Below, in pieces: positions 1 to 64,000 of a stretch of 64,000 nt of DNA. A program made the position numbers and the translations under genes. Positions within the stretch are counted from its first letter, which is position 1; the number at the start of each line of letters is the position of its first letter. The stretch lies in the NCBI RefSeq assembly GCF_023051145.1, contig NZ_JALKFS010000001.1:62001-126000 (forward strand). The letters are read 5' to 3'. Below the pieces are notes generated by a model that was not told the DNA's origin, did not search any database, and worked only from the letters and a program-made list of their open reading frames with translations. This DNA comes from Williamsia sp. DF01-3. GTDB taxonomy: Bacteria; Actinomycetota; Actinomycetes; Mycobacteriales; Mycobacteriaceae.

Positions 1-339
1 GGCATTGTCTCCACATGCACCAATTCTTCCCATTGATCCATATAATCCACTGTGTGACAGCCGCTTTACGAACTTTTTCGGTCTAAACGGGCTGCCGCGA
101 TCTGGGTGGACGATGGTGCGATCACATCGGCGCGGAACTCCGTCGGATAGGGCTCCGCATGTCGAACATCCTTTTACCGTGAGAGAAACCCTCACAGGTC
201 AGATGTCAACCAAAGTGGGGGCAGTCCGGACGGTAGGCGTGCGAGCCGTTGAGGGGCTAGGTTCGGCGTGTCAGTAACGAACCCGCCTGATAGGTAGCCT
301 GAGATATCTCAATTACATCAACTAGAGCAGGTGCTTCGC
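1..339. other. Intergenic / upstream region without a supported gene
   Basis: The open frame covering positions 5-277 starts with TTG, has no ribosome binding site and has non-protein-like composition, so I do not call it. The last part should hold the promoter of the secreted-protein gene starting at 340; I cannot place -35/-10 elements with confidence. Confidence 0.4.
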
Positions 340-810
340 ATGCGTAAGTACATAACCGGTGGCATAGCAGCATGTGCAACCCTTTCACTCGGGCTCCTGG
401 GTGCAGCGCCGGCCTCGGCGGCCGAAGACAGCGTTACAGTCACCGCCCACGGCGGCGCGGAAAGTGTCGACGTCGTCATCGACAACAGCACGGGCGGGCC
501 CATCAAATGCCTTGTTGGAGGGGTCGACGAGGCTGATGGCGTTGGAACCTCCTTCGCCATTCCAGGCGAGGTCTTTTATCCGACCGGGTCCACACCAATC
601 CACTTCGACGATGTACCCCCCGGCACCTACCAGCTCATCATTTTGTGCACGTCCAGCACTCTTGGTGAAGCTTGGTTGACCGAGGCCGCTTTCGTAGATG
701 GCCCCCCTGAGAATCCTCAACCCGGGCTTTGGGTGCTACCTAGCTCCCCGCTGACGGTGACTGCGACATCTATTGATCCGGGGAACTGCTTTGGCTCGAT
801 ATGCTTTTAA
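340..810 (+). CDS. Small secreted protein with C-terminal CFGSIC motif
   Basis: I recognise no named family. The 156-residue product has a clear Sec signal peptide (basic MRK start, Ala/Leu-rich core, likely cleavage after ASA near residue 27). The mature part looks like one beta-rich domain with two isolated cysteines, near residues 57 and 103, that could pair. It ends in NCFGSICF, the CxGSxC ending shared with the proteins at 7357-8322, 25561-28182, 30276-30809 and 39085-39660. The VxIxNxS...C segment also resembles the last two of these, so they may be distant paralogues. I chose the ATG at 340, with AGCAGG upstream, over the in-frame GTG at 331 because it gives a normal signal peptide. 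It probably acts outside the membrane; function unknown. Confidence 0.75.
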   Translation: MRKYITGGIAACATLSLGLLGAAPASAAEDSVTVTAHGGAESVDVVIDNSTGGPIKCLVGGVDEADGVGTSFAIPGEVFYPTGSTPIHFDDVPPGTYQLIILCTSSTLGEAWLTEAAFVDGPPENPQPGLWVLPSSPLTVTATSIDPGNCFGSICF

Positions 811-856
811 GCCCAGCCCCGTCCAGCCCATCACGATCTGTTGCGTCGGCACATAA

Positions 857-1180
857 AGCACGCCACGTGTCCCGACTTACATCAGTAGACGCCTCGACTT
901 GGCGCAACTGTTCGGGCCGACCGTCGACACTGCCTGCAAAGCGGTCGAACCCGAAGTTGACCTCTGGGAGATTGGCCGGCTGTGTGCCCGCGATGGGATC
1001 AGACGGTGGCACTAGCCAAACTGCTCGATGTTCCGGTGCGAGCTCTGGTCCACCCCGATGCGTGCCCAGAGGTTATGGCGGCGAGGCCTACTGACCACCG
1101 GATGATCCGCTTCCTGGCAACCACGACCTTTCGAACCAGACGCCGTCGAACAAACCGTCCATGCCTAACGCCGACATGGG
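857..1180 (+). pseudogene. Relic of a phage-type helix-turn-helix/excise-like gene, frameshifted
   Basis: One frame from 857 reads LAQLFGPTVDTA, then DLWEIGRLC, and stops at 1013. A second frame entered near 982 continues CPRWDQTVALAKLLDVPV and RALVHPDA. Joined, the text resembles small actinophage/actinobacterial DNA-binding proteins with a W-E-x-G-R-x-x-P segment followed by a helix ending in a VPVRAL-like phrase. The join needs a one-base shift near 980-990, and there is no good start codon upstream. I infer a decayed gene; the family assignment rests on memory of motif style only. Confidence 0.4.
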
Positions 1181-1184
1181 TTAG

Positions 1185-1310
1185 CGACCAGCATCAGCCA
1201 CCGAACTGTGGCCCCTCCTCGCCGACGCCGCCTACCTCGCGTACCAGCACCGCATCCCCGCCGGTCAACACCCAGGACACTACGAAACCACAACGCCAGG
1301 TGGTCAATGA
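1185..1310 (+). pseudogene. Orphan coding fragment overlapping the next start
   Basis: After a TAG at 1182 the frame reads ATELWPLLADAAYLAYQHR and ends in TGA at 1308-1310, overlapping the ATG of the following small gene in an ATGA arrangement. The composition is protein-like, but I see no start codon, so it is either the 3' end of a broken gene (with the relic just upstream) or uses an unseen start. The style resembles short early genes of actinophages. Function unknown. Confidence 0.35.
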
Positions 1311-1513
1311 GCACTACGAACCCGCCAGAAGACACCTCCGCCGACAACCCCGACGACCCGGTACCGCTTCCCCCGCCAGTCACACTCAGCGATCGCCGCA
1401 CCCCGCGATCGACCAGCTCCCTGATCGGAGCCAATCTCGTCATGGTCCTGATCATGGCATCGGTGGTCGGTTTGTTGCTCGGCGTCATCGTCCTGGTCGA
1501 ACTACTCACCTAA
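1307..1513 (+). CDS. Small single-pass membrane protein
   Basis: The 68-residue product has a Ser/Thr/Pro/Asp-rich N-terminal half and one hydrophobic helix near residues 43-66 (ANLVMVLIMASVVGLLLGVI). CAGGTGG precedes the ATG, which overlaps the stop of the upstream fragment (ATGA), suggesting translational coupling. No family recognised. Its position next to two phage-like fragments hints that it belongs to a former mobile segment. It could be a tail-anchored or type II membrane protein. Confidence 0.5.
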   Translation: MSTTNPPEDTSADNPDDPVPLPPPVTLSDRRTPRSTSSLIGANLVMVLIMASVVGLLLGVIVLVELLT

Positions 1514-2165
1514 CGGAACGCCTCGTTCGGGAGGTGCCATGAGAAGGACATGCAGTGACTGATCCCCGTGAACTCAATGCCCCGGGGCGGCGAGTCCTCC
1601 ATGCTGTTTAGTGCGCCTGCTGCGTTCGTAACCGTCGGTGAGGTTGGGTGTGTAGATGTTGGGGTGTATGAAATTAGACGGTGCTGTTACAGAGCGGGCA
1701 CGGCTGCTCGGGTTCGCGATCAGCTGGCTTCCGTACGGGGCAATGTGATGCTCGGGTAGTGATCAGAACCCGTTTCGCGTTCGGCCAGCAGGTCGGTCTG
1801 CTGCACATCCATCAAGAGCGGAACGTACCGTTTGCGCACATAACGCCTCTCGTTTCGGCTCTCTCGGCAACCGACCGTGTTTGCCTCCCAGCTCGGGCTC
1901 GGCAGCGTGCCGCCCCTCACAGTGGCGCGGCGGTGGGCGTCGTTCCGTGGGAAACCGCGATCATGCCTACTTCGCCAGAATCTGTCGCCCACGTAAGGAG
2001 TTGCAGGACAATGTATTTCGATTCCAGTGACAAGCAGAACCGCAGCTGCGGCATATACCGCACCGCCACACCACCTATTCCCGCACAACGGCGTGGGCGA
2101 GTGAGTGCGGCGGCGTTCGGAGTTTCGACCCAAGCCTTGGCCGACCGGATGCGAGGATGGCAATC
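1514..2165. other. Intergenic region, no gene supported
   Basis: Open frames here (for example 1681-2190 on plus, 1720-2163 on minus) overlap each other, lack ribosome binding sites and have no recognisable motif. It may contain eroded sequence continuing from the relics upstream. The end holds the AGG ribosome binding site of the lipoprotein gene at 2166. Confidence 0.4.
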
Positions 2166-2960
2166 ATGCGGCTCACCGGCTTCGTTTTAGCGCTCATCGC
2201 GACATCGCTCATCGCTTCGTGTTCCTCGGACGACGGGACGACGTCCAGTTCGCCAACGTCCAACTCACCAACCTCAACGACCGCCGGACGTGGCGCAACC
2301 GTCGGCCAGATCGGAAAGCCCGCTGAACGCATAGACGGCGCATACAAAATCACACTCACAAGCGTCGTCGATCCAGGCGTGTGCGACACCGAAGACACAG
2401 CGACGCCGCCCAGTGACACCGGCGACCGCCTTGTGATCGCAACGTTCGTCTTCGAGACATCGGATATCCCACTCGAAGGCGCGTATTTGGCGACCACAGA
2501 CTTCTATAGCGTCACCGATCAGACCGTCCGGACGACGCCGAATATCGAGGACCAGTATCAGTGCGAGGTCAATTCTGAAGGCCAGACGGCAACGAACAAC
2601 CCCCTGCCGAACGCCCAGATACTCCGCACCGGAATCTTCCGTGTACCGATCAAAGCCCAACTGCTTGGATACCGCGATCCCGACACACGACAGGCGTTCG
2701 AGTGGGATATAGCGGGGATTCCCACAGCCCCGGCCCAGGAGACTACGGTTGCGCCACCGCCCGAGACAGCCCAACCGACCACCGCTACGCCGCCGCCAGA
2801 ATACCCGGACCCAGCGCCAGAACCGGTGGTGATTCCTCCAGTCACGACCGTCGCACCGGACCCCGACAGTTGCATCGACGGGACAACCCGCTACCACGAA
2901 AATAGCGGAATCACCTACACCTGCAGGGACGGATCATGGCACGAAGGCCCGTACAACTAG
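2166..2960 (+). CDS. Secreted lipoprotein with a Pro/Thr-rich linker
   Basis: The 264-residue product has a lipoprotein signal with lipobox LIASC (Cys19), followed by a Ser/Thr-rich spacer. The body (about residues 45-175) is a beta-rich domain of the DUF4352/telomeric-repeat-binding-like type seen in many actinobacterial lipoproteins; this is weak, pattern-based recognition. A Pro/Thr/Glu-rich linker follows (about 180-230), then a short tail with two cysteines (DSCIDGTTRY and TYTCRDGSW) that resembles a small disulfide-closed module. GAGG suits the ATG at 2166 better than the ATG at 2157. A perfect hairpin spans the stop codon. It should sit lipid-anchored on the outer face of the membrane. 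Confidence 0.7.
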   Translation: MRLTGFVLALIATSLIASCSSDDGTTSSSPTSNSPTSTTAGRGATVGQIGKPAERIDGAYKITLTSVVDPGVCDTEDTATPPSDTGDRLVIATFVFETSDIPLEGAYLATTDFYSVTDQTVRTTPNIEDQYQCEVNSEGQTATNNPLPNAQILRTGIFRVPIKAQLLGYRDPDTRQAFEWDIAGIPTAPAQETTVAPPPETAQPTTATPPPEYPDPAPEPVVIPPVTTVAPDPDSCIDGTTRYHENSGITYTCRDGSWHEGPYN

Positions 2961-2967
2961 TACGGGC
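2947..2967 (+). terminator. Hairpin spanning the lipoprotein stop codon
   Basis: GCCCGTAC-AACTA-GTACGGGC is a perfect 8-bp stem with a 5-base loop that contains the TAG stop. There is no T-run. It probably acts as an intrinsic terminator or 3'-end stabiliser for the lipoprotein transcript. Confidence 0.55.
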
Positions 2968-3150
2968 ACTCGAGGGGAAGCGGGCCATAGCTACCAGGCC
3001 ATGACCGCGGTCCACCCCAGCTTCCCCGCGAGGCACGCACTCTGTCACCAACCAGTAGGCCAGATCGGGTGGGTCTCGCCGTGTCGTCGCACATCCGACA
3101 ATGCGCCGACCCCCTTTGCTTCTTCGGTCACAGGCGACGACCTGGGTTCT

Positions 3151-3170
3151 GCAGGCTAGCTAACCTTGGT
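3151..3170 (+). promoter_or_regulatory. Iron box (IdeR/DmdR-like) before the siderophore-interacting protein
   Basis: AGGCTAGCTAACCTTG matches the inverted-repeat core AGGxTAGxCTAACCT of IdeR/DmdR1 operators, apart from one missing centre base. It ends only 3 bases before the ATG at 3173, so the operator overlaps the likely transcription start and the mRNA may be leaderless. Iron-replete repression of the downstream gene is inferred from the box and the gene type. Confidence 0.6.
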
Positions 3171-3172
3171 CT

Positions 3173-3994
3173 ATGGGGAGAAAAAAGAACACGCCCACTG
3201 ATCGGCAGTTCACCATGGCGCACGTACGCCACGCCGAACGTATTACCCCGAGCTTCGTGCGGCTCACGCTCGGCGGGTTGGATGAACTGGCGCAGAGAGG
3301 GCACGACCACTGGTGCCGGCTCTTTTTCGCGCGTGAGGGGCAGGATGCGCTGCAACTGCCGACGCGGACCAGTGAGATCGGTTGGTACCTGCAGTACCTC
3401 GCCACACCTAAGTCGCGACGCCCTTGGGTTCGGGCCTACACGCTTCGTGACGTTCGTCCCGGCACGGGGGAGGTGGACATCGACTTCGTGATCCACGGGG
3501 ACGAGGCAGGGGGCCTGGGGCCGGCGGCTCAGTTCGCGCTCAATGCCAGCCCCGGTGATCGCTTGGGACTCCTGGACCAAGGCATCGGCTTCACACCTGA
3601 CCACCCGCACGATTGGACGCTGCTCGTCGGTGATGAGACAGCGCTGCCCGCCGTGTCCGGCATCAGTGCCTCACTCCCCGAGGACGCCCGGGGGATCGCG
3701 ATCATCGAGGTGCCCACCGCCGGTGACCGACAGGAGTTCCGGGTGCCGCCCGAGATGGAGGTTCGCTGGGTTCATCGCGACGAGTCGCCCGGGGGCGACA
3801 ACCGGCCGGGCCAGCTCGCGCTCAACGCGCTGCAGTCGACCGTCCCGCTCGGCGGAGTGGTCCACGCACACCTCATCGGCGAGTCCGGTCTCGCCACCGG
3901 CGCCCGCCGCCACCTCGTCCACCAGTGGGGCGTGCCCAAGCGCAACGTGGACTTCGTCGGCTACTGGCGACACGGGCGACCCGCGACGACCTGA
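3173..3994 (+). CDS. Siderophore-interacting protein (FAD-binding ferric-siderophore reductase family)
   Basis: The 273-residue protein has the layout of the ViuB/SIP family. An FAD-binding beta-barrel carries RAYTLR (residues 87-92, the RxYTxR flavin motif) and DIDFVIHGD. The C-terminal NAD(P)H-binding lobe has LLVGDETALPA near residue 150 and a GES-like LIGESG segment before VDFVGYWRHG at the end. Such proteins reduce ferric siderophores in the cytoplasm to free iron. Length and domain order are complete. The iron-box-like operator just upstream fits iron control. No siderophore synthesis genes are in the window, so it may serve imported siderophores. Confidence 0.88.
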   Translation: MGRKKNTPTDRQFTMAHVRHAERITPSFVRLTLGGLDELAQRGHDHWCRLFFAREGQDALQLPTRTSEIGWYLQYLATPKSRRPWVRAYTLRDVRPGTGEVDIDFVIHGDEAGGLGPAAQFALNASPGDRLGLLDQGIGFTPDHPHDWTLLVGDETALPAVSGISASLPEDARGIAIIEVPTAGDRQEFRVPPEMEVRWVHRDESPGGDNRPGQLALNALQSTVPLGGVVHAHLIGESGLATGARRHLVHQWGVPKRNVDFVGYWRHGRPATT

Positions 3995-4277
3995 CCAAGC
4001 TCTGCCCGGCCGGCGCACCAATACACCTATGGCGCTTCTCGGCACGCTGCAAAAGTACGCACCTGGCATCAAAGACTGGGTTCAGGTGCAGCACGCACAG
4101 CACTCACGGACATAGTGTCGTTCACAGAAATCATCCGACAACGAAATAGTCCGGCCAAACGCGGCAGCAACGGACGTCAGTGATGCTGCCCTATGTCTTG
4201 TCTCGTTACGAGTGAGCGGGCTTTGCTGATCGAGAGCCACACCGCGCGGGACAGTTTGTGCTCACGCTGATGTTGGC

Positions 4278-4634
4278 TCAGTGGGCACGCTTGTATGCAT
4301 CGACAATCGTCTTGGACAGACGCCCGCGCTTGCCCACGCCATTGTGGTGGTTGGCAATCGCCCACTTCCGCACCTCCCGACTGTGTCTGAGATCGGGCGA
4401 GGCGACCGTGTCTGGTGGAGCTTGGGCACCGGCGTGTTTGTCTGTCCGCACAGACTTGGTCAGCAGGGTCGCCACCGATATGTGGCCAGCCTCGATTTTC
4501 TCGAGATTGATTGTGCTGGTGTCGAAGTGGTAGTTGACCCCGGCCCAGCTCCATTCCACGGTCTGCAGGTCCTCGACATCGAGCACCGCGCCATCGAGGT
4601 CGTCGAAATAATGAATACCGATTTTCTCAGCCAT
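4278..4634 (-). CDS. lsr2: Lsr2-family nucleoid-associated protein (divergent paralogue)
   Basis: The 118-residue protein starts MAEKIGIHYFDDLDG, the standard Lsr2 opening, followed by an N-terminal dimerisation domain (TVEWSWAGVNYHFD, NLEKIEAGHISVA). After a linker the C-terminal DNA-binding domain has VRKWAIANHHNGVGKRGRL, where RGR is the minor-groove AT-hook-like motif, then SKTIVDAYKRAH. Lsr2 silences AT-rich foreign DNA. This copy differs clearly from the second one at 51113-51487 (for example HNGVGKRGR against YDIGIRGR) and looks like the accessory version. It stands alone, with a long non-coding stretch upstream. Confidence 0.88.
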   Translation of the reverse strand: MAEKIGIHYFDDLDGAVLDVEDLQTVEWSWAGVNYHFDTSTINLEKIEAGHISVATLLTKSVRTDKHAGAQAPPDTVASPDLRHSREVRKWAIANHHNGVGKRGRLSKTIVDAYKRAH

Positions 4635-5081
4635 CGAACCGGTCCCATCGTGCCAGGGCGACGAATGTTGGTATACGCCGTCGAGCCCCAGTGTGTGCCT
4701 TCACTACCGTTTAAGCGACCCCCAACTCATCCGCCCCGACGGCATGTCACCGCGCTTTCGTTGATTGCACGATCCAATTGGCTAACTACATACCGGCGCA
4801 AAGAGCTGGTGAATCGGCATCGGGCCCGTTGTGAATCGCGGTGTCGATCGTTGCCGCCAATGTCGTGACCCGGGTGATCAGCCACGTCGGCCTCGTGAAT
4901 CAATGACGATAGCGTGGTCGACGGCTCGACGACAACGACAAGGATAGAGCGCCAACGTGCGGGATTGACGCCACGAGTCGCAGTCGCTCGTTTTATAGCG
5001 ACGGAAACCGCGCTGGCGGTCGGCGACGCGCCGGTATCGTCCTCGATGACGTGGATGCCAGCACCGCACGGGGTCGCTCGG
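4635..5081. other. Intergenic region upstream of the Lsr2 paralogue
   Basis: No gene is supported on either strand; frames here have no motif and no ribosome binding site. It should contain the promoter of the minus-strand Lsr2 gene and the 3' region of the reductase gene ending at 5082. Confidence 0.4.
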
Positions 5082-5663
5082 TCAGCGGCGCACCCGGTAG
5101 CGCAGGTGAAGCACCCGGCTGCCCTCAATCACCACGTCGGGATCGTCCAGCAAGTGCTGTGTGTGGACCGATCCGAAGTAGCGCTTGCCGGACCCGAACA
5201 CGACGGGTGCGACATCCATGCGCACCTCGTCGATCAGGCCCGCGGCAAGGGCCTGGCCGCCGACGTCACCGGCGGAGAACTCGATGATGCGGTCACCCGC
5301 GAGCTCCTGCGCCTCGGTGATCGCTGCTTCGATGCTGTTGACGAAACGGAACGGAGCCTCGGGGTCCCAACCTTCGGGCGCCGGCCGGTGTGTCACGACG
5401 ACGACGTGATCAATCCCGCTCGGCGCCTTGCCCTCCCAGCCATCGGTGAGGTCGAAGACACGGCGGCCGGCGATTGTCACCCCGACCTCGTCCCAGTACG
5501 GCCGGATGTGGTCGTAGGACGCCTGCGACACTTTCAGCACGCCGCCGTCATCCAATGGCACATCACCGCTGACCAGCCACTCGAAGATCGGACCGGGATC
5601 GTCGTTCTCATCTGCGATGAAACCATCGATCGACACCGATGCGTTCATGACCACTTTTCCCAT
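5082..5663 (-). CDS. Dihydrofolate reductase-like/RibD C-terminal domain protein
   Basis: The 193-residue protein begins KVVMNASVSIDGFIAD, the opening strand and loop of the RibD-C/DHFR fold, with AGRRVFDLTDGW and VVVTHRP in the middle and an FSAGDVGGQALAAGLIDE helix plus VVFGSGKRYFG near the end. Such single-domain proteins are common in actinobacteria and are NAD(P)H-dependent reductases of mostly unknown substrate; a folate role cannot be assumed. It lies 64 bases downstream of the AraC regulator on the same strand, so the two probably form an operon. Confidence 0.82.
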   Translation of the reverse strand: MGKVVMNASVSIDGFIADENDDPGPIFEWLVSGDVPLDDGGVLKVSQASYDHIRPYWDEVGVTIAGRRVFDLTDGWEGKAPSGIDHVVVVTHRPAPEGWDPEAPFRFVNSIEAAITEAQELAGDRIIEFSAGDVGGQALAAGLIDEVRMDVAPVVFGSGKRYFGSVHTQHLLDDPDVVIEGSRVLHLRYRVRR

Positions 5664-5727
5664 GAATTCCTCCTCTGTTCGGAGTCTTAAGGATGGTGCG
5701 GCCGTGACGTGTCACTCTTGTAAGAAA

Positions 5728-6567
5728 TCAATCGGCTGGCAGCGGCCAGCCGTCCAGGGCATGGTCGGGGTGCTCGCGCAGAAATCGCCGCCGGACTTCT
5801 GCGTACCGGGTCGGCGTGAGCCCCGTGAACTCCCGGAACTCGCGCACAAAGTGAGCCTGGTCGAAGTAGCCCGCGTCAGCGGCAACGCCTCCCCAGTCGA
5901 TCGGTGCAGCGACGTCGATCGCCAGCACGGCCGAGCTGAAACGGTAGCTGCGAGCCAGCCGTTTCGGCGTTACACCGACTATGGCCTTGAACCGCTTCGC
6001 CAAATACGTGCTGCTGGCGCGGGTCGCCACACTGATGTCGCTGATCGGCACTGTCCCGTGTGTCGCCGCGACGGCGCTACTCAGTTGGCGGACCAGGTCA
6101 AGACCGTCGATTACCCGCAGCCGTCGCACCAGTTCCTCCTCAAGCAGGGTCAGCATCTCCTGCGGTCTTCTCGCCGTCGCCAGCTGGTCGTGCAGTTCGG
6201 CGATCGCGGACTGGCCCCAGATTTGCTCCACCGAGGCCGGCCGGTCGCACAATTGCTCCGCGGGCATCGGCAGAAACGGCGCCAGCCCCCACGGCCTGAA
6301 GTGGACGCCCACCGACCGTGTCGGGGTTGGGTAGCTGAACTCCCAGGCGCGGGTGGGGGTGACGACCGCGCAGCCGTCGGCGTACTCCACGGCCCCTACG
6401 TCGATGCCTGTGCGGATGAGAAACGGGGCCCCAAGGTTGACGATGAGCAGTGGAGCGGGCGCGGCTGGCAATATCAGCCGGGAGTACGGTGGTGCACCGT
6501 CCAGGTAATAGAGGTCGTCGATCAGTCCATCCAGCGGCGGACCAGGCACCCGGGACACATACTCCAC
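5728..6567 (-). CDS. AraC-family transcriptional regulator
   Basis: The 279-residue protein has an N-terminal sensor part (about 1-160; RSVGVHFRPWGLAPFL and an upstream cupin-like stretch, as in DUF6597-type AraC proteins) and a C-terminal pair of helix-turn-helix motifs (about 170-265). These include ISVATRASSTYLAKRFKAIV and AADAGYFDQAHFVREFREFT, followed by GLTPTRYAEVRR, the classic AraC signature end. It likely controls its own operon with the reductase downstream. The ligand is unknown. Confidence 0.88.
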   Translation of the reverse strand: MEYVSRVPGPPLDGLIDDLYYLDGAPPYSRLILPAAPAPLLIVNLGAPFLIRTGIDVGAVEYADGCAVVTPTRAWEFSYPTPTRSVGVHFRPWGLAPFLPMPAEQLCDRPASVEQIWGQSAIAELHDQLATARRPQEMLTLLEEELVRRLRVIDGLDLVRQLSSAVAATHGTVPISDISVATRASSTYLAKRFKAIVGVTPKRLARSYRFSSAVLAIDVAAPIDWGGVAADAGYFDQAHFVREFREFTGLTPTRYAEVRRRFLREHPDHALDGWPLPAD

Positions 6568-7356
6568 GCCGACATCATCGCCGACGGCCTATCCAGCATC
6601 ACGCAGCGGGCGGATCAATGACACCGACGACCACCCTGTACCAGAGCCAGTTAGACAACATTGACGGACCACCTATTCCGACCACAATAGAGGATCGAAC
6701 TAGTACGGCACCTGGCGTTGGAAGCGCCTTGCCCGTTCGACCCATTCCCCACCAAGTGATCAATATTTCGCAGCAGCGCAACAGTATTCATTATTAACTG
6801 TATGCACATCACGATCATCTGATACTCGCAGTTCGGCCAGCGCTTCTATCGCTGAGGCTCAAGGGGCTTCATCGACGTTTCGGCCGACAATTGGAGCCTG
6901 TCGCAAGCACGTGGCGTAATCAGCTGGGCTGCAACATTTCCGCCGGAGGCGACGGGAAAAACCCTGTTTGCAGGGTGTCAGAGCAATGAGGTTGGGAGTG
7001 CGGTCTACCATCCGCGAGAGGCTGGTTTTGGCAACGGTGGTGAAGCAATCCGCCCATCTGGACCTCAGTGCATTCTGACCGAAGGCCCACGCCAGTGTAT
7101 AAATTCTCTTGGCGCGGAGGACAGCTCGGCCAGCATCCGGGCCTGCAGCCGTTAAATGCAACGTACGGCGGACCTGCACAGAGCAGCGCGTGGGCGTCGG
7201 AGGTCAGCTGGGGCCCTGTGTCGATCCGGCGAAAGCTCAAGTGTTGTGTGGCGCTAACCATCATTGGCAGCAACAAAACTGCGGCTTACGATCTATTGCA
7301 CGAGTTGATGCGTGCAGTCGCATGCAGACTGCTTCGAGCCGTCTGGAGACAAGGCA
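6568..7356. other. Long intergenic region, no gene supported
   Basis: About 790 bases separate the AraC gene and the glycine-rich protein gene, which are divergent. Frames on both strands (for example 6859-7179 minus, 7109-7450 plus) lack ribosome binding sites and motifs. It must hold both promoters and may contain eroded coding sequence, but I recognise nothing. Confidence 0.4.
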
Positions 7357-8322
7357 ATGCCCACACGAGTACGCGGAATTATTCGACCGATCGCGATCGC
7401 AAGCGTTAGCGGTCTCGCGATATCTCTGGGAATTCTCGGTGCGCCGGTAGCCACCGCGCTACCAGCCAACTGCGCCCAACCTGTAGCTGACGGGCCGGTC
7501 ACTTGCTCTTACGTTTTCACTGGCGCTGAACAGACGTTTGAGGTACCTGCAAACGTTACTCAACTACGCATCGAAGCCGTCGGTGGGCAGGGAGGCAACG
7601 CCTACAGCAAGCTCTACGGCGGGCGGGGTTTTCCAGCCCATGTGGTTGGCAACGTCGCTGTTAACCCAGAAAGCACCGTGTACGTCTTGGTTGCAGGCCG
7701 TGGCCAAGAGGCCCGAGGAGGGTCGAATGCGGATCGAGCGCTCGGAGGCTTTAACGGCGGAGGAGCCTCTGGCCCAGGCAGCAGCAGTGGTTGTTGCGAT
7801 CGCGGCGGCGGCGGTGGTGCTTCCGATGTCCGCACCGTGTCATCGGGCCTTCCTGGTTCACTCGAGAGTCGACTCCTCGTCGCGGCCGGCGGTGGTGGTG
7901 AAGGGTCGAGCCCAGGCGGCGCAGCGGGGGAAGATGGTTTGCAATTTCAGGCAGCCGGACCGCCGATAGTCACCGGAAATTCTGGTAGAGCGGGCACCGC
8001 GACGGCTGGTGGAGCTGGTGGCCGCCAGGGTCAGGACGTCTTTTCCGGTTCGCCGGGTGCCCTTGGCCAAGGTGGTGACGCAGGTAACTTCCTCGGCGGT
8101 GGGGGTGGTGGCGGGTTGTACGGGGGCGGAGGCGGCGCGAGCGCAAACGGCAACCTCCAGTCCGCTGGTGGCGGTGGTGGATCCTCGCTGGTCCCCACCG
8201 GCGGCACCTTCGAACTAGCTGCGGCCGACACACCAGCGATAGTGACCATCACCTATCAAGTTGGGTCAACCCCACCCCCACCCGCATCCAACTGCTTCGG
8301 CTCGGTCTGTTTACCGAACTAG
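7357..8322 (+). CDS. Exported glycine-rich protein with C-terminal CFGSVC motif
   Basis: The 321-residue product starts at the ATG at 7357 (ribosome site GGAGACAAGG) and has a Sec signal peptide ending near ATA (about residue 30). The mature start, CSYVFTGAEQTFEVPANVTQ, is the opening of the bacterial glycine-rich domain that begins many surface Gly-rich proteins. It is followed by Gly/Ala-rich stretches (GGGGGG runs, GGRQGQ), a CC pair in SSSGCCDRGGG, and a final beta segment. After a short Pro-rich linker (STPPPPAS) it ends NCFGSVCLPN, the tag-like ending shared by five exported proteins in this window. It resembles PGRS-type proteins in composition but has no PE domain. Confidence 0.75.
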   Translation: MPTRVRGIIRPIAIASVSGLAISLGILGAPVATALPANCAQPVADGPVTCSYVFTGAEQTFEVPANVTQLRIEAVGGQGGNAYSKLYGGRGFPAHVVGNVAVNPESTVYVLVAGRGQEARGGSNADRALGGFNGGGASGPGSSSGCCDRGGGGGASDVRTVSSGLPGSLESRLLVAAGGGGEGSSPGGAAGEDGLQFQAAGPPIVTGNSGRAGTATAGGAGGRQGQDVFSGSPGALGQGGDAGNFLGGGGGGGLYGGGGGASANGNLQSAGGGGGSSLVPTGGTFELAAADTPAIVTITYQVGSTPPPPASNCFGSVCLPN

Positions 8323-8439
8323 ATCGCGACTAACCGAGCTGACCTTCTCTTTTGCTTGATGTGGTTGAAGGCCTCGCGCCGGTGCGTGGGACCAACTGCA
8401 CAGGTCGGACTCAAAAGTCTCCCGGCACTCGGCGGGTCG

Positions 8440-10263
8440 TTAACTGCTTCCGAATAGCGGCGAGGAGCTACCGGAAGGACTTTCCGGAGACGGACTACCC
8501 GCCGAGACCGGAATGTCGATGACAGGGCCGGGCGTTCCGTTGGTGGCGACGGTCAGAGCCACTCGTGCGACCTCACCGTTGTCGGTTTTCCGAAGCACGA
8601 TGTGGTGCTCGCCGGTTTGGGCATCGGGGGGGACCGCGACGTTCGCGGTAGCGGTGCCGTTGCTGCCTGCGGTCACTGTCGTGAGGAGGACTGGGTCAGA
8701 TTCGAAGTACACGCCGTATGTCGCACCGTTGGTGAGGCCAGTTATGTTCAGTCGCAGCGCCTGGCCACGGGCATAGCCAGCGGTGTCAGCTGGTAGTCCG
8801 GTGGCGAGGAGTCGCAGCCGCAGCGGCGGTGAATCCCGCCAGGTCCGCACTGGGTCGTTGTTGCTGTTCATGATGTCGGCGAACCAGTTTGTCCCCGGTC
8901 CGGTGGCGTCTAGACCTCCGCAGCGACCGGATAGTGCGTGCTCGTATGCGGCGTAAGCTTCAGTGCCGTCGTATTTGCCGTTGCCGTTGAGGTCGAAACG
9001 GTCCTCGTCGGGATACAACGGGCCCGGCTGGAACTTCGTAACTGCCGCATTCTTGAGGGCATCATTGTCGAGAGCGATCTGTACAGACACCGCGGTCGAT
9101 CCTGGGGTGAGTGCGATCGGGTCGCTGTAGCCGAGCAGACTCGCAATGCTCGTGAGCCGTTGGCTGTTGGCGGTGATTTGGATGATGTCGAGTGCGTCTG
9201 GGGGGGCTGTCCCGCTCCGGTTAGACATGGCCATTCCGACCTGGCATTGTTCCAGCGCTTGGTAAAGGTTGTACATCATCAGCCGATCCCCTGCTGCAGC
9301 CGGACGCTCCAGACTGTAGGTCGCGGTGACCGAATCGCCGGCGGCGTAGACGTCCTTAACGGGCTCGATCTTCGGCCCCATTCCGTACGCCAATCGGGCC
9401 TTTGTGATGGTGGCGTGCAACGCCTTCGACATGAACTCGACTTCACTCGTTGGCGACGGCGAAGCGCCGGCACTCGTCACGAACTTCATCCCATCGTTGA
9501 AGTACGTCAGGTGTGTGTCGTGCTTGAAGGGTGGACCCACCGCGCAGATGACGTCCTCGTCGTGGCAGATTGAGACCCGATCAACACCGGGCAGCGTGTA
9601 GAACGTGTCGTTGTAGTCTCCGAGTAGGACCCGAAATATTCCTTGCCCGTCCGAACCGGATCCGTAGACGCCGTCGGCATTTGGTTTCTGCAGCGGATCG
9701 CCAACAGCGAAGACTCCGGCGACGCGGGACTCGCCGGGGTGAGTGATGTTGAGGGTGTTAGCGGCAGTGCGGGCCGCCATCGCTCCTTGTGAATAGCCGA
9801 CGAATACAACTTTCGGGTCGGCGCAGCCCGGTGCTTGACTGAACTCCCGGTACACCCGCAGGGCCGCGGCCGCACCCTCGTTCGCCGAGGCGATGACCGC
9901 TTCGGAGTTTTCCACCGTACCGTCATCCCAAATCACCACCGGCACTGCCGGATAGCCTTCGGTCCCCAGCGAACCTCCAGGCGCGGGGACATCCAGAATT
10001 GGGGCACCGCGCAGGTAGTCGCCCCCCGCCGCTTCGCGGAGCAGTTTATGGAGCGTCGGGCCTTCCCAACCACCCCCGGTCTGCCCGGGATAGCTCGTCA
10101 TTCCCACCGACGTCTCACCCGAACCCCGTAGCGGAATGATGACCACCGGCACACAGTTGGAGTTCGCTGCCGCCGCCACGGGCGCAGCCCACAGCGGCAC
10201 CACCACCGATGCCAGCACCGCCGCGGCAACCGACAACACCGTTGCCCGCCATTTACGGATCAT
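8440..10263 (-). CDS. Secreted cutinase-like esterase with EF-hand-type loop and C-terminal beta domain
   Basis: The 607-residue protein starts at the ATG at 10263 (MIRKW, signal peptide to about residue 33). Residues 35-260 form a cutinase/serine esterase domain: VVIIPLRGSGE, nucleophile elbow GYSQG (Ser158), and the cysteine-bounded Asp segment CHDEDVIC followed by HLTYF with the likely catalytic His. The protein is much longer than plain cutinases (about 200-250). A middle part carries DLNGNGKYDGTE, which fits a calcium-binding EF-hand/dockerin loop. A C-terminal Ig-like domain (LRLNITGLTNGATYGVYF, GEHHIVL) precedes a Ser/Pro-rich tail ending PLFGSS, which echoes the CFGS tags but lacks the cysteines. 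Likely substrate: lipid or polyester esters outside the cell. Confidence 0.8.
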   Translation of the reverse strand: MIRKWRATVLSVAAAVLASVVVPLWAAPVAAAANSNCVPVVIIPLRGSGETSVGMTSYPGQTGGGWEGPTLHKLLREAAGGDYLRGAPILDVPAPGGSLGTEGYPAVPVVIWDDGTVENSEAVIASANEGAAAALRVYREFSQAPGCADPKVVFVGYSQGAMAARTAANTLNITHPGESRVAGVFAVGDPLQKPNADGVYGSGSDGQGIFRVLLGDYNDTFYTLPGVDRVSICHDEDVICAVGPPFKHDTHLTYFNDGMKFVTSAGASPSPTSEVEFMSKALHATITKARLAYGMGPKIEPVKDVYAAGDSVTATYSLERPAAAGDRLMMYNLYQALEQCQVGMAMSNRSGTAPPDALDIIQITANSQRLTSIASLLGYSDPIALTPGSTAVSVQIALDNDALKNAAVTKFQPGPLYPDEDRFDLNGNGKYDGTEAYAAYEHALSGRCGGLDATGPGTNWFADIMNSNNDPVRTWRDSPPLRLRLLATGLPADTAGYARGQALRLNITGLTNGATYGVYFESDPVLLTTVTAGSNGTATANVAVPPDAQTGEHHIVLRKTDNGEVARVALTVATNGTPGPVIDIPVSAGSPSPESPSGSSSPLFGSS

Positions 10264-11394
10264 CCTCGAACCCCCAAGATTACCGCCTACCTTCGGGTAG
10301 GACGCAGAAATACTAGCCCGCCGGACCACGGTCTGCCAGATGCTGTAACGCCACCCTCGCCCGTCGTCGGCCGAACAATCCGGACACCGCTTGCGCATCA
10401 CAAGCACAAACGAAGGGGCCTAGTCATATGAACAGCTGACTTGGCACTCTCCCCCACGTAGATCAGGTAACGTGACGATTGGCATTTTCCCAAGTGCACC
10501 ACAGTGTCTCCCGTCTGGCGGGGTTCGGCCCCTAGACGGGGGCACTGTGCGAAGCGCGCGAGAAACGTGAGACGAACGCCGCGAAAGCATACACACAGCG
10601 ACGGGGCATTCAGAGACCCAACTCCACTCTTGGTGGTCCGTTTTCACCGATCTGATTGCGATACCCAGTCAGCTTCACCCGAGGCAATTTCAGTCATCGA
10701 GCTCACTCGTTGTCCCCGAAGACCCTCCGCCCCCCACACCACAAGCAGCCGCTACAGCGAACACCGACGGATACGCAAGTAGACGACACCCCAACGGCAC
10801 GGTGCGATTCACGTTGAACACCGGCGCAGGAACCTGACGATGCCCGCACGACTCCGAGCGGGCATGCTCGAGGTCGCCCTGGCTATCGGCGCACTCATCG
10901 GTGTCGCCTGCAAGTCGTCGCCATCGTGTTGCCGCGAGAGTTGCGGGCGCGTCAAGGGGTGGAGACAGAAGCAGCTACAGGGGTGTCCGAACCCGTCAGT
11001 GCCGCAAGGGGACCGCGCCCGGCCTTCTATGCAGTGATCGTCCGGTTCGTGGTGAATGTTCCGGTTCTGGTTCCACTCCGAAGATTGCAGCCGCACGCCC
11101 AGCAAAGCGGGCACTTTGCCACTGCCACGCGGGGTCTGTATTGACTACCGACCACTTCCTTCTCGACGAGGTGCGTTGCAACAAGCAGTCCTGCATTGAC
11201 ACGTTGAGATCGTCCACGTTGTCATCTGGAAGTGGGATTGACTTCGGTGACGTGCCCGGCGGGGTTGCGCCGGGCGTTGGTACGAACGCATGAATTGTGT
11301 GTCGATGGCCTGGTTAAAACGCTTTCCTTCATTGTCGAGACATACTCTGCCAGTGGCGCATTAGCGCTGAACCCACCCGGAGAGGAAGACAATC
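10264..11394. other. Long intergenic region between cutinase and RiPP cluster
   Basis: No gene is supported in these 1.1 kb. A frame around 10909-11144 on plus has mildly protein-like text (YAVIVRFVVNVPVLVPLRRL) but no start or motif, and may be an eroded gene. A GC-rich hairpin lies at 11254-11275. The last 100 bases hold the promoter and the AGAGGAAG ribosome site of the RiPP precursor. Confidence 0.4.
11254..11275 (+). terminator. GC-rich hairpin before the RiPP cluster
   Basis: GCCCGGCG-GGGTTG-CGCCGGGC is a perfect 8-bp stem with a 6-base loop and no T-run. It probably insulates the RiPP operon from upstream transcription, or it lies in the 5' leader. Confidence 0.4.
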
Positions 11395-11538
11395 ATGCGC
11401 GAAATCAACCAGCCCGCAGTCCGGTCCGAGGACGCTGACAAGCCCTTGTTCCTCAAGAGCGTTGTTGAGCCGCTCGACGACCGCGTCGAGATGGGCAAGC
11501 TGTCGAAGATGTGCAAGAACTCCTTCTACGGCAACTAG
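11395..11538 (+). CDS. RiPP precursor peptide (47 residues)
   Basis: A short gene with ribosome site AGAGGAAG six bases before the ATG. The leader (about 1-35) is charged and includes KPLFLKSVVEPLDD, a likely recognition helix. The end, KMCKNSFYGN, is the likely core. It is the first gene of a co-oriented set holding an unknown protein, an ATP-grasp enzyme, a radical SAM/SPASM enzyme, a PqqD-like protein and an M50 protease, the standard neighbourhood of a ribosomally made, modified peptide. It is not mycofactocin: the MftA ending and MftB-F set are absent. The core offers one Cys, two aromatic residues and an Asn; Tyr-Gly-Asn would fit an aromatic-X-X crosslink, but that is inference. Confidence 0.72.
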   Translation: MREINQPAVRSEDADKPLFLKSVVEPLDDRVEMGKLSKMCKNSFYGN

Positions 11539-11546
11539 CGGTCACG

Positions 11547-11575
11547 GCGTGGGCGACCTTTTGGGCCGCCCACGC
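11547..11575 (+). terminator. Attenuator-like hairpin between precursor and enzyme genes
   Basis: GCGTGGGCG (11547-11555) pairs perfectly with CGCCCACGC (11567-11575) across an 11-base loop containing TTTT. It starts 8 bases after the precursor stop. Partial terminators in this place are common in RiPP operons and give far more precursor than enzyme mRNA; that role here is inferred. Confidence 0.65.
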
Positions 11576-11590
11576 TTCGCTATCGACGTG

Positions 11591-12409
11591 ATGAAACTTT
11601 TCATTTCACACGCTCCCGGAACCACGCAGGCTGACAGTCAGTATCGTGAATGGGAGCGTCTTTTCGGCCATGATGACTGGCAGCAACGCCTCAGTGTGCT
11701 CGGCGCCTACGGCATCGACCACAAGACACTGCCAGCCGAAATCGAGACATCGGTCCAGCTCCTGACTCAGGTGGAGGTTGGTGCTCGTCTCATTGCCCAG
11801 CAGTACGGCGTGCCGCTGATACCGGAAATAGACGGCGCAGCTGCGATTCTTCGGGTGGCTCGATCACTCGCTCAACGCCGCAACCGGGGACACGAATGCG
11901 TCGACTTCGGCTTTCTTGACGCGTCTGTGGCAATCCTGACCGACCTTGGACTGCCTACTGGCGTCACGACACAGTGGACCCGAGGCATCGAAGTACTCGC
12001 GTGCGCTAGCAGACCATCCTGGAGCACTACCGAGATCGAGGATGCTGCCAGCTCGCTGCCGTTAGCAGTGGTAAACCACATCTTGCAAAGCATTTCAGGT
12101 TTGTCGACCGTAGGCGATGTACTCAGTGCCGGTACGGCTGTGGACTGGCTTCTGCAAGATATCGCCCTGTTGTTGAGTGATGCGCCGAGGACCGGGCACA
12201 CCGCCCCCATCAGCGATGCGCTCGTCATCAACCCCCACGTTCTAGACCAGCGGACGCAACGTGTTCTTGCCGTTCTTGATGTGCGTGCCCGCCACTTCTC
12301 AGGTGCGCTCGAGGCAGACTTACCCTCGTTCATTAGCGACCATTTTGGCCCCGTGCGACACATGGTGGGCATCGTCGCAACGGGCCTTGAGCAGCGTGGT
12401 CTGCTATGA
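11591..12409 (+). CDS. RiPP-cluster protein of unknown function
   Basis: The 272-residue protein follows the precursor and its hairpin and overlaps the ATP-grasp gene by 4 bases. I place the start at ATG 11591 (MKLFISHAPG), because the open frame upstream overlaps the precursor in another phase. The sequence is soluble and mostly helical, with no signal peptide, membrane segment or metal motif. Landmarks are REWERLFGHDDWQQRL near the start, HECVDFGFLDASVAIL, and a C-terminal VLDVRARHFSGALEADLPSF. I recognise no family. Tight coupling suggests a needed part of peptide modification, perhaps a scaffold or a second tailoring enzyme. Confidence 0.7.
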   Translation: MKLFISHAPGTTQADSQYREWERLFGHDDWQQRLSVLGAYGIDHKTLPAEIETSVQLLTQVEVGARLIAQQYGVPLIPEIDGAAAILRVARSLAQRRNRGHECVDFGFLDASVAILTDLGLPTGVTTQWTRGIEVLACASRPSWSTTEIEDAASSLPLAVVNHILQSISGLSTVGDVLSAGTAVDWLLQDIALLLSDAPRTGHTAPISDALVINPHVLDQRTQRVLAVLDVRARHFSGALEADLPSFISDHFGPVRHMVGIVATGLEQRGLL

Positions 12410-13326
12410 GCGCAATCGTTCTAGCTGACCATGACGACCCCGATTTTGCGGTCGCGGCTGGTGGCACGTCTGATGTTCGGCTGTTCCCCTTGGGGCTGCC
12501 GGCAGATGAGTATCGACTCATCCGCTCGGGCGGACAGTGGGCGCTGCATACCTCGCGGTGTGTGCTCAGTGAGCGGCACGTTGCATCCGCGTCACGAGTG
12601 GTGGTTCGGCGTTGGCGTTCCTCGCCGCCTCGTCCACTGGTTGATGTGGAACGTTCCGCACGTCGAACCGACCCTGTAGCGCAGTATGTGCAGCGTCAGT
12701 GGGAATCAACGGTGCTGGGGTTGTTGTTTCTCGCGTACACGGCTCGGCCAGAGGGATGGTCGCGCAGTCCTTTTCACGTCGACAACAAGATCGTCACCCA
12801 TCACGTCCTGGCGGACTTGGGTGTTCTACCTGACTGCGCCATTGCTCAGGATCTCAATGATGTGCCCGTGTGGCCAGCAACGGTGGCCAAACCGATCGAT
12901 AGTGATCAGAGCTGCGGAACCGACCGTAGGGCAACTACTTTGCTGGTCTCACCCGCCGACCGTCGAACCCGGCAACCGGGCCCGATGATGACCCAGCGCG
13001 CGATCATTTCGAGCCGAGAAATCCGAGCTGTGTACAGCTTCGGTCAGATCGGTGCCGTCGTGCACACCAGAGACGTGGACGCGGATTCGGTCGACACCCG
13101 ACTGGCACTGTCTGGGGAGATCGCACCTTTCGCCTCCTCTCGCCTGAGGACGGTGATGGAACAGATTTCCAGGCGGCTCGCCCTCCGTGTGTTCACCGTC
13201 GACGTCAAGCTCGACGACGATGACCGCCTGTGGTGGCTTGACGTCAATCCCGACGGCCTCGTGTCGCCCTTTGATGACGTCGACGGCACGTTGCGCCACA
13301 CGCTCCTCGCCGGCCTGCGAAACTAA
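12406..13326 (+). CDS. ATP-grasp RiPP maturase (MvdD/TgmB-like)
   Basis: The 306-residue protein has the look of short ATP-grasp peptide ligases such as MdnB/MdnC and TgmB. QWESTVLGLLF lies in the middle of the N-terminal domain, VAKPID in the ATP-binding lobe, and MTQRAIISSREIRAVYSFGQ leads into the lid. The magnesium site VDVKLDDDDRLWWLDVNPDG, with the D-x-N-P-x-G end, corresponds to the ExNPxG of the family. These enzymes phosphorylate an Asp/Glu side chain and close an ester or amide ring in a precursor peptide. The leader and core here have Asp/Glu as well as Ser/Lys. The gene overlaps the upstream gene by 4 bases and lies 16 bases before the radical SAM gene. Confidence 0.8.
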   Translation: MSAIVLADHDDPDFAVAAGGTSDVRLFPLGLPADEYRLIRSGGQWALHTSRCVLSERHVASASRVVVRRWRSSPPRPLVDVERSARRTDPVAQYVQRQWESTVLGLLFLAYTARPEGWSRSPFHVDNKIVTHHVLADLGVLPDCAIAQDLNDVPVWPATVAKPIDSDQSCGTDRRATTLLVSPADRRTRQPGPMMTQRAIISSREIRAVYSFGQIGAVVHTRDVDADSVDTRLALSGEIAPFASSRLRTVMEQISRRLALRVFTVDVKLDDDDRLWWLDVNPDGLVSPFDDVDGTLRHTLLAGLRN

Positions 13327-13342
13327 GAGAAAGCAGATTCAC

Positions 13343-14731
13343 ATGCACACGCCTCTACCCCTGAGCTCGCCTAGTGCCGCCGACACACACCGGCTCAGGT
13401 TGAGCACCTACACGCGAATCGTCGACGTGCACAACGACACCAGCGTGATACTCAACTTGCCTCGTAGGGTTGCCGACGTGGTCCCTACGGTGCAGGCACA
13501 AGTTTTGCAGGCCGATCTGCACAATGCCGACCCGCAGTGGGTTCGGTACGCCACCCGCGTCGGCTACCTCACCGACCAGACCCGTGAGTCCGAGAGACAG
13601 TGGTTTCGAGAACTCGTCGGCACCATCGCCGACGACAAGAGGGACGGTGCGGTCGCGACCCTCAGCTTGGTCACCACAAACACGTGTAACCTGGCCTGTT
13701 CGTACTGTTTTCAGTCCGACAGCGGAATGCGAGAGATTGCTCAACGCTTCATGACGATCGATCAGGCGAAAGAGAGTTTCGCCGCTATTGACCGTTTGGT
13801 CGACAACGGGCAGGTCTTGTCCCACATCGAGTTGTTCGGCGGCGAACCCCTGTTGCCCAGTACTCGCAGGGTCGTTGAGTATGCCGTCCTGGAAGCAGAA
13901 CGCCGGGGCCTGCTCACCCGGGCCACCTCCAACGGCGTCTTTTTAGATCACTTCGTCGACCTCCTCGGGCCCACCCGGATCTACGACTTGCAAGTGACAC
14001 TCGACGGATCTGCCCGCTTCCACGACGAGCGTCGTATCGGCAAGAAACGCCAACCCACGTTCGACCGTATTTTGGCCAATATCGAGCTGGCAGTAGCACG
14101 CGGTGTCGATGTCGACATTCGAGCCAACATCGACCGGCGGAACATCGACGGCCTGATCGAACTCATCGACGTCCTCGACACCCGCGAACTCCTTGACGCC
14201 CCGAACGTGGAGTTCACCTGGGTGAATGTGTGGCCGGACGAGGCGGCAGAAGACGACGTCGATTCGGGTTTCTTTATGACGCGAGCTGACATTGACGCGC
14301 ACTTGGCCCACCAGAGCAGTAACCACCCCGCCCTAACTAAGGTGTCGCCACCTCCAACACCCCTGTCGGCCTACCTGTCCGAGATCATGCACGATCCGCA
14401 AATCCGGTTCTGCGGTGCCGGCGCGAATAACCTTTTTGTCTCCCCGGAAGCGTTGGTGTACAGCTGCGACGAACATGTCGGCCAGCCCCAACGCGCGGTA
14501 GCCACCATAGACGAAGCAGGCATTGCACCGTTGCCGCTCTGGGACGTATGGCGCGATCGTCGGATCGACAAACTGACGAACTGTGTCGATTGCTCAGTCT
14601 CACTGGCCCACGGTGGAGGATGTGGAGCCAAACTATCTGACGCGCAATTGGGCCGCTACGGTGCTTGCGGTACGTTCCCGGCGGACTTCGACAATGAAGT
14701 TCGACGTCTCGCGCTGATTACCGAACCGTGA
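13343..14731 (+). CDS. Radical SAM/SPASM peptide maturase
   Basis: The 462-residue protein starts at ATG 13343. Residues 1-105 form a leader-binding-type N-terminal region. The radical SAM domain has the cluster motif CNLACSYC (Cys115, 119, 122), followed by ELFGGEPLL, the GGEP S-adenosylmethionine motif, and LQVTLDGS. The C-terminal SPASM part has cysteines in RFCGAGANNL, YSCDEH, CVDC, GGCGAK and GACGTF for auxiliary iron-sulfur clusters. Such enzymes make carbon-carbon or thioether crosslinks in RiPPs. Its 4-base overlap with the PqqD-like gene supports a maturase/recognition pair. Crosslink type is not decidable from sequence. Confidence 0.92.
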   Translation: MHTPLPLSSPSAADTHRLRLSTYTRIVDVHNDTSVILNLPRRVADVVPTVQAQVLQADLHNADPQWVRYATRVGYLTDQTRESERQWFRELVGTIADDKRDGAVATLSLVTTNTCNLACSYCFQSDSGMREIAQRFMTIDQAKESFAAIDRLVDNGQVLSHIELFGGEPLLPSTRRVVEYAVLEAERRGLLTRATSNGVFLDHFVDLLGPTRIYDLQVTLDGSARFHDERRIGKKRQPTFDRILANIELAVARGVDVDIRANIDRRNIDGLIELIDVLDTRELLDAPNVEFTWVNVWPDEAAEDDVDSGFFMTRADIDAHLAHQSSNHPALTKVSPPPTPLSAYLSEIMHDPQIRFCGAGANNLFVSPEALVYSCDEHVGQPQRAVATIDEAGIAPLPLWDVWRDRRIDKLTNCVDCSVSLAHGGGCGAKLSDAQLGRYGACGTFPADFDNEVRRLALITEP

Positions 14732-15060
14732 TAACCATCGCTCTGGCCGAAGGCGCATCAGTCGGCGCATCCGGCAACTGCGTCGCGCACTCGCCGAGCG
14801 CAGGAACATTCTCAGTCGACGACACGACCAGGTGCTTGCTTGAGGATCTTGCGCGTCACGGCTCACGCAACTTAGCTGCGGCTGACGATGACACAATGCA
14901 GTCACTTCTGCTTCTCAAGCAGAAAGGTCTAGTCGTATTCGGCGGCTACGACACCACAGGTACGGCTCACAGTGCTTACCTCCCATCGGTTACTGACTTG
15001 GTTGTACGTAAACCCAGCCGCACAGTCGAGCGCATTTTCCACATCATTGCTACCCCCTGA
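14728..15060 (+). CDS. PqqD-like precursor-recognition protein
   Basis: The 110-residue protein has a PqqD/RRE-like central part: SPSAGTFSVDDTTRCLLEDL, then a linker and a helix-strand end, LLLLKQKGLVVFGG. This matches the pattern of PqqD and other RiPP recognition elements (strand, acidic helix, GL-end helix). Such domains bind the leader peptide and present it to the radical SAM enzyme. It overlaps that enzyme's gene by 4 bases and precedes the protease by 8. The assignment is by pattern and context; the fold was not tested. Confidence 0.65.
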   Translation: MITIALAEGASVGASGNCVAHSPSAGTFSVDDTTRCLLEDLARHGSRNLAAADDDTMQSLLLLKQKGLVVFGGYDTTGTAHSAYLPSVTDLVVRKPSRTVERIFHIIATP

Positions 15061-15068
15061 CCCCACTG

Positions 15069-15827
15069 GTGAGCACGGTCGGAGTGTGCATTGGAACCGT
15101 CCTGACCCTCAGTTGGCTGATCTATTGGATGGTCTTTGCCGTACCAGCAGCGCAACTATATGCAGCAATAACAACGTCGCCACTCGTACTTCTCGCCCTG
15201 ATCGCGGCGGCGTGCGCCGTCAAGCTGCTCCTGCATGAAGTCGGGCACTACGCGGCAGCAACGACAGTAGGGATTCGTCCTACAGTTGGGTTCGGGTTGT
15301 ACTTCACCGGTCCTGTCGCCTACGTCGACCTCTCACCCCTCGACACCCGCCCCACCGCCGTACGCATACGGGCAGACCTCGGCGGCGTAGCCATCGACGG
15401 ATACGTACTGACCATCCTCAGCGCGACAGCGATTCACCTCGTCAACAACATTTTGACTGCCGTCGTCGTTGCTATCACAGCGGCCACCTTCGGATCGTTC
15501 AACCTCACCGAAAAATCGGACCTGTACTGGGTGCTACGAGACCGATTCAGCGGAAGAGCGGTGACCGAATGCTGGGACCGCCCCTTGACATTGGTTAAAC
15601 GGTACAGACGCGATCGGTCTTCACAGAGGTTCGTTCGAGTACTCCTCACCGTCTATGCAGCGCTGTTCTTGCTTCAGTTGACCGCCTTCATCCGCTGGCT
15701 CCCAGACATGTTGGAGGAGATCGCGGTCCACGGCGCAGCGTCGCTCACCGGCCCGGCCGTTGTGATGGCATTCTTCCTTCTGGCCGCGGCCGCCGCCCAC
15801 ATCGTGGCACGGCGCCACACGCAATAA
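15069..15827 (+). CDS. M50 (YydH-like) membrane metalloprotease of the RiPP cluster
   Basis: The 252-residue integral membrane protein starts with GTG. It has TM helices near 1-30 and 38-58, with zinc motif HEVGH (about residues 57-61) in the next segment. Two more helices and a conserved-looking NLTEKSDLYWVLRDRF follow; this matches the N-x-x-x-x-x-DGYW-x-x-x-D region of YydH-type peptidases, with DLYW in place of DGYW. Two helices end the protein. In RiPP systems such proteases cut off the leader during export. No ABC transporter lies nearby, so the protease may be the only dedicated exit step, or export uses another locus. Confidence 0.78.
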   Translation: MSTVGVCIGTVLTLSWLIYWMVFAVPAAQLYAAITTSPLVLLALIAAACAVKLLLHEVGHYAAATTVGIRPTVGFGLYFTGPVAYVDLSPLDTRPTAVRIRADLGGVAIDGYVLTILSATAIHLVNNILTAVVVAITAATFGSFNLTEKSDLYWVLRDRFSGRAVTECWDRPLTLVKRYRRDRSSQRFVRVLLTVYAALFLLQLTAFIRWLPDMLEEIAVHGAASLTGPAVVMAFFLLAAAAAHIVARRHTQ

Positions 15828-15844
15828 CTCTCACACCATCCGGC

Positions 15845-15864
15845 GTAGCGCCTTCAGGCGCTAC
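15845..15864 (+). terminator. Terminator hairpin after the RiPP operon
   Basis: GTAGCGCC-TTCA-GGCGCTAC is a perfect 8-bp stem with a 4-base loop, 18 bases after the M50 stop. It likely ends the RiPP operon. No clear T-run follows, as is usual for actinobacteria. Confidence 0.65.
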
Positions 15865-16100
15865 CACTGGCGGCACTGTCACACGTCGCCGGACGCGGAA
15901 CACCCGGCGTTGGCGTGAGTATGTCCAGACACTAATTGGGGGTGAATTGCGTCCGTTCCTGTCTGACTAACACCGTCTGGGCATCCCACCGCCCGGGGAG
16001 CGTCGCCGCGGAACTGGGGTGTACACGGGCCGCGACGCTACCGCGGAAACGTGCGCGTCATTGCTGCGGTTGAACGCCAAGAGGGAGCAGGATCGACATC

Positions 16101-18005
16101 ATGGAGGAATTAACTGCCCACATAGCGCGGCGTCAGGCGCCCGTTCCAGAGCACGTCTCCAATCGTGTGGTGTTGCAGCGCGGCGTGTTCATAGGCCCCA
16201 CTCCTGGGACTGCCCCCGATCTCTACAGCAGGATAGTTGGGACTTGCCGTGGGCGCGATCGACGCTCAGTGCAGCTCACGCCCGGGTCGGCCGTCGATAC
16301 GGACACGTATTTCGGCCGCTTTCCGGCGGCCTACTACCTCAAGTGGACGACGGTCAGGACTGTCGTTCTCAGCGCCCATTACCATGCACGTGGCCGAGCT
16401 CAGGTTGTTGTCTGGGGCTCTGACAACGGTGGACGGGTCCGCCGGATTTCCCACACCACTGTCGTGCCGGGTTCGCAGACGATCGAGGTGGATGTTGATC
16501 TGGCATCCTTCAGTGACGGCGGGTCGGTGTGGGCGGCGTTTACCGCTGTGGACGATGATTTGACCGTTGCAGATGTGCAGTGGTCGGCACCGGTGGTGCA
16601 GCCGGCGCGCGCCCCAGTAGTGGCTATTTGTACCTTTGACCGTCCCGCACGTTGCCTCGCCACTCTTGAGGTGCTCGGCGCCGATCTGCAGGTGCGAGAA
16701 TCGTTGGGGGCGGTGTACGTCGTCGACCAGGGCACCGACCTCGTCCGAGATCAGGACGGATTTGACCGGGTCGCAACCGAATTCGGGGACCGGCTGGTCT
16801 ATATACAGCAACCCAATCTTGGTGGTGCCGGCGGTTTCACCCGCGGCATGTGCGAGACCCTCGCCCGTCATGACGATGTTCACCTCATTCTGATGGACGA
16901 CGACATTCACCCCGAACCCGAGACAGTTCTGCGGTTAAACGCTTTTGCCAACGTGGCGTGCTCACCCATGATCGTCGGGGCGCAGATGCTGTATCTCCTG
17001 CGTCCGACTCGGTTGCATGTCGGGGCTGAAGAGGCGGATCTTCAGCGACTCAGGGCCGGTCGCTGGTCGGCCAACGCACTGCACGATGCCGACATGCTGA
17101 CCGAGCGTCAGGACAGCGTTGCCGACGCTGGCTACACCGGATGGTGGACCTGCCTGATCCCGACGCAGATCATTAAGCGCAATCAACTTCCCTTGCCGAT
17201 GTTTTTCCAATGGGATGACATCGAGTTCGGTATTCGCACCCGCCTTGCCGGCGACGCTCAGACTGTTACTCTTCCGGGAGCAGCTGTCTGGCACATGGAT
17301 TTCACTGCCAAGGATCACGACGATTGGTCATTGTATTTCAGTGTCCGAAACTCGCTCATCACCGCAGCACTGCACAGCGACCTGGCGCCGACAAAACTCA
17401 GTGTGACTCTGCTGCGTGAGATCAGCCGGTATCTGGTCTCCATGCAGTATGGCCTGGCCCATACGGCGCTTCGCGGTATCGAGGATTTCCTCGCCGGCCC
17501 CGACGTGCTGGCCGATGGCGGTCGACGAGCACTGGAGGCGATACGCCGCGAGCGCGCCGATTTCCCCGAGACAGTCACTCATTCAGCGTCCGAGGTCGCT
17601 GCGCACTCCGTGCCGGTGCGGCCTGCGGGGTTCTGTCCCGATAAGCGGCGCGTGGATGCTGTTCTCGCTGAGCGTGCGGTGCGGCAGATGACCGGCCGTG
17701 TCCACTCTGGTCGCGTTGCGATCCCCGGTGCGGACGCGCACTGGTGGCATGTGTCGTTGTTCGAGGAGGCGGTGGTTCCAGAGGCATCGGGACATGGTGT
17801 TCGGGTGCGCACTCGTGATGCGCGGTTGGCTCGAACACTGACACTGCGGATGCTGAGGGTACTGGCGCGCTTTCGCGCCAAGGCGGTCGGGGCGCAGCAG
17901 GCCTACCGAACCGAGTTGCCTCGGTTGACCAGTCGCGACAACTGGCAGCGACTGTTCGACGCAGCACCCGAGGGTGGGGACTCGATCAACGCTTCGCCCA
18001 GCTAG
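16101..18005 (+). CDS. GlfT2-like galactofuranosyltransferase (GT2 family)
   Basis: The 634 residues match the length of mycobacterial GlfT2 (about 637). An N-terminal beta-barrel-like region (about 1-160) precedes a GT-A domain: APVVAICTFDRPARC, NLGGAGGFTRGM (about 239-250), the metal-binding LILMDDDIHPE (about 263-273), FFQWDDIEFGIR with the WDD/E catalytic acid, and VWHMDFTAKD with the metal-ligand His. A helical C-terminal part completes the family layout. GlfT2 enzymes polymerise galactofuranose from UDP-Galf onto the galactan; this one may be the galactan enzyme or a paralogue for another Galf glycan, since glfT1 and aftA-type genes are not next to it. AGGA precedes the start. Its 3' end overlaps the convergent methyltransferase by 20 bases. 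Confidence 0.85.
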   Translation: MEELTAHIARRQAPVPEHVSNRVVLQRGVFIGPTPGTAPDLYSRIVGTCRGRDRRSVQLTPGSAVDTDTYFGRFPAAYYLKWTTVRTVVLSAHYHARGRAQVVVWGSDNGGRVRRISHTTVVPGSQTIEVDVDLASFSDGGSVWAAFTAVDDDLTVADVQWSAPVVQPARAPVVAICTFDRPARCLATLEVLGADLQVRESLGAVYVVDQGTDLVRDQDGFDRVATEFGDRLVYIQQPNLGGAGGFTRGMCETLARHDDVHLILMDDDIHPEPETVLRLNAFANVACSPMIVGAQMLYLLRPTRLHVGAEEADLQRLRAGRWSANALHDADMLTERQDSVADAGYTGWWTCLIPTQIIKRNQLPLPMFFQWDDIEFGIRTRLAGDAQTVTLPGAAVWHMDFTAKDHDDWSLYFSVRNSLITAALHSDLAPTKLSVTLLREISRYLVSMQYGLAHTALRGIEDFLAGPDVLADGGRRALEAIRRERADFPETVTHSASEVAAHSVPVRPAGFCPDKRRVDAVLAERAVRQMTGRVHSGRVAIPGADAHWWHVSLFEEAVVPEASGHGVRVRTRDARLARTLTLRMLRVLARFRAKAVGAQQAYRTELPRLTSRDNWQRLFDAAPEGGDSINASPS

Positions 18006-19053
18006 GCAACTCGATGCCACGTACCGCGCGGACCGCCCTGTTCCGGGCGCGGCGAGCGCTGCTGGTGTCAGCGATAGGGAGGTTTGCTCGTGCGGCAGTC
18101 AGCTCGTGCTGCAACCGCAGGATTTCGTCCTGGCGCGCGTCGAGGTCGGCGCGTTGCTGCTGAAGTTGGCTGACGAGGTTGTCCCGATCATCGGCGCCGG
18201 CCGCCATGTCGAATTGCATGGCAAGTATCCGGGTGTATAACGCGATCCGGTTATTTTCCATCGCCGCCAACAAGCGAGACTGATGGTAAGGCTCCAGGGC
18301 TGCACGGATTCTGCTGGCCTGCTGCTCGTCGGCGGTCGGGAAAATGATGCCGAGCCCGAATACCGCTGGGATTAAGACGAGTTCGTGTACGCCTGCACCA
18401 TCGACGGCAAGAGCGTCCTCGACGGCAGTCAGCACCCCGTTGCGTTCCCCGCCGGCCTCCACGGCGGCAGTGAACTGCCCAAGCCCGACGAACCCGGCCG
18501 GGGTGACGTCGTCATGCCAGACCGTCGGTCCATCATCGGTGTTCGCATGCACGTCAGCCGGGTCCAGCGCGGCCGCGCTGTAATAGAGGTCGCGTCGTCC
18601 CCAGGGCCACAGCAGGTCATGCAAGATGACCACGGCGTCGGGGGCTTTCGACAGGATCCAGTCGAGTTCGCTGCGGACAGTCGCGTAGTTGTGGTCACCG
18701 TCGATGACGTAGATATCGCAGGCCGGTATCTCGGCCAGGACGGCCGGAGAAAAACCTTCCACCAGATGGAGTTTGGGATTGTCTGCCAGTGCTTGCCGCA
18801 TCTGTTCGGTCGGCTTAGGTTCAATGCAGTAGACCGTTGACGCTCCGTGGTCGAGGTAGGTGGAACTGGCACCGCCAGATTCGACACCGACTTCGACAAC
18901 CGTGTGAGGTGTAGTCACCTCGAAGACGCGGGCGATCACTTCGGCGAACACGGTCAGCGAATGCAGCAGCAGCGGCGCTTGCCGAGCTGCGCGGGCCTGC
19001 GCGTGTGGATCGTTGCGGTCTCCCAGCTCAATCGTCATCGCGGTCACGTCCAT
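17986..19053 (-). CDS. SAM-dependent methyltransferase with C-terminal coiled coil
   Basis: The 355-residue protein has a class I methyltransferase core of the methyltransf_24 type: VVEVGVESGGASSTYLDHG (SAM-binding motif I, about residues 52-70), YCIEPKP, and YVIDGDHNYATVRSELDW, the D-G-x-H signature of cephalosporin-hydroxylase/macrocin O-methyltransferase relatives. A C-terminal part (about 275-335) is a charged heptad-like helix (QLQQQRADLDARQDEILRL). Such proteins often methylate sugars in surface-glycan clusters. The start overlaps the upstream HAD gene by 26 bases; ATG 19038 is an alternative. Likely partner of the HAD protein. Confidence 0.8.
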   Translation of the reverse strand: MDVTAMTIELGDRNDPHAQARAARQAPLLLHSLTVFAEVIARVFEVTTPHTVVEVGVESGGASSTYLDHGASTVYCIEPKPTEQMRQALADNPKLHLVEGFSPAVLAEIPACDIYVIDGDHNYATVRSELDWILSKAPDAVVILHDLLWPWGRRDLYYSAAALDPADVHANTDDGPTVWHDDVTPAGFVGLGQFTAAVEAGGERNGVLTAVEDALAVDGAGVHELVLIPAVFGLGIIFPTADEQQASRIRAALEPYHQSRLLAAMENNRIALYTRILAMQFDMAAGADDRDNLVSQLQQQRADLDARQDEILRLQHELTAARANLPIADTSSARRARNRAVRAVRGIELPSWAKR

Positions 19054-21736
19054 CGTGATCGGATGTCGCGGCGGCAGTGCCCGTCCGTATCGCCATCCGC
19101 ACGGCGCCGGCGGCTAATGCTTTCGGACCACCGGAGCGGTACTCGGCTTTAGCGCGGGCGGTCAGTCGTTTGAAACGAGGTGCTGGCGGTGCGCGGTGGG
19201 ACAAGCCCGATACCGATTGCGGTAGGACAGCGAAGGCGATCGTGAGTTGGGCGGAACTAACTGGCGCACTGGCCTTGTCGAGTAGGGAGAGCCACAGCGC
19301 CGAGTGAGGTGCGTGAAACTCGACGAGGTTGCCGCCGAGCCATGTCGATTCTGCGTACACCAGACCGGAGAAGTCATCGGGTTGGTCCCAGCGCAGCGGC
19401 GTGGGGTGTCGGTGGCCGCCGGCTGTGACAGTGGCTTCGATCCAGTCCACCCGCACCAGTGCCGGTCGTCCTGGAATTGCCAGTGATACATCAGTGGCGT
19501 CAAAGGCCTCGAAGTTCAGGCGCGCGAACGACAGGCCGTTGCGATTGATCCTCACGGGAACCTTCGGTCCGTCGTGCCAGCGGCCGTCACCGGTCTTAAA
19601 GCGCAACACCGTGTAGCTCGGCTCGTCCGGCTCGAACACCGACGCCGGTACCGCACCGGAGTTGATCGCGGCAGCCGCCGCGGCGATATTCGGATCGGTA
19701 GCTGCAACCCCTGATGGCCAAAATGAGTCACGCATTGCGAGATCGCCCAGATCGCCAGGCGACATATACGGGACCGCGGGAACCAACTCGGTCGGAACGA
19801 CGTGCGAGACCAAGTCGGAGCCGAAGTTGTCCTCGTGTTCCCAGGCGCCGAATACTGCCGCCTCGTCCGTTGTCGGCGAGGTGATCGACGATGCCAGGAT
19901 GTTGCCCAACCGCGGTATCTCGCCGCCATCGAAAGTCGGCCAGAGTCCGGTTGCGTCGGCGTACCGGTACCACTCGCTCTGAAACGAGTGCACGCCTTCA
20001 TGCAAGGCGCGGCGGGCATGGTTTTGCTCGGTCGATCCCGCGGGCGGCCCCAGAATCGGTTCCCCGTCGGGCGTGAAGTCCAGCAGTGAGCCGCACAGAC
20101 TGCTCACGCCCTGCTCGAGGATCTCCGGGCTGCGGGTGATCGCTCCGACGACACCGGCTGGTTCACCGGCAGCGCCCAAATATCCTTCTACACGCAGTCC
20201 AGTGAGCAGCACTTTCGTGCTCCGCCGGTCCGTCGCGAGATACAGACCCGACGGTCTGACGGGCACCCCGGCCAGACTCAACGCCGTGGCCAGTTGACTC
20301 TGAATCGTTGCGCCCCACCCTAAGTCCACCAGCGTCAAGTCAGAGCCGTCCAGCGCCCCCACCGACCGCAGATGTGAGAGCAGTCGTTCGCGCGTGGCGG
20401 TGGCCGTCGTGGCAATCCGGTTGCGCAAGTGCGGGGTCTCGGTCAGTGCACGGGCGACGTCGTCAGCGATCACCCCGTTGTCCAGCACCACGCCAAGACG
20501 AGTCGCGAGCGCCGGAACATCACCCGGTCGCAGCTGCAGCACAGAGAGCAGCCCGCCGACTGTCATGCCGTGCCGCCGTCGCATGAACGCGTGCAGGGTG
20601 TCGCGGTCGACCACTGCGAGCGCAGCCACCGAGGTCAGGTGGCGAGACAACCAGACCGGCTTGGCTGTGACGTTCCAGCCCCGGCTCTGGGCCGCGTTGT
20701 TGATCAGGGCCGACAACATCTCGCCCTCACGCATCGGACACCACAGCGTCGATGTGTTGTGCAGGTGAGCGCGATAAGCGGCCCATTCGGCAAATCCGGT
20801 CAGCACCGGGCCGAGCACCGCAGCACCGTAACTCCACGAGCACGCGACAGCCGGTGCGACCGACTCGAGCGCAGCGTTCTCGATGAGCTTGGCTCGCAGA
20901 CTGGTCAATCCAAAGTCGCCGTCGGTCAAGTCCAAATGGGGTGCTCGAGACCCGAAAGGATCAAGGGGTTCGCCTTCACGCTGGAGAATCCGCTCGTAGC
21001 GCTGCCCTACCCGAACCAGATGAACCGTGCGTACCCCCAACTTTGCGGGCACCGTCACGTCGGGACGCTCATTGTCTCCGATGTGGACAATCTGACTCGG
21101 CTGGACCCCCAGGGCTTTAAAGACTACTTTCCATAGTCCGTGGGCCTTGTCGACACCGTGTTCGTGTGAGCGGAAGACCTGCGCGGACTTCAGCGGCTCC
21201 AGCGGGGTGCGATCAAGGAAACGGTCCAGGTGCTCCTGCAAGAAGTAGGTGTCAGACACCAAAATGATCGGGATCGAATGCGCATGCGCCAGGCTCACCA
21301 ACTCAGCAATGTCGAGGTCTGGAACCAAGACCCGATGTTCCTCGTCCACCTCTGATTCCACATAAAAACGAAGGTCATCGCGCAGCAGCACTTCGGTCGG
21401 CATCTCCCGCCAAATGTCGTAGATCGATACCTCGGGGCCCAAGGCACCGCGCCGCTCGCGGGAGTTCGACTCGGCCAGGATTCGCAAGCTCCGAAACGTA
21501 GAGGGATCCACCCACTGAGCAAGGGCCCCCTCGCGGCGCAATCGCTCCCCCAGCAAAGCGAACACATCGGTAGGGCGCGGCACCCGCCGCCACAGCACGG
21601 TGTCAAAAATGTCTAGCGACAGTATTGAGCAGGACCCGTCCCGCAACATCTGACGAACGTCGTCTAGGCGCGCACGAGCACGCCCGACCACAGGAGCATT
21701 TTGTTGCATCACATCGTTTATCAGCGCATCATCCAA
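19028..21736 (-). CDS. Large HAD-like protein of a polysaccharide cluster
   Basis: The 902-residue protein opens with a HAD hydrolase domain: SLDIFDTVLWR (about 40-50, DxFDT nucleophile motif), IPIILVSDTYFL, and QIVHIGDNERPDV (motif IV, about 217-229). The long remainder (about 280-900) contains LWCPMREGEMLSALI and DLTLVDLGWGATIQSQLATA, typical of the large HAD proteins found beside glycosyltransferases, where the second half resembles a sugar-transfer or regulatory module; its activity is not known. The TTG at 21736 is the reading used; the ATG at 21709 (MQQNAPVV) is possible. It is translationally coupled to the methyltransferase downstream. Confidence 0.75.
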   Translation of the reverse strand: MDDALINDVMQQNAPVVGRARARLDDVRQMLRDGSCSILSLDIFDTVLWRRVPRPTDVFALLGERLRREGALAQWVDPSTFRSLRILAESNSRERRGALGPEVSIYDIWREMPTEVLLRDDLRFYVESEVDEEHRVLVPDLDIAELVSLAHAHSIPIILVSDTYFLQEHLDRFLDRTPLEPLKSAQVFRSHEHGVDKAHGLWKVVFKALGVQPSQIVHIGDNERPDVTVPAKLGVRTVHLVRVGQRYERILQREGEPLDPFGSRAPHLDLTDGDFGLTSLRAKLIENAALESVAPAVACSWSYGAAVLGPVLTGFAEWAAYRAHLHNTSTLWCPMREGEMLSALINNAAQSRGWNVTAKPVWLSRHLTSVAALAVVDRDTLHAFMRRRHGMTVGGLLSVLQLRPGDVPALATRLGVVLDNGVIADDVARALTETPHLRNRIATTATATRERLLSHLRSVGALDGSDLTLVDLGWGATIQSQLATALSLAGVPVRPSGLYLATDRRSTKVLLTGLRVEGYLGAAGEPAGVVGAITRSPEILEQGVSSLCGSLLDFTPDGEPILGPPAGSTEQNHARRALHEGVHSFQSEWYRYADATGLWPTFDGGEIPRLGNILASSITSPTTDEAAVFGAWEHEDNFGSDLVSHVVPTELVPAVPYMSPGDLGDLAMRDSFWPSGVAATDPNIAAAAAAINSGAVPASVFEPDEPSYTVLRFKTGDGRWHDGPKVPVRINRNGLSFARLNFEAFDATDVSLAIPGRPALVRVDWIEATVTAGGHRHPTPLRWDQPDDFSGLVYAESTWLGGNLVEFHAPHSALWLSLLDKASAPVSSAQLTIAFAVLPQSVSGLSHRAPPAPRFKRLTARAKAEYRSGGPKALAAGAVRMAIRTGTAAATSDHDGRDRDDD

Positions 21737-22312
21737 TCCCCATTGAGCGAACCAGCCCCATTCGAAGGTGTCGACGGGTCCGCACGCCTTGGCGACCCTG
21801 AATGGGGCCGTCTAGGCCTTGCCCCTTCGACTAGCAGGATTGCACACCCACTGCCCCAGCACGTACATCCCGCGCGGCCGGAATCCAACGCATGCTCTGC
21901 TAACGAACTGCAGCGACCTCGGCCCCATCGAGTACGCAACCAATTTCGCCACATGCGTATTTGTCCGGCGTCCAGCAGATGCACTGCACTCGGCCGTACG
22001 ACCTAGCGCGTACTGCCGACTTCGATCCTGCTGCGCTTCCCGGAGCTCGACCACGCGCTGCCGCAGAACCTTCGAAGTCGCGACCGGCTATTTCAGTTAA
22101 CCGTGTCCCTACGGCATTGGTCATCACCCAGGCTGGCGGTGTTATTGCCGACGAGCCACTGACCAGGTGCCGAGCCAGCTAGAAACGTCGAGAGACCGCC
22201 CGTAATCAACGGGATACTCGGGCCGACGTCTACACAAGTCGTGTGCAAGCTGTTAGTGAGGGCGCGCAAGTCCGCTCACGCACGCGCGGCGTTATCTGAG
22301 ATACTGCAGTTT
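21737..22312. other. Intergenic region with possible eroded coding fragment
   Basis: On the minus strand a stop-flanked frame (about 21812-22072) reads VLRQRVVELREAQQDRSRQY, a plausible coiled-coil segment, but has no start or recognisable family and may be the remnant of a gene upstream of the HAD protein. Nothing else is supported. The divergent promoters for the HAD gene and the small gene at 22313 should lie here. Confidence 0.35.
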
Positions 22313-22558
22313 ATGACAGACAGCGGTGCGCCAGAGGTCGATCCCGGGGTGCCAACGGGAACTCGGGTGCATGTCAAGGCGTCGAGTGGCGGCGGCGCCG
22401 GTTTTGTGGCCGACGACTTAGGGCCGATACCCACTGGTGCAGTCGTGCAACTCGACCAGAGAACCAGTATCAAGCCGCGTCGTTACGCAGTGACCCTGGA
22501 CAGTGGAAGCCTGCTGTTCCTTGATGCCGCCGACTTCGAGATCGACCGCGACGAATAG
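22313..22558 (+). CDS. Small conserved-type hypothetical protein (81 residues)
   Basis: From the ATG at 22313 the product begins MTDSGAPEVDPGVPTGTRV, then HVKASSGGGAGFVADDLGP, a repeated-strand pattern like a small SH3-like or cold-shock-sized barrel, and ends LLFLDAADFEIDRDE. An in-frame upstream GTG at 22241 would add 24 basic residues and is less likely. Acidic, soluble, no signal peptide. Similar short proteins occur in Mycobacteriales near nothing in particular; function unknown. Confidence 0.55.
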   Translation: MTDSGAPEVDPGVPTGTRVHVKASSGGGAGFVADDLGPIPTGAVVQLDQRTSIKPRRYAVTLDSGSLLFLDAADFEIDRDE

Positions 22559-23312
22559 CCCTCTCGTCAACACCGACATCGGTTGCTGTGAGACATACAG
22601 CCGGTTGACGCAACCGTGGCAGCTGCATGGTTCCATTCGACTGATCCCCCGCGCGGTGATCGGCAATGCTACTACTTACAGTGGCAACGCACCCACAGTC
22701 ACAGTCAGCACTATCACGATAGTGGCGATGATGACGGCAACCGCGACGACGCCACCCCACTGTCCACCAACCAATGCGGGTTCGGACTGAGCATGCGCAA
22801 CATCCCTCGTTGGCACCGTACCGGCGGCCAGAGTCGCCTCAGCGTTGTTACCGGCGGCTGTGCTCCAGCCGATCTCACCTGCAGTTGACACCAAGCTTCT
22901 CCACCGTTTGCTGGCCACGACCATCGCTATCCTCATTTGCCGAGCCCTCATTCTAGCCATCCCCCTGCTCCCGCGATGACTGAACCAGCTGGCGCGACAG
23001 ACCCGAACTGCGGGTCAGAGCGCACACGGCACTCCCCGCGGTCATATAGGGGGGCAATCGTGTCTGAGTGCCGTCTCCACGGAGCGTAGAGCCCGACTAG
23101 ACGCCGAGCTCGCGGGGCGAGGTGAGCCACGCTCGAGCGCACACACGGTTCGTTACGGACCCGACTACACACCGGTTTAAGGCAGAATGCTGCCCGTTTC
23201 ACTGCGTCGCTGATAGCGATGACGCGCTCCACCCAAGACCAGCCGGGCATAGTTGTAAGCCCCGCGTGGCCCGCTATTGTGACGGCACGCAGGACCAAGG
23301 GCTAGGAGCGAT
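22559..23312. other. Sparse region between small gene and GT-C gene
   Basis: The only candidate is a minus-strand open frame at 22676-22960, listed separately. The remainder shows no coding signal that I can support. The last 100 bases should hold the promoter and the AGGAGCG ribosome site of the GT-C gene. Confidence 0.35.
22676..22960 (-). CDS. Possible small membrane protein
   Basis: A 94-residue frame with a basic N-terminus (MARMRARQMRIAMVV), a neutral middle and one strong C-terminal hydrophobic helix (VVAVAVIIATIVIVLTVTVG). The plus strand also has open frames here, and there is no clear ribosome site, so this is tentative. If real it is a tail-anchored or C-terminally inserted membrane protein with no known family. 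Confidence 0.3.
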   Translation of the reverse strand: MARMRARQMRIAMVVASKRWRSLVSTAGEIGWSTAAGNNAEATLAAGTVPTRDVAHAQSEPALVGGQWGGVVAVAVIIATIVIVLTVTVGALPL

Positions 23313-24764
23313 ATGACGGCTGATTCCAGCTCGATACGTGCTGGCCGCGGGGTGGGGTGGGGTCAACATCGGTTTTCCTCCATACGGGCCATCGCGGTAA
23401 TCATCGCTGTGGGCGTAGCAACCTTCGCGCTGTCGCGTCGCCATCTCATCGATGACAGCTACATCACGTTGTCGTACGCCCGTAATCTCGCTGAGACCGG
23501 CGAATGGACTTTGGTTGCAGGACTTTCCGCAAACAGTGCTACATCGCCACTCAATGTGATGCTGCTTGCCGGGCTCACCATGATTACCGGTAATGCGGTC
23601 ACCGCGTGCGGGCTGCTGTTTGTGGCCGCGTGCGCGGGGCTGTATCTGAGTATGGTGCGGCTGATGCCGTCGGGGCCGGCGTTGCTGGCAACAGTGGCTG
23701 TTGTTGCCAACCCTCTGACGGTCTCGACCGTGGGCATGGAGGTCATGCTTAGCGCAGTGACCCTCGCTGCGCTGGCTGGGATCAGAGACAGCGCTGTAGC
23801 TGCCGGGCTGTTCTGCGGTGTCATCGCTATCATCCGGCTCGATCTGGTGATCATTGCAGCGATCATTGTTTGCGGGCAGACGTGGCGGGAGCGGTCGGTC
23901 AAACGCGTACTTATTATTGCCACGACTGCCGCTGGTGTTGCCGCACCGTGGTACGTGTGGAGCTGGTTGCAGTTTGGATCCCTATTACCCGACACACTCG
24001 TACTCAAGACCGCAGAACGCTCTTGGAGCGGGGGTTGGACATTTCTCAGCGGCCCAGCGTTTTATCTCTGGCATCAACCGATGGCAACAATAGGTGCGTT
24101 CATGTTGCCGCTTATCGCAATCATTGTCTTCATCCGTCGCCGCAATCTGACGCGCGTCGGGGTGTGGTTCTTCGGCGCCTTGATCTACAGCGGTGTCTAT
24201 TGTTTGCTCGGCGTCCCGCCGTATCACTGGTACTACGCACCATTCGTTGTTGCTGCCACCGTCTACCTCATAGCTACCGTTAGCGTCCGAATGGCGTTCT
24301 GGATCACGGTAATTGCCGTCACAATGTCGGTGGTGTCCTACGTGGCTTCGGGGTGGGACCGCCAGATAGCCCCGATCAGCAGTAACCACGCCACCAGCGG
24401 TGAGTATCAACGCATCTCAGCTGATATTCGACGGCTAGCACCGGGTTCTGCAATAGCCACCGCTGGGGAGATTGGAACGTTGGCATACTACTGCCGATGC
24501 ATGGTAATCGACGATTTCTCCGACCGCTCACGCATTGCACAGGAACTGCGAGACAGGCGCAATCGACCCTCCTCGATTCGGAATGTGTGGCGACTCAATT
24601 ATCAACACCTAGATGCCGCACTCAATGCCGCGCCTGCATCCCCGCCGGCCCGCTACAGACTCGTCTGGAGTACCACCAGCACGCCGGAGGCCGTCCGCAG
24701 CTGGCCCGCGACCTCACCAACAAGAGGCCGCGGTTTTCTGTTGCTGTACGCCATACCGGTGTGA
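23313..24764 (+). CDS. GT-C-type polyprenyl-phosphate-sugar glycosyltransferase
   Basis: The 483-residue polytopic protein has LIDDSYITLSYARNLAETGEW after the first TM helix. Asp47-Asp48 in the first extracytoplasmic loop is the acidic pair of GT-C glycosyltransferases, and the D-D-S/A-Y-I-T pattern is shared with mycobacterial arabinofuranosyltransferases (AftB type) and related enzymes. About ten further hydrophobic segments follow (for example LLFVAACAGLYLSMVRLM, VLIIATTAAGVAAPWYVW), then a soluble C-terminal part (about 365-483). It should transfer a lipid-linked sugar to a glycan on the outer face. AGGAGCG precedes the ATG. The donor sugar cannot be read from sequence. Confidence 0.78.
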   Translation: MTADSSSIRAGRGVGWGQHRFSSIRAIAVIIAVGVATFALSRRHLIDDSYITLSYARNLAETGEWTLVAGLSANSATSPLNVMLLAGLTMITGNAVTACGLLFVAACAGLYLSMVRLMPSGPALLATVAVVANPLTVSTVGMEVMLSAVTLAALAGIRDSAVAAGLFCGVIAIIRLDLVIIAAIIVCGQTWRERSVKRVLIIATTAAGVAAPWYVWSWLQFGSLLPDTLVLKTAERSWSGGWTFLSGPAFYLWHQPMATIGAFMLPLIAIIVFIRRRNLTRVGVWFFGALIYSGVYCLLGVPPYHWYYAPFVVAATVYLIATVSVRMAFWITVIAVTMSVVSYVASGWDRQIAPISSNHATSGEYQRISADIRRLAPGSAIATAGEIGTLAYYCRCMVIDDFSDRSRIAQELRDRRNRPSSIRNVWRLNYQHLDAALNAAPASPPARYRLVWSTTSTPEAVRSWPATSPTRGRGFLLLYAIPV

Positions 24765-25560
24765 ACGCGGCGTGGGACCCGCGCCCCTGCAGACGTTGTC
24801 TGGTGCTGGAAGCCTGAGGTGTCGCACGCATAGATCTGTAGATGCTTCTTGCAGGGTTCTCGCTCCAAGAGTTAGTAAGCCAAGTAGCTCCGTCACGGAG
24901 GCCCAGATTCGCGTTCGCTCCCCGGGCGTTGATCTAGGTGAACAACCACAAGACGTCGAGCAATCCTTAACGAAGGAGTGGAGCCTCATGGATACTCGGT
25001 ACCCGGCAACACGGGGGGTTCGACGCAGTCTGTCATCGGCGGCGATCGTGACGACGGCCTGAGCAAGCACGGTTGTTTCGGAAGCAGCGAATGCAGCCCC
25101 CAGTAGTCCGGTAGTTCCACAAATTTCGCAGGGCTACGCCCCAGGGGTCGGCCATCGCACAATCACCATCTTGGCGAAGCGCAGACTCGCGATCTATGCG
25201 CCGCCCGATCTTGCGGTCGTACCAGCGCAGGGCATGAATTGATGAGAAACTTCATAGACCATTCGGGCACCATTGGATACTGTTTCGCGCAACACATCGC
25301 AGCGTTATTGAGCAGGTCGGGCTGCACGTCCACGGGGTTATTCGACACTGGCCGGTGGGGCATCCCCACCACGGTGGAGCGTCCACGAGGTTCTGCGCAC
25401 GTATCGGTGACTACATCGGGTTTCCTGGCCTGCGACCCCTCTGACCGCAGCGCTATTCACCTGGCGGCTACGGCAACATCCTGTGTCACGAGCCAGAAGG
25501 TGTCGCTACCGTCGAGCCCAGATCGCTCATTTGATGTGCTCAGGTGTGCAGTCGCAGGCT
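24765..25560. other. Degenerate region holding an interrupted exported gene
   Basis: This stretch contains the interrupted reading frame 24988-25242, listed separately. Downstream fragments (MRNFIDHSGTIGYCFAQH near 25242, and in another phase VGLHVHGVIRHWPVGHPHHG to about 25440) look like pieces of one or more decayed genes. I recognise no family. Confidence 0.4.
24988..25242 (+). pseudogene. Exported protein gene interrupted by TGA in the signal peptide
   Basis: A strong ribosome site (GAAGGAG) precedes ATG 24988. The frame reads a signal-peptide start (RSLSSAAIVTTA), meets TGA at 25060-25062, and then continues in the same frame with STVVSEAANAAPSSPVV, a natural end of a signal peptide and mature start. 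It closes at TGA 25240. Reading the stop as Trp restores one signal peptide, so a TGG-to-TGA change is the simplest explanation. The mature part (about 60 residues) has no recognised family and may itself be truncated. Confidence 0.5.
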
Positions 25561-28182
25561 CTACCTGCCGAAGCAGACTGAGCCGCTGCACGCTGGAGGA
25601 CTGCTCGTTGTAGTGGACGGGATCGGTGTGGTTGTCGTGGTGGGCTGTGAGCCAGTTGCCTCAAACGTCAGCTCTGCTGGCTCAGACGAGAACGTCCCGT
25701 TTGTGGCGCGGACCGTTACTTTGTCCGCGCCGCTGTACTCGGGTTTCGGAGTGTAGGTGAATGTGAGTCCCTCGAAAGCGATTGTGCCGTGATCGGGCCC
25801 CTCGACCGCCACCAGCTCAAGGCTCGAACCGGCGTTGTCACGTGCGTTCAGGACGCCCGTTACGGGATCGTTGCGGTAGAGAATAGGTTCCGACGGCGGG
25901 GTCACTGTCGGAAAGTCGGGCCGGGCGGCTACGCCAAACTCTGCGGCGAACGCGTCGAACGCCGAGGGCAGAGTGGTTGCCAAGATTGCGTCGCTGGACT
26001 CACTAACGGGTTCACTACCTTCGAGGTCGGATCCTTGGCCTCTTGCTGCTCTTTTTGCGTACCAGTCGGGTACCTCCCCATATTGCCCGGGTACGAAAGT
26101 TAGATAACCGACAGGCGGGCCGGTGCTCCAGTCCAGCCATGGGTCTTCATCGCGTGAGTAGTCCATTCGAGTCCGGTTAGGTTTGTCTCCGTCGTACTCG
26201 GGGATTCCCACCACGTTGTACGCGTAGCTCATCACGCTCTTGTAGTTTTTTGCGCCAGCTTGACACTTCGGATTGTCTGCGTCGTCGCGGACTTTCGGAT
26301 CTCTCCAATTGGCGCATGAGTGGTCTCCGTAGTGATCGAGGCCGAGGGTATGCCCGATCTCATGGAGGAGGTTTGACGCTTCACTAAAGTGCACCGCGGC
26401 GTCCGAGAAGCTCCAGTTGAGGTATTTTTGCCAGAGATCGGGGACGTTGTAGGCAACCCACCCACCGCCCCCTTTGATGGAGGCGTAACCGATCGTTGGT
26501 CCGCTGCGGTGATCGAGATTTACGAAGTACTTGGCCAGTTGAGGTACACGCTTATCGCCGGCCCAACCTTTGTCGGTAAACCCGTAGTCATCGGCTGCTG
26601 CGGACAAATCAGGCCCAAGGTGTGGTGCATCTTTGCCGCCCTTCTTTTCCCAACCGATGCGGTACGCGGCGTCGGACGGTATAGAAATTCCCTTGATGAA
26701 ATGGACCTTGGTGTCGTACTGCCGCGGCGCACGCGAAAAGGTATCCCTAATGTGGGTGTAAACTTTCTGATTGAACTCGTGTCCTTCTTCGTAGTCCACA
26801 TAAATAAACAGATCCCGCTCACCGACGCTGGCGCCGGCAGCTGCTAGATCTAACCGGGAGTCGTTCACCCACACGCCGTTGGATTCCCAGAAATCTGGTA
26901 TTCCGTCCTGATCTGAGTCGGGTAGGTCCCACCAGTCTGTGTCGGCCGAACTGCCGGGCGGAACGTTCCGCGGGTCGTGCTTAGTGGATGGAGTCAGGCC
27001 GTCTACCTCCACTAACGCCAACCGACTGGTTCGAGTGCCATCACCTAGCTGCCCTTGTCCATTGGCACCGACGCATTTGACGGCCCCGCTGGGCAACAGG
27101 ACGCACGTATGGTTACCTCCCAGCGTGATGTTGACGGCGTCAGCGAAGCTGGGTACCTCCACTGGCGTCGGCCGATTCGTCGTGGTGCCATCCCCCAGCG
27201 GCCCAGACCAGTTGGCGCCCCAGCATCGTACGGTGTCGTTAGACATCCGTGCACAGGTGTGGTGGTACCTGCCCGGAACGAGCGAGGTGGCACCGGTTAG
27301 GCCGGCAACGTCGGCCGGTGTTGATTGATTGGTGGTAGCGCCGTTCCCGAGTTGTCCATGTCCGTTGTAGCCCCAGCATTTGGCGGTCCCACCCGAGACC
27401 ACCGCACACGTATGAGCATCCCCGACAGAGATGGCCGTAACATTCGTGAGCCCGGGAACAGCAGCCGGCGTCGACCGACCGGTGGTCGTCCCGTCCCCCA
27501 GTTGACCGTTGTTATTAAAGCCCCAGCATCTGACGGTGCCACCCGAGACCAACGCACACGTATGAGCATCCCCGACAGAGATGGCCGTGACATTCGTGAG
27601 CCCGGGAACAGCAGCCGGCGTCGACCGACCGGTGGTCGTGCCGTCCCCCAACCGCCCGTAATCGTTGCTACCCCAACAATATACGGTTCCATCAGATACC
27701 AAGGCGCACGTGTGATAGGTGCCTGGTGCGATGGCGACTACGCCGACGAGACCAGGCACGGTGACCGGCGCGGGTCGACTTTGAGTGGTGCCGTCCCCCA
27801 GCTGTCCATTCCAATTGGCGCCCCAGCACTTGGCTGTCTTGTCGGCCAACACCGCGCAGCTGTGGAACCGGCCGGAAGAGAGTGCGGTTGCACCGGTGAG
27901 GTCGCGAACGTCGACGGCTGTCGACCGGTCGGAGGTGGAGCCGTCCCCCAGGGATCCGTTCGAGTTACCGCCCCAGCATTTGGCCGTGCCGCCCGACATC
28001 AACGCGCATGTGTGTTCATACCCAGCGGCAAGGGAAGTAACAGTCCTCGCAGGGGTAGGGGCCGGATCGGCACCCGATTGTCCGGCCAACTGCGGTGCGA
28101 CCACCCCAAGTCCGCACACCATGGTGATTGCAGCCGCAAACGCCACCAAACGCGAACACAACACCGATCGGCTAAGCGTCAT
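25561..28182 (-). CDS. Exported RCC1-repeat/zinc metalloprotease fusion with C-terminal CSGSVC motif
   Basis: The 873-residue protein starts at ATG 28182 (AGGGG upstream) with a signal peptide to about residue 38. Residues 45-400 are about seven RCC1-type repeats of 50 residues, each with HTCAL and CWG cysteines and a GQLGDGTT turn, predicting a disulfide-bearing beta-propeller. A D-rich calcium-type linker (DSDQDGIPDFWESNG) follows. The protease domain has HEIGHTLGLDHYGDH (about residue 607), the metzincin zinc motif HExxHxxGxxH, with MSYAY as the Met-turn. A Ig-like domain (about 765-840) and a Thr/Ser/Pro linker precede the end ACSGSVCFGR. A propeller as substrate-binding part of a secreted protease is plausible but inferred. 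Confidence 0.85.
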   Translation of the reverse strand: MTLSRSVLCSRLVAFAAAITMVCGLGVVAPQLAGQSGADPAPTPARTVTSLAAGYEHTCALMSGGTAKCWGGNSNGSLGDGSTSDRSTAVDVRDLTGATALSSGRFHSCAVLADKTAKCWGANWNGQLGDGTTQSRPAPVTVPGLVGVVAIAPGTYHTCALVSDGTVYCWGSNDYGRLGDGTTTGRSTPAAVPGLTNVTAISVGDAHTCALVSGGTVRCWGFNNNGQLGDGTTTGRSTPAAVPGLTNVTAISVGDAHTCAVVSGGTAKCWGYNGHGQLGNGATTNQSTPADVAGLTGATSLVPGRYHHTCARMSNDTVRCWGANWSGPLGDGTTTNRPTPVEVPSFADAVNITLGGNHTCVLLPSGAVKCVGANGQGQLGDGTRTSRLALVEVDGLTPSTKHDPRNVPPGSSADTDWWDLPDSDQDGIPDFWESNGVWVNDSRLDLAAAGASVGERDLFIYVDYEEGHEFNQKVYTHIRDTFSRAPRQYDTKVHFIKGISIPSDAAYRIGWEKKGGKDAPHLGPDLSAAADDYGFTDKGWAGDKRVPQLAKYFVNLDHRSGPTIGYASIKGGGGWVAYNVPDLWQKYLNWSFSDAAVHFSEASNLLHEIGHTLGLDHYGDHSCANWRDPKVRDDADNPKCQAGAKNYKSVMSYAYNVVGIPEYDGDKPNRTRMDYSRDEDPWLDWSTGPPVGYLTFVPGQYGEVPDWYAKRAARGQGSDLEGSEPVSESSDAILATTLPSAFDAFAAEFGVAARPDFPTVTPPSEPILYRNDPVTGVLNARDNAGSSLELVAVEGPDHGTIAFEGLTFTYTPKPEYSGADKVTVRATNGTFSSEPAELTFEATGSQPTTTTTPIPSTTTSSPPACSGSVCFGR
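27391..27650 (-). repeat. Near-identical tandem repeat unit in the RCC1 region
   Basis: Bases 27391-27500 and 27541-27650 match over 110 positions with about three differences, at an offset of 150 bases (50 codons, one RCC1 blade). The neighbouring blades are far more diverged at DNA level. This points to a recent in-frame duplication or gene conversion inside the propeller. Confidence 0.8.
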
Positions 28183-28348
28183 CAACACCCCTGAGACCTA
28201 GGGCAGAACTTGCCCGGCAAACTCCGTAAACCCTATTTCGCAACTGAACCCGTCGACATCCACCGAACGTACGAACGCCACCCACATAGTCTGCCGAGTT
28301 CCTGCTTTGACCGAACGGAGCCCGGCTGGTGCCTGCTGAGGCGCCTGT

Positions 28349-29326
28349 CTACGTTGCTGGCTCCCAGACAAATCTTTCGGGTCCGCCGGTTGAATAGCAC
28401 TCGTACGCGCCGAGATTATCGCCCGATCCGCACGCCCATGCCGTTCCGTTCGGTCTGTTAAAGTAGCCAATTTGGCCGTTTCGCTCCGCAACGATTTCCT
28501 GGGCGTCGACACATGTTAGTGCCCCTCCGACAATCGTCAGGACGCCGTCGGTGCCCTCGACGCGGGCGGTACACAACTCTGAGGCGCCCGAGGGAGTTCC
28601 TCCTTGACCGGCGGTGGGCCCGACTGTAACTACTGCCCCGTCGGAGCGCGCGCAGATGATGACATGTCCTGCGCGTTCAGCCTCCGTTGCACCGAGGATG
28701 TTGCAGGCCCACTCGTCGACTTGTGCTCCGCGGTCTCCTCGCTGGGTACGAGGGTCGGACGCGTACCGAGAAACCAGGGCGACCGCATCTTGGCACATAA
28801 GCTCGCCAGATGTGGCGACCGTTAGATTGGGGAACTCAGGGGCAGGGCCGCAATCGGCGGGTGTGCCATCAGCGGCCGGCGCCGGAGACACCGGATCGAA
28901 AGAACTTGGAACGTCGTGAGCAACGATGGTGAGGCGATCTGCTGAAACACAATGGTAGTCGTACGGTGCACTCGATGTTTCGGGATCTGGACCGACCATG
29001 CCACATTGCCAACCTAGGTAATCTTGTGTTCCGTTAAGCTGCTTCGTAAGCATACTGTCGAAGGCGCCGGCGATCAGTTTCTGGGCCGCATCGCAATCGA
29101 TAGTCCCCTGCACCACCATCACTTCCCCGGGTTGGCCCTTGAACTCGACTGTGCCGCAACTATCACCGGCTGACGCCACCCGCGCAGAGGACGACTGCGC
29201 GATCGGCGACGAGGACGGTGACTGCGACCCCGTCGCTCTCTCCGCGGAGGTTTCCGAACACGCCACTAGAAGTAGCCCAGTCATTAAGGCAACAACGACG
29301 GCGCCTACAACGCGGCATGAGTGCAT
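28349..29326 (-). CDS. Secreted lipoprotein of unknown function
   Basis: The 325-residue protein has a lipoprotein signal with lipobox LVAC (Cys23), then a Ser-rich spacer. The mature part shows three similar modules, each with a cysteine pair and a CDAAQ/CQDAV/CVDAQ phrase: GTIDCDAAQKLIAGAF, GELMCQDAVALVSRY and GALTCVDAQEIVAE. This suggests an internal triplication of a small domain of about 100 residues. The cysteines in each module are spaced to close a disulfide (for example WQCGMVG, WACNILG, WACGSGD). I recognise no named family. It should be anchored on the outer membrane face. It lies 166 bases upstream of the RCC1 gene on the same strand. Confidence 0.75.
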   Translation of the reverse strand: MHSCRVVGAVVVALMTGLLLVACSETSAERATGSQSPSSSPIAQSSSARVASAGDSCGTVEFKGQPGEVMVVQGTIDCDAAQKLIAGAFDSMLTKQLNGTQDYLGWQCGMVGPDPETSSAPYDYHCVSADRLTIVAHDVPSSFDPVSPAPAADGTPADCGPAPEFPNLTVATSGELMCQDAVALVSRYASDPRTQRGDRGAQVDEWACNILGATEAERAGHVIICARSDGAVVTVGPTAGQGGTPSGASELCTARVEGTDGVLTIVGGALTCVDAQEIVAERNGQIGYFNRPNGTAWACGSGDNLGAYECYSTGGPERFVWEPAT

Positions 29327-29480
29327 AGGTCAGTCTGGCATCCGAGGTTCCCATAGCTCGTCAACTGAACGTATGAAGTGTATGAAGGCTGCACCCAGTA
29401 CAAGAAACCGCCTTAGTTCTTGTGCGGCGTTGATGAGTGAACCGAGGCGGCCCTGGTGACGCCACGGGAATTAAACACCG

Positions 29481-29512
29481 GATGCCCCGGTTCGCGGATG
29501 AACCGGGGCATC
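29481..29512 (-). terminator. Strong intrinsic terminator of the 28-codon gene
   Basis: GATGCCCCGGTTC and GAACCGGGGCATC pair perfectly over 13 bp with a 6-base loop, followed on the minus strand by GGTGTTTAATT. It lies 54 bases after the stop of the small gene on the same strand, giving a short stand-alone transcript. Confidence 0.8.
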
Positions 29513-29565
29513 AAAGCATTTGATCAACAGTCGGACTGGTGCCGGCGCCTACATATTGAGAGGCA

Positions 29566-29652
29566 TTACGAACTCAGCAGGCCTAGGAAGTCGGCGTTGT
29601 CGAGAATGAACTGGAAGACGTCGAGCAGAGCCAGTTCGAATGTGGAAGTCAT
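29566..29652 (-). CDS. Stand-alone 28-residue acidic amphipathic peptide
   Basis: This gene is too short for usual gene callers. On the minus strand GAAAGG lies 7 bases before ATG 29652. The frame starts MTSTFELALLDVFQF, continues ILDNADFLGLLSS and ends TAA; a 13-bp terminator follows. The peptide has four acidic and no basic residues, with Leu/Phe/Val/Ile spaced as in an amphipathic or membrane-active helix. No signal peptide. The small acidic helical porins of Corynebacterium (PorA/PorH, 45-57 residues) are a loose analogue in charge and size; other options are a toxin-like or signalling peptide. Function unknown. Confidence 0.6.
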   Translation of the reverse strand: MTSTFELALLDVFQFILDNADFLGLLSS

Positions 29653-29806
29653 AGCAGTACCTTTCGGAATGGGATGCGCAGTCGGTAGTCGCCGCTGCCG
29701 GTAGCGCCGAGGGGCGCCCGCATCATTGTTGCAGTGCGCCATCGAGTCGGACCTACCGTCGGTGGCGGAATGAAAGTGGTGTCTGGAGTCGGCGCTCGGA
29801 GTGATG

Positions 29807-29826
29807 CTGTAGCGGATCAGCTACAG
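29807..29826. promoter_or_regulatory. Inverted repeat upstream of the small peptide gene
   Basis: CTGTAGC-GGATCA-GCTACAG has perfect 7-base arms and lies about 155 bases before the small gene's start. It could be an operator or a short hairpin; no regulator is identified. Confidence 0.35.
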
Positions 29827-30049
29827 GCATGGACAGCAATCCCGACCTCAGCCACTTGACGACACGGACTCTACGACTGCACGGACGACTGCGGTGTGCG
29901 TTAGACGAGTTCTTGGCAACCAACACTCGAAATACAGTTCAAGGATCCGTGGGTCCCTGGCACTTACGCCTAGAACGAAACGTTGCTGACGGACCCATCG
30001 ATCGTTTTAGCCGATACCGGTCGGGCACATATGACTACAAGCTGTGGGG

Positions 30050-30093
30050 GCGTGAGGCCCCTACGGCCCCGACCTCCAACGGGGGCCTCACGC
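30050..30093. terminator. Long-stem bidirectional terminator
   Basis: GCGTGAGGCCCC (30050-30061) pairs perfectly with GGGGCCTCACGC (30082-30093) across a 20-base loop. It lies downstream of the minus-strand gene ending at 30276 and is the likely end of that transcript. Confidence 0.65.
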
Positions 30094-30275
30094 TCTCGCC
30101 CGAATAAACCTTCCCGCACGATGATTTGGTTGGTTCGCGGAGAAGTCGGCGCGCCGGAGGAATCAGCGTTATGGGCGGGGTGTCCGAGGTCTGATCCGGC
30201 GGATATCGCTGGTCAAGCTGCGGCGGCAGGTAGACCGGACCTTATGCCCCGACCGCTCGAACCGAATTGGTCAGG

Positions 30276-30809
30276 CTAGGGCAGGCATACGCTGCCGAAG
30301 CACGTGGGTTCGGGTTCCGGTTCTGGCGTAGGCGCGCCGACCTGGATGTTGCGGTAATGGGTCGCGGTGGCTTCCTCCGCGGTCAACAACGGCGGCGTCC
30401 CCCACCTTTCGTCTCCGGGCAGCGCCGCTGTGCAAGTCCAGTAGATGTCGTAGTAGCCGTCGGGGATTTCGGTTACACCAGCGCTCGTTCCGGCGTCGCC
30501 GTCGTAGACCAAGTAGGTGTAGGTCCCGGTCGTGCCTGCAGGGATCTCTGGCGTGTCGAAAAGGAGCCTCGCGGACTGTGTCGTGGCAGGGTTCGGGTTG
30601 CCTGCATCGGCGCCGAAGCTGGTGCAGACGATGTCGTCAGCAGAGTTGTTGGCGATCGTCGCGGTTACGGTGTTGCCGTTGACTGACGGAGTCGACAGAG
30701 TGACGTCTCCTGGTGCGGCCGCAGCGATTGGTGCGGTGATGGCCCAGGCGGCCGCTGCGACGGTCGCGGCGGCTGCGCTGGCTAGCGGTCTTGGAGTGAT
30801 TGTTCGCAT
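30276..30809 (-). CDS. Small secreted protein with C-terminal CFGSVC motif
   Basis: From ATG 30809 the 177-residue product has an Ala-rich signal peptide (cleavage near residue 32, AAA-PGD). The mature domain begins PGDVTLSTPSVNGNTVT and has TIANNSADDIVC (Cys62) and IPDGYYDIYWTC, the same skeleton as the protein at 39085-39660 (PSDVTL..., IANGSDRPVAC, IPDGDYEIYYGC). The two are clear paralogues. A PTPEPEPEP linker leads to the end TCFGSVCLP. The longer frame reaching 30956 adds non-signal sequence and is rejected. Function unknown; an exported binding or structural protein is likely. Confidence 0.78.
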   Translation of the reverse strand: MRTITPRPLASAAAATVAAAAWAITAPIAAAAPGDVTLSTPSVNGNTVTATIANNSADDIVCTSFGADAGNPNPATTQSARLLFDTPEIPAGTTGTYTYLVYDGDAGTSAGVTEIPDGYYDIYWTCTAALPGDERWGTPPLLTAEEATATHYRNIQVGAPTPEPEPEPTCFGSVCLP

Positions 30810-30946
30810 AGCTTCTGGCCTCGGCTTCTCCCCGACGAATGTGCCATCGAGTGTGAACCTCTCAACGCTGACGCGGGTCGGTTTGTGGAAGTTGCCTAGG
30901 GGCTCCCCGTCCGTTATGGGTGGCCGGGGGTAAGTAGTTCGAACAG

Positions 30947-31414
30947 GTGAACACACTCGACTCTGCGCAGCGTTCGGCCAGCGGTTCCATCACAATGTTG
31001 CCCATGGGAATGGCGGAAGACGCAGCGAAATTGCGGAACGAGCAGGCGGCGACCAACCAACGCGAGGCCGAGCAGGAAGCGGCGCGACAGCGGCGGAACT
31101 GGGACGAGATCGATCAAGCTGTTCGAGAGTTCATTCCTCTAGCGAAACAGAACCGACTCGCCACGACAGGCCTTACGAACAAGCGGTGGGTCATCGGCAT
31201 TCACTCGTATGGCGGCGGACGGCTGGCCGCAACGACTTCTCTGACGGTCTTTGCGAGCGGGGCGTGGTCGCTGTCGTACTACGACCCCGACAGGTACACC
31301 ACCCCAAATAAGCCATCTGTAAACGCGAGTTCGAAGAGGCCCTGGGTGTGCACCGAGACCGACGATCGTGTCAACGAGGTTCGTTCCGCCCTGACTGCGA
31401 AGCTGGCGGGTTGA
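30947..31414 (+). CDS. Hypothetical protein
   Basis: The 155-residue frame starts with GTG; internal ATGs at 31004 or 31010 (MGMAEDAAKLRNEQ) are equally plausible. It has a charged helical N-terminal half (NEQAATNQREAEQEAARQ) and a beta-rich second half (RWVIGIHSYGGGRLAAT, GAWSLSYYDPDRY). No signal peptide, no known family. It sits between a secreted-protein gene and a phage-tail relic and may belong to the same foreign segment. Confidence 0.5.
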   Translation: MNTLDSAQRSASGSITMLPMGMAEDAAKLRNEQAATNQREAEQEAARQRRNWDEIDQAVREFIPLAKQNRLATTGLTNKRWVIGIHSYGGGRLAATTSLTVFASGAWSLSYYDPDRYTTPNKPSVNASSKRPWVCTETDDRVNEVRSALTAKLAG

Positions 31415-31438
31415 CCGGAAACTCGAGTTTGGGCGGTC

Positions 31439-32038
31439 CTACGTCCACGAAGACCATGACGGACGCTGCTCTGAGCGCCCGAGGTAGAAGTCGGCGAGAT
31501 CAGCCAACTTTGCGCGGGCGTCTCGCACGTCGGGGAATGCGGGTCCGACCGGTACAAACACGGACCCGACCGGTACGGCAGGACCACTGAGATAGCGGGG
31601 CCTTCCGCACTCGCGGAGGCCGTCGAACCTTGCTTCGATCGACAGACCCCCTCCCCCAATTCCGCCTGTCGTAGACCGGACCGGTTTGTAGTCCGTAGTC
31701 CACCGAATGGCGAGTCCATCGGGAGTAAACGCCGTACCCGTGTCTGGGCCGGCCCAGTCTCGGTAATCGGTGCCGCAAAACCATACGTCTTGAATTGGTT
31801 CGGCGTGGTATACGTCGATCCCCGCCTTTGGCGATCGCCAGCGTCCGTAGGGGCGGCCCTTTTCGACTTGGCGTACGAAACTCACTGCGTAGAGGGCTTC
31901 AGGCTCAACGCGATTACGGATCATCAGGTCATGGAACTCTACGAGCAGTCCGCGGATCTCCGACATGCTTTTACTCTGAGCTGCTGATGCGGAAGCCTTC
32001 TCCGACCTGCGCTTCTCGATGTCGTCTTCAAGGGGCAT
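31439..32038 (-). CDS. Hypothetical protein
   Basis: The 199-residue product starts MPLEDDIEKRRSEKA, with a charged N-terminal helix, a segment LLVEFHDLMIRNRVEPEAL, and a beta-rich middle with WRSPKAGIDVYHAEPIQDVW and WFCGTDYRD. It ends in a helix (DARAKLADLADFYLG). No signal peptide, no family recognised. It could act with the similarly placed gene at 30947-31414, which also has a helix-then-strand layout. A short near-repeat (VGSVFVPVGPAFP) reflects a small DNA repeat around 31540-31575. Confidence 0.5.
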   Translation of the reverse strand: MPLEDDIEKRRSEKASASAAQSKSMSEIRGLLVEFHDLMIRNRVEPEALYAVSFVRQVEKGRPYGRWRSPKAGIDVYHAEPIQDVWFCGTDYRDWAGPDTGTAFTPDGLAIRWTTDYKPVRSTTGGIGGGGLSIEARFDGLRECGRPRYLSGPAVPVGSVFVPVGPAFPDVRDARAKLADLADFYLGRSEQRPSWSSWT

Positions 32039-32183
32039 TCGGCAAGAGTTGCACCTTGGGGTTACGTTCGCAATCGCGGCGCCGGTCTGACATGGCAGTC
32101 AGGGCGGACGTAATGTGCCGGCGGTCAGGCTGCCTCGAGTAACGGTTGCCTGCCTTGTCTTCGCTGGTCTGTAACCTCACCCC

Positions 32184-32777
32184 GTGGAATCGAAACGCTT
32201 GGCCGCCGTGGTTGTGTTCGCCGGTTCGGTCATTTTCATCGTCATCATCACCGCTGCAATCCAGGGAAGCCCGGAACTCGCGGCGGCAGTCGGTAGCGCC
32301 GCGACCGCCGTCGCAACGATGTTCACGGCGTACTCCACTCTGCAGGCCGCGACTTCGGCAAGGGAGAGCCGAGAGGCCACCTTCCTTGCGACCGAGTCGC
32401 TCGTGCGCCACACCGAACCCTACTTCCAGTTCAACGTGATTAGGCCGAGCCTTACCCTCGGCTCACCCCCGGGTACGCCTCAGCCGACCACGGAGTTCGC
32501 CCTCGCGGTCTCAGAAATTGACCGTCATCTCTTTTCAGACATCATCCTGTCGGCGACACCTGAGGCGGGTTCGCCAATCGTCTATTCGATGGACACACAC
32601 GACTGGACGATTCCGATTCCGACCACCTGGATCGGTCGAGCACTGAGCGTCACGTTCCAGTGCACGGACCGCCGCACGGGCTGGATCTGGAAGGGTGAGG
32701 TCTCGACGCAAGACTTGGGATCGGAAGACCACCAGTTCGTTCCGTACCGCGCCATCCCGGCACTGCATCGACCCTGA
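32184..32777 (+). CDS. Hypothetical membrane-anchored protein
   Basis: The 197-residue product begins with GTG, then MESKRLAAVVVFAGSVIFIV, an N-terminal TM helix, a second weaker hydrophobic stretch (ELAAAVGSAATAVATMFTA) and a helical TLQAATSARESREATFLATE before a soluble beta-rich domain of about 120 residues. No family recognised. It converges with the phage hydrolase relic, with 3 bases between the stops. Possibly a phage-carried cargo gene. Confidence 0.5.
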   Translation: MESKRLAAVVVFAGSVIFIVIITAAIQGSPELAAAVGSAATAVATMFTAYSTLQAATSARESREATFLATESLVRHTEPYFQFNVIRPSLTLGSPPGTPQPTTEFALAVSEIDRHLFSDIILSATPEAGSPIVYSMDTHDWTIPIPTTWIGRALSVTFQCTDRRTGWIWKGEVSTQDLGSEDHQFVPYRAIPALHRP

Positions 32778-32780
32778 GTT

Positions 32781-33557
32781 CTACATCGCTGCGAGTAGCG
32801 ATTGCAGTGCTGTCCTCACCCCCGCCTGGTCTGAACAGACCGCCCAGTCGTGGCCGACCGCACCGCCGTTGAGCAGCTGCACGTTGGCTGTGCCTGTGCG
32901 GCCGTTGACGGTATCGCGGAACGCGGTCGGGTAGGACAGTGGGATGACCGGGTCATCGGAGGTGTAGACCAGGTTGATTGGCATGGTGTACGGGTTCGTC
33001 GCGGCGTTCATCATGATTTCGGGTGAGTGCTGTGCGCCGTAGGTGGCGTCAGTGTAGTTCCCCCCGTAGGCCGCATTCACCGCCGCCGTGTACCCGCTGT
33101 TCGCTTTGGTCGCCGCGAGTGAGGTGTTAGGCAGGTAGGCCTGCACGCCAGCGACGTTCGCCGGGTAGCGGCCCGCGTAGGCCAGCGCGTTGAGCGCCCC
33201 TGGGAGACACCGAGGAGTACGACTTTGCCCGCCTTCGCGCCGACTGCCGCGCCTTGCATGTAGGTGCGCATAGCGTCGATGAAGCTGTAGCAGTTTGTCA
33301 TTCGCCCACAGATCCCCAATACCAGTGGGGGTGGTGGTCGGCTGGAACAGGGCACATGGGTACCCGGCCTGCACCACTTGATCGACCAGGGCCACACCCT
33401 TGGTCGGCAGGTACGGGAAGCTGAACGATTCATCGGTACCCGGCATGATCAGCACCGCCGGCCGGGAGCCGTCCCGCTTCCAGCCGCGGGGCAGTGCGGT
33501 CGCCACGAAATGCGATGCGCTGTCGATGGTGTGGGTGAATCCCTGGATCGCTGCCAT
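32781..33557 (-). pseudogene. Phage-type alpha/beta hydrolase with two compensating frameshifts
   Basis: From ATG 33557 (TGATG overlap with the tail gene) the frame reads HFVATALPRGWKRDG and VLIMPGTDESFSFPYL. Between about 33290 and 33200 the sensible text moves to another phase: YSFIDAMRTYMQGAAVGAK and VVLLGVSQG, the GxSxG nucleophile elbow. It then returns to the first phase with ALNALAYAGRYPANVAG. Near the end LVYTSDDP and AVGHDW supply the likely Asp and His. Removing one A in an AAA run near 33290 and adding one G in the GGGG run near 33200 would give one intact 258-residue hydrolase. Either the sequence has two homopolymer errors or the gene is dead. Confidence 0.7.
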
Positions 33558-34536
33558 CAGACCGAGACTGCCTGGATGAACGCAGCGTTGGGCAGCGACC
33601 CGAACTCGGCGCGAGGGCTCGGGTTCAGGTACCGCGATGATGGTGACCCCGCACTGACCCAGGCGAACAGGGTGTAGGTCTCCGACGGTGTGCCCGCTGG
33701 CACCCGGAGCTTCAATGAGGTCGGGAAGTCGAAACCTGTTGTGGTCGAGCAGTTCGCGACACCTGCTCGCAGGATGGTGCCTGCCGCGTTGCGCAGTTGG
33801 TAAGAGATCGTGGCCTGCGCATTGCAGTAGAAACCGGCTGGGTATGCCTCGATCATGGCGGGCCGGTCGGTGGTGGCGAACGTGATCGACAGGCCCGGCA
33901 CCGCGGCGACGGCCGTCCCCATGGCGTAGTCGGCGGTGATCTGTGCGTACGCCAGCTCGACGTTGGCGCCCGTCGCCCACTCGCCGTTGCCGAGCGTGTC
34001 GGTCGCCGACCACACCTTGCCTTACGCTGGTGCGCCGACGTTGAGACGCTGGCCTGCGAACGTGGAGCAGTGTTCGGCTGCACCGCGCTCAGTGCCTTGG
34101 TGACCGCGTCCTCTACGTACGGCGACAGCTTGTCTCCGGTGACTGAGTCGTTCGCGAGCTTGGCCGTGGTGACCGACCCGTCCGCCACGGTGCCCGCAGA
34201 CGGGTACAACATCTGAGTCCAGGACGAGATGTTCGTCGGGGTGTTACCGCTGATTACCCAGACAGTCGAGGTGTCCGAGCGGGCACACCAGTCACCCTTC
34301 TGTCCAACAAGGGCGAGCATCGCCGTCTGGTTCGCGACCGTGCCGAGGAAGTCGGCAATCGCGAGATCAGGCAGCTGAGCGACCGCGAGCTTGCCGCCGG
34401 ACAGGTCTGCCTTCCCGCCCAGCGCTGAACTGGTGGCCGTCGAGACCGGCAGCGCGGCGATCTCGGTGCGGACAGCGGACGGCAGTCGAGTACCGGCGGA
34501 TGCGGCGTCGTCGATCGAGATGAGTTTCTTGGCCAT
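33557..34536 (-). pseudogene. Minor tail protein, one frameshift and one nonsense codon
   Basis: The N-terminal part starts MAKKLISIDDAASAGTRLP and runs through AIADFLGTVANQTAMLALVG and ANDSVTGDKLSPYVEDAV, typical of minor tail proteins in actinobacterial prophages. Around 34075 the reading phase changes to STFAGQRLNVGAPA, followed by TAA and then, in the same phase, GKVWSATDTLGNGEWATGA and VELAYAQITADYAMG, a phrase common in such tail proteins, to the stop at 33557. The C-terminal piece alone is open from GTG 34015. The combination of a shift and a stop suggests true decay. Confidence 0.65.
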
Positions 34537-34539
34537 GGG

Positions 34540-34717
34540 TCAGGCTCCAATCGTGAACAGGCCGGTGCCGTCGTCGGTCAGACCCGTCGACCCGGAGTTG
34601 ATGGTGAATAGTCCTGTGCCGTCATCGGTCAGGCTGATGCCGCTACCGCCGCCACCGGAGACGTTGACATTGCCGGTCTCGGGATCAACCGGGACGCCGT
34701 TCACGGACCGCACATAA
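34540..34717 (-). pseudogene. Truncated phage tail-fibre C-terminus
   Basis: The frame reads YVRSVNGVPVDPETGNVNVS, a glycine run, and two copies of LTDDGTGLFTI (ISLTDDGTGLFTINSG and GLTDDGTGLFTIGA), ending 3 bases before the tail-protein start. The S-V-N-G-x-x-P-D-x-x-G-N-V phrase is widespread in phage fibres. Upstream a stop codon in frame at about 34723 cuts it off, so the 5' part is lost. This marks the ragged edge of the prophage relic. Confidence 0.6.
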
Positions 34718-35225
34718 GTCTTTTATGTGTCACTGAACATGCCGCGTGGCAGGCGGTCCGAAGTGTCGGACTTTGACATCGGCCGGATCCATCCGAAGCG
34801 TCCAGGTCTGGCGACTGTCGGATTAACACCCTCAGCTGGCGAGAATGCTTTAAGCCCGGGAGGCGCGCGCTGTTCAGCTAGGCCCTCGAAGTAACCGATT
34901 TGTCATGTTTTCTACTTGACGGCTAGCGCCTGTTGGCAGCCGTAAGTTTCGCTCGACGGTGATGAGGGTTTCAGTGGTGCCGTTGACATTGCGGTGCAGC
35001 ACTCGGCTGGTAGGGGCGCTGTACCCGTTGCCCCTCTGACGCGTTGACTGCACCGTCACCGCAGATAGTGGCTAGACATAGCTACCGGACACACACGTTG
35101 CTTCGGCACAAGCCCCCTATGCGGGGGCCCCCAAAGAGGGTTCTGTACGTAGTCCGGGGGCCGTTTTAGTCTTCGATGCACCAGCCCGATAGCCGCACGA
35201 CGCGGCCCTGATGAATAGAAGCGCC
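34718..35225. other. Region between prophage relic and LuxR-type gene
   Basis: A minus frame at 34874-35059 (61 codons from GTG, with RNVNGTTETLITVERNLRLP) is possible but unsupported. GGCCCCC near 35125 and GGGGGCC near 35156, followed by GTTTTAG, could form a long-loop terminator. Nothing else is seen. Confidence 0.35.
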
Positions 35226-35489
35226 ATGCATACAAGTCTTGTTTCTGCCCCCAAGCCCTGCCGCAAACCATCGCTGAGCACTCGGGAAGTTGAGGTGTTG
35301 AGAGCTTGGGTTCTTGCCGATAGCAAGCAGGCGGCCGCTTCAAGTCTTTTCATCACATCGGCGACGGTGAACACCCACATCACCCGCATACGCGGCAAAT
35401 ATGCCGACGCTGGCCGCCCGGCCACCACCAAGGCAGCGCTGCTTGCTCGGGCCATTCAAGACGGTGTCATCAACTTAAACGACGTTTGA
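35226..35489 (+). CDS. Stand-alone LuxR-type DNA-binding protein
   Basis: The 87-residue product is almost only a LuxR/GerE helix-turn-helix: LSTREVEVLRAWVLADSKQA, then LFITSATVNTHITRIRGKYA with the recognition helix, and GRPATTKAALLARAIQDGVI. No receiver or ligand domain. The C-terminal extension closely resembles that of the response regulator at 37903-38571 (IRRKYVSVGRPAPTRSHLVL, RAIEDGWL), so the two share an ancestor and may bind the same DNA. ATG 35226 is preferred over the TTG/GTG starts upstream. It faces the kinase operon convergently. A competing or truncated regulator is likely. Confidence 0.75.
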   Translation: MHTSLVSAPKPCRKPSLSTREVEVLRAWVLADSKQAAASSLFITSATVNTHITRIRGKYADAGRPATTKAALLARAIQDGVINLNDV

Positions 35490-35636
35490 CAACGCGTTCG
35501 CAATCCGGGCCTGGCTTGAAGTCAACCGGTAGGAGTGGACCCGAACGCCGAAATAGTTCCCGTGTTCCATGCCCATCCGAGCGTGGGAGGGACACATTCT
35601 CTGCGCACGGCGACAGTCAACAGGGGCATTCACCTG

Positions 35637-36707
35637 CTATCCAGCGTCGGAGTCCGATTGTGGCGTGCTGACTGTGCTGTGCACGGTGCCGGAAGCTTCA
35701 ATCTCGACGCGCTCGCTGCCGCGGTCGTTGGTGGTGAGAACGGAGGCCACGACGGGGCGCGCCGGGGGCCACATGCGGACAACCACAGAGCCGTTCCGGG
35801 CATTGATAAGTGCTTGAGAGGCGACGGCGTGCACAGTGTCGACGAGTGCGGGAGCGGGTTCGCTGGACCCGGAGTCGTCGAGGAACACGACCTCTACACC
35901 TCGAGTGCGAGCGTGGTACGCGGCGTCGTCGAGGTCGAGTGTCGACAAAATGGGTGCGCGCAATCGGTCGCGTAGGTGCGCTTCGAGCAGGGCGCATTGG
36001 TTGCGTTCGGCGAGTGAGAGAGTGTCGCCGCTGGCGATGCGCTCCATCAGGGGTCGCGCCAGTGTGTCGAGATGGCGTACTTGGCGGCTTCGTTCCTGGA
36101 CGGCCGCAGTCTGAGCGGATAGTTCAGCAATCCGCGCGGTGGTTTGATTGCGTAGAGAGAACACGGCTTTCGCAGTCGGCCGCAGCGTGAAAGATAGTAG
36201 TGCCGCCATGGTCAGCGGGGCGGCGTCGATAACGACCAGGCTCGCGCCGTAGCTGGCTCCATGGCCGGCTCGGGTCGACCAGATGGCGAATACAGCGATC
36301 ATGCCGGCTAGACCGATCCAGGGAGCGATACGGCGGCCTCTAACGTTCATGTAGCAGTAGATGGTGGTTCCGGCGCCGTGAATCCACGTTTGCAGCGATG
36401 AGTCGAGCACTGCGGGAGTGGCCGACAGCACTAGGGCGCAGGCGACCGGTCCAGCGATGGTCAGCATGAGGGTCGGCCAGATGGGAAGTGGGTCGCCGGG
36501 TACTAGCATCAACGCCACAGTCGCCGCAATGAGGATCAATGGTCCTAGGACTGCCGGCCAGGCAGTGGTGAAGCTGTGCATGGTAGCGATGGTGACGACG
36601 AGCATCGCAATGATGTAGGCCGCCACGATGAGCCAGGCCCCGCGGGTGCGCATACCTAGCAGGTCACGCACGTCCTCGTTACCCCCTAATGGTGGTGCGA
36701 TTGTCAT
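35637..36707 (-). CDS. Histidine-kinase-like membrane protein lacking clear catalytic motifs
   Basis: The 356-residue protein has five or six TM helices (about 25-185), then a linker with FSLRNQTTARIAELSAQTAA and QERSRQVRHLDTLARPLMER, like the dimerisation helix of NarX-type kinases with a central His. The last part (about 250-356) resembles a reduced ATPase domain: TVHAVASQALINARNGSVVV echoes the N-box but the N-x-x-x-N and G-box glycines are not convincing. It overlaps the true kinase upstream by 4 bases (ATGA). I infer an accessory or pseudo-kinase that modulates the pair. Confidence 0.65.
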   Translation of the reverse strand: MTIAPPLGGNEDVRDLLGMRTRGAWLIVAAYIIAMLVVTIATMHSFTTAWPAVLGPLILIAATVALMLVPGDPLPIWPTLMLTIAGPVACALVLSATPAVLDSSLQTWIHGAGTTIYCYMNVRGRRIAPWIGLAGMIAVFAIWSTRAGHGASYGASLVVIDAAPLTMAALLSFTLRPTAKAVFSLRNQTTARIAELSAQTAAVQERSRQVRHLDTLARPLMERIASGDTLSLAERNQCALLEAHLRDRLRAPILSTLDLDDAAYHARTRGVEVVFLDDSGSSEPAPALVDTVHAVASQALINARNGSVVVRMWPPARPVVASVLTTNDRGSERVEIEASGTVHSTVSTPQSDSDAG

Positions 36708-37942
36708 TGGTGTTCCCAGTGCTGTTGTTCCCAGTACAGGGTGACGTGAGTGCCGTGTCCTGGCGCGGAGTCGATGACGGCCGATCCCCCGATGTGGTTC
36801 ATGCGGTCGCGGATGCTGACTGCTATGCCCAGTCGATCGGCTGGAACAGTGCCTGGGTCGAAACCGATGCCGTTGTCGGACACTGCGACCTGCAGCTTGA
36901 GATCATCAAGGGAGACGGTGACGGTCGTTGGCGTGGCGCTGTTCGCGTGGCGGTGGCTGTTTCTGACCGCCTCGGCGGTTGCGGCGGCGATGGTACGGAC
37001 GGCCGGGCCGGGGAACGGTATCGCTGGTCGGCCCCTGTCGTGAACTCGTAGCCGCGCATGAGGATCTGCGGTGGTGATGGCGAGTCGGAGGTGTGCGACG
37101 GCGGCATCGACGGGCAGCGTTTCGGTGGTGTTGGTGCCCTCACGCATGGTGTCGAGGTCAGCGAGTGTGGCTTGCGCTTGGCGAGCTAGATGATCGGAGT
37201 TTCCCTGGCGAGCGGCAACGAGCAGCGTCGACATCACGCCGTCGTGGGTTAGTTGGTTGAACCGCTGGCGTTCTACAGTGCGCGCTTGGGCTGCCGCGGC
37301 CTGAGCGGTGACCGAGTACGCCTGGGCGCGAGTGTCATCGAGCACCGCGGCTGTGCGCATCCCCATCACGGCAGCAGCGAAGTACACCAACGAAAACGCG
37401 AACGCCCAGGCTATGTCGGGAACGAGCGGGCCGTTGGCCGCTGACGCTCGGACAGCGTGGTTGATGACCGTCGCCAAGACGACTACTCCGACGAGGACGA
37501 CGAACGAGTACCGCGGGGGCAAGGCCAGCGCGGCAGCTATCGCTGCCAGCCCGCAAAAATACGAGAACCAAATATCAGTGTTCCCGGTGAGGTGTTCGCC
37601 GGTCCAGCCAAACCACCAGGTTGCGATAGCGACGACGTAACCGGAAGCGGTGATCGCTGCAGCCACTTTCAGTCGTCGAGTTGGTGCCCGCCACGCCAGG
37701 GGCCCGAGAATTAGGCCTGGTCCGAACACACAGAGAAGTGCGGGGATCGTCCAACCCAGATGCATGACCTGGAGGGACGCTGTGATCGCCGGCAGCGTCA
37801 AGATCAGGTAGGCCAAGTAGCCACAGGCGATGAACACGGCGAATTGCCGCAAGATCCGGCGGCCGGCCGTGCGGTCAAGGGCCGTGTCTGGACTGTCGGT
37901 CGTCAGCGCTGGCGGCGCGTACGTCGTGGAATCGGTAGCCAT
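36704..37942 (-). CDS. NarX/DesK-type sensor histidine kinase
   Basis: The 412-residue protein has an N-terminal membrane region of about six TM helices (about 32-195), then QRFNQLTHDGVMSTLLVAAR, where H-D-G-V fits the phospho-accepting His of the HisKA_3 type. A C-terminal HATPase domain follows with AEAVRNSHRHANSATPTTVT (N-box), VAVSDNGIGFDPG (G1 box) and RLGIAVSIRDRMNHIGG (G2 region). It lies between the response regulator (40-base overlap upstream) and the kinase-like protein (4-base overlap downstream). The signal is probably membrane-linked; no extracytoplasmic sensor domain is seen. Confidence 0.87.
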   Translation of the reverse strand: MATDSTTYAPPALTTDSPDTALDRTAGRRILRQFAVFIACGYLAYLILTLPAITASLQVMHLGWTIPALLCVFGPGLILGPLAWRAPTRRLKVAAAITASGYVVAIATWWFGWTGEHLTGNTDIWFSYFCGLAAIAAALALPPRYSFVVLVGVVVLATVINHAVRASAANGPLVPDIAWAFAFSLVYFAAAVMGMRTAAVLDDTRAQAYSVTAQAAAAQARTVERQRFNQLTHDGVMSTLLVAARQGNSDHLARQAQATLADLDTMREGTNTTETLPVDAAVAHLRLAITTADPHARLRVHDRGRPAIPFPGPAVRTIAAATAEAVRNSHRHANSATPTTVTVSLDDLKLQVAVSDNGIGFDPGTVPADRLGIAVSIRDRMNHIGGSAVIDSAPGHGTHVTLYWEQQHWEHQ

Positions 37943-38571
37943 CCATCCTCAATTGCTCGCAAGACCAGGTGTGATCGTGTTGGGGCGGGCCGGCCCACCG
38001 ACACGTACTTCCTGCGGATACGGCCGACGTAGTCGGCAACGGTTTCAGCTGACAAGTTCATCGCTTTCGCTACCCCGGCAGTTGATTCCCCGGAGGCATA
38101 AAGCTCGAGCACGCGTCGAAGCTGCGGCGAGAGATCCACGAAGTCCTCGTCGGCGTCGATCGCGGCCGCCCAATCCACCGTCGGAGCTTCCTGGCCGGCC
38201 AACGAAGCCCGCATTGCACTAAGCAACTCATCTTCTGGCACGTTCTTACGTACGACCGCTCGAACACCCGCGCTGGCGGCCAACCGCACGAGATACGCCT
38301 CGTCGCCGGAGGTATAGGCGATCGTTGGGGTCCCAACATTGAGGAGGGCCTCGACGTTGGATTGCGGCGATGACCCATCTTCGAGCCGCAGATCGAGGAT
38401 CACCAAGTCCAATTGTTGGGTCTGCTGCAGCAGTTCGGGCACAGTCGCTGCACCAGCCACAAAACGTAGATCATGTTGCGTGTCGAGTATTGCGCGCAAG
38501 CCGACCACGATCGACGGGTGATCATCGACAACACCGATCCGCCCGCGCCAACCATTCGGGTGTGACGTCAT
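37903..38571 (-). CDS. NarL/LuxR-family response regulator
   Basis: From ATG 38571 (222 residues) the product has a receiver domain: IGVVDDHPSIVVGLRAIL (acidic pair), LDLVILDLRLEDGSSP (phospho-accepting Asp), PTIAYTSGD (Thr/Ser) and VRAVVRKNVPE (Lys). A LuxR-type helix-turn-helix follows (LSPQLRRVLELYASGESTAG, LSAETVADYVGRIRRKY). The longer frame to 38730 adds unsupported sequence; ATG 38583 is also possible. It leads the operon regulator-kinase-kinase-like. Its DNA-binding end is closely similar to that of the stand-alone protein at 35226-35489. Confidence 0.87.
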   Translation of the reverse strand: MTSHPNGWRGRIGVVDDHPSIVVGLRAILDTQHDLRFVAGAATVPELLQQTQQLDLVILDLRLEDGSSPQSNVEALLNVGTPTIAYTSGDEAYLVRLAASAGVRAVVRKNVPEDELLSAMRASLAGQEAPTVDWAAAIDADEDFVDLSPQLRRVLELYASGESTAGVAKAMNLSAETVADYVGRIRRKYVSVGRPAPTRSHLVLRAIEDGWLPIPRRTRRQR

Positions 38572-39084
38572 GGCGACAATCATGGACCACAGCGCCGTCC
38601 TGCACTGCACAAGTCCCCAGCATCCGGCGGCCATCAGGCGCGCTGAGCTTGGCGCACCACGTTTAACGTCTTCAGGCGCGGCGATCACTGACAGCCCGAT
38701 TGCGCCGTTGGTAGGACGTGAGACCCCCATCTCGTTGTGGGCCTGGGGGTCTCACGTCACCACTTGAAGCGATCTGGCACCGACGAACGCTTGAGCTGGC
38801 GAGACTCTAATTTCAGCGTGCACCCTGCGCGAGGCTCTCGCGATCGTCTAATCGAACCACTTCAGTCCGACGAGCGGGCGGATTCGCAAGACGCCGAAGA
38901 TAAGCCGAGGCCCGGTGAAATCCGGGACTTCCACGTTTACGCAGTGCCGTACACCCACTTGTGGTGAATCAAATCTTTTCACGCCTCCCCCATAGATCTA
39001 TTGATCGCTGCTGCCGCTCGGCCGGGGGTGAAGGTGTACCTGGGGGTAGGGTTCGCTGCCAGGCGGCCAGAACGGATTGATCGG
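38572..39084. other. Intergenic region with a strong terminator
   Basis: No gene is supported. The stretch holds the promoter of the response-regulator operon and the 14-bp hairpin at 38715-38758. Plus-strand frames here lack motifs and ribosome sites. Confidence 0.45.
38715..38758. terminator. Fourteen-base-pair terminator hairpin
   Basis: GACGTGAGACCCCC (38715-38728) pairs perfectly with GGGGGTCTCACGTC (38745-38758) across a 16-base loop. It insulates the two-component operon from the secreted-protein gene whose 3' end is at 39085. Confidence 0.75.
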
Positions 39085-39660
39085 CTAGGTAGCGGGCAGG
39101 AGATCAGTCAGTGTTAGGCCGCATAGCGATCCGCTGCACGCAGGCGGCGGGGTGTCCCCACCGGGGACTGACACCCGGATGACCTCGGCGAAAGTTGTTG
39201 TCTCATCGTCTAGTGGAGGGTTGGTGCCCCAATACTCAGGCTCCTCTACCCCTTCGAGCACGAGCGTCCGGCAACCATAATAAATCTCGTAGTCTCCGTC
39301 CGGGATCTCCGTTGAACCCACCGGCCCCGGAAAGCCGTTTTCGTCTACCCCTTCTAGGCGCATCTGAACAGCCTTCTGGCTACCCATCGGCACCAGCTCA
39401 AGAGGGTCATTCGGGGTTGCGTAGCCGAAGGCGGCCTCATCGACGAGGGGGTCACTGCCCTCATTGAAGCCAGCGATCGTGCACGCGACTGGCCTGTCGG
39501 ACCCGTTGGCGATTGAGATCGTGACGGTGTTCCCCACAACCGACGGCGTGAGTGTGACGTCACTTGGCGCGGCAACAGCGCTCGGCGCAAATCCAAACGC
39601 GGCGGCCCCGCTAAGCGCGACTCCTAGAGCGGTTCGACGGACGAAGACGGCCAGCTTCAT
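39085..39660 (-). CDS. Small secreted protein with CSGSLC motif near the C-terminus
   Basis: The 191-residue product has a signal peptide (MKLAVFVRRT start, cleavage near AVA-APS at residue 30/31). The mature part, APSDVTLTPSVVGNTVTISI, IANGSDRPVAC (Cys60) and STEIPDGDYEIYYGC, is paralogous to the protein at 30276-30809. A GGDTPPPA linker leads to CSGSLC, here followed by 11 more residues (LTLTDLLPAT at the end), so the motif is not strictly terminal in this copy. Function unknown; exported. Confidence 0.76.
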   Translation of the reverse strand: MKLAVFVRRTALGVALSGAAAFGFAPSAVAAPSDVTLTPSVVGNTVTISIANGSDRPVACTIAGFNEGSDPLVDEAAFGYATPNDPLELVPMGSQKAVQMRLEGVDENGFPGPVGSTEIPDGDYEIYYGCRTLVLEGVEEPEYWGTNPPLDDETTTFAEVIRVSVPGGDTPPPACSGSLCGLTLTDLLPAT

Positions 39661-39993
39661 TGGGATACCTCTCGTTGACTAACGGTTCTTATGGACGCTA
39701 CGCAGGGCGAGGTTTGATGTAAATGATCTTTAGCCAAGGAACACACATTCTAAAACGGCTAGCCGGGCAGGAAGACTTCGCGAGAGCGCACTTTCGTTGG
39801 TTGGAGCTGGCCGGGCCCAGTCACAGTCCGGCGTTGATGCGTTGTCTCGGGTGAACACCTGGCCACTGCCGTTACCTAACGCGCTCTAAACCGTCTGTGG
39901 TGTCAGCTAGTTACTAGAAGTTGCCGACTTTTGGTGAAATCTAGCTTTATGTCTGATCACCTGGCGAGTTGATGAGAGTGAATCGCGGCGCAG
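39661..39993. other. Intergenic region
   Basis: Nothing coding is seen. It should contain the promoter of the secreted-protein gene starting at 39660 and the 3' region of the lipoprotein gene. Confidence 0.4.
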
Positions 39994-40557
39994 TTAGAGG
40001 TTTGGACACAAATACTGTTGGGCTGCGGCTGCGATTCGTTGTGACGGATCGGACTTATCGGGTTGAGTGCGTTGGTCCGGGGGTAGTGACTTCAGAGAAT
40101 TGCAGGCTGCGTATCCGGCCGACAGTACCGACGTGGGAGGGATGGTAATTTTCTTGGGGCCACCGAACGCGACTGTGAAGAAGTCTGAGCAGACTTCTTT
40201 GGCGAACTTACCTTGGCCTTCAGGTGGTGTTGCCGCAATGAGATCGGACGATCCGGTCAGAGCGAGGCTTTCCGCAGCTACCCGGTTTTGTTGCACCCGA
40301 TCAGCGGGAACTCCCCGGGTCTTGTCGAGGGCTTCGCCGATGTCAGCAAATCGACGAGCATATTCCTCGACACTGATGTTGTTGACTATGTCGGCGTCTG
40401 CACATTTGGCTTCATCGGGTGTTCCTGACGCAAGCGGAGGTACAGAGTAGAGCTGACTCTGCGAGGAGCTCACGGATGGCTTCGTCGTCGATGATGCACA
40501 TGCACCGACCAGCAGTGCCGTCGCAGCTAAGGCCAGGCACGAAGCGTCTCGTAGCAT
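39994..40557 (-). CDS. Secreted lipoprotein
   Basis: From ATG 40557 the 187-residue product has lipobox LVGAC (Cys20) after MLRDASCLALAATAL. The mature domain has four cysteines (DEAKCADADI, AKEVCSDFF, YAACNSLKSL, QYLCPNL), likely two disulfides in a helical fold; DIVNNISVEEYARRFADIGE is a distinctive segment. An in-frame ATG at 40647 overlaps the upstream gene's stop and would give a 30-residue basic extension; coupling from that site is possible. No family recognised. It probably works with the large exported protein encoded just upstream. Confidence 0.7.
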   Translation of the reverse strand: MLRDASCLALAATALLVGACASSTTKPSVSSSQSQLYSVPPLASGTPDEAKCADADIVNNISVEEYARRFADIGEALDKTRGVPADRVQQNRVAAESLALTGSSDLIAATPPEGQGKFAKEVCSDFFTVAFGGPKKITIPPTSVLSAGYAACNSLKSLPPDQRTQPDKSDPSQRIAAAAQQYLCPNL

Positions 40558-40640
40558 ACGACTCCGGCGGCGTGATGATAGCCGGATGCGATCACCACCG
40601 AAGACACGTCCTACGCGTTGCCTCACGTGCTTCCCAGCGG

Positions 40641-42491
40641 TCACCATTTCGGTAGGAAAGCTGGCCAGATGTTACTCAGCACGACACCTGTTGCTTTGAC
40701 GGTTTCTTGAACGACTACGCCGGGGTTCTTGGCTGCGTATCGGGCAGTGTTACCAAACGATGACCAATCGGTTTGCGCGGCCTGGCCGGCAGTGTAGGCC
40801 CACACATTTATCGCTACACCAGGCAGGTACGGCACCTTATTTGCAACAGCACCGGCTCCTAGACCGATCGCAGTCGCGAAGAAGCCGCCGCTGTTTCCGC
40901 GGCCGGCCGCCACCCCCATGGTTACCCCGCTGCAGCCGTACCCGATATTCGCTAGCTGTGAATTGCCGAGTGCCTTCGCCGCCCCTGAAATCTGAGCGCA
41001 CAGATCGAGCTGTTCCGGTGGGGCAGCCCATCCATTGTTTGACGGCGTGGACCCCCGGGGGGTCGTCCCGCCCCTGATCGGCCAGGACCAACCGCCGGGC
41101 GACGTTGGAGAGCTCGTCGACGGTCGGGGGGTCGGTGTCTTCGTAGGGGTCGGTGAGCCGTCTACGAGAGAGTCGGTTACCTCGATATAGAGGGTGGAGT
41201 AGCCTTCGTCCGGCGGCCCGGTTGTATATGCGCATGTATTACCCGCCATCAGCGTGCATTTCGGGAACATGACTGTGTCCCCTGGTTGCAGGTTGACCAG
41301 TGTTGAATGACCTGAGGCGTGGTCCTGAAAGATGGCTTGTTCGAACTTTCCGGAAGTGTTCGTGTAGGTGATTCCTGCCGGCGTTGCTGCAAACGGTCCA
41401 CCTTTCCCCGTTACGTCAGTGAACGTGGAGCCGTATCGGTCCACGTCAGTCACAGTTAGCATCTTGAACGAGGTGAGTTCTGGGTCTGTTATATCGTATT
41501 CGCCGACGCCCACGATGTATTTGCAGCCGTATCCATTTTCAGTGTCACATAGAGGCAAGGTCACGGCTTTCCCCCGCGGAACGACGAACGTTTTAGGTCC
41601 TTCTGCTGTGTTGTTGTCAAACACAACTGTTACAGACTGGCCTGTGTTGTTGCTATACGACATCCCGTTCGGTGCGTTCGTAAGTCCCGGGGCAAAACCT
41701 GGTCCGGATGCAAAAGAGTTTGTGGCGTAGTTTCCGGTGTCGAGCGTAAAAGGAGGCTTATGGTACGAGCGGTAGATAATCGGGTCTGATCCCCCGCCAC
41801 CGTTGGCAAAGACCCCAACATTGCATTCGTTCGCCGTGACAGGACATCCTGGTATCGAGAAGGTTTCACCGGCGCCATAAACGGATCGTGTAAGAACTCC
41901 GTCAACTATGCTCTCGACCAGTACCGCATCGCTCGTGGTATTCGTCCAGGCCACGGGGTCGGCGCTAGATGTCGGCACAGTGACACTGCTGCGGGCCGCT
42001 ACTCCGGGCACTAATGCTGCTGCAAAAGGACCAGATCCTGAGTCTGGCAGGCCGGCGATCGTCGACGCATCGGGTCGCTTTGGATCGGCCGACGTTGAGT
42101 CGTCTGAGTTCGACTCCTCCGAATTCGGATCGGCAGGCTCAGCCACCGGCACTGACGTGACTGGCGCGTCGTCGGGAGCAGTATCTGGCGCGGGGGTGGT
42201 GAGTTCTCCGGCTGGAGCCGGCGTCCCCGTCTCGGACGTGTCCGGTGCCCCTGACTCCTGTGGCTGTCCGACCGCGTCAGAGGTGGGAACGACAGTCGGC
42301 GATGTCTCAGAAATGGTGGCGACATCGGAGGCGTTTGAGCCAGCGGTGACATCAAACGGTACCGGTGACGTCTCGCTACTCTCGACCTGCGCGATATCGC
42401 TCGGAGCGGCGATGGCTGCTGCTGATTGCACAAAGGGCGTGAACCCTAGAAGTAGCACCACGCAGACAGCGCGGAGCGAGTGGACCTTCAA
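40641..42491 (-). CDS. Large exported protein with three cysteine-bearing repeats
   Basis: The start is a TTG at 42491 with AGAGGGG seven bases upstream, giving 616 residues with signal peptide MKVHSLRAVCVVLLLGFTPF. An acidic Ser/Thr/Pro/Asp-rich low-complexity part follows (about 30-165). Three related domains of about 75-90 residues come next, each starting with a tyrosine/tryptophan-(S/T)N-(N/T)T phrase and carrying a cysteine pair: IPGCPVTANECNVG, PLCDTENGYGCKYIVG and FPKCTLMAGNTCAYTTG. A Pro/Thr/Ser linker leads to a C-terminal glycine/alanine-rich region with possible membrane-active stretch (FFATAIGLGAGAVANKV). A cell-wall or surface protein is likely; function unknown. Confidence 0.72.
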   Translation of the reverse strand: MKVHSLRAVCVVLLLGFTPFVQSAAAIAAPSDIAQVESSETSPVPFDVTAGSNASDVATISETSPTVVPTSDAVGQPQESGAPDTSETGTPAPAGELTTPAPDTAPDDAPVTSVPVAEPADPNSEESNSDDSTSADPKRPDASTIAGLPDSGSGPFAAALVPGVAARSSVTVPTSSADPVAWTNTTSDAVLVESIVDGVLTRSVYGAGETFSIPGCPVTANECNVGVFANGGGGSDPIIYRSYHKPPFTLDTGNYATNSFASGPGFAPGLTNAPNGMSYSNNTGQSVTVVFDNNTAEGPKTFVVPRGKAVTLPLCDTENGYGCKYIVGVGEYDITDPELTSFKMLTVTDVDRYGSTFTDVTGKGGPFAATPAGITYTNTSGKFEQAIFQDHASGHSTLVNLQPGDTVMFPKCTLMAGNTCAYTTGPPDEGYSTLYIEVTDSLVDGSPTPTKTPTPRPSTSSPTSPGGWSWPIRGGTTPRGSTPSNNGWAAPPEQLDLCAQISGAAKALGNSQLANIGYGCSGVTMGVAAGRGNSGGFFATAIGLGAGAVANKVPYLPGVAINVWAYTAGQAAQTDWSSFGNTARYAAKNPGVVVQETVKATGVVLSNIWPAFLPKW

Positions 42492-43101
42492 TTTGTAACC
42501 CCTCTGTGCACTTCCCGCCCCCCGCAATCAGATCATGGGGGCGTGAGCTCCTCCAATCGAACGATCGGACTACAGCTAGCCCTACTAGACAGTATTGACA
42601 GGTTCGATCCCTGTTGCGGCCTTCAGGCTCTCGATGCCCGCGCGGGGCCGTCCCCCGACGATGTCAAGGCAGCGAGACCGTGGGACGGTGAGGCGAACTC
42701 ACCCCATAGACCTGATCAGCTTTGAGCCCAATCAGCGAATTCCTCCCAGTCCATGGGAATCGTGCCTCGGCCCTTTTTGGAATGATTCCTGGGCCGCCAT
42801 TCAAGACCCCCCTTACGAGACGCTCAGCGTTCCCAGGACACGGCCGTCGACCTTGACATCAAAGTTGATGTCAAGGCCGCGCATGGCTATGTGTTCGCGC
42901 TCAGACGCACTTCGTGGTCAGCCGACGTAAGTCCTCCTGACGGACCGCAGCCAGGTGTGCGGTTGATGCAACCATTGTCGCCACGCCCCCGATTCAGGTG
43001 TTCTCAGTGCCGGCAGGCCATTGGAGACGCGTCGGCCGCATTCGGTGTTGGTCGACCCGTCCCGCGGCCTGTTGCGTTCACGGACCTTGGACAACGAGCG
43101 G
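42492..43101. other. Intergenic region with a near-perfect palindrome
   Basis: No gene is supported over 610 bases. The region holds the palindrome at 42851-42876 and the promoter of the large exported-protein gene. A short tRNA T-arm-like hairpin near 42598-42614 was examined and rejected. Confidence 0.4.
42851..42876. promoter_or_regulatory. Perfect 12-base inverted repeat (possible operator)
   Basis: CCTTGACATCAA-AG-TTGATGTCAAGG has 12-base perfect arms and a 2-base centre. The short centre argues against an RNA hairpin and for a dimeric DNA-binding site. It is 360 bases upstream of the 42491 gene and 225 bases beyond the 3' end of the glycosyltransferase gene at 43102. No regulator is encoded next to it. 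Confidence 0.5.
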
Positions 43102-43968
43102 TCAGGACGACGCGTACGGAAGCACTCTCGTCTTGTGTTTGGAGAACAGCTGTTTCAGCGAGTACCGGCCCTTGACCGGATCCCACGCACGTGACGGCAG
43201 CCAGAAGATGCGATGCAGCACCCGCATCGTCCGGACGTTGGCCACAGACCTGCGAGCTTGCTCGTGCATGCCGCGTGCCTCATAGGTTGCGGGCATGTAG
43301 TCGGTGAACTTGCGGTACACCTCCACGCTCGAGAGCATGCGGCGTCCCGAGGCGCTGATGTCCATGCCTGGGATGAACACGCTTCGCTGGCCGACCTCGG
43401 TCACACACAACGTGATGTCGAGGTCGTCGAAGATACCGTTCTGGTCGAGCAGGATCGGGCGGATGCGCTCCCAGGTCGTCCGGCGGATCGCCATGTTCGC
43501 GCCGAACAGCGACGGAAGGTCGCCGCCCTTCTTGTCGGCCGATTTCAGCGCGACCGTCAGCAACTTCCTGTGCACCCATTGCAGAGGCATGTCGTATTGG
43601 TCGAAGAAGCCGGTGCCCGCACCGATTGTCTCGTCGGCAGTTGCGAAGAACTCGCGGACCGCGCGGGCCCAACCGGGCTTCGCTCTGGCGTCGGCGTCGA
43701 TCCTTCCGATGATGTCGCCGGTCGCGGCGTCGAAACCTGCATTACGCGCGGCGATGACGCCTGGCCGCTTCTCGGTGATGACACGCAATTGGGGGATGCG
43801 GTCGGTGAACCCGGCGACGATCTGCGGCGTCTCATCTGTGGAGTTGTTGTCGACGACGATGATCTCGTCGAGCTGGTCCAATTCGGTCATCAGGGACTCG
43901 AGTAACCAACCGATCGAATCGGCTTCGTTGTACGCAGGAATGACCAGCGACAAGGTGGGGGACGTCAT
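43102..43968 (-). CDS. GT2 family glycosyltransferase
   Basis: The 288-residue cytoplasmic/peripheral enzyme has the GT-A pattern: LSLVIPAYNEADSIGWLLES, IIVVDNNSTDETPQIV, PGVIAARNAGFDAATGDIIG and RIDADARAKPGW with the DAD metal site. FGANMAIRRTTW and DDLDITLCVTEVG (acceptor-side acid) follow. It resembles the GT at 45010-45885 throughout, including the C-terminal GARD-like WLPSRAWDPVKGRYSLKQL against IVYGGWDPMKRRWRIMEL, so the two are paralogues. Sugar and acceptor are unknown. Likely part of surface-glycan synthesis. Confidence 0.85.
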   Translation of the reverse strand: MTSPTLSLVIPAYNEADSIGWLLESLMTELDQLDEIIVVDNNSTDETPQIVAGFTDRIPQLRVITEKRPGVIAARNAGFDAATGDIIGRIDADARAKPGWARAVREFFATADETIGAGTGFFDQYDMPLQWVHRKLLTVALKSADKKGGDLPSLFGANMAIRRTTWERIRPILLDQNGIFDDLDITLCVTEVGQRSVFIPGMDISASGRRMLSSVEVYRKFTDYMPATYEARGMHEQARRSVANVRTMRVLHRIFWLPSRAWDPVKGRYSLKQLFSKHKTRVLPYASS

Positions 43969-44209
43969 GAAACAGGAGTATTACATGTTTGCTACCCAAC
44001 AGCAGTGGTCCAAAGTGATGACACGTGGCCGTGGGCGAAGTAACTAGCGCCCCCGGCGTAGGATTGCCAAGGCGCACTATGCTGTACCAGGTTGCCTCCT
44101 CCCCCGCTAGGTGAGGCGTTGATGCACTGGCCCATACTGTGGGTAACGCTGCAGCTACGTTCACCGCAACCACCATGCAACGCATTATTGCGTTACAGGT
44201 CAACCAAAT

Positions 44210-45013
44210 TTAATTGGAGTACGCAGCAATGATGTCGGCAGGCACATGCTCGGTCACCAGCGCGTCATTAACAAGACTGTGGACCGGAACGGTAGTGGCT
44301 TTATCTACTTTTGTTCGCCAATCCCGCCCATATATCTTGCGCATGCCTCGACTCATGGCCCATCCCGCCTTCGCGTGATACGCAAATTTGGAATGTTCTG
44401 CCAGAACCGTTCGTTTTCCCAGATGGTTCATGTAAGACATCTCGGTGCCGTATATGCCCATGCCGGCTTGCCTCACCCTGAGGCACAAGTCGGCGTCGGC
44501 GCCCCAAGCAAACGGGCCAAAGCTCCGTGTGTCCAGTTCCCCCGCCGCAACCCACGCCTTTCGGCTGATTACCATTCCCGTACCGTCTGCGACGGGTAAT
44601 GTCCGATAACGATCGACTGGTTTATAGTCGACGGCGGCACCGCGGTAGACAGACGCGAGAGTCGGGTAGCTGAAGCAATCGTCGTATACAGGGCAGATGA
44701 TGCCCGCATCCTTTGGAAGCCGGCGATCTAACAAACCAGAGACGAAGCCTTGAGACAGTCGTGTGTCGTTGTTTAGCGTCATCGCGTAGTCGAATCCCTC
44801 CGAGAACGCTGTCCGGAACGCGAGATTCGAGCCGCCCGCCCAGCCCAGGTTGGTGTCTGCAGAGATGACACGCTCCTGCGCCAGCGGCACATAGTCGCCG
44901 CCATTGTCGATGATGACGAAGTCTGCTTCCTCGCGGGTAAGGTCGAGGACCAGTGCGTGGGTTAGTTCGATCTGTTTGTAGACCGGGACGCCGATCAGCA
45001 AGGTAGGGCTCAT
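44210..45013 (-). CDS. GT2 family glycosyltransferase (rhamnosyl/galactosyltransferase-like)
   Basis: The 267-residue protein has LLIGVPVYKQIELTHALVLD, DFVIIDNGGDYV, TNLGWAGGSNLAFR, the N-x-G-x-x-G-G phrase common to rhamnosyl- and GlfT-like GT2 enzymes, and YAMTLNNDTRLSQGF as the metal/acid site. WGADADLCLRVRQAGMGIYG is the acceptor region. It overlaps the upstream GT gene by 4 bases (ATGA), so the two are co-translated. Base composition here is visibly more AT-rich than the flanks, in keeping with acquired DNA. Confidence 0.82.
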   Translation of the reverse strand: MSPTLLIGVPVYKQIELTHALVLDLTREEADFVIIDNGGDYVPLAQERVISADTNLGWAGGSNLAFRTAFSEGFDYAMTLNNDTRLSQGFVSGLLDRRLPKDAGIICPVYDDCFSYPTLASVYRGAAVDYKPVDRYRTLPVADGTGMVISRKAWVAAGELDTRSFGPFAWGADADLCLRVRQAGMGIYGTEMSYMNHLGKRTVLAEHSKFAYHAKAGWAMSRGMRKIYGRDWRTKVDKATTVPVHSLVNDALVTEHVPADIIAAYSN

Positions 45014-45885
45014 TGAGCTTGTCCAGCCGCCGGCGATGAGGTCACCGGTGAGACACGTCCACCTTTGTTAGTCAGCAGCTCCATTATCCGCCAGCGTCTC
45101 TTCATAGGGTCCCAGCCGCCATAGACGATCCACAATCCAGTGACGACAACAGCTACCAGAGGCATGGTCCTGCGGATCCTTTTAGCGTCTTCGATTTGGC
45201 CCATCGCCTCGTGAGTTCGCACAATAGCGCGGTAGTAGTCGAAACCCTTCCACGGCGGCACAACGAAACGCCGTGGCGACATTTCTATGACTAGATCCGG
45301 AAGCATCATTATGGTCCAACCTTGCTGACGCAAACGGATCCCTAGGGCTGCATCTTCGTGAATATCGAGCCGCGTATCTAAGGAGTCTTTAATCGATTCC
45401 CACGCGGATTTCAGGATGAAGCAATTGTTTCCACTTGGTGTTGGCCATTCGCGTGGGGTGGGGCAGCGTTTGCGGTGTTGGCGTGCGGCATAGTTTTGAA
45501 ATGGTGCGTCGTAGAGCAAAGATAATCCTGTTACCATGGCGCAGTCGGCGGCCGCGTCATTGTTAAAGTAACGAACTGCCGCTTCTGCCCAGTCGGGGCG
45601 TACGCGGGTATCGGCATCGATTCGACCAATGATTTCGCATTTGGCAGCATTAAATCCGCGGTTCCGCGCGTAGACTACACCTTGTTCAGGCTCTGTCAGT
45701 AGGCGGACGTTGCCATGGTTCTTGGCGAAAGACTCCACCAGCTCACGAGTCGAGTCGTCCGAATTGTTGTCCACGACGATGATCTCGGCGATCGGATGAG
45801 TTTGGGCGACAAGGTGATTGAGACATGCAACAATTGTCGATTCCTCGTTGTGCACGGGTACGACGACACTGACTTCTGTGGCCAC
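45010..45885 (-). CDS. GT2 family glycosyltransferase
   Basis: The 291-residue protein begins VSVVVPVHNEESTIVACLNH, then IIVVDNNSDDSTRELVESF, GVVYARNRGFNAAKCEIIG and RIDADTRVRPDW with the DAD site. GNNCFILKSAW and HEDAALGIRLRQQGW complete the GT2 catalytic core. A hydrophobic C-terminal segment (MPLVAVVVTGLWIVYGGWDP) may bind the membrane. Paralogue of 43102-43968. First gene of a two-gene transcript with 44210-45013. Confidence 0.85.
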   Translation of the reverse strand: MATEVSVVVPVHNEESTIVACLNHLVAQTHPIAEIIVVDNNSDDSTRELVESFAKNHGNVRLLTEPEQGVVYARNRGFNAAKCEIIGRIDADTRVRPDWAEAAVRYFNNDAAADCAMVTGLSLLYDAPFQNYAARQHRKRCPTPREWPTPSGNNCFILKSAWESIKDSLDTRLDIHEDAALGIRLRQQGWTIMMLPDLVIEMSPRRFVVPPWKGFDYYRAIVRTHEAMGQIEDAKRIRRTMPLVAVVVTGLWIVYGGWDPMKRRWRIMELLTNKGGRVSPVTSSPAAGQAQ

Positions 45886-46117
45886 GAGGCGTAATGTAAC
45901 ACCGCATCCGAGGAGCTGGCGAGGCGGCAGGCCAGATGCACCTTAGCCGTAACGTACAGCGCGTTTAAATCGGCCCGGTTGACCTCGTTGGTTGTCTGTA
46001 CTTGTAGTCCGTTCGCGTGAAAGTGTAATTGTGGACGCGGTTGTCTCGGACGACGCCTCTGTCGTTGCGGTTGACGTGTTGGTGCAAGTGTGTTCGAAGA
46101 GGCCGTCCACGGTGGAT

Positions 46118-47525
46118 TTAGGCTGTCGACTGGCCGTCCGCCTGCAGAACCTCACACTCCGTTTGGAGAATCGCGACATAGTGGTCGAGGTCGGACACGA
46201 CGGCCGGGTCGGCTGTAACGGAGACTGTCAGGACATCGTCGATTGTGTTGATCATGTGGGCGAGCCCTATCCCGGGGTAGATCCGAAGTGCACCGAACGT
46301 CGTGTGTGCCGGCATGCCTGCTAGTTCCAAACCCGAGCCTCGGGGGACGGTCGAAACAACGGTGTTGGCAATGACAGTTGACTGCGCAGCTCGGCGAGGA
46401 CGGCGGGGAGCTCGGTGAGTCATGGCGGGTAGGAGATCAGCGAACTGCTCTGTGCGCTGGACTGCACGGCTCGCTTTACGCCGTCGCTCGGAGAGTATGG
46501 AAGCGCGAATGGCGCGAGCCCGTTCGGCAATATCGGGCAGGTCGGTGTGCAGGTTCACCAACAAGAACGTTGTGTGGTTTCGTGCCCCCGGCACACGGGG
46601 GCCGGCGGCGACCGTGGGGACACTGCACATCAAGGAGGACGTCATCGCATCGCCCCGCGCTGAAAGATAATTCGCCAAGGCACCCCCAATAGTCGCTAGC
46701 ATTACATCGTTAACAGTGACCCCTTCGATGACAGTTGTGACTGTTTGCACCGCGCTGAGGCGTAGGGTCACCGCATCGAATACGCGGGCGCGTCCTACTG
46801 TGTCGACGTTGATAGCCCAGCGCGGGACAGGGGTAGGAAATGAGTACATGCCGCTGGCTGCCTCTTTCCGTGACTGAGATGACGCAACAGCAGTAGCCAT
46901 GAAACCAGCAGCTAGCCGGCCTAACCGAACGGGATTCTCGCGACCCCGCGAACGAGCAGAAGCGTGCGAAGGCTAGGGGTCGGTCTCACTGGGTTATTTG
47001 ATTCGAGCTGCGGGGGAGTTCAGTCGAGAACAGCAGACGCGCTATCTCAACGGCGCCAAGGCCATCGGTCATCGAGTGATGAAGCTGAAGCACAACTGCT
47101 ACGGACCCGTCTGGGATACCTGGGATGTCGGTCAGATCGGTTAGAACGTGAAGGCGCCACGGCGGCTCATCTAGGTTGAGCGGCTGAGATGCCACAGCAG
47201 CGATTGCATCGCACAGTGGTTCCCAGCCAGCGGCGAGCCTACGAGAAGTAACATGCTCTGACATCGCAACCTCGCCGGCTTCGACCCAGTAGGGATGGTC
47301 AATGTCGTAGGGGATCCGAAGAATTTGCTGCCGAAACACCGGGATGGACCGTGCTCTGACGGTTAAGTAGTCCGCGACTGCGTGCTCGTCGGTTCGATTA
47401 CCGCACCTGGGCGCGAAGACGTAAACCGAGACCATCAGCCCAGGCGACTCGGGGGCGTCGAGATAGATCCATCTCGCGTCGCTGGCGTTGAGCTGCTGCA
47501 TCGCCCCAAACTTAATCGACTTCAT
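46118..47525 (-). pseudogene. Wax ester synthase/diacylglycerol acyltransferase, broken in the middle
   Basis: The N-terminal piece (46986-47525) starts KFGAMQQLNASDARWIYLDA and carries HHSMTDGLGAVEIARLLF, the HHxxxDG active site of WS/DGAT enzymes. It stops at 46986. The C-terminal piece (from about 46960 to 46118) has NPVRLGRLAAGFMATAVASS, VTVNDVMLATIGGALANYLS and VANTVVSTVPRGSGLELAG-like segments typical of the second half. Between them a third phase offers PTPSLRTLLLVRGVARIPF, so two small shifts near 46985 and 46930 would rebuild one protein of about 465 residues. WS/DGAT makes triacylglycerol or wax esters for storage. Probably inactive as written. Confidence 0.75.
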
Positions 47526-47607
47526 TACGGTTCCGCCTTCACTGAGAACTGAATATTAAGCCACGAACAGCTAGCTGCTCACACGAGTTCCCGACCGGAA
47601 TTCGCTG

Positions 47608-50297
47608 TCAGTTCGCTGCGCCTCTGAGGATAAATACAGGTCCAGCGGTCCACTCGGCGACAATAAGGTCGCCGCGGCCATTGGTGGCTAGACGCTCGGG
47701 CTCGAGTGGCGTGCGAGCATCAATTTGCAACGCAAAGGGCGTTGTGGCGCCAGAATCCAACTTCAAGATGGTCCCAAGGCCGTCTGCATGGTATGCAACG
47801 AAGATGTCGCCTGCTGGGTTTACGGTCACGCCGCTTGCACTTCGCGGGAATTGCGTTAGGACCGCATTGGTTTCTCCCGGCGCTAGTTTCCACACTCCTG
47901 CGCTACCTGCTCCGTAGATCTCCCCGAGGGGTCCTACGGCTAAATCATTGATTTGTGTGACAGGAAACGGGAGCCGCTCGAGCTGGTTAGGCGCAAGTGG
48001 GTTGATTTTCCAGATATCCATTTCGACTGATGTACTGCCGGGGTGTACGGAGCCCACTATGAGCTCATTGTTTAGACCAACTGCCAGTGCAAATGGCTGA
48101 ATTGGCCGGGAAACGAATAAATTAAAAGCGGCGCCGACCCGTCAACAGCCAGTTTGTAAATGCTTCGACTGGTTAGATCCGTGTAGAATACATTACCCAA
48201 ACGGTCATGGGCGATTGACCACGGCTGCAATATCTCTTCGTGCGCCAAAGTTGTTTGCGACTTGCCGTCTCTAGTGAGTTTCAGCAATTTGAAGAATTGT
48301 TGAGCAGCAACAAAATTGCCCGCCGGATCGAAATCCACGTCACGGGCGCCGTAATCCTCGTCGAATGTGAAGGGCAGGATTTCGGCCCGGTAAGAATCTC
48401 CGTTGCCGCCACCCCCGGGGCTTGGCTCACCTCTGGCGCAGAGAATAGTTTCTAAAGCATTGACGATGTAATGCCTTTGGCCGTCAGCTCGGCTCACCCA
48501 GCGCCCCCCAGACTCGGCACCGTCTACCAAGCATCGCTTTACTTGTGCCGGTGTCGCCGTCGGTTGTGCGCTGAAAGCGAGTGCTGCCGTACCGGTGACG
48601 TAGGGGGCTGCTTGGGAGGTGCCTGCCTTACTTGTGTAAGCCGAAGAGCACGACAGCGCCCCCGCCTTCTGTGCGTTTTTAGCGCAAGAAGGCGTCGTGC
48701 TGAGTATCAGATCGTTGCCGCTGCCTTGGCCGCCGGGTGCTGCTAGCGAGACACCATTACCGAAGTTCGAATAAGAAGCCCATCCACCCGTGCGGGTTGA
48801 TGCTGCTACAGCCACGACCCTGTCCGCTATCAACGGGTCAGGGTGGCCCGCTAGCGCGGCTGGGAATGAGTTTCCTACGTTGATACAGGCATTTCCCGCT
48901 GCGGCCACCCAGAGCGTATCAGGATATTTTCTGACGACGCTTGAGAGTTTCGTTTCAATCTCAACCTTGGCTGCGCTCGTCAAGGTCAGTTCGTTCTCGT
49001 TGTCCCCTCCAGGGCATTTATAAGGCCTCTGGAAAGTTCCTGGATGGAAACCAACGCTTAGATTCACCACGCGCGGCCTGTCTTTACCTGCGCTATTCAT
49101 TGCTTTTAGATAGTAAGCTAGGTGAGTGAAGTCGCTTGATTCGGCCGCACCAGGCAGGTAGTAGTCGCGTAAATCGCAATTTTGCGCGACCCCGGTAATT
49201 CCAAAACCATTGTTACTTGCTGCACATGCGATGCCGGCAACGTGACTTGGATGGCTGCCGCGTTGGTCAGGTTTGGCGAAATCGATGTTAGTACCATTAT
49301 GGACGGAGCCAGCAATGGGTGCGAGGAGATCTTCATGTTGGTGATAAACTGGCCCGACGTCGATTATACCGACTTTCGTCTCGGGGTATTGCGTGTTGTT
49401 GAACGCGTTCCATGCGGCTGGCGCGTTGATTTGGAGCAATCCCCAGTTGCTGTCGTTGACCTCTGACCATGGAAGATTCTTGGGATCATTCGGGAGCTCT
49501 TCTGGGTATCCTATGTAGTTGCTTGATACATCGAGGACCCCTGGATGCTGACTGACGGTGTTCTTTAGCAGCTCAACGTCGTCGGGATTTTTTCCGCGAT
49601 ATCGCAATTGGAACATACCGTTATCTTGGTCCGCGCCATATATTACGGCGTCGGTATCGAGGGCAATGCTGCGGATTATACTAGCTTGCTGACTTGGGTC
49701 CACTGTTACCAACAACTCGTCGCCGACCCGTTCGGCCTTTTGGAATGAGACAATTCGATCGGGTGCAGGAGACGCCAGATCATCAGGGATAGTGGTGGCG
49801 CTTCCGAAATTGGTGGTCACCGTAATAGTTGCTGGAGGCCCGATTGGTGTATCTCCGTCTTTCAGCTGTACCGACCCGGAATACTCAGAATCTGCACGCG
49901 CAGGCATAGTGACTACTACCGGGAACTTGAGTGCCCCGTTTGTGGCCTCCACCCCCGGTTCAACTCTCGCTACGCCCGCCAAAGCACCGGAGATGCTTGC
50001 GTTCAGCTGACCCCGTGGCTGCGCCGTGGACGTCCAGACCAGCTGCGTAGTGTCGACCGACCCTTCAGCGATAGTTAGAGCGACTTCGCTCGCTTGCCAG
50101 GACCCCCCGGACGTGCCATTTCCTCCGGATGAGCCTGGGCCATCGCTGCTGCCTGTTCCGCCTGGAAGCAATGGCCCAAGGTCAATGGGGGCTGCAGATG
50201 CAACAGCCGGGCCGCAAAGGCATGCAACTGTCGCAACAACTAAGGTTAAGTGAGTCAACCGGCGCGATATGAGCTTGACTGTTTCTGAGTTCAGCAT
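47608..50297 (-). pseudogene. Exported subtilisin-like protease with C-terminal beta-propeller, one frameshift
   Basis: The 5' part (48072-50297) encodes a signal peptide, a Gly/Ser-rich linker, a beta domain and an S8 protease: VGIIDVGPVYHQHEDL (Asp, about residue 308), GSHPSHVAGIACA (His, about 350; HPSH replaces the usual HGTH), WVAAAGNACINVGNSFP (oxyanion Asn) and KAGTSQAAPYVTG (Ser, about 559). A propeller-like domain begins at about 645 (DVDFDPAGNFVAAQQ, HDRLGNVFYTD) and is cut by a stop. In another phase PFALAVGLNNELIVGSVHPG continues it to 47608 (LAVGPLGEIYGAGSAG, ATNGRGDLIVAEW). One missing base near 48105 explains both frames, giving about 895 residues. Sequence error or a real shift cannot be told apart here. 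Confidence 0.75.
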
Positions 50298-50817
50298 TTA
50301 GGGGCGTCTGTCGCAGAGCGAAGTGACACTGGCCTTTGTCATCTGGTTCCTAGTCCCGTGGAGCAATCGTCAGCTTTACCTAAGTTAAGGACGATACCGC
50401 AGGCTAGATGACCGGGCAGGCTAGCTAAGGCGGGGTTCATCTGTTTATGCGAACGATAGCGACCCCCGGCGTTCGGAGTCTCCTGACAGCAGTGTGCGTG
50501 CAGCACGTATATGGCGAAGCGGTTGACGCTGTGCAACTGAACCTTGTAGATGGTTGGCGACCATTCGCCGCGCCGACGGCACGTGCGCCGGGCGGGATTC
50601 GGCGCCATCTCGGGGATGGAACGTCCGACGAGAGATGAGCATCCGCGTCGGCCATGCAGCGGCCGGACGTATAGGCCACCACAGGGCACTGGCCACCGCT
50701 CACGCAGTCGTCGATCTTGTGAGGTAGCAAGATCGCGTCTGGATGCCAGGAGCCAGACGACCTCGATGGGTTGCATTCGATGCCCCGATCCGACATCGAG
50801 GATTGCCGGATACCGAG
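50298..50817. other. Intergenic region
   Basis: No gene is supported; overlapping frames on both strands lack motifs. It holds the promoter of the subtilisin-like protease gene and the 3' region of the small zinc-ribbon gene. Confidence 0.4.
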
Positions 50818-50967
50818 CTAATCCCTGCGACGAAAGGGCCGCCGGAGGCGGTCATACCAATGAGAGCGGGTGTAGTCAGGACATTGGCATAGGCTGCACT
50901 CTTGACCTCGGCGGTAGTGCTTATGCGCGGTGAGCGGATGCCCGCACCGCCAACACACTTCAGACAT
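50818..50967 (-). CDS. Small zinc-ribbon-like protein
   Basis: The 49-residue product from ATG 50967 (GGAG upstream) has CWRCGHPLTAHKHYRRG followed by CSLCQCPDY: two CxxC pairs, with an extra Cys and His between, that fit one zinc site. A basic tail (WYDRLRRPFRRRD) could bind nucleic acid. Small treble-clef/ribbon proteins of this type are common in actinobacteria and their phages; function unknown. It is divergent from the Lsr2 gene at 51113. Confidence 0.6.
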   Translation of the reverse strand: MSEVCWRCGHPLTAHKHYRRGQECSLCQCPDYTRSHWYDRLRRPFRRRD

Positions 50968-51112
50968 CACCGACACTCCATGAACTATCCGTGGCCCCAC
51001 GCCAACGATAGTGTATGAGAGTTGTGGCGTGTCATCCGTGGAATGGACATGAGATTAAACGTCTCGTCTTTTCGGACGCCGAATCGGCCCGTTGTTGACT
51101 ATCGTTAGTCGC

Positions 51113-51487
51113 ATGGCGAAGCGAACTGTCGTGCAGTATTACGACGACTTGGACGGCAGTCCAATCGATATCGATGATCTCCACACCGTTGAATGGGCAT
51201 GGCTCGGCGTGGACTACGTGATCGACACCGGCACAACTAATTTGGAGAGGATCGAAGCGGGTGAGGTGTCTGTAGCAACTCTGTTGTCGAAGTCGACTCG
51301 GGTCGGTGGTCGCAGACGGTCCACAGCACCCAAGTATCGCCGCTCTAACGCTGCATCGGCCGCCACTGAAGTAGACGGGTCGGTTACTGCGGTGCGCGGA
51401 TGGGCACGCGAGCAGGGGTATGACATTGGTATCCGGGGCCGAATTCCGAAGGAGATCATGGACGCCTACTACGACGCGAGCACGTAG
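51113..51487 (+). CDS. lsr2: Lsr2-family nucleoid-associated protein
   Basis: The 124-residue protein starts MAKRTVVQYYDDLDGSPIDI, with HTVEWAWLGVDYVIDTGTTN and LERIEAGEVSVATL in the dimerisation domain. After a basic linker (VGGRRRSTAPKYRRS) the DNA-binding domain has VRGWAREQGYDIGIRGRIPK with the RGR minor-groove motif, then EIMDAYYDA. It is closer to canonical Lsr2 than the copy at 4278-4634, but the linker is longer than usual. Placed next to AT-richer glycan genes, it may silence them as foreign DNA. Confidence 0.9.
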   Translation: MAKRTVVQYYDDLDGSPIDIDDLHTVEWAWLGVDYVIDTGTTNLERIEAGEVSVATLLSKSTRVGGRRRSTAPKYRRSNAASAATEVDGSVTAVRGWAREQGYDIGIRGRIPKEIMDAYYDAST

Positions 51488-51578
51488 AACCTGCAAGACC
51501 TAACACAGGAAGTTGCAGGAAGCAGCGAAGCTGCAGATCAGGGGGCGCGGTTACCCTGGATACTCATAGACTGTCCCA

Positions 51579-52880
51579 GTGACAGAACCAGGCGCGGCGA
51601 AAACGCCGGTTGCCTCAGGTGACATGGCCAACCAGAACCTGACAGCAAATTTCGTTGCCGTTGTTGCAGCAGGGGCCGTAACAGGAGTCCTCGGCTTAGT
51701 TTTCTGGGCCGCTGCCGGCAGGCTGTATCCGGCTAACGAACTGGGTGCGGCGTCGGCTCTGATCAACACAGCTGTCATGTTGGCCACGCTCTCGAGTAGT
51801 TCGGTGGGAGCCCTCTACGAGCGTTTTCTACCCCTGGCCTATGGTCGTAGCCGCAGCGTCATTCGCGTCGGTCAGCTAGCCGTAGCAGTGTTTTCGGTAG
51901 GTGCCGCTGCTCTCATTCTTGTTGTAGGTCCTACCGCTAAATTACTCACAGGCGGCACCGAAGTCGTCGCGTTTCTCGTTTTTTGTGTGGTGACTACGGC
52001 GTTCGCGCTCCAGGACCACATCGTCACCGGGCTGCAAGTTGCCCGTTGGAGCGCATACAAGAACGTTTTTCACTCGGTGAGCAAGCTAGTGATACTCATC
52101 TGCTTCGCAGTGTTTTCTACAAGCACCTGGGCAATCGTCGGGTCATGGTGGATCCCTGCTGTTGTCGGGCTCGCAGCTCTGTCGATAGTTGTCCGCCGCC
52201 GCATCACGCAGACCGTGGATTTGCAGCGGGCAGCGGAACTTCCCGGCTCGCGCGAGCTGTGGTCTTATTTTGCCGGATCGGTCGGGATTCTCGCCGTCGG
52301 CACGGCTGTGCCGCTGGTTGTCCCGTTGCTGGTCGTCGCTCAGTTCGGGGTGTCAGAGAACGCCTACTTTGCTGTGGCATGGTCGATGGTCAGCGCGGGA
52401 GTCATCGTTCTGCACATGCTGATCGGGCCGTTTGTCGCTGAAGCGGCGAGCGCAGAGCCGGCCAAGCAGCTAGCGCTACTCAAGCGTTTCTCGCTCCTGT
52501 TGGGCGCAGCGGCTTGTCTGGGAGCCGTGGGTCTCGCGGCCGCCGGGCCGTTCATTCTCGGGGTGGTCGGCGACGACTACCGCTCGAACGGTGCGGTCCT
52601 GCTCTATTACGCTGCTGCAGTTTTGCCCTTGACTTCGATCTACATCATCTACCAAGCGTTTGCGCGGGCTACCCGACGACTACGACTTGCTGTCGCGATA
52701 CAAACCTTGAACGCAGCCATCATCCTCGGCGGCATCTCTCTGAGCACGAGCGGAGAGGGTTTGGCCGAGGTGGGCCGATGGTTCCTGGCAGGCGAGCTCG
52801 TATCTGCCGTCCTCTCACTCGCCGCCCTGGCCGTCGGCGTCAACAGGACCCGCGCGCAAAACGTGAAGTCCGCAAACTAG
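51579..52880 (+). CDS. Polysaccharide flippase (MOP/Wzx-like)
   Basis: The 433-residue polytopic protein has about 12 hydrophobic helices; FVAVVAAGAVTGVLGLVFWA begins the first. YPANELGAASALINTAVMLA is the typical first cytoplasmic loop of MOP-superfamily lipid-linked-glycan flippases. It moves polyprenyl-linked oligosaccharide across the membrane. The start is GTG 51579 (possibly leaderless) or ATG 51624. It is paralogous to the flippase at 61816-63198 (FEPTVVGAASAVITSCVAG, SIGAMFERFLPLTGDRRRTY against SVGALYERFLPLAYGRSRSV). Confidence 0.82.
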   Translation: MTEPGAAKTPVASGDMANQNLTANFVAVVAAGAVTGVLGLVFWAAAGRLYPANELGAASALINTAVMLATLSSSSVGALYERFLPLAYGRSRSVIRVGQLAVAVFSVGAAALILVVGPTAKLLTGGTEVVAFLVFCVVTTAFALQDHIVTGLQVARWSAYKNVFHSVSKLVILICFAVFSTSTWAIVGSWWIPAVVGLAALSIVVRRRITQTVDLQRAAELPGSRELWSYFAGSVGILAVGTAVPLVVPLLVVAQFGVSENAYFAVAWSMVSAGVIVLHMLIGPFVAEAASAEPAKQLALLKRFSLLLGAAACLGAVGLAAAGPFILGVVGDDYRSNGAVLLYYAAAVLPLTSIYIIYQAFARATRRLRLAVAIQTLNAAIILGGISLSTSGEGLAEVGRWFLAGELVSAVLSLAALAVGVNRTRAQNVKSAN

Positions 52881-53054
52881 CGACGACTTACTAGCTGCCG
52901 CCTTGTAAAAAAGCGGTAAATGAACACCCTTGTTTGACCAAAGGCCATCCCTGCCGCCCTCAAATGTTTCAAACTGATCTTCAGCGTCAGTAACCAGACA
53001 GTGCTAAACATAGAACTGTCCGTTTTTGAGATCGCAGAAGACAGAGGCCGCGCC

Positions 53055-53891
53055 ATGATTCGACGTCTGTTAGTCAGGGTCAGTAGTTTGCTCGTCGTGG
53101 TCGCATTGGCAGCGGCGGTGCTTGCGTGGAGCGCGCAAGATTCGCCTGCGAGTGCCGCGACCTGCACGGCCAGCGCCGGAACGACGGCCGCGCCCCGGGG
53201 AAACATCACAGCCTGGCCGGGATGGCGCCAGATCTTTGTCGATGACTTCAACCGGTGCGACCTGGGGTCAGCGTGGGGTAAGTACTCCGGCCAGCCAGGA
53301 GGCAATCCGAACAGCTGGTGGGATCCTTCGCAAGTAAGTGTCGGTGATGGCAAGCTGCGACTGGGATCGACCTTGCAGAACGGACGCTGGCTCACCGGCG
53401 GTGTCTCCAACCACACTGTGTTCCAGCAGTACGGCAAGTGGGAAATGAGATTCCGTGTCGACAAGAGCGATGAGGTCAGCTTCCACCTCCTGCTTTGGCC
53501 CAAGAACGAGGTCTGGCCACCAGAAATCGACTTCCTCGAAAGCGTCGACGGCACGCGGGCCACCGCTTCGGCCGCGGTGCACTATCGCAACGCCAATGGC
53601 AGCCAAGGTCGAGTGATGCAAGGCATCAATGGCGATTTCAGCCGGTGGAATGTGGTCGGTGTCGAGTGGGGTCCAGGCATCGTACGGATGACCATGAACG
53701 GGAAGATCTGGAGCGAGTGGTCCGATGCTCGGGTGCCGGCGACGCCAATGTGGCTCGGCGTGCAGCTCGAGGCCGGTGCGTGTCAGCGGATCGCCGAGTG
53801 GAATTTGGGCACTACGTGCCCGCGAGCTGGCACACCCAGCAACGCTGCCATGGAAGTGGACTGGGTCACCGTGTACGCCCCCGGCTGGTGA
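53055..53891 (+). CDS. Secreted GH16 family glycoside hydrolase
   Basis: The 278-residue product starts at ATG 53055 (AGAGG upstream), with signal peptide MIRRLLVRVSSLLVVVALAA and cleavage near ASA (about residue 34). The beta-sandwich domain has FVDDFNRCDLGSAWGKY, YGKWEMRFRVDKSDE, and PPEIDFLESV, the ExDxxE catalytic motif of GH16 (nucleophile and acid/base Glu). RWNVVGVEWGPGIVRMTMNG and MEVDWVTVYAPGW complete the fold. Such enzymes cut beta-glucans, galactans or agar-like glycans. In this cluster it probably trims or releases the exported surface polysaccharide. No carbohydrate-binding module. Confidence 0.87.
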   Translation: MIRRLLVRVSSLLVVVALAAAVLAWSAQDSPASAATCTASAGTTAAPRGNITAWPGWRQIFVDDFNRCDLGSAWGKYSGQPGGNPNSWWDPSQVSVGDGKLRLGSTLQNGRWLTGGVSNHTVFQQYGKWEMRFRVDKSDEVSFHLLLWPKNEVWPPEIDFLESVDGTRATASAAVHYRNANGSQGRVMQGINGDFSRWNVVGVEWGPGIVRMTMNGKIWSEWSDARVPATPMWLGVQLEAGACQRIAEWNLGTTCPRAGTPSNAAMEVDWVTVYAPGW

Positions 53892-53949
53892 CCATAGGTG
53901 GCGGCGACAATAGCGGACTAGATGGCGTTCGAGAATATTCGATAGGCGG

Positions 53950-54177
53950 TCAATAGTCCTGCGCCGCCAGCACCACCAGCAGCAGCACAAAAAGCAGCTT
54001 AGCCACCGGGTCTCGCCCGAATCTGCCTTCATGGGGCACGCTGACTTCCCGCCACACCATCATGGCCACGAAGAGCACTCCGGCGATGCCGAACAGCACG
54101 TGGCTGCCGTAGATGCGGATGCCCCAGGCCACTCCAGCGAACAGGTTCAAGATCCACGATTCGAAAGCGGCAAACAT
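53950..54177 (-). CDS. Small membrane protein linked to the glycan polytopic protein
   Basis: The 75-residue product has two hydrophobic helices (VLFGIAGVLFVAMMVW and LLFVLLLVVLAAQDY at the end), with a basic-acidic loop (REVSVPHEGRFGRDPVAK) between. It starts directly after the stop of the upstream gene (54178), so the two are coupled. No known family. A subunit or regulator of the large membrane protein is likely. Confidence 0.6.
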   Translation of the reverse strand: MFAAFESWILNLFAGVAWGIRIYGSHVLFGIAGVLFVAMMVWREVSVPHEGRFGRDPVAKLLFVLLLVVLAAQDY

Positions 54178-56504
54178 CTAGGCCACCTCGATCGATGGCA
54201 CGTTAGGCCGCTTGAGGACGACAATTCCGTTGCCGCGGTACATAATTGTAAACTCTCCGCTGTCCAACAGTTGTTTAATTTCGTTGTCTAAGCGTGAGCC
54301 GGGGTAGCCGTATTGGTACATCAAAGCCGCCCGTGTTTGGTCCGACGTGAACACGTAATCAGGGTTCTCGTCGAGAGTGCAACCGACCAGGTCATCGAGG
54401 CACTCCAGCGATCCCACTCGGCTGATGTCGACCTCGGTGAACAGGCGTGGTCCAACTACGGTGGGCGATGGGCCCCACGCCATGATGGTGGTGTCGGTGG
54501 GCGCTCGTTGCAAAAGGTGCGAGCCGATCCTCTCTTGCGCCTTGCGGGTGTATTCGAATGACGTATTGAGCCCGCGATTGGCAGTCAGCACGAGCGACAG
54601 CAACACGAGCACCGCGGTGGCACCAGTAGCCACTGCGCCGTATCGCAGACGTGACGGTTGGGGGCGGGAGGAGTCCGGCGTCGGTGCGCCACCAGCGTTG
54701 AAAGGCTGGTAGGCGAAGGTCCTTGATCGCCGCTGGCCAATCAGTTTTCTGTGTAGGCGTGCGATCGCGCAGGCGGCCAGAGGTGCCAGGAAAGGTGAGG
54801 ACAGGACGAAGCATCGGATGATGACCTCGCCGCCGTAACTTTGAACGAGTACTAACCCGCCCGGGCACGCGGCGAGCAGGCCGATAAGTAACCATCCTCG
54901 CTGACGGCGGATCATGATCCATCCGGCTACGGCCACGATTGCGAGAACTCCAGAGGTGAGCAACCGCAGATACTGCATGTTCTGGTAGGAGGGATCAGCG
55001 CCCAGGCGGTCAGCAACTCCCCCACCCACAGCGCTCTGCACCTGTCCGACATCGCCCAGTAGGTAGTGGATGTGGCCGATCCAATAATCCGATGCGCCGA
55101 AGCTGAACCACGCGGCGAACAGCACCAGCGCAACCAGCCACAATGATCGGTAGCGAGTTGCTCCGAGTACGGAGAAGATCAACAACGATGCGATTGTCAC
55201 TATGGGTGTGAGTTGGTGTGCCACAACCATGGCCGCTAGAACCACGACGAGGACGGCTTCGACGGCTAGTGTCCATCCCGGCCCACGGGCCCAGACCCGT
55301 CCAGGGGTTCGACGCACGACAGTGAGAAAACGGGCCCGGCTGGGCGCGCGGTGTCGTGAGATACGACGGGTGGGAAGCCTGCTGGCTTTGTACTGCCACA
55401 GCAGGAGGGCAACGATTGAGGTGTACATGAACGTCGCTGTGGCCTGCGGTGCGAAATAGTCTTGCTGGTACCAGTTGAAGTAGCTGTAGATCAGGACCCC
55501 GAGCCAGGCGATCTTCGGTCGGGGACTGATAAATCGCCCGATCAACAAAAGCGGCGCGATCATGGTCAGCTCGTTGACCACCGGCGCCCACATCAAGAAC
55601 GGATCTGCAGTGGCGAATCCGGCGGCTTCAACCATTTGACCGGCGCCGGCGAAGAACCCGGCCCAGCTAAAGCGTGCGTCCGAGGGCGGCGGGAGTTGCC
55701 CTGCGGTGGTCAGTATCTCAATCAGACCACGATGGACAAAGGCGGTGGGGAATGACGCAGCGTTAGATGCCAGGGCCGTGAGCATTGAGGTGATCACGAC
55801 GACTCCGGCCACGACGACCAATGCCAGGGGAACGTCGATCGCTGTGCTGGTAAGTAGCCGTACAACTGCAATGTTGATCAGCAGCAGCGCGATGACGTAG
55901 TACGGGCCGACGTGGGTGATGATGCCGGTAGCATCGGCTGCCTCGAGGTCAAAGGATCGGACGGCCAGAGCAAAAAGACAAAACTTGCCCCGGCAACGAC
56001 AAGCCACGGGAGACGCAGTTTCCATGATTCCCAAGATCCTCGGGGTATCCGCATCGCTGGGCCCCGGGGGCCGGAGATCGTGAGTAGCCCTGCCAAAGCC
56101 AAAAGCAGGGCGGCGACGGCGACGGTCAGCTGCACGGGGATGGGGTGCCACCACGACAGGACAATTTGTGTTTGCCCGGTGAGAATTGTGGTTGCCAATG
56201 ACAGTGGGCCGGCCACCACAGTAGTGAGGGCTACACCGGGTAGACGCAGCATCGCTGCGATGGGCAGGCCTGGCAGCGTGTAGGTTGCCGCGACGATGAT
56301 GATCGCGCGCACCGGTGCGGGGAGCAGTGCCTGTTCGCCGGCGGCGGAAAGCAGTGTGACGCCGATGGTGCACAGTGCGACCACGAGGGAAAGCCACAAC
56401 GCTCGACGAGTCAACGGCGACGCACCGCGACGACGCGGTTCAGTTTGTGGCTGGGTCGGGGGTTGGGAAACCCAGATCGGGGATGTCACGACGTCACTAT
56501 GCAC
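54178..56504 (-). CDS. Large polytopic membrane protein (GT-C-like), one frameshift in the sequence
   Basis: The N-terminal part, read from 56504, has LTRRALWLSLVVALCTIGVT and several TM helices to LVVAGASFVFLLWPSD. Near 55953 the sense moves to the other phase at FDLEAADATGIITHVGPYYV, then about ten further helices (LLLINIAVVRLL, ALVVVAGVVVITSMLTALAS and so on) and a C-terminal soluble domain (IMAWGPSPTVVGPRLFTEVD, CTLDENPDYVFTSDQTRAAL). One missing base between GGATC and AAAGG gives SDPFDLEAADATG across the join and a protein of about 775 residues. The many-TM layout with a large periplasmic tail resembles GT-C glycosyltransferases or glycan polymerases of mycobacteria; no catalytic motif is certain. 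Confidence 0.62.
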
Positions 56505-58494
56505 GTGGGGCGCCCCGACGTTTACGGATCACCGTGGCGATCGAGGACTGCGCGTAGGCGGCTGGGCCTGCGATGTAGCCACGAAGTTCGGTCCATACCA
56601 ACGACCGGGGCATGGACTCTGGGCGGTGGGCGTTGCGGTCAGAATCGTTGTGTAGCAGGTATCGACCGCCTGCGGGGATGCGTTGGAGGACAGGGATTAG
56701 GGCTCCTGTGACAGCTAATTTTGTTAGTACTGCTGACATTCCGACCCCATAGCCGAACATTTGGTCGCTCAACGCTTGCATATCGGGCCGATGGTGGTGA
56801 CCAACAACAGCTTTCGGCTGGTAGATGATGGTGCAACCGGCTTCCAGAATGCGTCGGAACATGTCGAGGTCTTCACCGCCACGGGTTGGCGTGCCGGCGC
56901 CCAGTACTTCGTCAAAGCCGCCGACGAGGTCGATGGCGGTCCGATGGAGACAGACGTTGTTGCCGCTGCCGACTTCGCCACAGGTGTACGGAAAGAACAC
57001 ACTGCTGTCGGGGGCCTGGCCGAGGGTTCCGGCCAGAGGACTCGTGCCGGTGGTCCACACCAGTGGTGTCTCCCCTTTGTCGAACACGCCGGCCTTCTCG
57101 AACCACTGCTGTTCGATGGTGTCCATGTCGATGCCAATTACTCGCCCGGTGACAGCGTGCACCGTGTTGGTGTGATCTGCGACGAAGGTGGCCATCAGAG
57201 CGCCAATCCAGTCCGGCATCGGGTTGGCGTCATCATCGGTGAAGGCGATGAGTGTCCCGCGGGCATGGGCGATGCCGGCATTGCGTGCTGCAGACACCCC
57301 TTTGGTGGGTTGGGCGACGATGGTCAGTCGTTCATCGCGGACATTCTGGAGGACCTTCTGGACGCGGCCGGTGTGAGGGCTGTTGTCGACCACGATCACC
57401 TCGAGGGGACTGTAATCCTGTGACAGTAGGGCTCGAACAGTGTCGGCCAGAGTGTCGCGGCCAATAGAGGGGATGACGGCCGACACCAGCTCGCCCTCGC
57501 GAACGGCAGTCCGGGTGGGGGCGAGGGTCGTGGTGCCGTCGGAACGGCGACGACTGGAACGGGGCGTCTGCAGGAGCCGGCCACTGATCATGCCCCAGGC
57601 GGTAACAAGGAGCCCCGCGAACAGCATGACGAGGCGGCTGGGAGCTGCTGCGTCTCCCCGTCCCGTGGCGGCAATGCCAGCAGCTACGGCTCGGGTCAGC
57701 GTGTGCAACACGTACGCCTTCTCTGACGACAGACTTGCTTCGGTTCCTGCGATCCCAGCCAGTACCGCTTTGGATCTGCCTTCGTGGAGGCATCTGCTGG
57801 TGAAATACTTACGGGTTTGGCGGCTACGGGGAACAAAGTGATCGACGGCGAAGTCGACGTCACGCACGATGGTCGCCCCGGCTATCTCGCGTCGGATGGC
57901 GATTCCCATGGCGGTTTCCTCGCACCCGGCGGGCAACGTTCCTACCCGTCCGAGTTCGCTGTCGAACCCGCCGGCGCGCAGCAACGACTGTCGACGGCAG
58001 GCCATGGCTGCTCCGATGGGATTACGAATGGCGGCGCCGTGGTCAGGCAGGCCGGTGTAGTCGCAACCCACTACCCACCCGAACTCCGGAGGGAACCATG
58101 GTGGTGCCGTTCCGCCCTCCCACGTTGGGTGGACGGCCCCACCGATTGCATGCACGTTCGGTGCTTGGAACCGCGATCGAAGCGCCTCGAGTGAGCCGCT
58201 ACGACAGACCGCGTCGTCGTCGATGAAAATGACGATGTCCTTTGTTGATGCCGCTACCCCGGTGTTGCGTGCACCCGATAGTCCTTGGGCGTGGTCGTTT
58301 GGCACGACGCGAAGCTGTTCGGAAACTAGCGGGGTGATCTGCTCGAACAGCTCATCATTGTGATCGATGACCACAATGAGGTCGTCGGAGTCGTGGAGTT
58401 GGGTTCGTGCGCTGGTGATGGCCGCAGTCAGCTGCTCCAGTCGATCCAGTGTGTAGGCGCACACGACAACAGAAATCGACACAGGGGCCGTCAT
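56497..58494 (-). CDS. Two-domain GT2-GT2 glycosyltransferase
   Basis: The 665-residue protein contains two complete GT2 domains. The first (about 1-265) has VSISVVVCAYTLDRLEQLTA, GLSGARNTGVAASTKDIVIF and FIDDDAVCRSGS; the second (about 340-600) has VSAVIPSIGRDTLADTVRAL, LEVIVVDNSPHTG, KGVSAARNAGIAHARGTLIA and FTDDDANPMPDW. A TM-like helix (LVMLFAGLLVTAWGMISGRL) lies between them. Each has its own DDD metal site, so the enzyme could add two sugars or alternate linkages. It overlaps the GT4 gene by 4 bases upstream and the polytopic gene by 8 bases downstream. Likely a main chain-building enzyme of this glycan cluster. Confidence 0.87.
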   Translation of the reverse strand: MTAPVSISVVVCAYTLDRLEQLTAAITSARTQLHDSDDLIVVIDHNDELFEQITPLVSEQLRVVPNDHAQGLSGARNTGVAASTKDIVIFIDDDAVCRSGSLEALRSRFQAPNVHAIGGAVHPTWEGGTAPPWFPPEFGWVVGCDYTGLPDHGAAIRNPIGAAMACRRQSLLRAGGFDSELGRVGTLPAGCEETAMGIAIRREIAGATIVRDVDFAVDHFVPRSRQTRKYFTSRCLHEGRSKAVLAGIAGTEASLSSEKAYVLHTLTRAVAAGIAATGRGDAAAPSRLVMLFAGLLVTAWGMISGRLLQTPRSSRRRSDGTTTLAPTRTAVREGELVSAVIPSIGRDTLADTVRALLSQDYSPLEVIVVDNSPHTGRVQKVLQNVRDERLTIVAQPTKGVSAARNAGIAHARGTLIAFTDDDANPMPDWIGALMATFVADHTNTVHAVTGRVIGIDMDTIEQQWFEKAGVFDKGETPLVWTTGTSPLAGTLGQAPDSSVFFPYTCGEVGSGNNVCLHRTAIDLVGGFDEVLGAGTPTRGGEDLDMFRRILEAGCTIIYQPKAVVGHHHRPDMQALSDQMFGYGVGMSAVLTKLAVTGALIPVLQRIPAGGRYLLHNDSDRNAHRPESMPRSLVWTELRGYIAGPAAYAQSSIATVIRKRRGAPRA

Positions 58495-59663
58495 TGAGAT
58501 CCTTTAACTGCTTTTTGATAGAGCAGGGCGAACGCGTCAGCACGTTGCTGTATGCGATAAGTCTTTTCGGTCGCCACGCGCGCATTGTTACTGAGTCGCT
58601 CGGCGACTGGTCGGTCAGTCACCAGGATTCGTAGGGCGTTGGCGAAAGAATCGGCATCGTCAGTTCTCGCTATAAGCCCGGTTTCATTATGGCGAACAAA
58701 CTCGGGCAATCCTCCACTGTCGCTGGCAATTACGGGGCAGCCACTCGCTTGGGCCTCCAGGGCAATCAGACCAAAGGGCTCATCGACTGACGGTACGAGC
58801 ACAGCATCTACAGAGTTGAGCAGTCGTGAGACATCGGTCACATGATCGAGAAAGGTGTGTGCAGAACCGAGGCGCTGTTGCGCTAGTTGGCGCATCTGTT
58901 GTTGGTAGCCGCCGGAATCCTCCCCTGGCGCACCGACGAGCGCTAGGTGCACGTCCAGGTCTGCGTGCCGCAACTGGGCCACCGCTTCAATCGCGGTGTG
59001 CAGACCTTTGTTCGGATCTTGTCTGCCAATCACCGCGCACAGAAAACGGGTGGGATTGCCGTCGCTGAGTAGGTGGCGCACGTCGTGATCATGGCGCGGT
59101 GATGGATGGAACCGTTCCCCGTCGACCCCTTGATGGATGACAGAAGTCCGTCTTTGGGCCGTGGAGGTCAACTGTCCCTTCACTGCATGACTGACGGCGA
59201 CGCTGTGTGTCGCCGTCGACACGGCCGCGCTCACCGCGTGCCGGCCGGGACCTTCTGGGACTAGGTCATGAAGCTCGAGAACGACCGGTGTGCGGGTGAG
59301 CCGGCCCGCTATGGCGGCATCGATGTGGCTGAAGAGCCAGTTGGAATGGATGACATCAAAATCTCGGGCTGCGCGTCCGATGGCTCGTACGGACGCCGCC
59401 GTTCGAGGTACTTGGCCGGCGATCTGTCGCACCGGTAGGTATCCGGATTCCCCGCTGGGCCGAAATCCCGACCGCGGAGCCATCTCCAGGGGCAAGTACC
59501 ACAATCCGGCTTTGGTCCACCACTGCTGCAGAGCAGTATCAGGGGGGCCAGCCAACGTCACGTGGATGTTCATTGCCTTGAGTGGCAGGGCGAGATTGCG
59601 GAGGCTGTGGTCAGTGCCCACTGGTTTCTCCGACAATGTCAACGCAAGAACATCTAGCAACAA
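58491..59663 (-). CDS. GT4 family glycosyltransferase
   Basis: The long frame to 59873 has a non-protein-like N-terminus; the real start is one of the two TTG codons at 59660-59663 (GGAG upstream), giving 390 residues. The protein opens LALTLSEKPVGTDHSLRNLA and has VIHSNWLFSHIDAAIAG, LCAVIGRQDPNKGLHTAIEA (the donor-site start of GT-B domain 2) and VDEPFGLIALEAQASGCPVI with the E-x7-E motif of GT4, then ASDSGGLPEFVRHNETGLI. It should be a retaining glycosyltransferase using a nucleotide sugar. It is co-translated with the two-domain GT2 gene (4-base overlap). Confidence 0.87.
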   Translation of the reverse strand: MLLDVLALTLSEKPVGTDHSLRNLALPLKAMNIHVTLAGPPDTALQQWWTKAGLWYLPLEMAPRSGFRPSGESGYLPVRQIAGQVPRTAASVRAIGRAARDFDVIHSNWLFSHIDAAIAGRLTRTPVVLELHDLVPEGPGRHAVSAAVSTATHSVAVSHAVKGQLTSTAQRRTSVIHQGVDGERFHPSPRHDHDVRHLLSDGNPTRFLCAVIGRQDPNKGLHTAIEAVAQLRHADLDVHLALVGAPGEDSGGYQQQMRQLAQQRLGSAHTFLDHVTDVSRLLNSVDAVLVPSVDEPFGLIALEAQASGCPVIASDSGGLPEFVRHNETGLIARTDDADSFANALRILVTDRPVAERLSNNARVATEKTYRIQQRADAFALLYQKAVKGSQ

Positions 59664-59854
59664 AGACTCCGTGTTCGGCGATCGCAGGACCGGATTGTGG
59701 GCGATTGAAAGTGATCCTGCGCACGCGGCAGCCCTTGTGCCGCGTCGTGGCCAACATAGCAATACACTCCATCTCGCACCTGATGGCCGATTCAGTGTGT
59801 GAAAGTTCTCCGTTGACCTGCGCCCCGTTGCGCCGACTCTAAGGGTGTTTACCC

Positions 59855-61117
59855 ATGGCCGATCGCACGCCATCTACGACTTATCGCGTTTCAAATCTCG
59901 ATGTTGCGCGCGCTGGATCATGGACTCTGTCCGCATATGGGCCCGTTGAGTTCGGTGGGCGAGAGGGGCTGATTGCGGCCTTGGAAACGTTGTCGCGCAG
60001 CGGCCCCCAGGGCCGCGTCGGGTTGGTCGCTGACCCAGCGACGACGAAATGGCGCTTTGATCCTCAGCGGTTGCTTCGCTCAGTTACCGAGATTGATCCA
60101 GTAAGTGATGAGGACTTGTCCGCCACCATGACGCGGCTGATCGCTGAGCGGGACACATCTTTGCCGATCTGGGTCACCATTGCCGGTGATCGGCTGTTCG
60201 TGTTCCTTGAGCATGGACTGGGCGACGGCCGGTTGACGTTGGACCTGAGCCTTGCGTTGACAGATGCCACTCGTACCGGCGTCATACCCGCTTGGCAGCA
60301 GCGGCCGCCGGCTCGGGCGCGCGCGCTACCTCAAGCTCTGTTGGGAGCGATTAAGGCCAACCCGCGGCTGCCTCTGGAGACAACGAAGAAGTCCCCCGTC
60401 GAGCAGTCGCAGCCGGCGACGGTCCCGTGGACGCCCGCCCCGACTGCCGCCTATGCGCGTGGCACCGCTGACACGCTCGCGGAATTGGCGGCGTGGAAAA
60501 AATCGAACAACTTGAAGACGTCGACGGCCGCTTTGTTGATGGCGGCTAAAGTGCGCGCGTTGCGTGAAGTCGGTCTTGACCCGTATCGAACGGTGCACAT
60601 TCTGTTTGATGGCCGGCGGTACCTACCGCAGGAGGCCCACGTCCTGTCGAACTTCGCTGCGGGTTTGGAAGTGCCCCTAGACAATCCGGGCGATCCACTG
60701 CAGTTGGCAGCTGCTATGCGATCGGTAGCGGCGCAAGGCAGACCTGCTGCGAACCTAGCGGTCACTGCAGCCAAGGTGGCCATGAGTCGCCGCCTAACCC
60801 GGTCACAGAACGCTCATGCTGGTCAGTTGCACGCACCGGCATCTCCTCGTCCGAAGATGGCGTTCACTGACATGGGTAGCGCACCACAGCTCGAAGCTAT
60901 TGGGTGGACGACCACCGATCCCACACAGCGGCAGTACTGCGCCATGGTTGACTCCCCCACACCTGAGGCAGTGACCTTCACCAGCGGTCGACTGACCGGT
61001 GGGGCCACCGACACAGCATGCTTTCACCACAACGTGTTCTCTGCCGACTTGATTCAGAAGGCAATGACGAACGCTGTCTCTGACCCGGTACGACTGCTGT
61101 CAGCCAAGGATCTTTAA
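59855..61117 (+). CDS. Condensation-domain-like acyltransferase (PapA-type)
   Basis: The 420-residue protein has the size and pattern of the CoA-dependent acyltransferase/condensation superfamily. The central motif is LFVFLEHGLGDGRLTL, where HxxxDG reads H-G-L-G-D-G (about residue 120). The second half holds TSTAALLMAAKVRALREVGL and RTVHILFDGRRYLPQ, then LSNFAAGLEVPLDNPGDPLQ, like the DFGWG-side region. Mycobacterial PapA enzymes acylate trehalose or glycolipids; here the setting suggests acylation of a surface glycan or glycolipid. AAGGGTG precedes the ATG. It is followed 2 bases later by the membrane protein. Confidence 0.7.
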   Translation: MADRTPSTTYRVSNLDVARAGSWTLSAYGPVEFGGREGLIAALETLSRSGPQGRVGLVADPATTKWRFDPQRLLRSVTEIDPVSDEDLSATMTRLIAERDTSLPIWVTIAGDRLFVFLEHGLGDGRLTLDLSLALTDATRTGVIPAWQQRPPARARALPQALLGAIKANPRLPLETTKKSPVEQSQPATVPWTPAPTAAYARGTADTLAELAAWKKSNNLKTSTAALLMAAKVRALREVGLDPYRTVHILFDGRRYLPQEAHVLSNFAAGLEVPLDNPGDPLQLAAAMRSVAAQGRPAANLAVTAAKVAMSRRLTRSQNAHAGQLHAPASPRPKMAFTDMGSAPQLEAIGWTTTDPTQRQYCAMVDSPTPEAVTFTSGRLTGGATDTACFHHNVFSADLIQKAMTNAVSDPVRLLSAKDL

Positions 61118-61119
61118 GG

Positions 61120-61875
61120 ATGTCCGCACCCCGCCATCTACACCCAGGGACGCCACCACCCCGGATACCGGGTGCAACGCGTGTGGCCGCCATCTTATGG
61201 ATATCGATGCTTCAGGTCTTCGTTGTCGAGACGATCGTGATCGCCGGGTGGCGTGGAAGATATTCGCGGAGCGGGCAGTTCATCAGTGAACTTGGAACCG
61301 GTCAGTGCAGTGCACTGGCCGGTTGTGTGAACTTGTCGTGGCTGATGAACGCGTCGATCGCTGTGGCTGGGCTGTCGTTGGCGGTGGGCGCGATCTGTTG
61401 GGCGCGAAGCGGTGCACTCGATGCCGTATTGGCAGCTCTTCTGGTTGTTGGTGCTGCTGGCTTGGTCGGATTGGCGTTTTTGCCTTTGGACTCACATGTC
61501 GTGCTTCATTCGCTGGCTGCGAACATCTTCTTTGCCTCCACGCCAGTGACGTTGGTGATCGCGAGCGCTCGCGTGGTGCGTCAAACCCGACCCTCACCCG
61601 CCGGCATCGTGGCCTTACTGTTTGGGCTCATCGCCAGCTCAAGTTGGGTGGTCCACGCCTCAGGTCTGGCCGAAACCAACCTCGACGACGCTCGTGGTCT
61701 TGTGCAGCGGTTCCTGGTGTATTCGACTCTGCTGAGCATCGTGGCGTTGGCGTGCGCCCTGTACGGCGCGGCCCGGCAGGCACAGCCCCGTATTGCATCG
61801 CCCCCCAGCGTGTACTCAGGTCAGCGTTGGCCCACGGAGCAGGCGCCACAACGGAATGATCAGGAGCGTCGCTGA
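61120..61875 (+). CDS. DUF998-family membrane protein
   Basis: The 251-residue protein has six TM helices and the early motif GRYSRSGQFISELGTGQCSA, the Y-S-x-x-x-x-x-I-S-E-L-G signature of DUF998. Other segments are LAVGAICWARSGALDAVLAA and VVHASGLAETNLDDARGLVQ. DUF998 proteins have no agreed function. The gene lies 2 bases after the acyltransferase stop and its 3' end overlaps the convergent flippase gene by 60 bases. It probably supports the acyltransferase in membrane-linked acylation. Confidence 0.75.
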   Translation: MSAPRHLHPGTPPPRIPGATRVAAILWISMLQVFVVETIVIAGWRGRYSRSGQFISELGTGQCSALAGCVNLSWLMNASIAVAGLSLAVGAICWARSGALDAVLAALLVVGAAGLVGLAFLPLDSHVVLHSLAANIFFASTPVTLVIASARVVRQTRPSPAGIVALLFGLIASSSWVVHASGLAETNLDDARGLVQRFLVYSTLLSIVALACALYGAARQAQPRIASPPSVYSGQRWPTEQAPQRNDQERR

Positions 61876-63198
61876 CACGGCTTCACCAGCGAGGTATGCA
61901 TAGCCTGCGCCGGCAATGCCCAGGTCGGCGACCAGAATGAACGCGCCGCCAATGGCGCCGAGTGCCGCCAGGACTCTGCCGACGATCGCGAGACCGAGTC
62001 GCTGGCGCAACCGAGCCAAAGCGGCATAAAAGATGTTGATCGCCATAAACGGCAACGTAGCCGCACCCAAAACCAGCAGTGTCATGCCCTGCGAGCGGTA
62101 GTCCTGGCCGAGGTAGCTCAGGAGGAATGGTCCAACCACCACGAGCGCCGCGGCTCCGCCGACGGTGATCACCAGGATCAACGTCGCAAAGGTGCGAATG
62201 AGTTTGGGCGCGTTCGTAAAATCGGTGGCCACCTCAGCCACGAACGGGCCAATGAGCATGGCCATCAAGATGAAGATCGCGCCCACCATGGCCCAGGTCA
62301 CCGCGAAGTACGCGTTCGCTTCTGTATCGAGCAGAGCGACGATCGCCAGCGGAACGACGGTGGGTGCCAGCGAGTTCAGAGCCACCAATACGTACGAGGA
62401 CACGAAGTAACGCGCCAGCTCAGGTCGCGAGGGAAGCTGTCCGATCGCCGGTGACGAGACGGTGGCCGGTTTTCCCGCACGCCGATACAGCATAGTCAAA
62501 AGCACAGCTACGGCGACCGCCGCCGGAACCATCCACGACAATACGATGGTGTCCGATTGAGTCACCCCGAGTATGCCCAGGACGCTGACCATCACCAACT
62601 TCGCGGTGGCGTGCGAGATGTTCTTCGCCGCCGCCCACCTTCCCACGCCCAATGCGTTCGCCAACTGATCAGACAGGCTGAAGTAGCCCAGGACAAGTAC
62701 CCACAGCGCGACCGCGGCGATCTGCCAGGCTGAGGTCAGCACGCCTCCGATGAGATACAGACCGGCACCCAATACCACCCCGACAGCCAACGCTGACAGA
62801 CTGGCGGTAGCGAACCCACCCACCGCGTAGGTTCTACGGCGGTCGCCGGTCAATGGCAAAAACCGCTCAAACATCGCGCCGATTGACAGGTTCGACAGCG
62901 CAGAACCCGCCACGCACGAGGTGATAACTGCCGATGCTGCCCCTACAACTGTCGGTTCGAACAGCTTCGCGATGGCTGCCCAGAAAATCAGGCCGAGAGC
63001 GGCATTGGCGAGTGCGGCAACCACCAGGGATACCGAGTTGATTGCCAGATTGCGTGAACCACCGGGCGGCCGCAGTTCGTCAGCGCTACGAGTTGGCGGC
63101 GCACTCGCCGGATAGGGCAACTTCGGTGCAGCAAAGTCGCTGTTGTTGTCCTCAAGCCGGCGATGGCGGCCGCCGGCATCGGCGGGTCTAGGTGTCAC
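61816..63198 (-). CDS. Polysaccharide flippase (MOP/Wzx-like), second copy
   Basis: The 460-residue protein starts with GTG 63198, overlapping the pyruvyltransferase stop by 11 bases (coupled). An N-terminal cytoplasmic tail of about 45 residues precedes about 12 TM helices, beginning LAINSVSLVVAALANAALGL; FEPTVVGAASAVITSCVAGS matches the other flippase at 51579-52880. It should export the lipid-linked glycan built by the cluster enzymes. Having two related flippases 9 kb apart suggests two different glycans or an old duplication. Confidence 0.85.
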   Translation of the reverse strand: MTPRPADAGGRHRRLEDNNSDFAAPKLPYPASAPPTRSADELRPPGGSRNLAINSVSLVVAALANAALGLIFWAAIAKLFEPTVVGAASAVITSCVAGSALSNLSIGAMFERFLPLTGDRRRTYAVGGFATASLSALAVGVVLGAGLYLIGGVLTSAWQIAAVALWVLVLGYFSLSDQLANALGVGRWAAAKNISHATAKLVMVSVLGILGVTQSDTIVLSWMVPAAVAVAVLLTMLYRRAGKPATVSSPAIGQLPSRPELARYFVSSYVLVALNSLAPTVVPLAIVALLDTEANAYFAVTWAMVGAIFILMAMLIGPFVAEVATDFTNAPKLIRTFATLILVITVGGAAALVVVGPFLLSYLGQDYRSQGMTLLVLGAATLPFMAINIFYAALARLRQRLGLAIVGRVLAALGAIGGAFILVADLGIAGAGYAYLAGEAVSATLLIIPLWRLLRGPTLT

Positions 63199-64000
63199 TC
63201 CGCGCCAAACGTAAAGCGTCGTCCCAGCTGCCGGCGAATGTGACTGGCGCCCCCAACGGTTCGAGCCATGTGTGGTGGTAGGCGCGCAACTTGCCGATGG
63301 CGTTGTCGACCGCGATGACGCGCCGACCGATGTGCAATCCCAGAATCATCGCGTGTAGGCGGTCGGTCACGATCGTCTGTCCTTTAGCCAGGTAGGCCAC
63401 CCCGCGAGACACTCGGCGTTGTGCGATGCGGGTATATACCGCAGGGGGAACGTGGCTAAAGACCGATCGTCCGGCCGGCACCCGGTAGGTAGCCGATCGT
63501 GCGCTCCATGCCAGCCGTTGCAGGCGGTCATCGCGTAGCCAGTCGCGGTTGCCTTGAAGACCAGTCGCTTGCGCGGGAGGGGCTTCGCGGTCTGTTCGCC
63601 GCAGGATCTGCACAGCTTTGACTGGGGGCGGAGCTGTAAGAGGGGCGATGCAGTGTGCGATGTCGGGCAACAGAATCGCCGCGGGGTCGAGGTCTCGCAT
63701 TCGCTTGAGGCTGAACTCATCGCGCACGGCAGTGGCAAGGCGGCCGGGCGCTCTGCACGCCTGCCGGAGCTCGTCCTTGGCTGCGTCGCTTACAAAATGC
63801 ACCGATTGTGGTGCCTGCACGACTGTTCGGTTTGCGCTTGCCTGTAGGCCGGCGAGCCGTGCTTGATGGTGATTGCTGTACAGGCCGCCGAAGTTCCCGC
63901 CGCCCTGAATGGCGACCGTTGCGTCAGGAAACCGCCTCAACGTTGGCTCGATGACTGCCAGGGTGCACGCGGCGGTGGGAACAACGGCAGCGATCTCGAT
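63188..64000 (-). CDS. Polysaccharide pyruvyltransferase family protein (5' end outside the window)
   Basis: The frame is open to the window end, so the N-terminus is missing; about 270 residues are seen. VAIQGGGNFGGLYSNHHQAR is the GGGN-type loop, RTVVQAPQSVHF follows, and QTIVTDRLHAMILGLHIGRR with VIAVDNAIGKLRAYHHTWLE is the hallmark T-D-R-L-H-x-x-I region of the CsaB/WcaK/EpsO family. These enzymes transfer pyruvate from phosphoenolpyruvate to form a ketal on a sugar. The link to the flippase gene suggests a pyruvylated surface polysaccharide. Confidence 0.85.
   Translation of the reverse strand: MEIAAVVPTAACTLAVIEPTLRRFPDATVAIQGGGNFGGLYSNHHQARLAGLQASANRTVVQAPQSVHFVSDAAKDELRQACRAPGRLATAVRDEFSLKRMRDLDPAAILLPDIAHCIAPLTAPPPVKAVQILRRTDREAPPAQATGLQGNRDWLRDDRLQRLAWSARSATYRVPAGRSVFSHVPPAVYTRIAQRRVSRGVAYLAKGQTIVTDRLHAMILGLHIGRRVIAVDNAIGKLRAYHHTWLEPLGAPVTFAGSWDDALRLARSDT

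Follow-up and report, generated by a model that had tools for sequence, protein, structure and literature searches.

A RiPP-type gene cluster of Williamsia sp. DF01-3 with a graspetide-like ATP-grasp ligase and a radical SAM/SPASM enzyme

An ATP-grasp ligase and a SPASM enzyme are known to occur together beside a short precursor gene in the grasp-with-spasm systems of Bacteroidetes (TIGR04192 and TIGR04193), branch 5 of the graspetides, which go with LPL and cluster 23 proteins (PMC8939145). A leader motif, Phhx(1,2)h, occurs in about 50% of graspetide precursors (PMC8939145). Passages of PMC10885120 describe the M50 protease EpeP, which cleaves an epipeptide and is thought to export it, and the M50 proteases TglG and TmoG, which cut C-terminal modified residues off scaffolds. 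In the radical SAM enzyme PqqE, Asp319 sits where anSMEcpe has Cys326, as given in part of PMC5715301. Among the publications listed in literature searches, none describes the cluster reported here, judged by title or abstract opening.

The window (the whole 64,000-nucleotide stretch of the Williamsia sp. DF01-3 contig that was analyzed) encodes a RiPP-type cluster of six genes, all on the + strand:

11379..11388, + strand: purine-rich stretch ggagaggaag, the ribosome-binding site of the precursor gene (by eye)
11395..11538, + strand: precursor peptide P0001, 47 amino acids, with a relative at 7830-7976 of locus L012
11536..11582, + strand: GC-rich hairpin directly 3' of the precursor (-29.8 kcal/mol, z -3.39)
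11591..12409, + strand: gene B, 272 amino acids, a reading frame between the precursor and the ATP-grasp gene
12406..13326, + strand: graspetide-type ATP-grasp ligase, 306 amino acids (family and structure matches, active-site alignment)
13343..14731, + strand: radical SAM/SPASM peptide maturase, 462 amino acids (family and structure matches, tree)
14609..14611, + strand: His423 codon, at the position that the SPASM motif CX2CX5CX3C gives to its third Cys
14728..15060, + strand: small protein, 110 amino acids, possibly RRE/PqqD-like (weak)
15069..15827, + strand: M50-type membrane metalloprotease, in which HEVGH and an Asp of the second metal site were read by eye

The original prediction named five of these genes, and all five are found within 11395-15827; gene B had been missed. 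It also described spacing of 4-16 bases. This is right for the gaps of 16 bases (ATP-grasp to radical SAM) and 8 bases (PqqD-like to M50), and there are 4-base overlaps between gene B and the ATP-grasp gene and between the radical SAM and PqqD-like genes, but 52 bases separate the precursor from gene B. The locus has a short precursor gene encoding a leader and a conserved core, with adjoining genes for modifying enzymes, and the proposal that a RiPP-type cluster here pairs a SPASM enzyme with a graspetide-like ATP-grasp is supported. Conjugation genes are present on the same contig, and the cluster looks plasmid-borne in this actinomycete and rare. It occurs in one of nine genomes of the genus, a sporadic, plasmid distribution.

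The window cluster shares with grasp-with-spasm systems the ATP-grasp and SPASM genes beside a short precursor, and adds an M50 protease and a small RRE-like protein. Membership was rejected, in line with the earlier claim, as neither TIGR04192 (1 candidate scored) nor TIGR04193 (no candidate reached scoring) matches in the host genome at E<=10. The distinction from mycofactocin also stood: the radical SAM enzyme scores 47.6 bits against the MftC cut-off of 265. Epipeptide clusters (YydFGH / EpeP, LiaK) likewise combine a radical SAM enzyme with an M50 protein (P0006 weakly matches NF058609, E 0.015). They carry ABC transporter genes, which the window cluster lacks, and the window cluster has an ATP-grasp.

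The families nearest to the ATP-grasp are graspetide ligases (TIGR04187; PDB 9bou and 7m4s). It can be aligned with them end to end and has the same active-site residues. The family match has an E value of 1.4e-4 (2e-7 for a second copy, from Rhodococcus, discussed below), and both are below curated cut-offs (21.2 bits in the window against 350 for TIGR04187/TgmB-type). In a comparison with four outside loci (L005 was left out), K128, K162, R207, D266, D279 and N281 are kept, with Glu at D279 in the others, and R198 is kept relative to three of the four. The window enzyme has NPDGL where most graspetide-type comparators have NPxGQ. The prediction had named as a refuting finding that homologues lack the ATP-site residues; both copies retain the residues for nucleotide and metal binding, and this check came out in favor of an active enzyme. 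A single-sequence search with the ATP-grasp gave 32 pattern matches in the genome contig collection, none of them to a relative, and a search of viral contigs gave none. Like MvdC/MvdD and TIGR04187/TgmB-type graspetide systems, the cluster has a conserved P-x-F-L leader block; unlike them, it has a radical SAM partner, and its six genes include no methyltransferase or C39 transporter. The sequences PLFLKSVV and PTFLKSVV resemble Phhx(1,2)h by eye but do not match it strictly, and the motif is not strictly defining.

The top-scoring named families for the radical SAM enzyme include CefB (117.3 bits, cut-off 600), PapB (94, cut-off 340), SCIFF (84.4, cut-off 425) and TIGR04463, together 84-117 bits against cut-offs of 340-600. 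None of the best 25 of 77 families was above its cut-off. The best solved structural relative is 5wgg. The window enzyme shares the radical SAM/SPASM architecture with ranthipeptide- and sactipeptide-type maturases (CefB, PapB, SCIFF/CteB, TIGR04463), and its precursor, like theirs, has one invariant core Cys; it differs in its sub-cut-off scores, its ATP-grasp partner and the His that replaces one Cys of the auxiliary cluster. His423 is present in the radical SAM enzymes of both ATP-grasp clusters, whereas Cys stands there in each of the 46 other loci in which the spaced motif was recognized. These are not 46 independent cases, since nine are Acidobacteria-type loci that closely resemble one another. 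That count covered 63 loci, with His in two (L012 and its near-copy L016), 14 without the spaced motif, and one (L087) that gave no frame. By motif spacing, His423 falls at the Asp319/Cys326 position, so PqqE also has a non-Cys residue there, but Asp rather than His and with an unrelated substrate.

A search with a two-row alignment of the radical SAM enzyme in the genome contig collection recovered 30 loci; L016, at 43%, was the only close one. Viral contigs contained 76 loci with 20-35% identity. Distant matches also occur across the phylum, in 30 of the 396 genomes sampled, host excluded. We do not place these in the window family but in a neighboring one, with CCW/CCF-type short reading frames (by eye, in 11 of 14 loci examined).

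A search for the same gene order and an alignment of precursors had been suggested, and both succeeded: a diverged copy of the cluster is on plasmid NZ_CP042915.1 of Rhodococcus qingshengii RL1, with the precursor, ATP-grasp, radical SAM, PqqD-like and M50 parts in the same order. The radical SAM enzymes are 45% identical and the ATP-grasps 35-36%. The precursors have in common the pattern FLKSVVxPxDxR..MG..KMCK...YGN, and none of 2000 shuffles matched as well. We conclude that the gene set is more than chance, because the order recurs and the precursors beat all 2000 shuffles. A plasmid search with the RL1 precursor returned only RL1 itself, and the one further match to the precursor in the host genome (E 0.48) was taken as chance.

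The nearest other radical SAM relatives are on a plasmid of R. rhodochrous BX2 (L013) and in the genome G289 (L052). In a tree of 40 rows picked from the 63 loci, window and RL1 group together (100/99) as sister to BX2 and G289 (100/99). The sister enzymes (33% identity) keep the auxiliary-cluster Cys. Their clusters encode an M50 protein, a 281 amino acid protein marginally similar to gene B, and a precursor tail, MCSCFSFGG, co-linear with that of the window, but no ATP-grasp of the window kind was found at either locus, in the BX2 plasmid record or in G289. None of 20,000 shuffles reached the end-anchored precursor match, and 3 of 2000 reached the free local match.

The C-terminal part of the window precursor is MGKLSKMCKNSFYGN. 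Cys40 and the pair aromatic-45-Gly46 are present in all precursors compared. FLKSVV, Lys38 and Lys41 are found in window and RL1 only, and are absent from BX2 and G289. This association of the lysines with the ATP-grasp counts as one contrast, because the searches yielded only two independent clusters with an ATP-grasp, and BX2 is closely related to G289 (93% identity in one gene). Neither the window nor the RL1 precursor has Asp or Glu downstream of Met33-Gly34, so the carboxylate of a ring must be Asp28 or the C-terminus, which is atypical for graspetides. Asp28 is the only acid common to both as a ring candidate, with Lys38 and Lys41 available as donors; the BX2 precursor has Glu there, and an acid at this position is not specific to ATP-grasp clusters. 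An amide would be likelier than an ester, since the nucleophiles unique to ATP-grasp clusters are lysines.

On balance we lean towards a hybrid RiPP carrying a single Lys lactam and a single radical crosslink from Cys40, cut or exported by the M50 protease. The precursor would be recruited to the enzymes through its FLKSVV leader block and the RRE-like protein. The ATP-grasp would activate the carboxylate of Asp28 or of the C-terminal Asn47 and couple it to one of the two lysines, Lys38 or Lys41, to close a macrolactam (-18 Da). The radical SAM/SPASM enzyme may then form one oxidative crosslink from Cys40 (-2 Da), most likely a thioether, for which Tyr45 is the most conserved acceptor candidate. 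By analogy with EpeP, the M50 protein may remove the leader in the membrane and help release the peptide, a role proposed because the cluster has no transporter gene. Gene B is probably accessory. Our guess, by analogy, is that the product is a secreted antagonist or signal.

It is unlikely that the radical SAM enzyme makes the only modification, with the ATP-grasp acting in another step or as a non-catalytic binding partner. Sister clusters in which no such ATP-grasp was detected, its faster divergence than that of the radical SAM enzyme and its NPDGL sequence would fit, but both copies retain its residues for nucleotide and metal binding, and the leader block and both lysines are confined to ATP-grasp clusters. 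It is quite unlikely that the ATP-grasp extends the precursor C-terminus with an amine or an amino acid and that the M50 protease later releases the modified residue, a scheme like that of pearlin-type scaffold pathways. The lack of acids after Gly34 is consistent with this, as are the YGN end identical in window and RL1, the coinciding ends of the window and BX2 precursors, and the activities of TglG and TmoG mentioned above. Against it, the six genes include no PEARL-like enzyme, ring-closing graspetide ligases are the closest relatives of the ATP-grasp, and the precursor end is in register in BX2, where no such ATP-grasp was found, so this end likelier serves the radical SAM enzyme.

We consider it very unlikely that the cluster is decaying or unused. 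The RL1 copy may be out of use, because an IS481 element between its precursor and gene B splits the operon, and the 110 amino acid protein and the M50 protease, one fused gene in RL1, are two genes in the window, but the six window reading frames contain no internal stops and motifs are conserved between copies only 35-45% identical. Conversion of Tyr-Gly-Asn to a small redox cofactor, as for PQQ or mycofactocin, is most improbable: a possible RRE-like partner, the conserved C-terminal Tyr and the PqqE-like auxiliary change, read as a sign of C-C chemistry, point that way, but the six genes include no dehydrogenase or later cofactor enzyme, the distribution is sporadic and the mycofactocin score is far under its cut-off.

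It is possible, though doubtful, that the cluster represents a RiPP subclass of its own, in which a radical SAM pathway for Cys crosslinks gained or retained a graspetide ligase. The product would be a bicycle of one Lys lactam, closed onto Asp28 or the C-terminus, and one Cys40 crosslink, made by a SPASM enzyme with a His-held auxiliary cluster. The His is perhaps tuned to a pre-cyclized substrate, since it is seen only in ATP-grasp clusters. If this is right, two enzymes would suffice in a compact system for making bicyclic peptides, and nature would offer matched clusters, one kind with the ATP-grasp and one lacking it, whose common precursor tail makes the part of each enzyme testable by swapping. 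The Cys-to-His change is a way to probe the auxiliary cluster, with the PqqE Asp ligand as the known precedent.

The PqqD-like label of the 110 amino acid protein is weak. It has no Pfam match, only a spurious NCBIfam match (E 0.11), and PF05402 does not match at the cluster; its AlphaFold model has low confidence (mean pLDDT 61). Foldseek gave 29 matches, none significant, and the highest TM-scores (0.40-0.42, all non-significant) were for 8t19, 5v1v, 6gos and 6jx3, which are RiPP leader-binding or RiPP-synthetase proteins. The M50 protein has an HExxH motif, but its Pfam match (E 0.0038) is under the gathering score. Gene B has no Pfam or NCBIfam match, and its AlphaFold model, made without an alignment, is helical and unusable as a fold (pLDDT 40). 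Its similarity to the BX2 281 amino acid protein has an E value of 9e-4 in a nine-sequence database and a probability of 7.9% in a second comparison. RL1 gene B has no BLAST similarity to window gene B and no hhalign similarity to the BX2 gene.

A two-component system at 35637-38730 of the window is 54-64% identical to one that neighbors the clusters of BX2 and G289. We rejected it as part of the cluster, as it is found on 11 plasmid records, ten from Rhodococcus and one from Gordonia; among the ten from Rhodococcus, only BX2 is one of the two Rhodococcus records with a radical SAM match.

A simple sigma-70 scan predicted no promoters (1.5 expected). The hairpin at 11536..11582, in the gap before gene B, is possibly a transcript-end or partial-terminator element; the same scan did not flag it as a terminator. 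The BX2 precursor is also trailed by a hairpin, a weaker one (z -2.06).

The cluster comprises six genes, all on the plus strand and read within 11395-15827 of the window:

Precursor peptide, 47 aa, + strand
Gene B, 272 aa, start ATG 11591, + strand
ATP-grasp enzyme, 306 aa, + strand
Radical SAM/SPASM enzyme, 462 aa, start ATG 13343, + strand
Protein of 110 aa, + strand
M50-type protease, 252 aa, + strand

There is a purine-rich ribosome-binding site at the precursor gene and a hairpin 3′ of it; a weaker hairpin also lies 3′ of the precursor in a cluster on the plasmid of Rhodococcus rhodochrous BX2. The M50 protein contains, by eye, an HEVGH motif and a second-site Asp.

A tblastn search of 72,556 plasmid records with the ATP-grasp protein matched one record, R. 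qingshengii RL1 plasmid NZ_CP042915.1. Its cluster contains a precursor, IS481, a gene of 283 aa at the position of gene B, an ATP-grasp, a radical SAM enzyme, and a single gene in which counterparts of the 110-aa and M50 proteins are fused (a putative RRE-M50 fusion). The IS481 transposase gene (L012:7987-8994) separates the RL1 precursor from the remainder of its operon. A short metagenome contig (L016) encodes a near-copy of the RL1 radical SAM enzyme and an identical fusion protein. The window and RL1 precursors have in common the pattern FLKSVVxPxDxR..MG..KMCK...YGN, and their best ungapped match was equalled by none of 2000 shuffles.

In genome samples drawn evenly from larger groups, so that the counts are not a census, the ATP-grasp was matched at E<=0.001 in 8 of the 397 genomes sampled from the order, namely the host plus seven weak matches (25-32% identity), and in 4 of the 396 from the phylum, the host plus three weak ones. 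The radical SAM enzyme was found at E<=1e-30 in 2/397 genomes of the order and 1/9 of the genus; it matched 97 plasmid records, two of them Rhodococcus (RL1 and BX2).

The nearest named family of the ATP-grasp is TIGR04187 (E 1.4e-4 for the window, 2e-7 for RL1), and its best two PDB matches are 9bou (MvdD-like, E 0.0036) and 7m4s (AMdnB, E 0.0085). We aligned it with four graspetide-type ATP-grasps of other actinobacteria, considering K128, K162, R198, R207, D266, position 279 and N281, which we take to be the ATP and metal residues of the fold. K128, R207, D266 and N281 are conserved, and so is K162, although in three of the four it is displaced by one column; R198 is kept in three of the four. 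Position 279 is Asp, compared with Glu in the comparators, and NPDGL stands where they have NPxGQ (NQSGQ in one).

The radical SAM enzyme has the CX3CX2C motif and all SPASM cysteine positions except one. The third Cys of CX2CX5CX3C is His423, and likewise His in RL1 and L016, whereas it is Cys in all 46 other loci having the spaced motif (63 loci given). The equivalent PqqE Asp319 and anSMEcpe Cys326 are both described as auxiliary cluster II ligands (PMC5715301), and an Asp ligand is also reported in PMC8326336. A keyword search of open-licence papers found none on a histidine ligand of a radical SAM/SPASM auxiliary cluster. CefB, PapB and SCIFF maturases are among its top-scoring named families; since the family names of the latter two refer to ranthipeptide and thioether formation, a thioether at Cys40 of the precursor would be our first guess for its product.

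Of 396 genomes sampled from the phylum, 30 encode a neighbouring radical SAM family (L060-L086), with a short frame bearing a CCW/CCF motif near its end in 11 of 14 loci examined. An unannotated Muribaculaceae plasmid carries, at L014:7977-12977 and L014:9375-9518, a candidate RiPP cluster with a related radical SAM enzyme, a Cys-rich 47-aa ORF, a 759-aa ORF resembling, by eye, an outer-membrane receptor, and an M50 protein.

The BX2 plasmid and G289, a genome of the host's family, have clusters that encode a radical SAM enzyme (33% identity), a precursor, an M50 protein and a product of 281 aa; the two are 93% identical in one gene. The BX2 M50 protein aligns to the RL1 fusion, beginning near the N-terminus. 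In the radical SAM enzyme tree, window and RL1 group together (100/99), with BX2 and G289 as their sister (100/99). No ATP-grasp relative was found in these two loci (E<=1e-3) or on the BX2 record in the plasmid search, and G289 is absent from the ATP-grasp matches in the order sample, presumed the same sample as in the radical SAM search that yielded it.

The BX2/G289 precursor is 38 aa and ends in MCSCFSFGG. When it is aligned without gaps to the window precursor from the C-terminus, the tails have identical R, E, M, L, M, C and G residues. None of 20,000 shuffles reached the score anchored at the end, and 3 of 2000 reached that of the free local match. This comparison of clusters with and without a detectable ATP-grasp probably links Cys40 and aromatic-45-Gly46 to the radical SAM step, and FLKSVV, Lys38 and Lys41 to the ATP-grasp. 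The split is only suggestive because it is a single contrast between two lineages.

The window and RL1 precursors have no Asp or Glu downstream of Met33-Gly34, so a classical side-chain graspetide ring inside that stretch is not possible and the ATP-grasp would have to use Asp28 or the carboxylate at the C-terminus, or else an external amine. The Asp28 position is Glu in BX2, a point against Asp28 being specific. We place first, with confidence a little better than even, the whole explanation headed by a Lys lactam and a Cys40 crosslink. In epipeptide pathways the M50 protein EpeP is believed to act in both cleavage and export (PMC10885120); similar activity of the M50 protein here could account for a cluster with no transporter.

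PMC8939145 describes loci that pair an ATP-grasp with SPASM enzymes in its branch 2 (candidate-phyla bacteria), branch 5 (Bacteroides) and branch 6; the word "Rhodococcus" is absent from its main text. No published description of the window cluster was found by title or abstract start among open-licence papers.

The window is part of a 176,292-base contig in a 5.59-Mb genome. This contig is most likely a conjugative plasmid, because it encodes a TrwC relaxase, a TraG/VirD4-type coupling protein and a ParA-like ATPase. On this plasmid-like contig there is also a GlfT2-like galactofuranosyltransferase (16101-18005, +). A cutinase-domain protein (8440-10407, -) is 41% identical, across 252 aa, to a reading frame close to the BX2 cluster. 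The GlfT2 and cutinase domains, together with the resemblance of the G289 cluster to that of R. rhodochrous, suggest that the host belongs to Nocardiaceae. A three-gene operon (35637-38730, -) encodes an unknown protein, a HATPase sensor kinase and a LuxR-type response regulator, with 54-64% identity to an operon directly adjoining the BX2 and G289 radical SAM clusters; 11 plasmid records carry its kinase, and 10 of these are from Rhodococcus.
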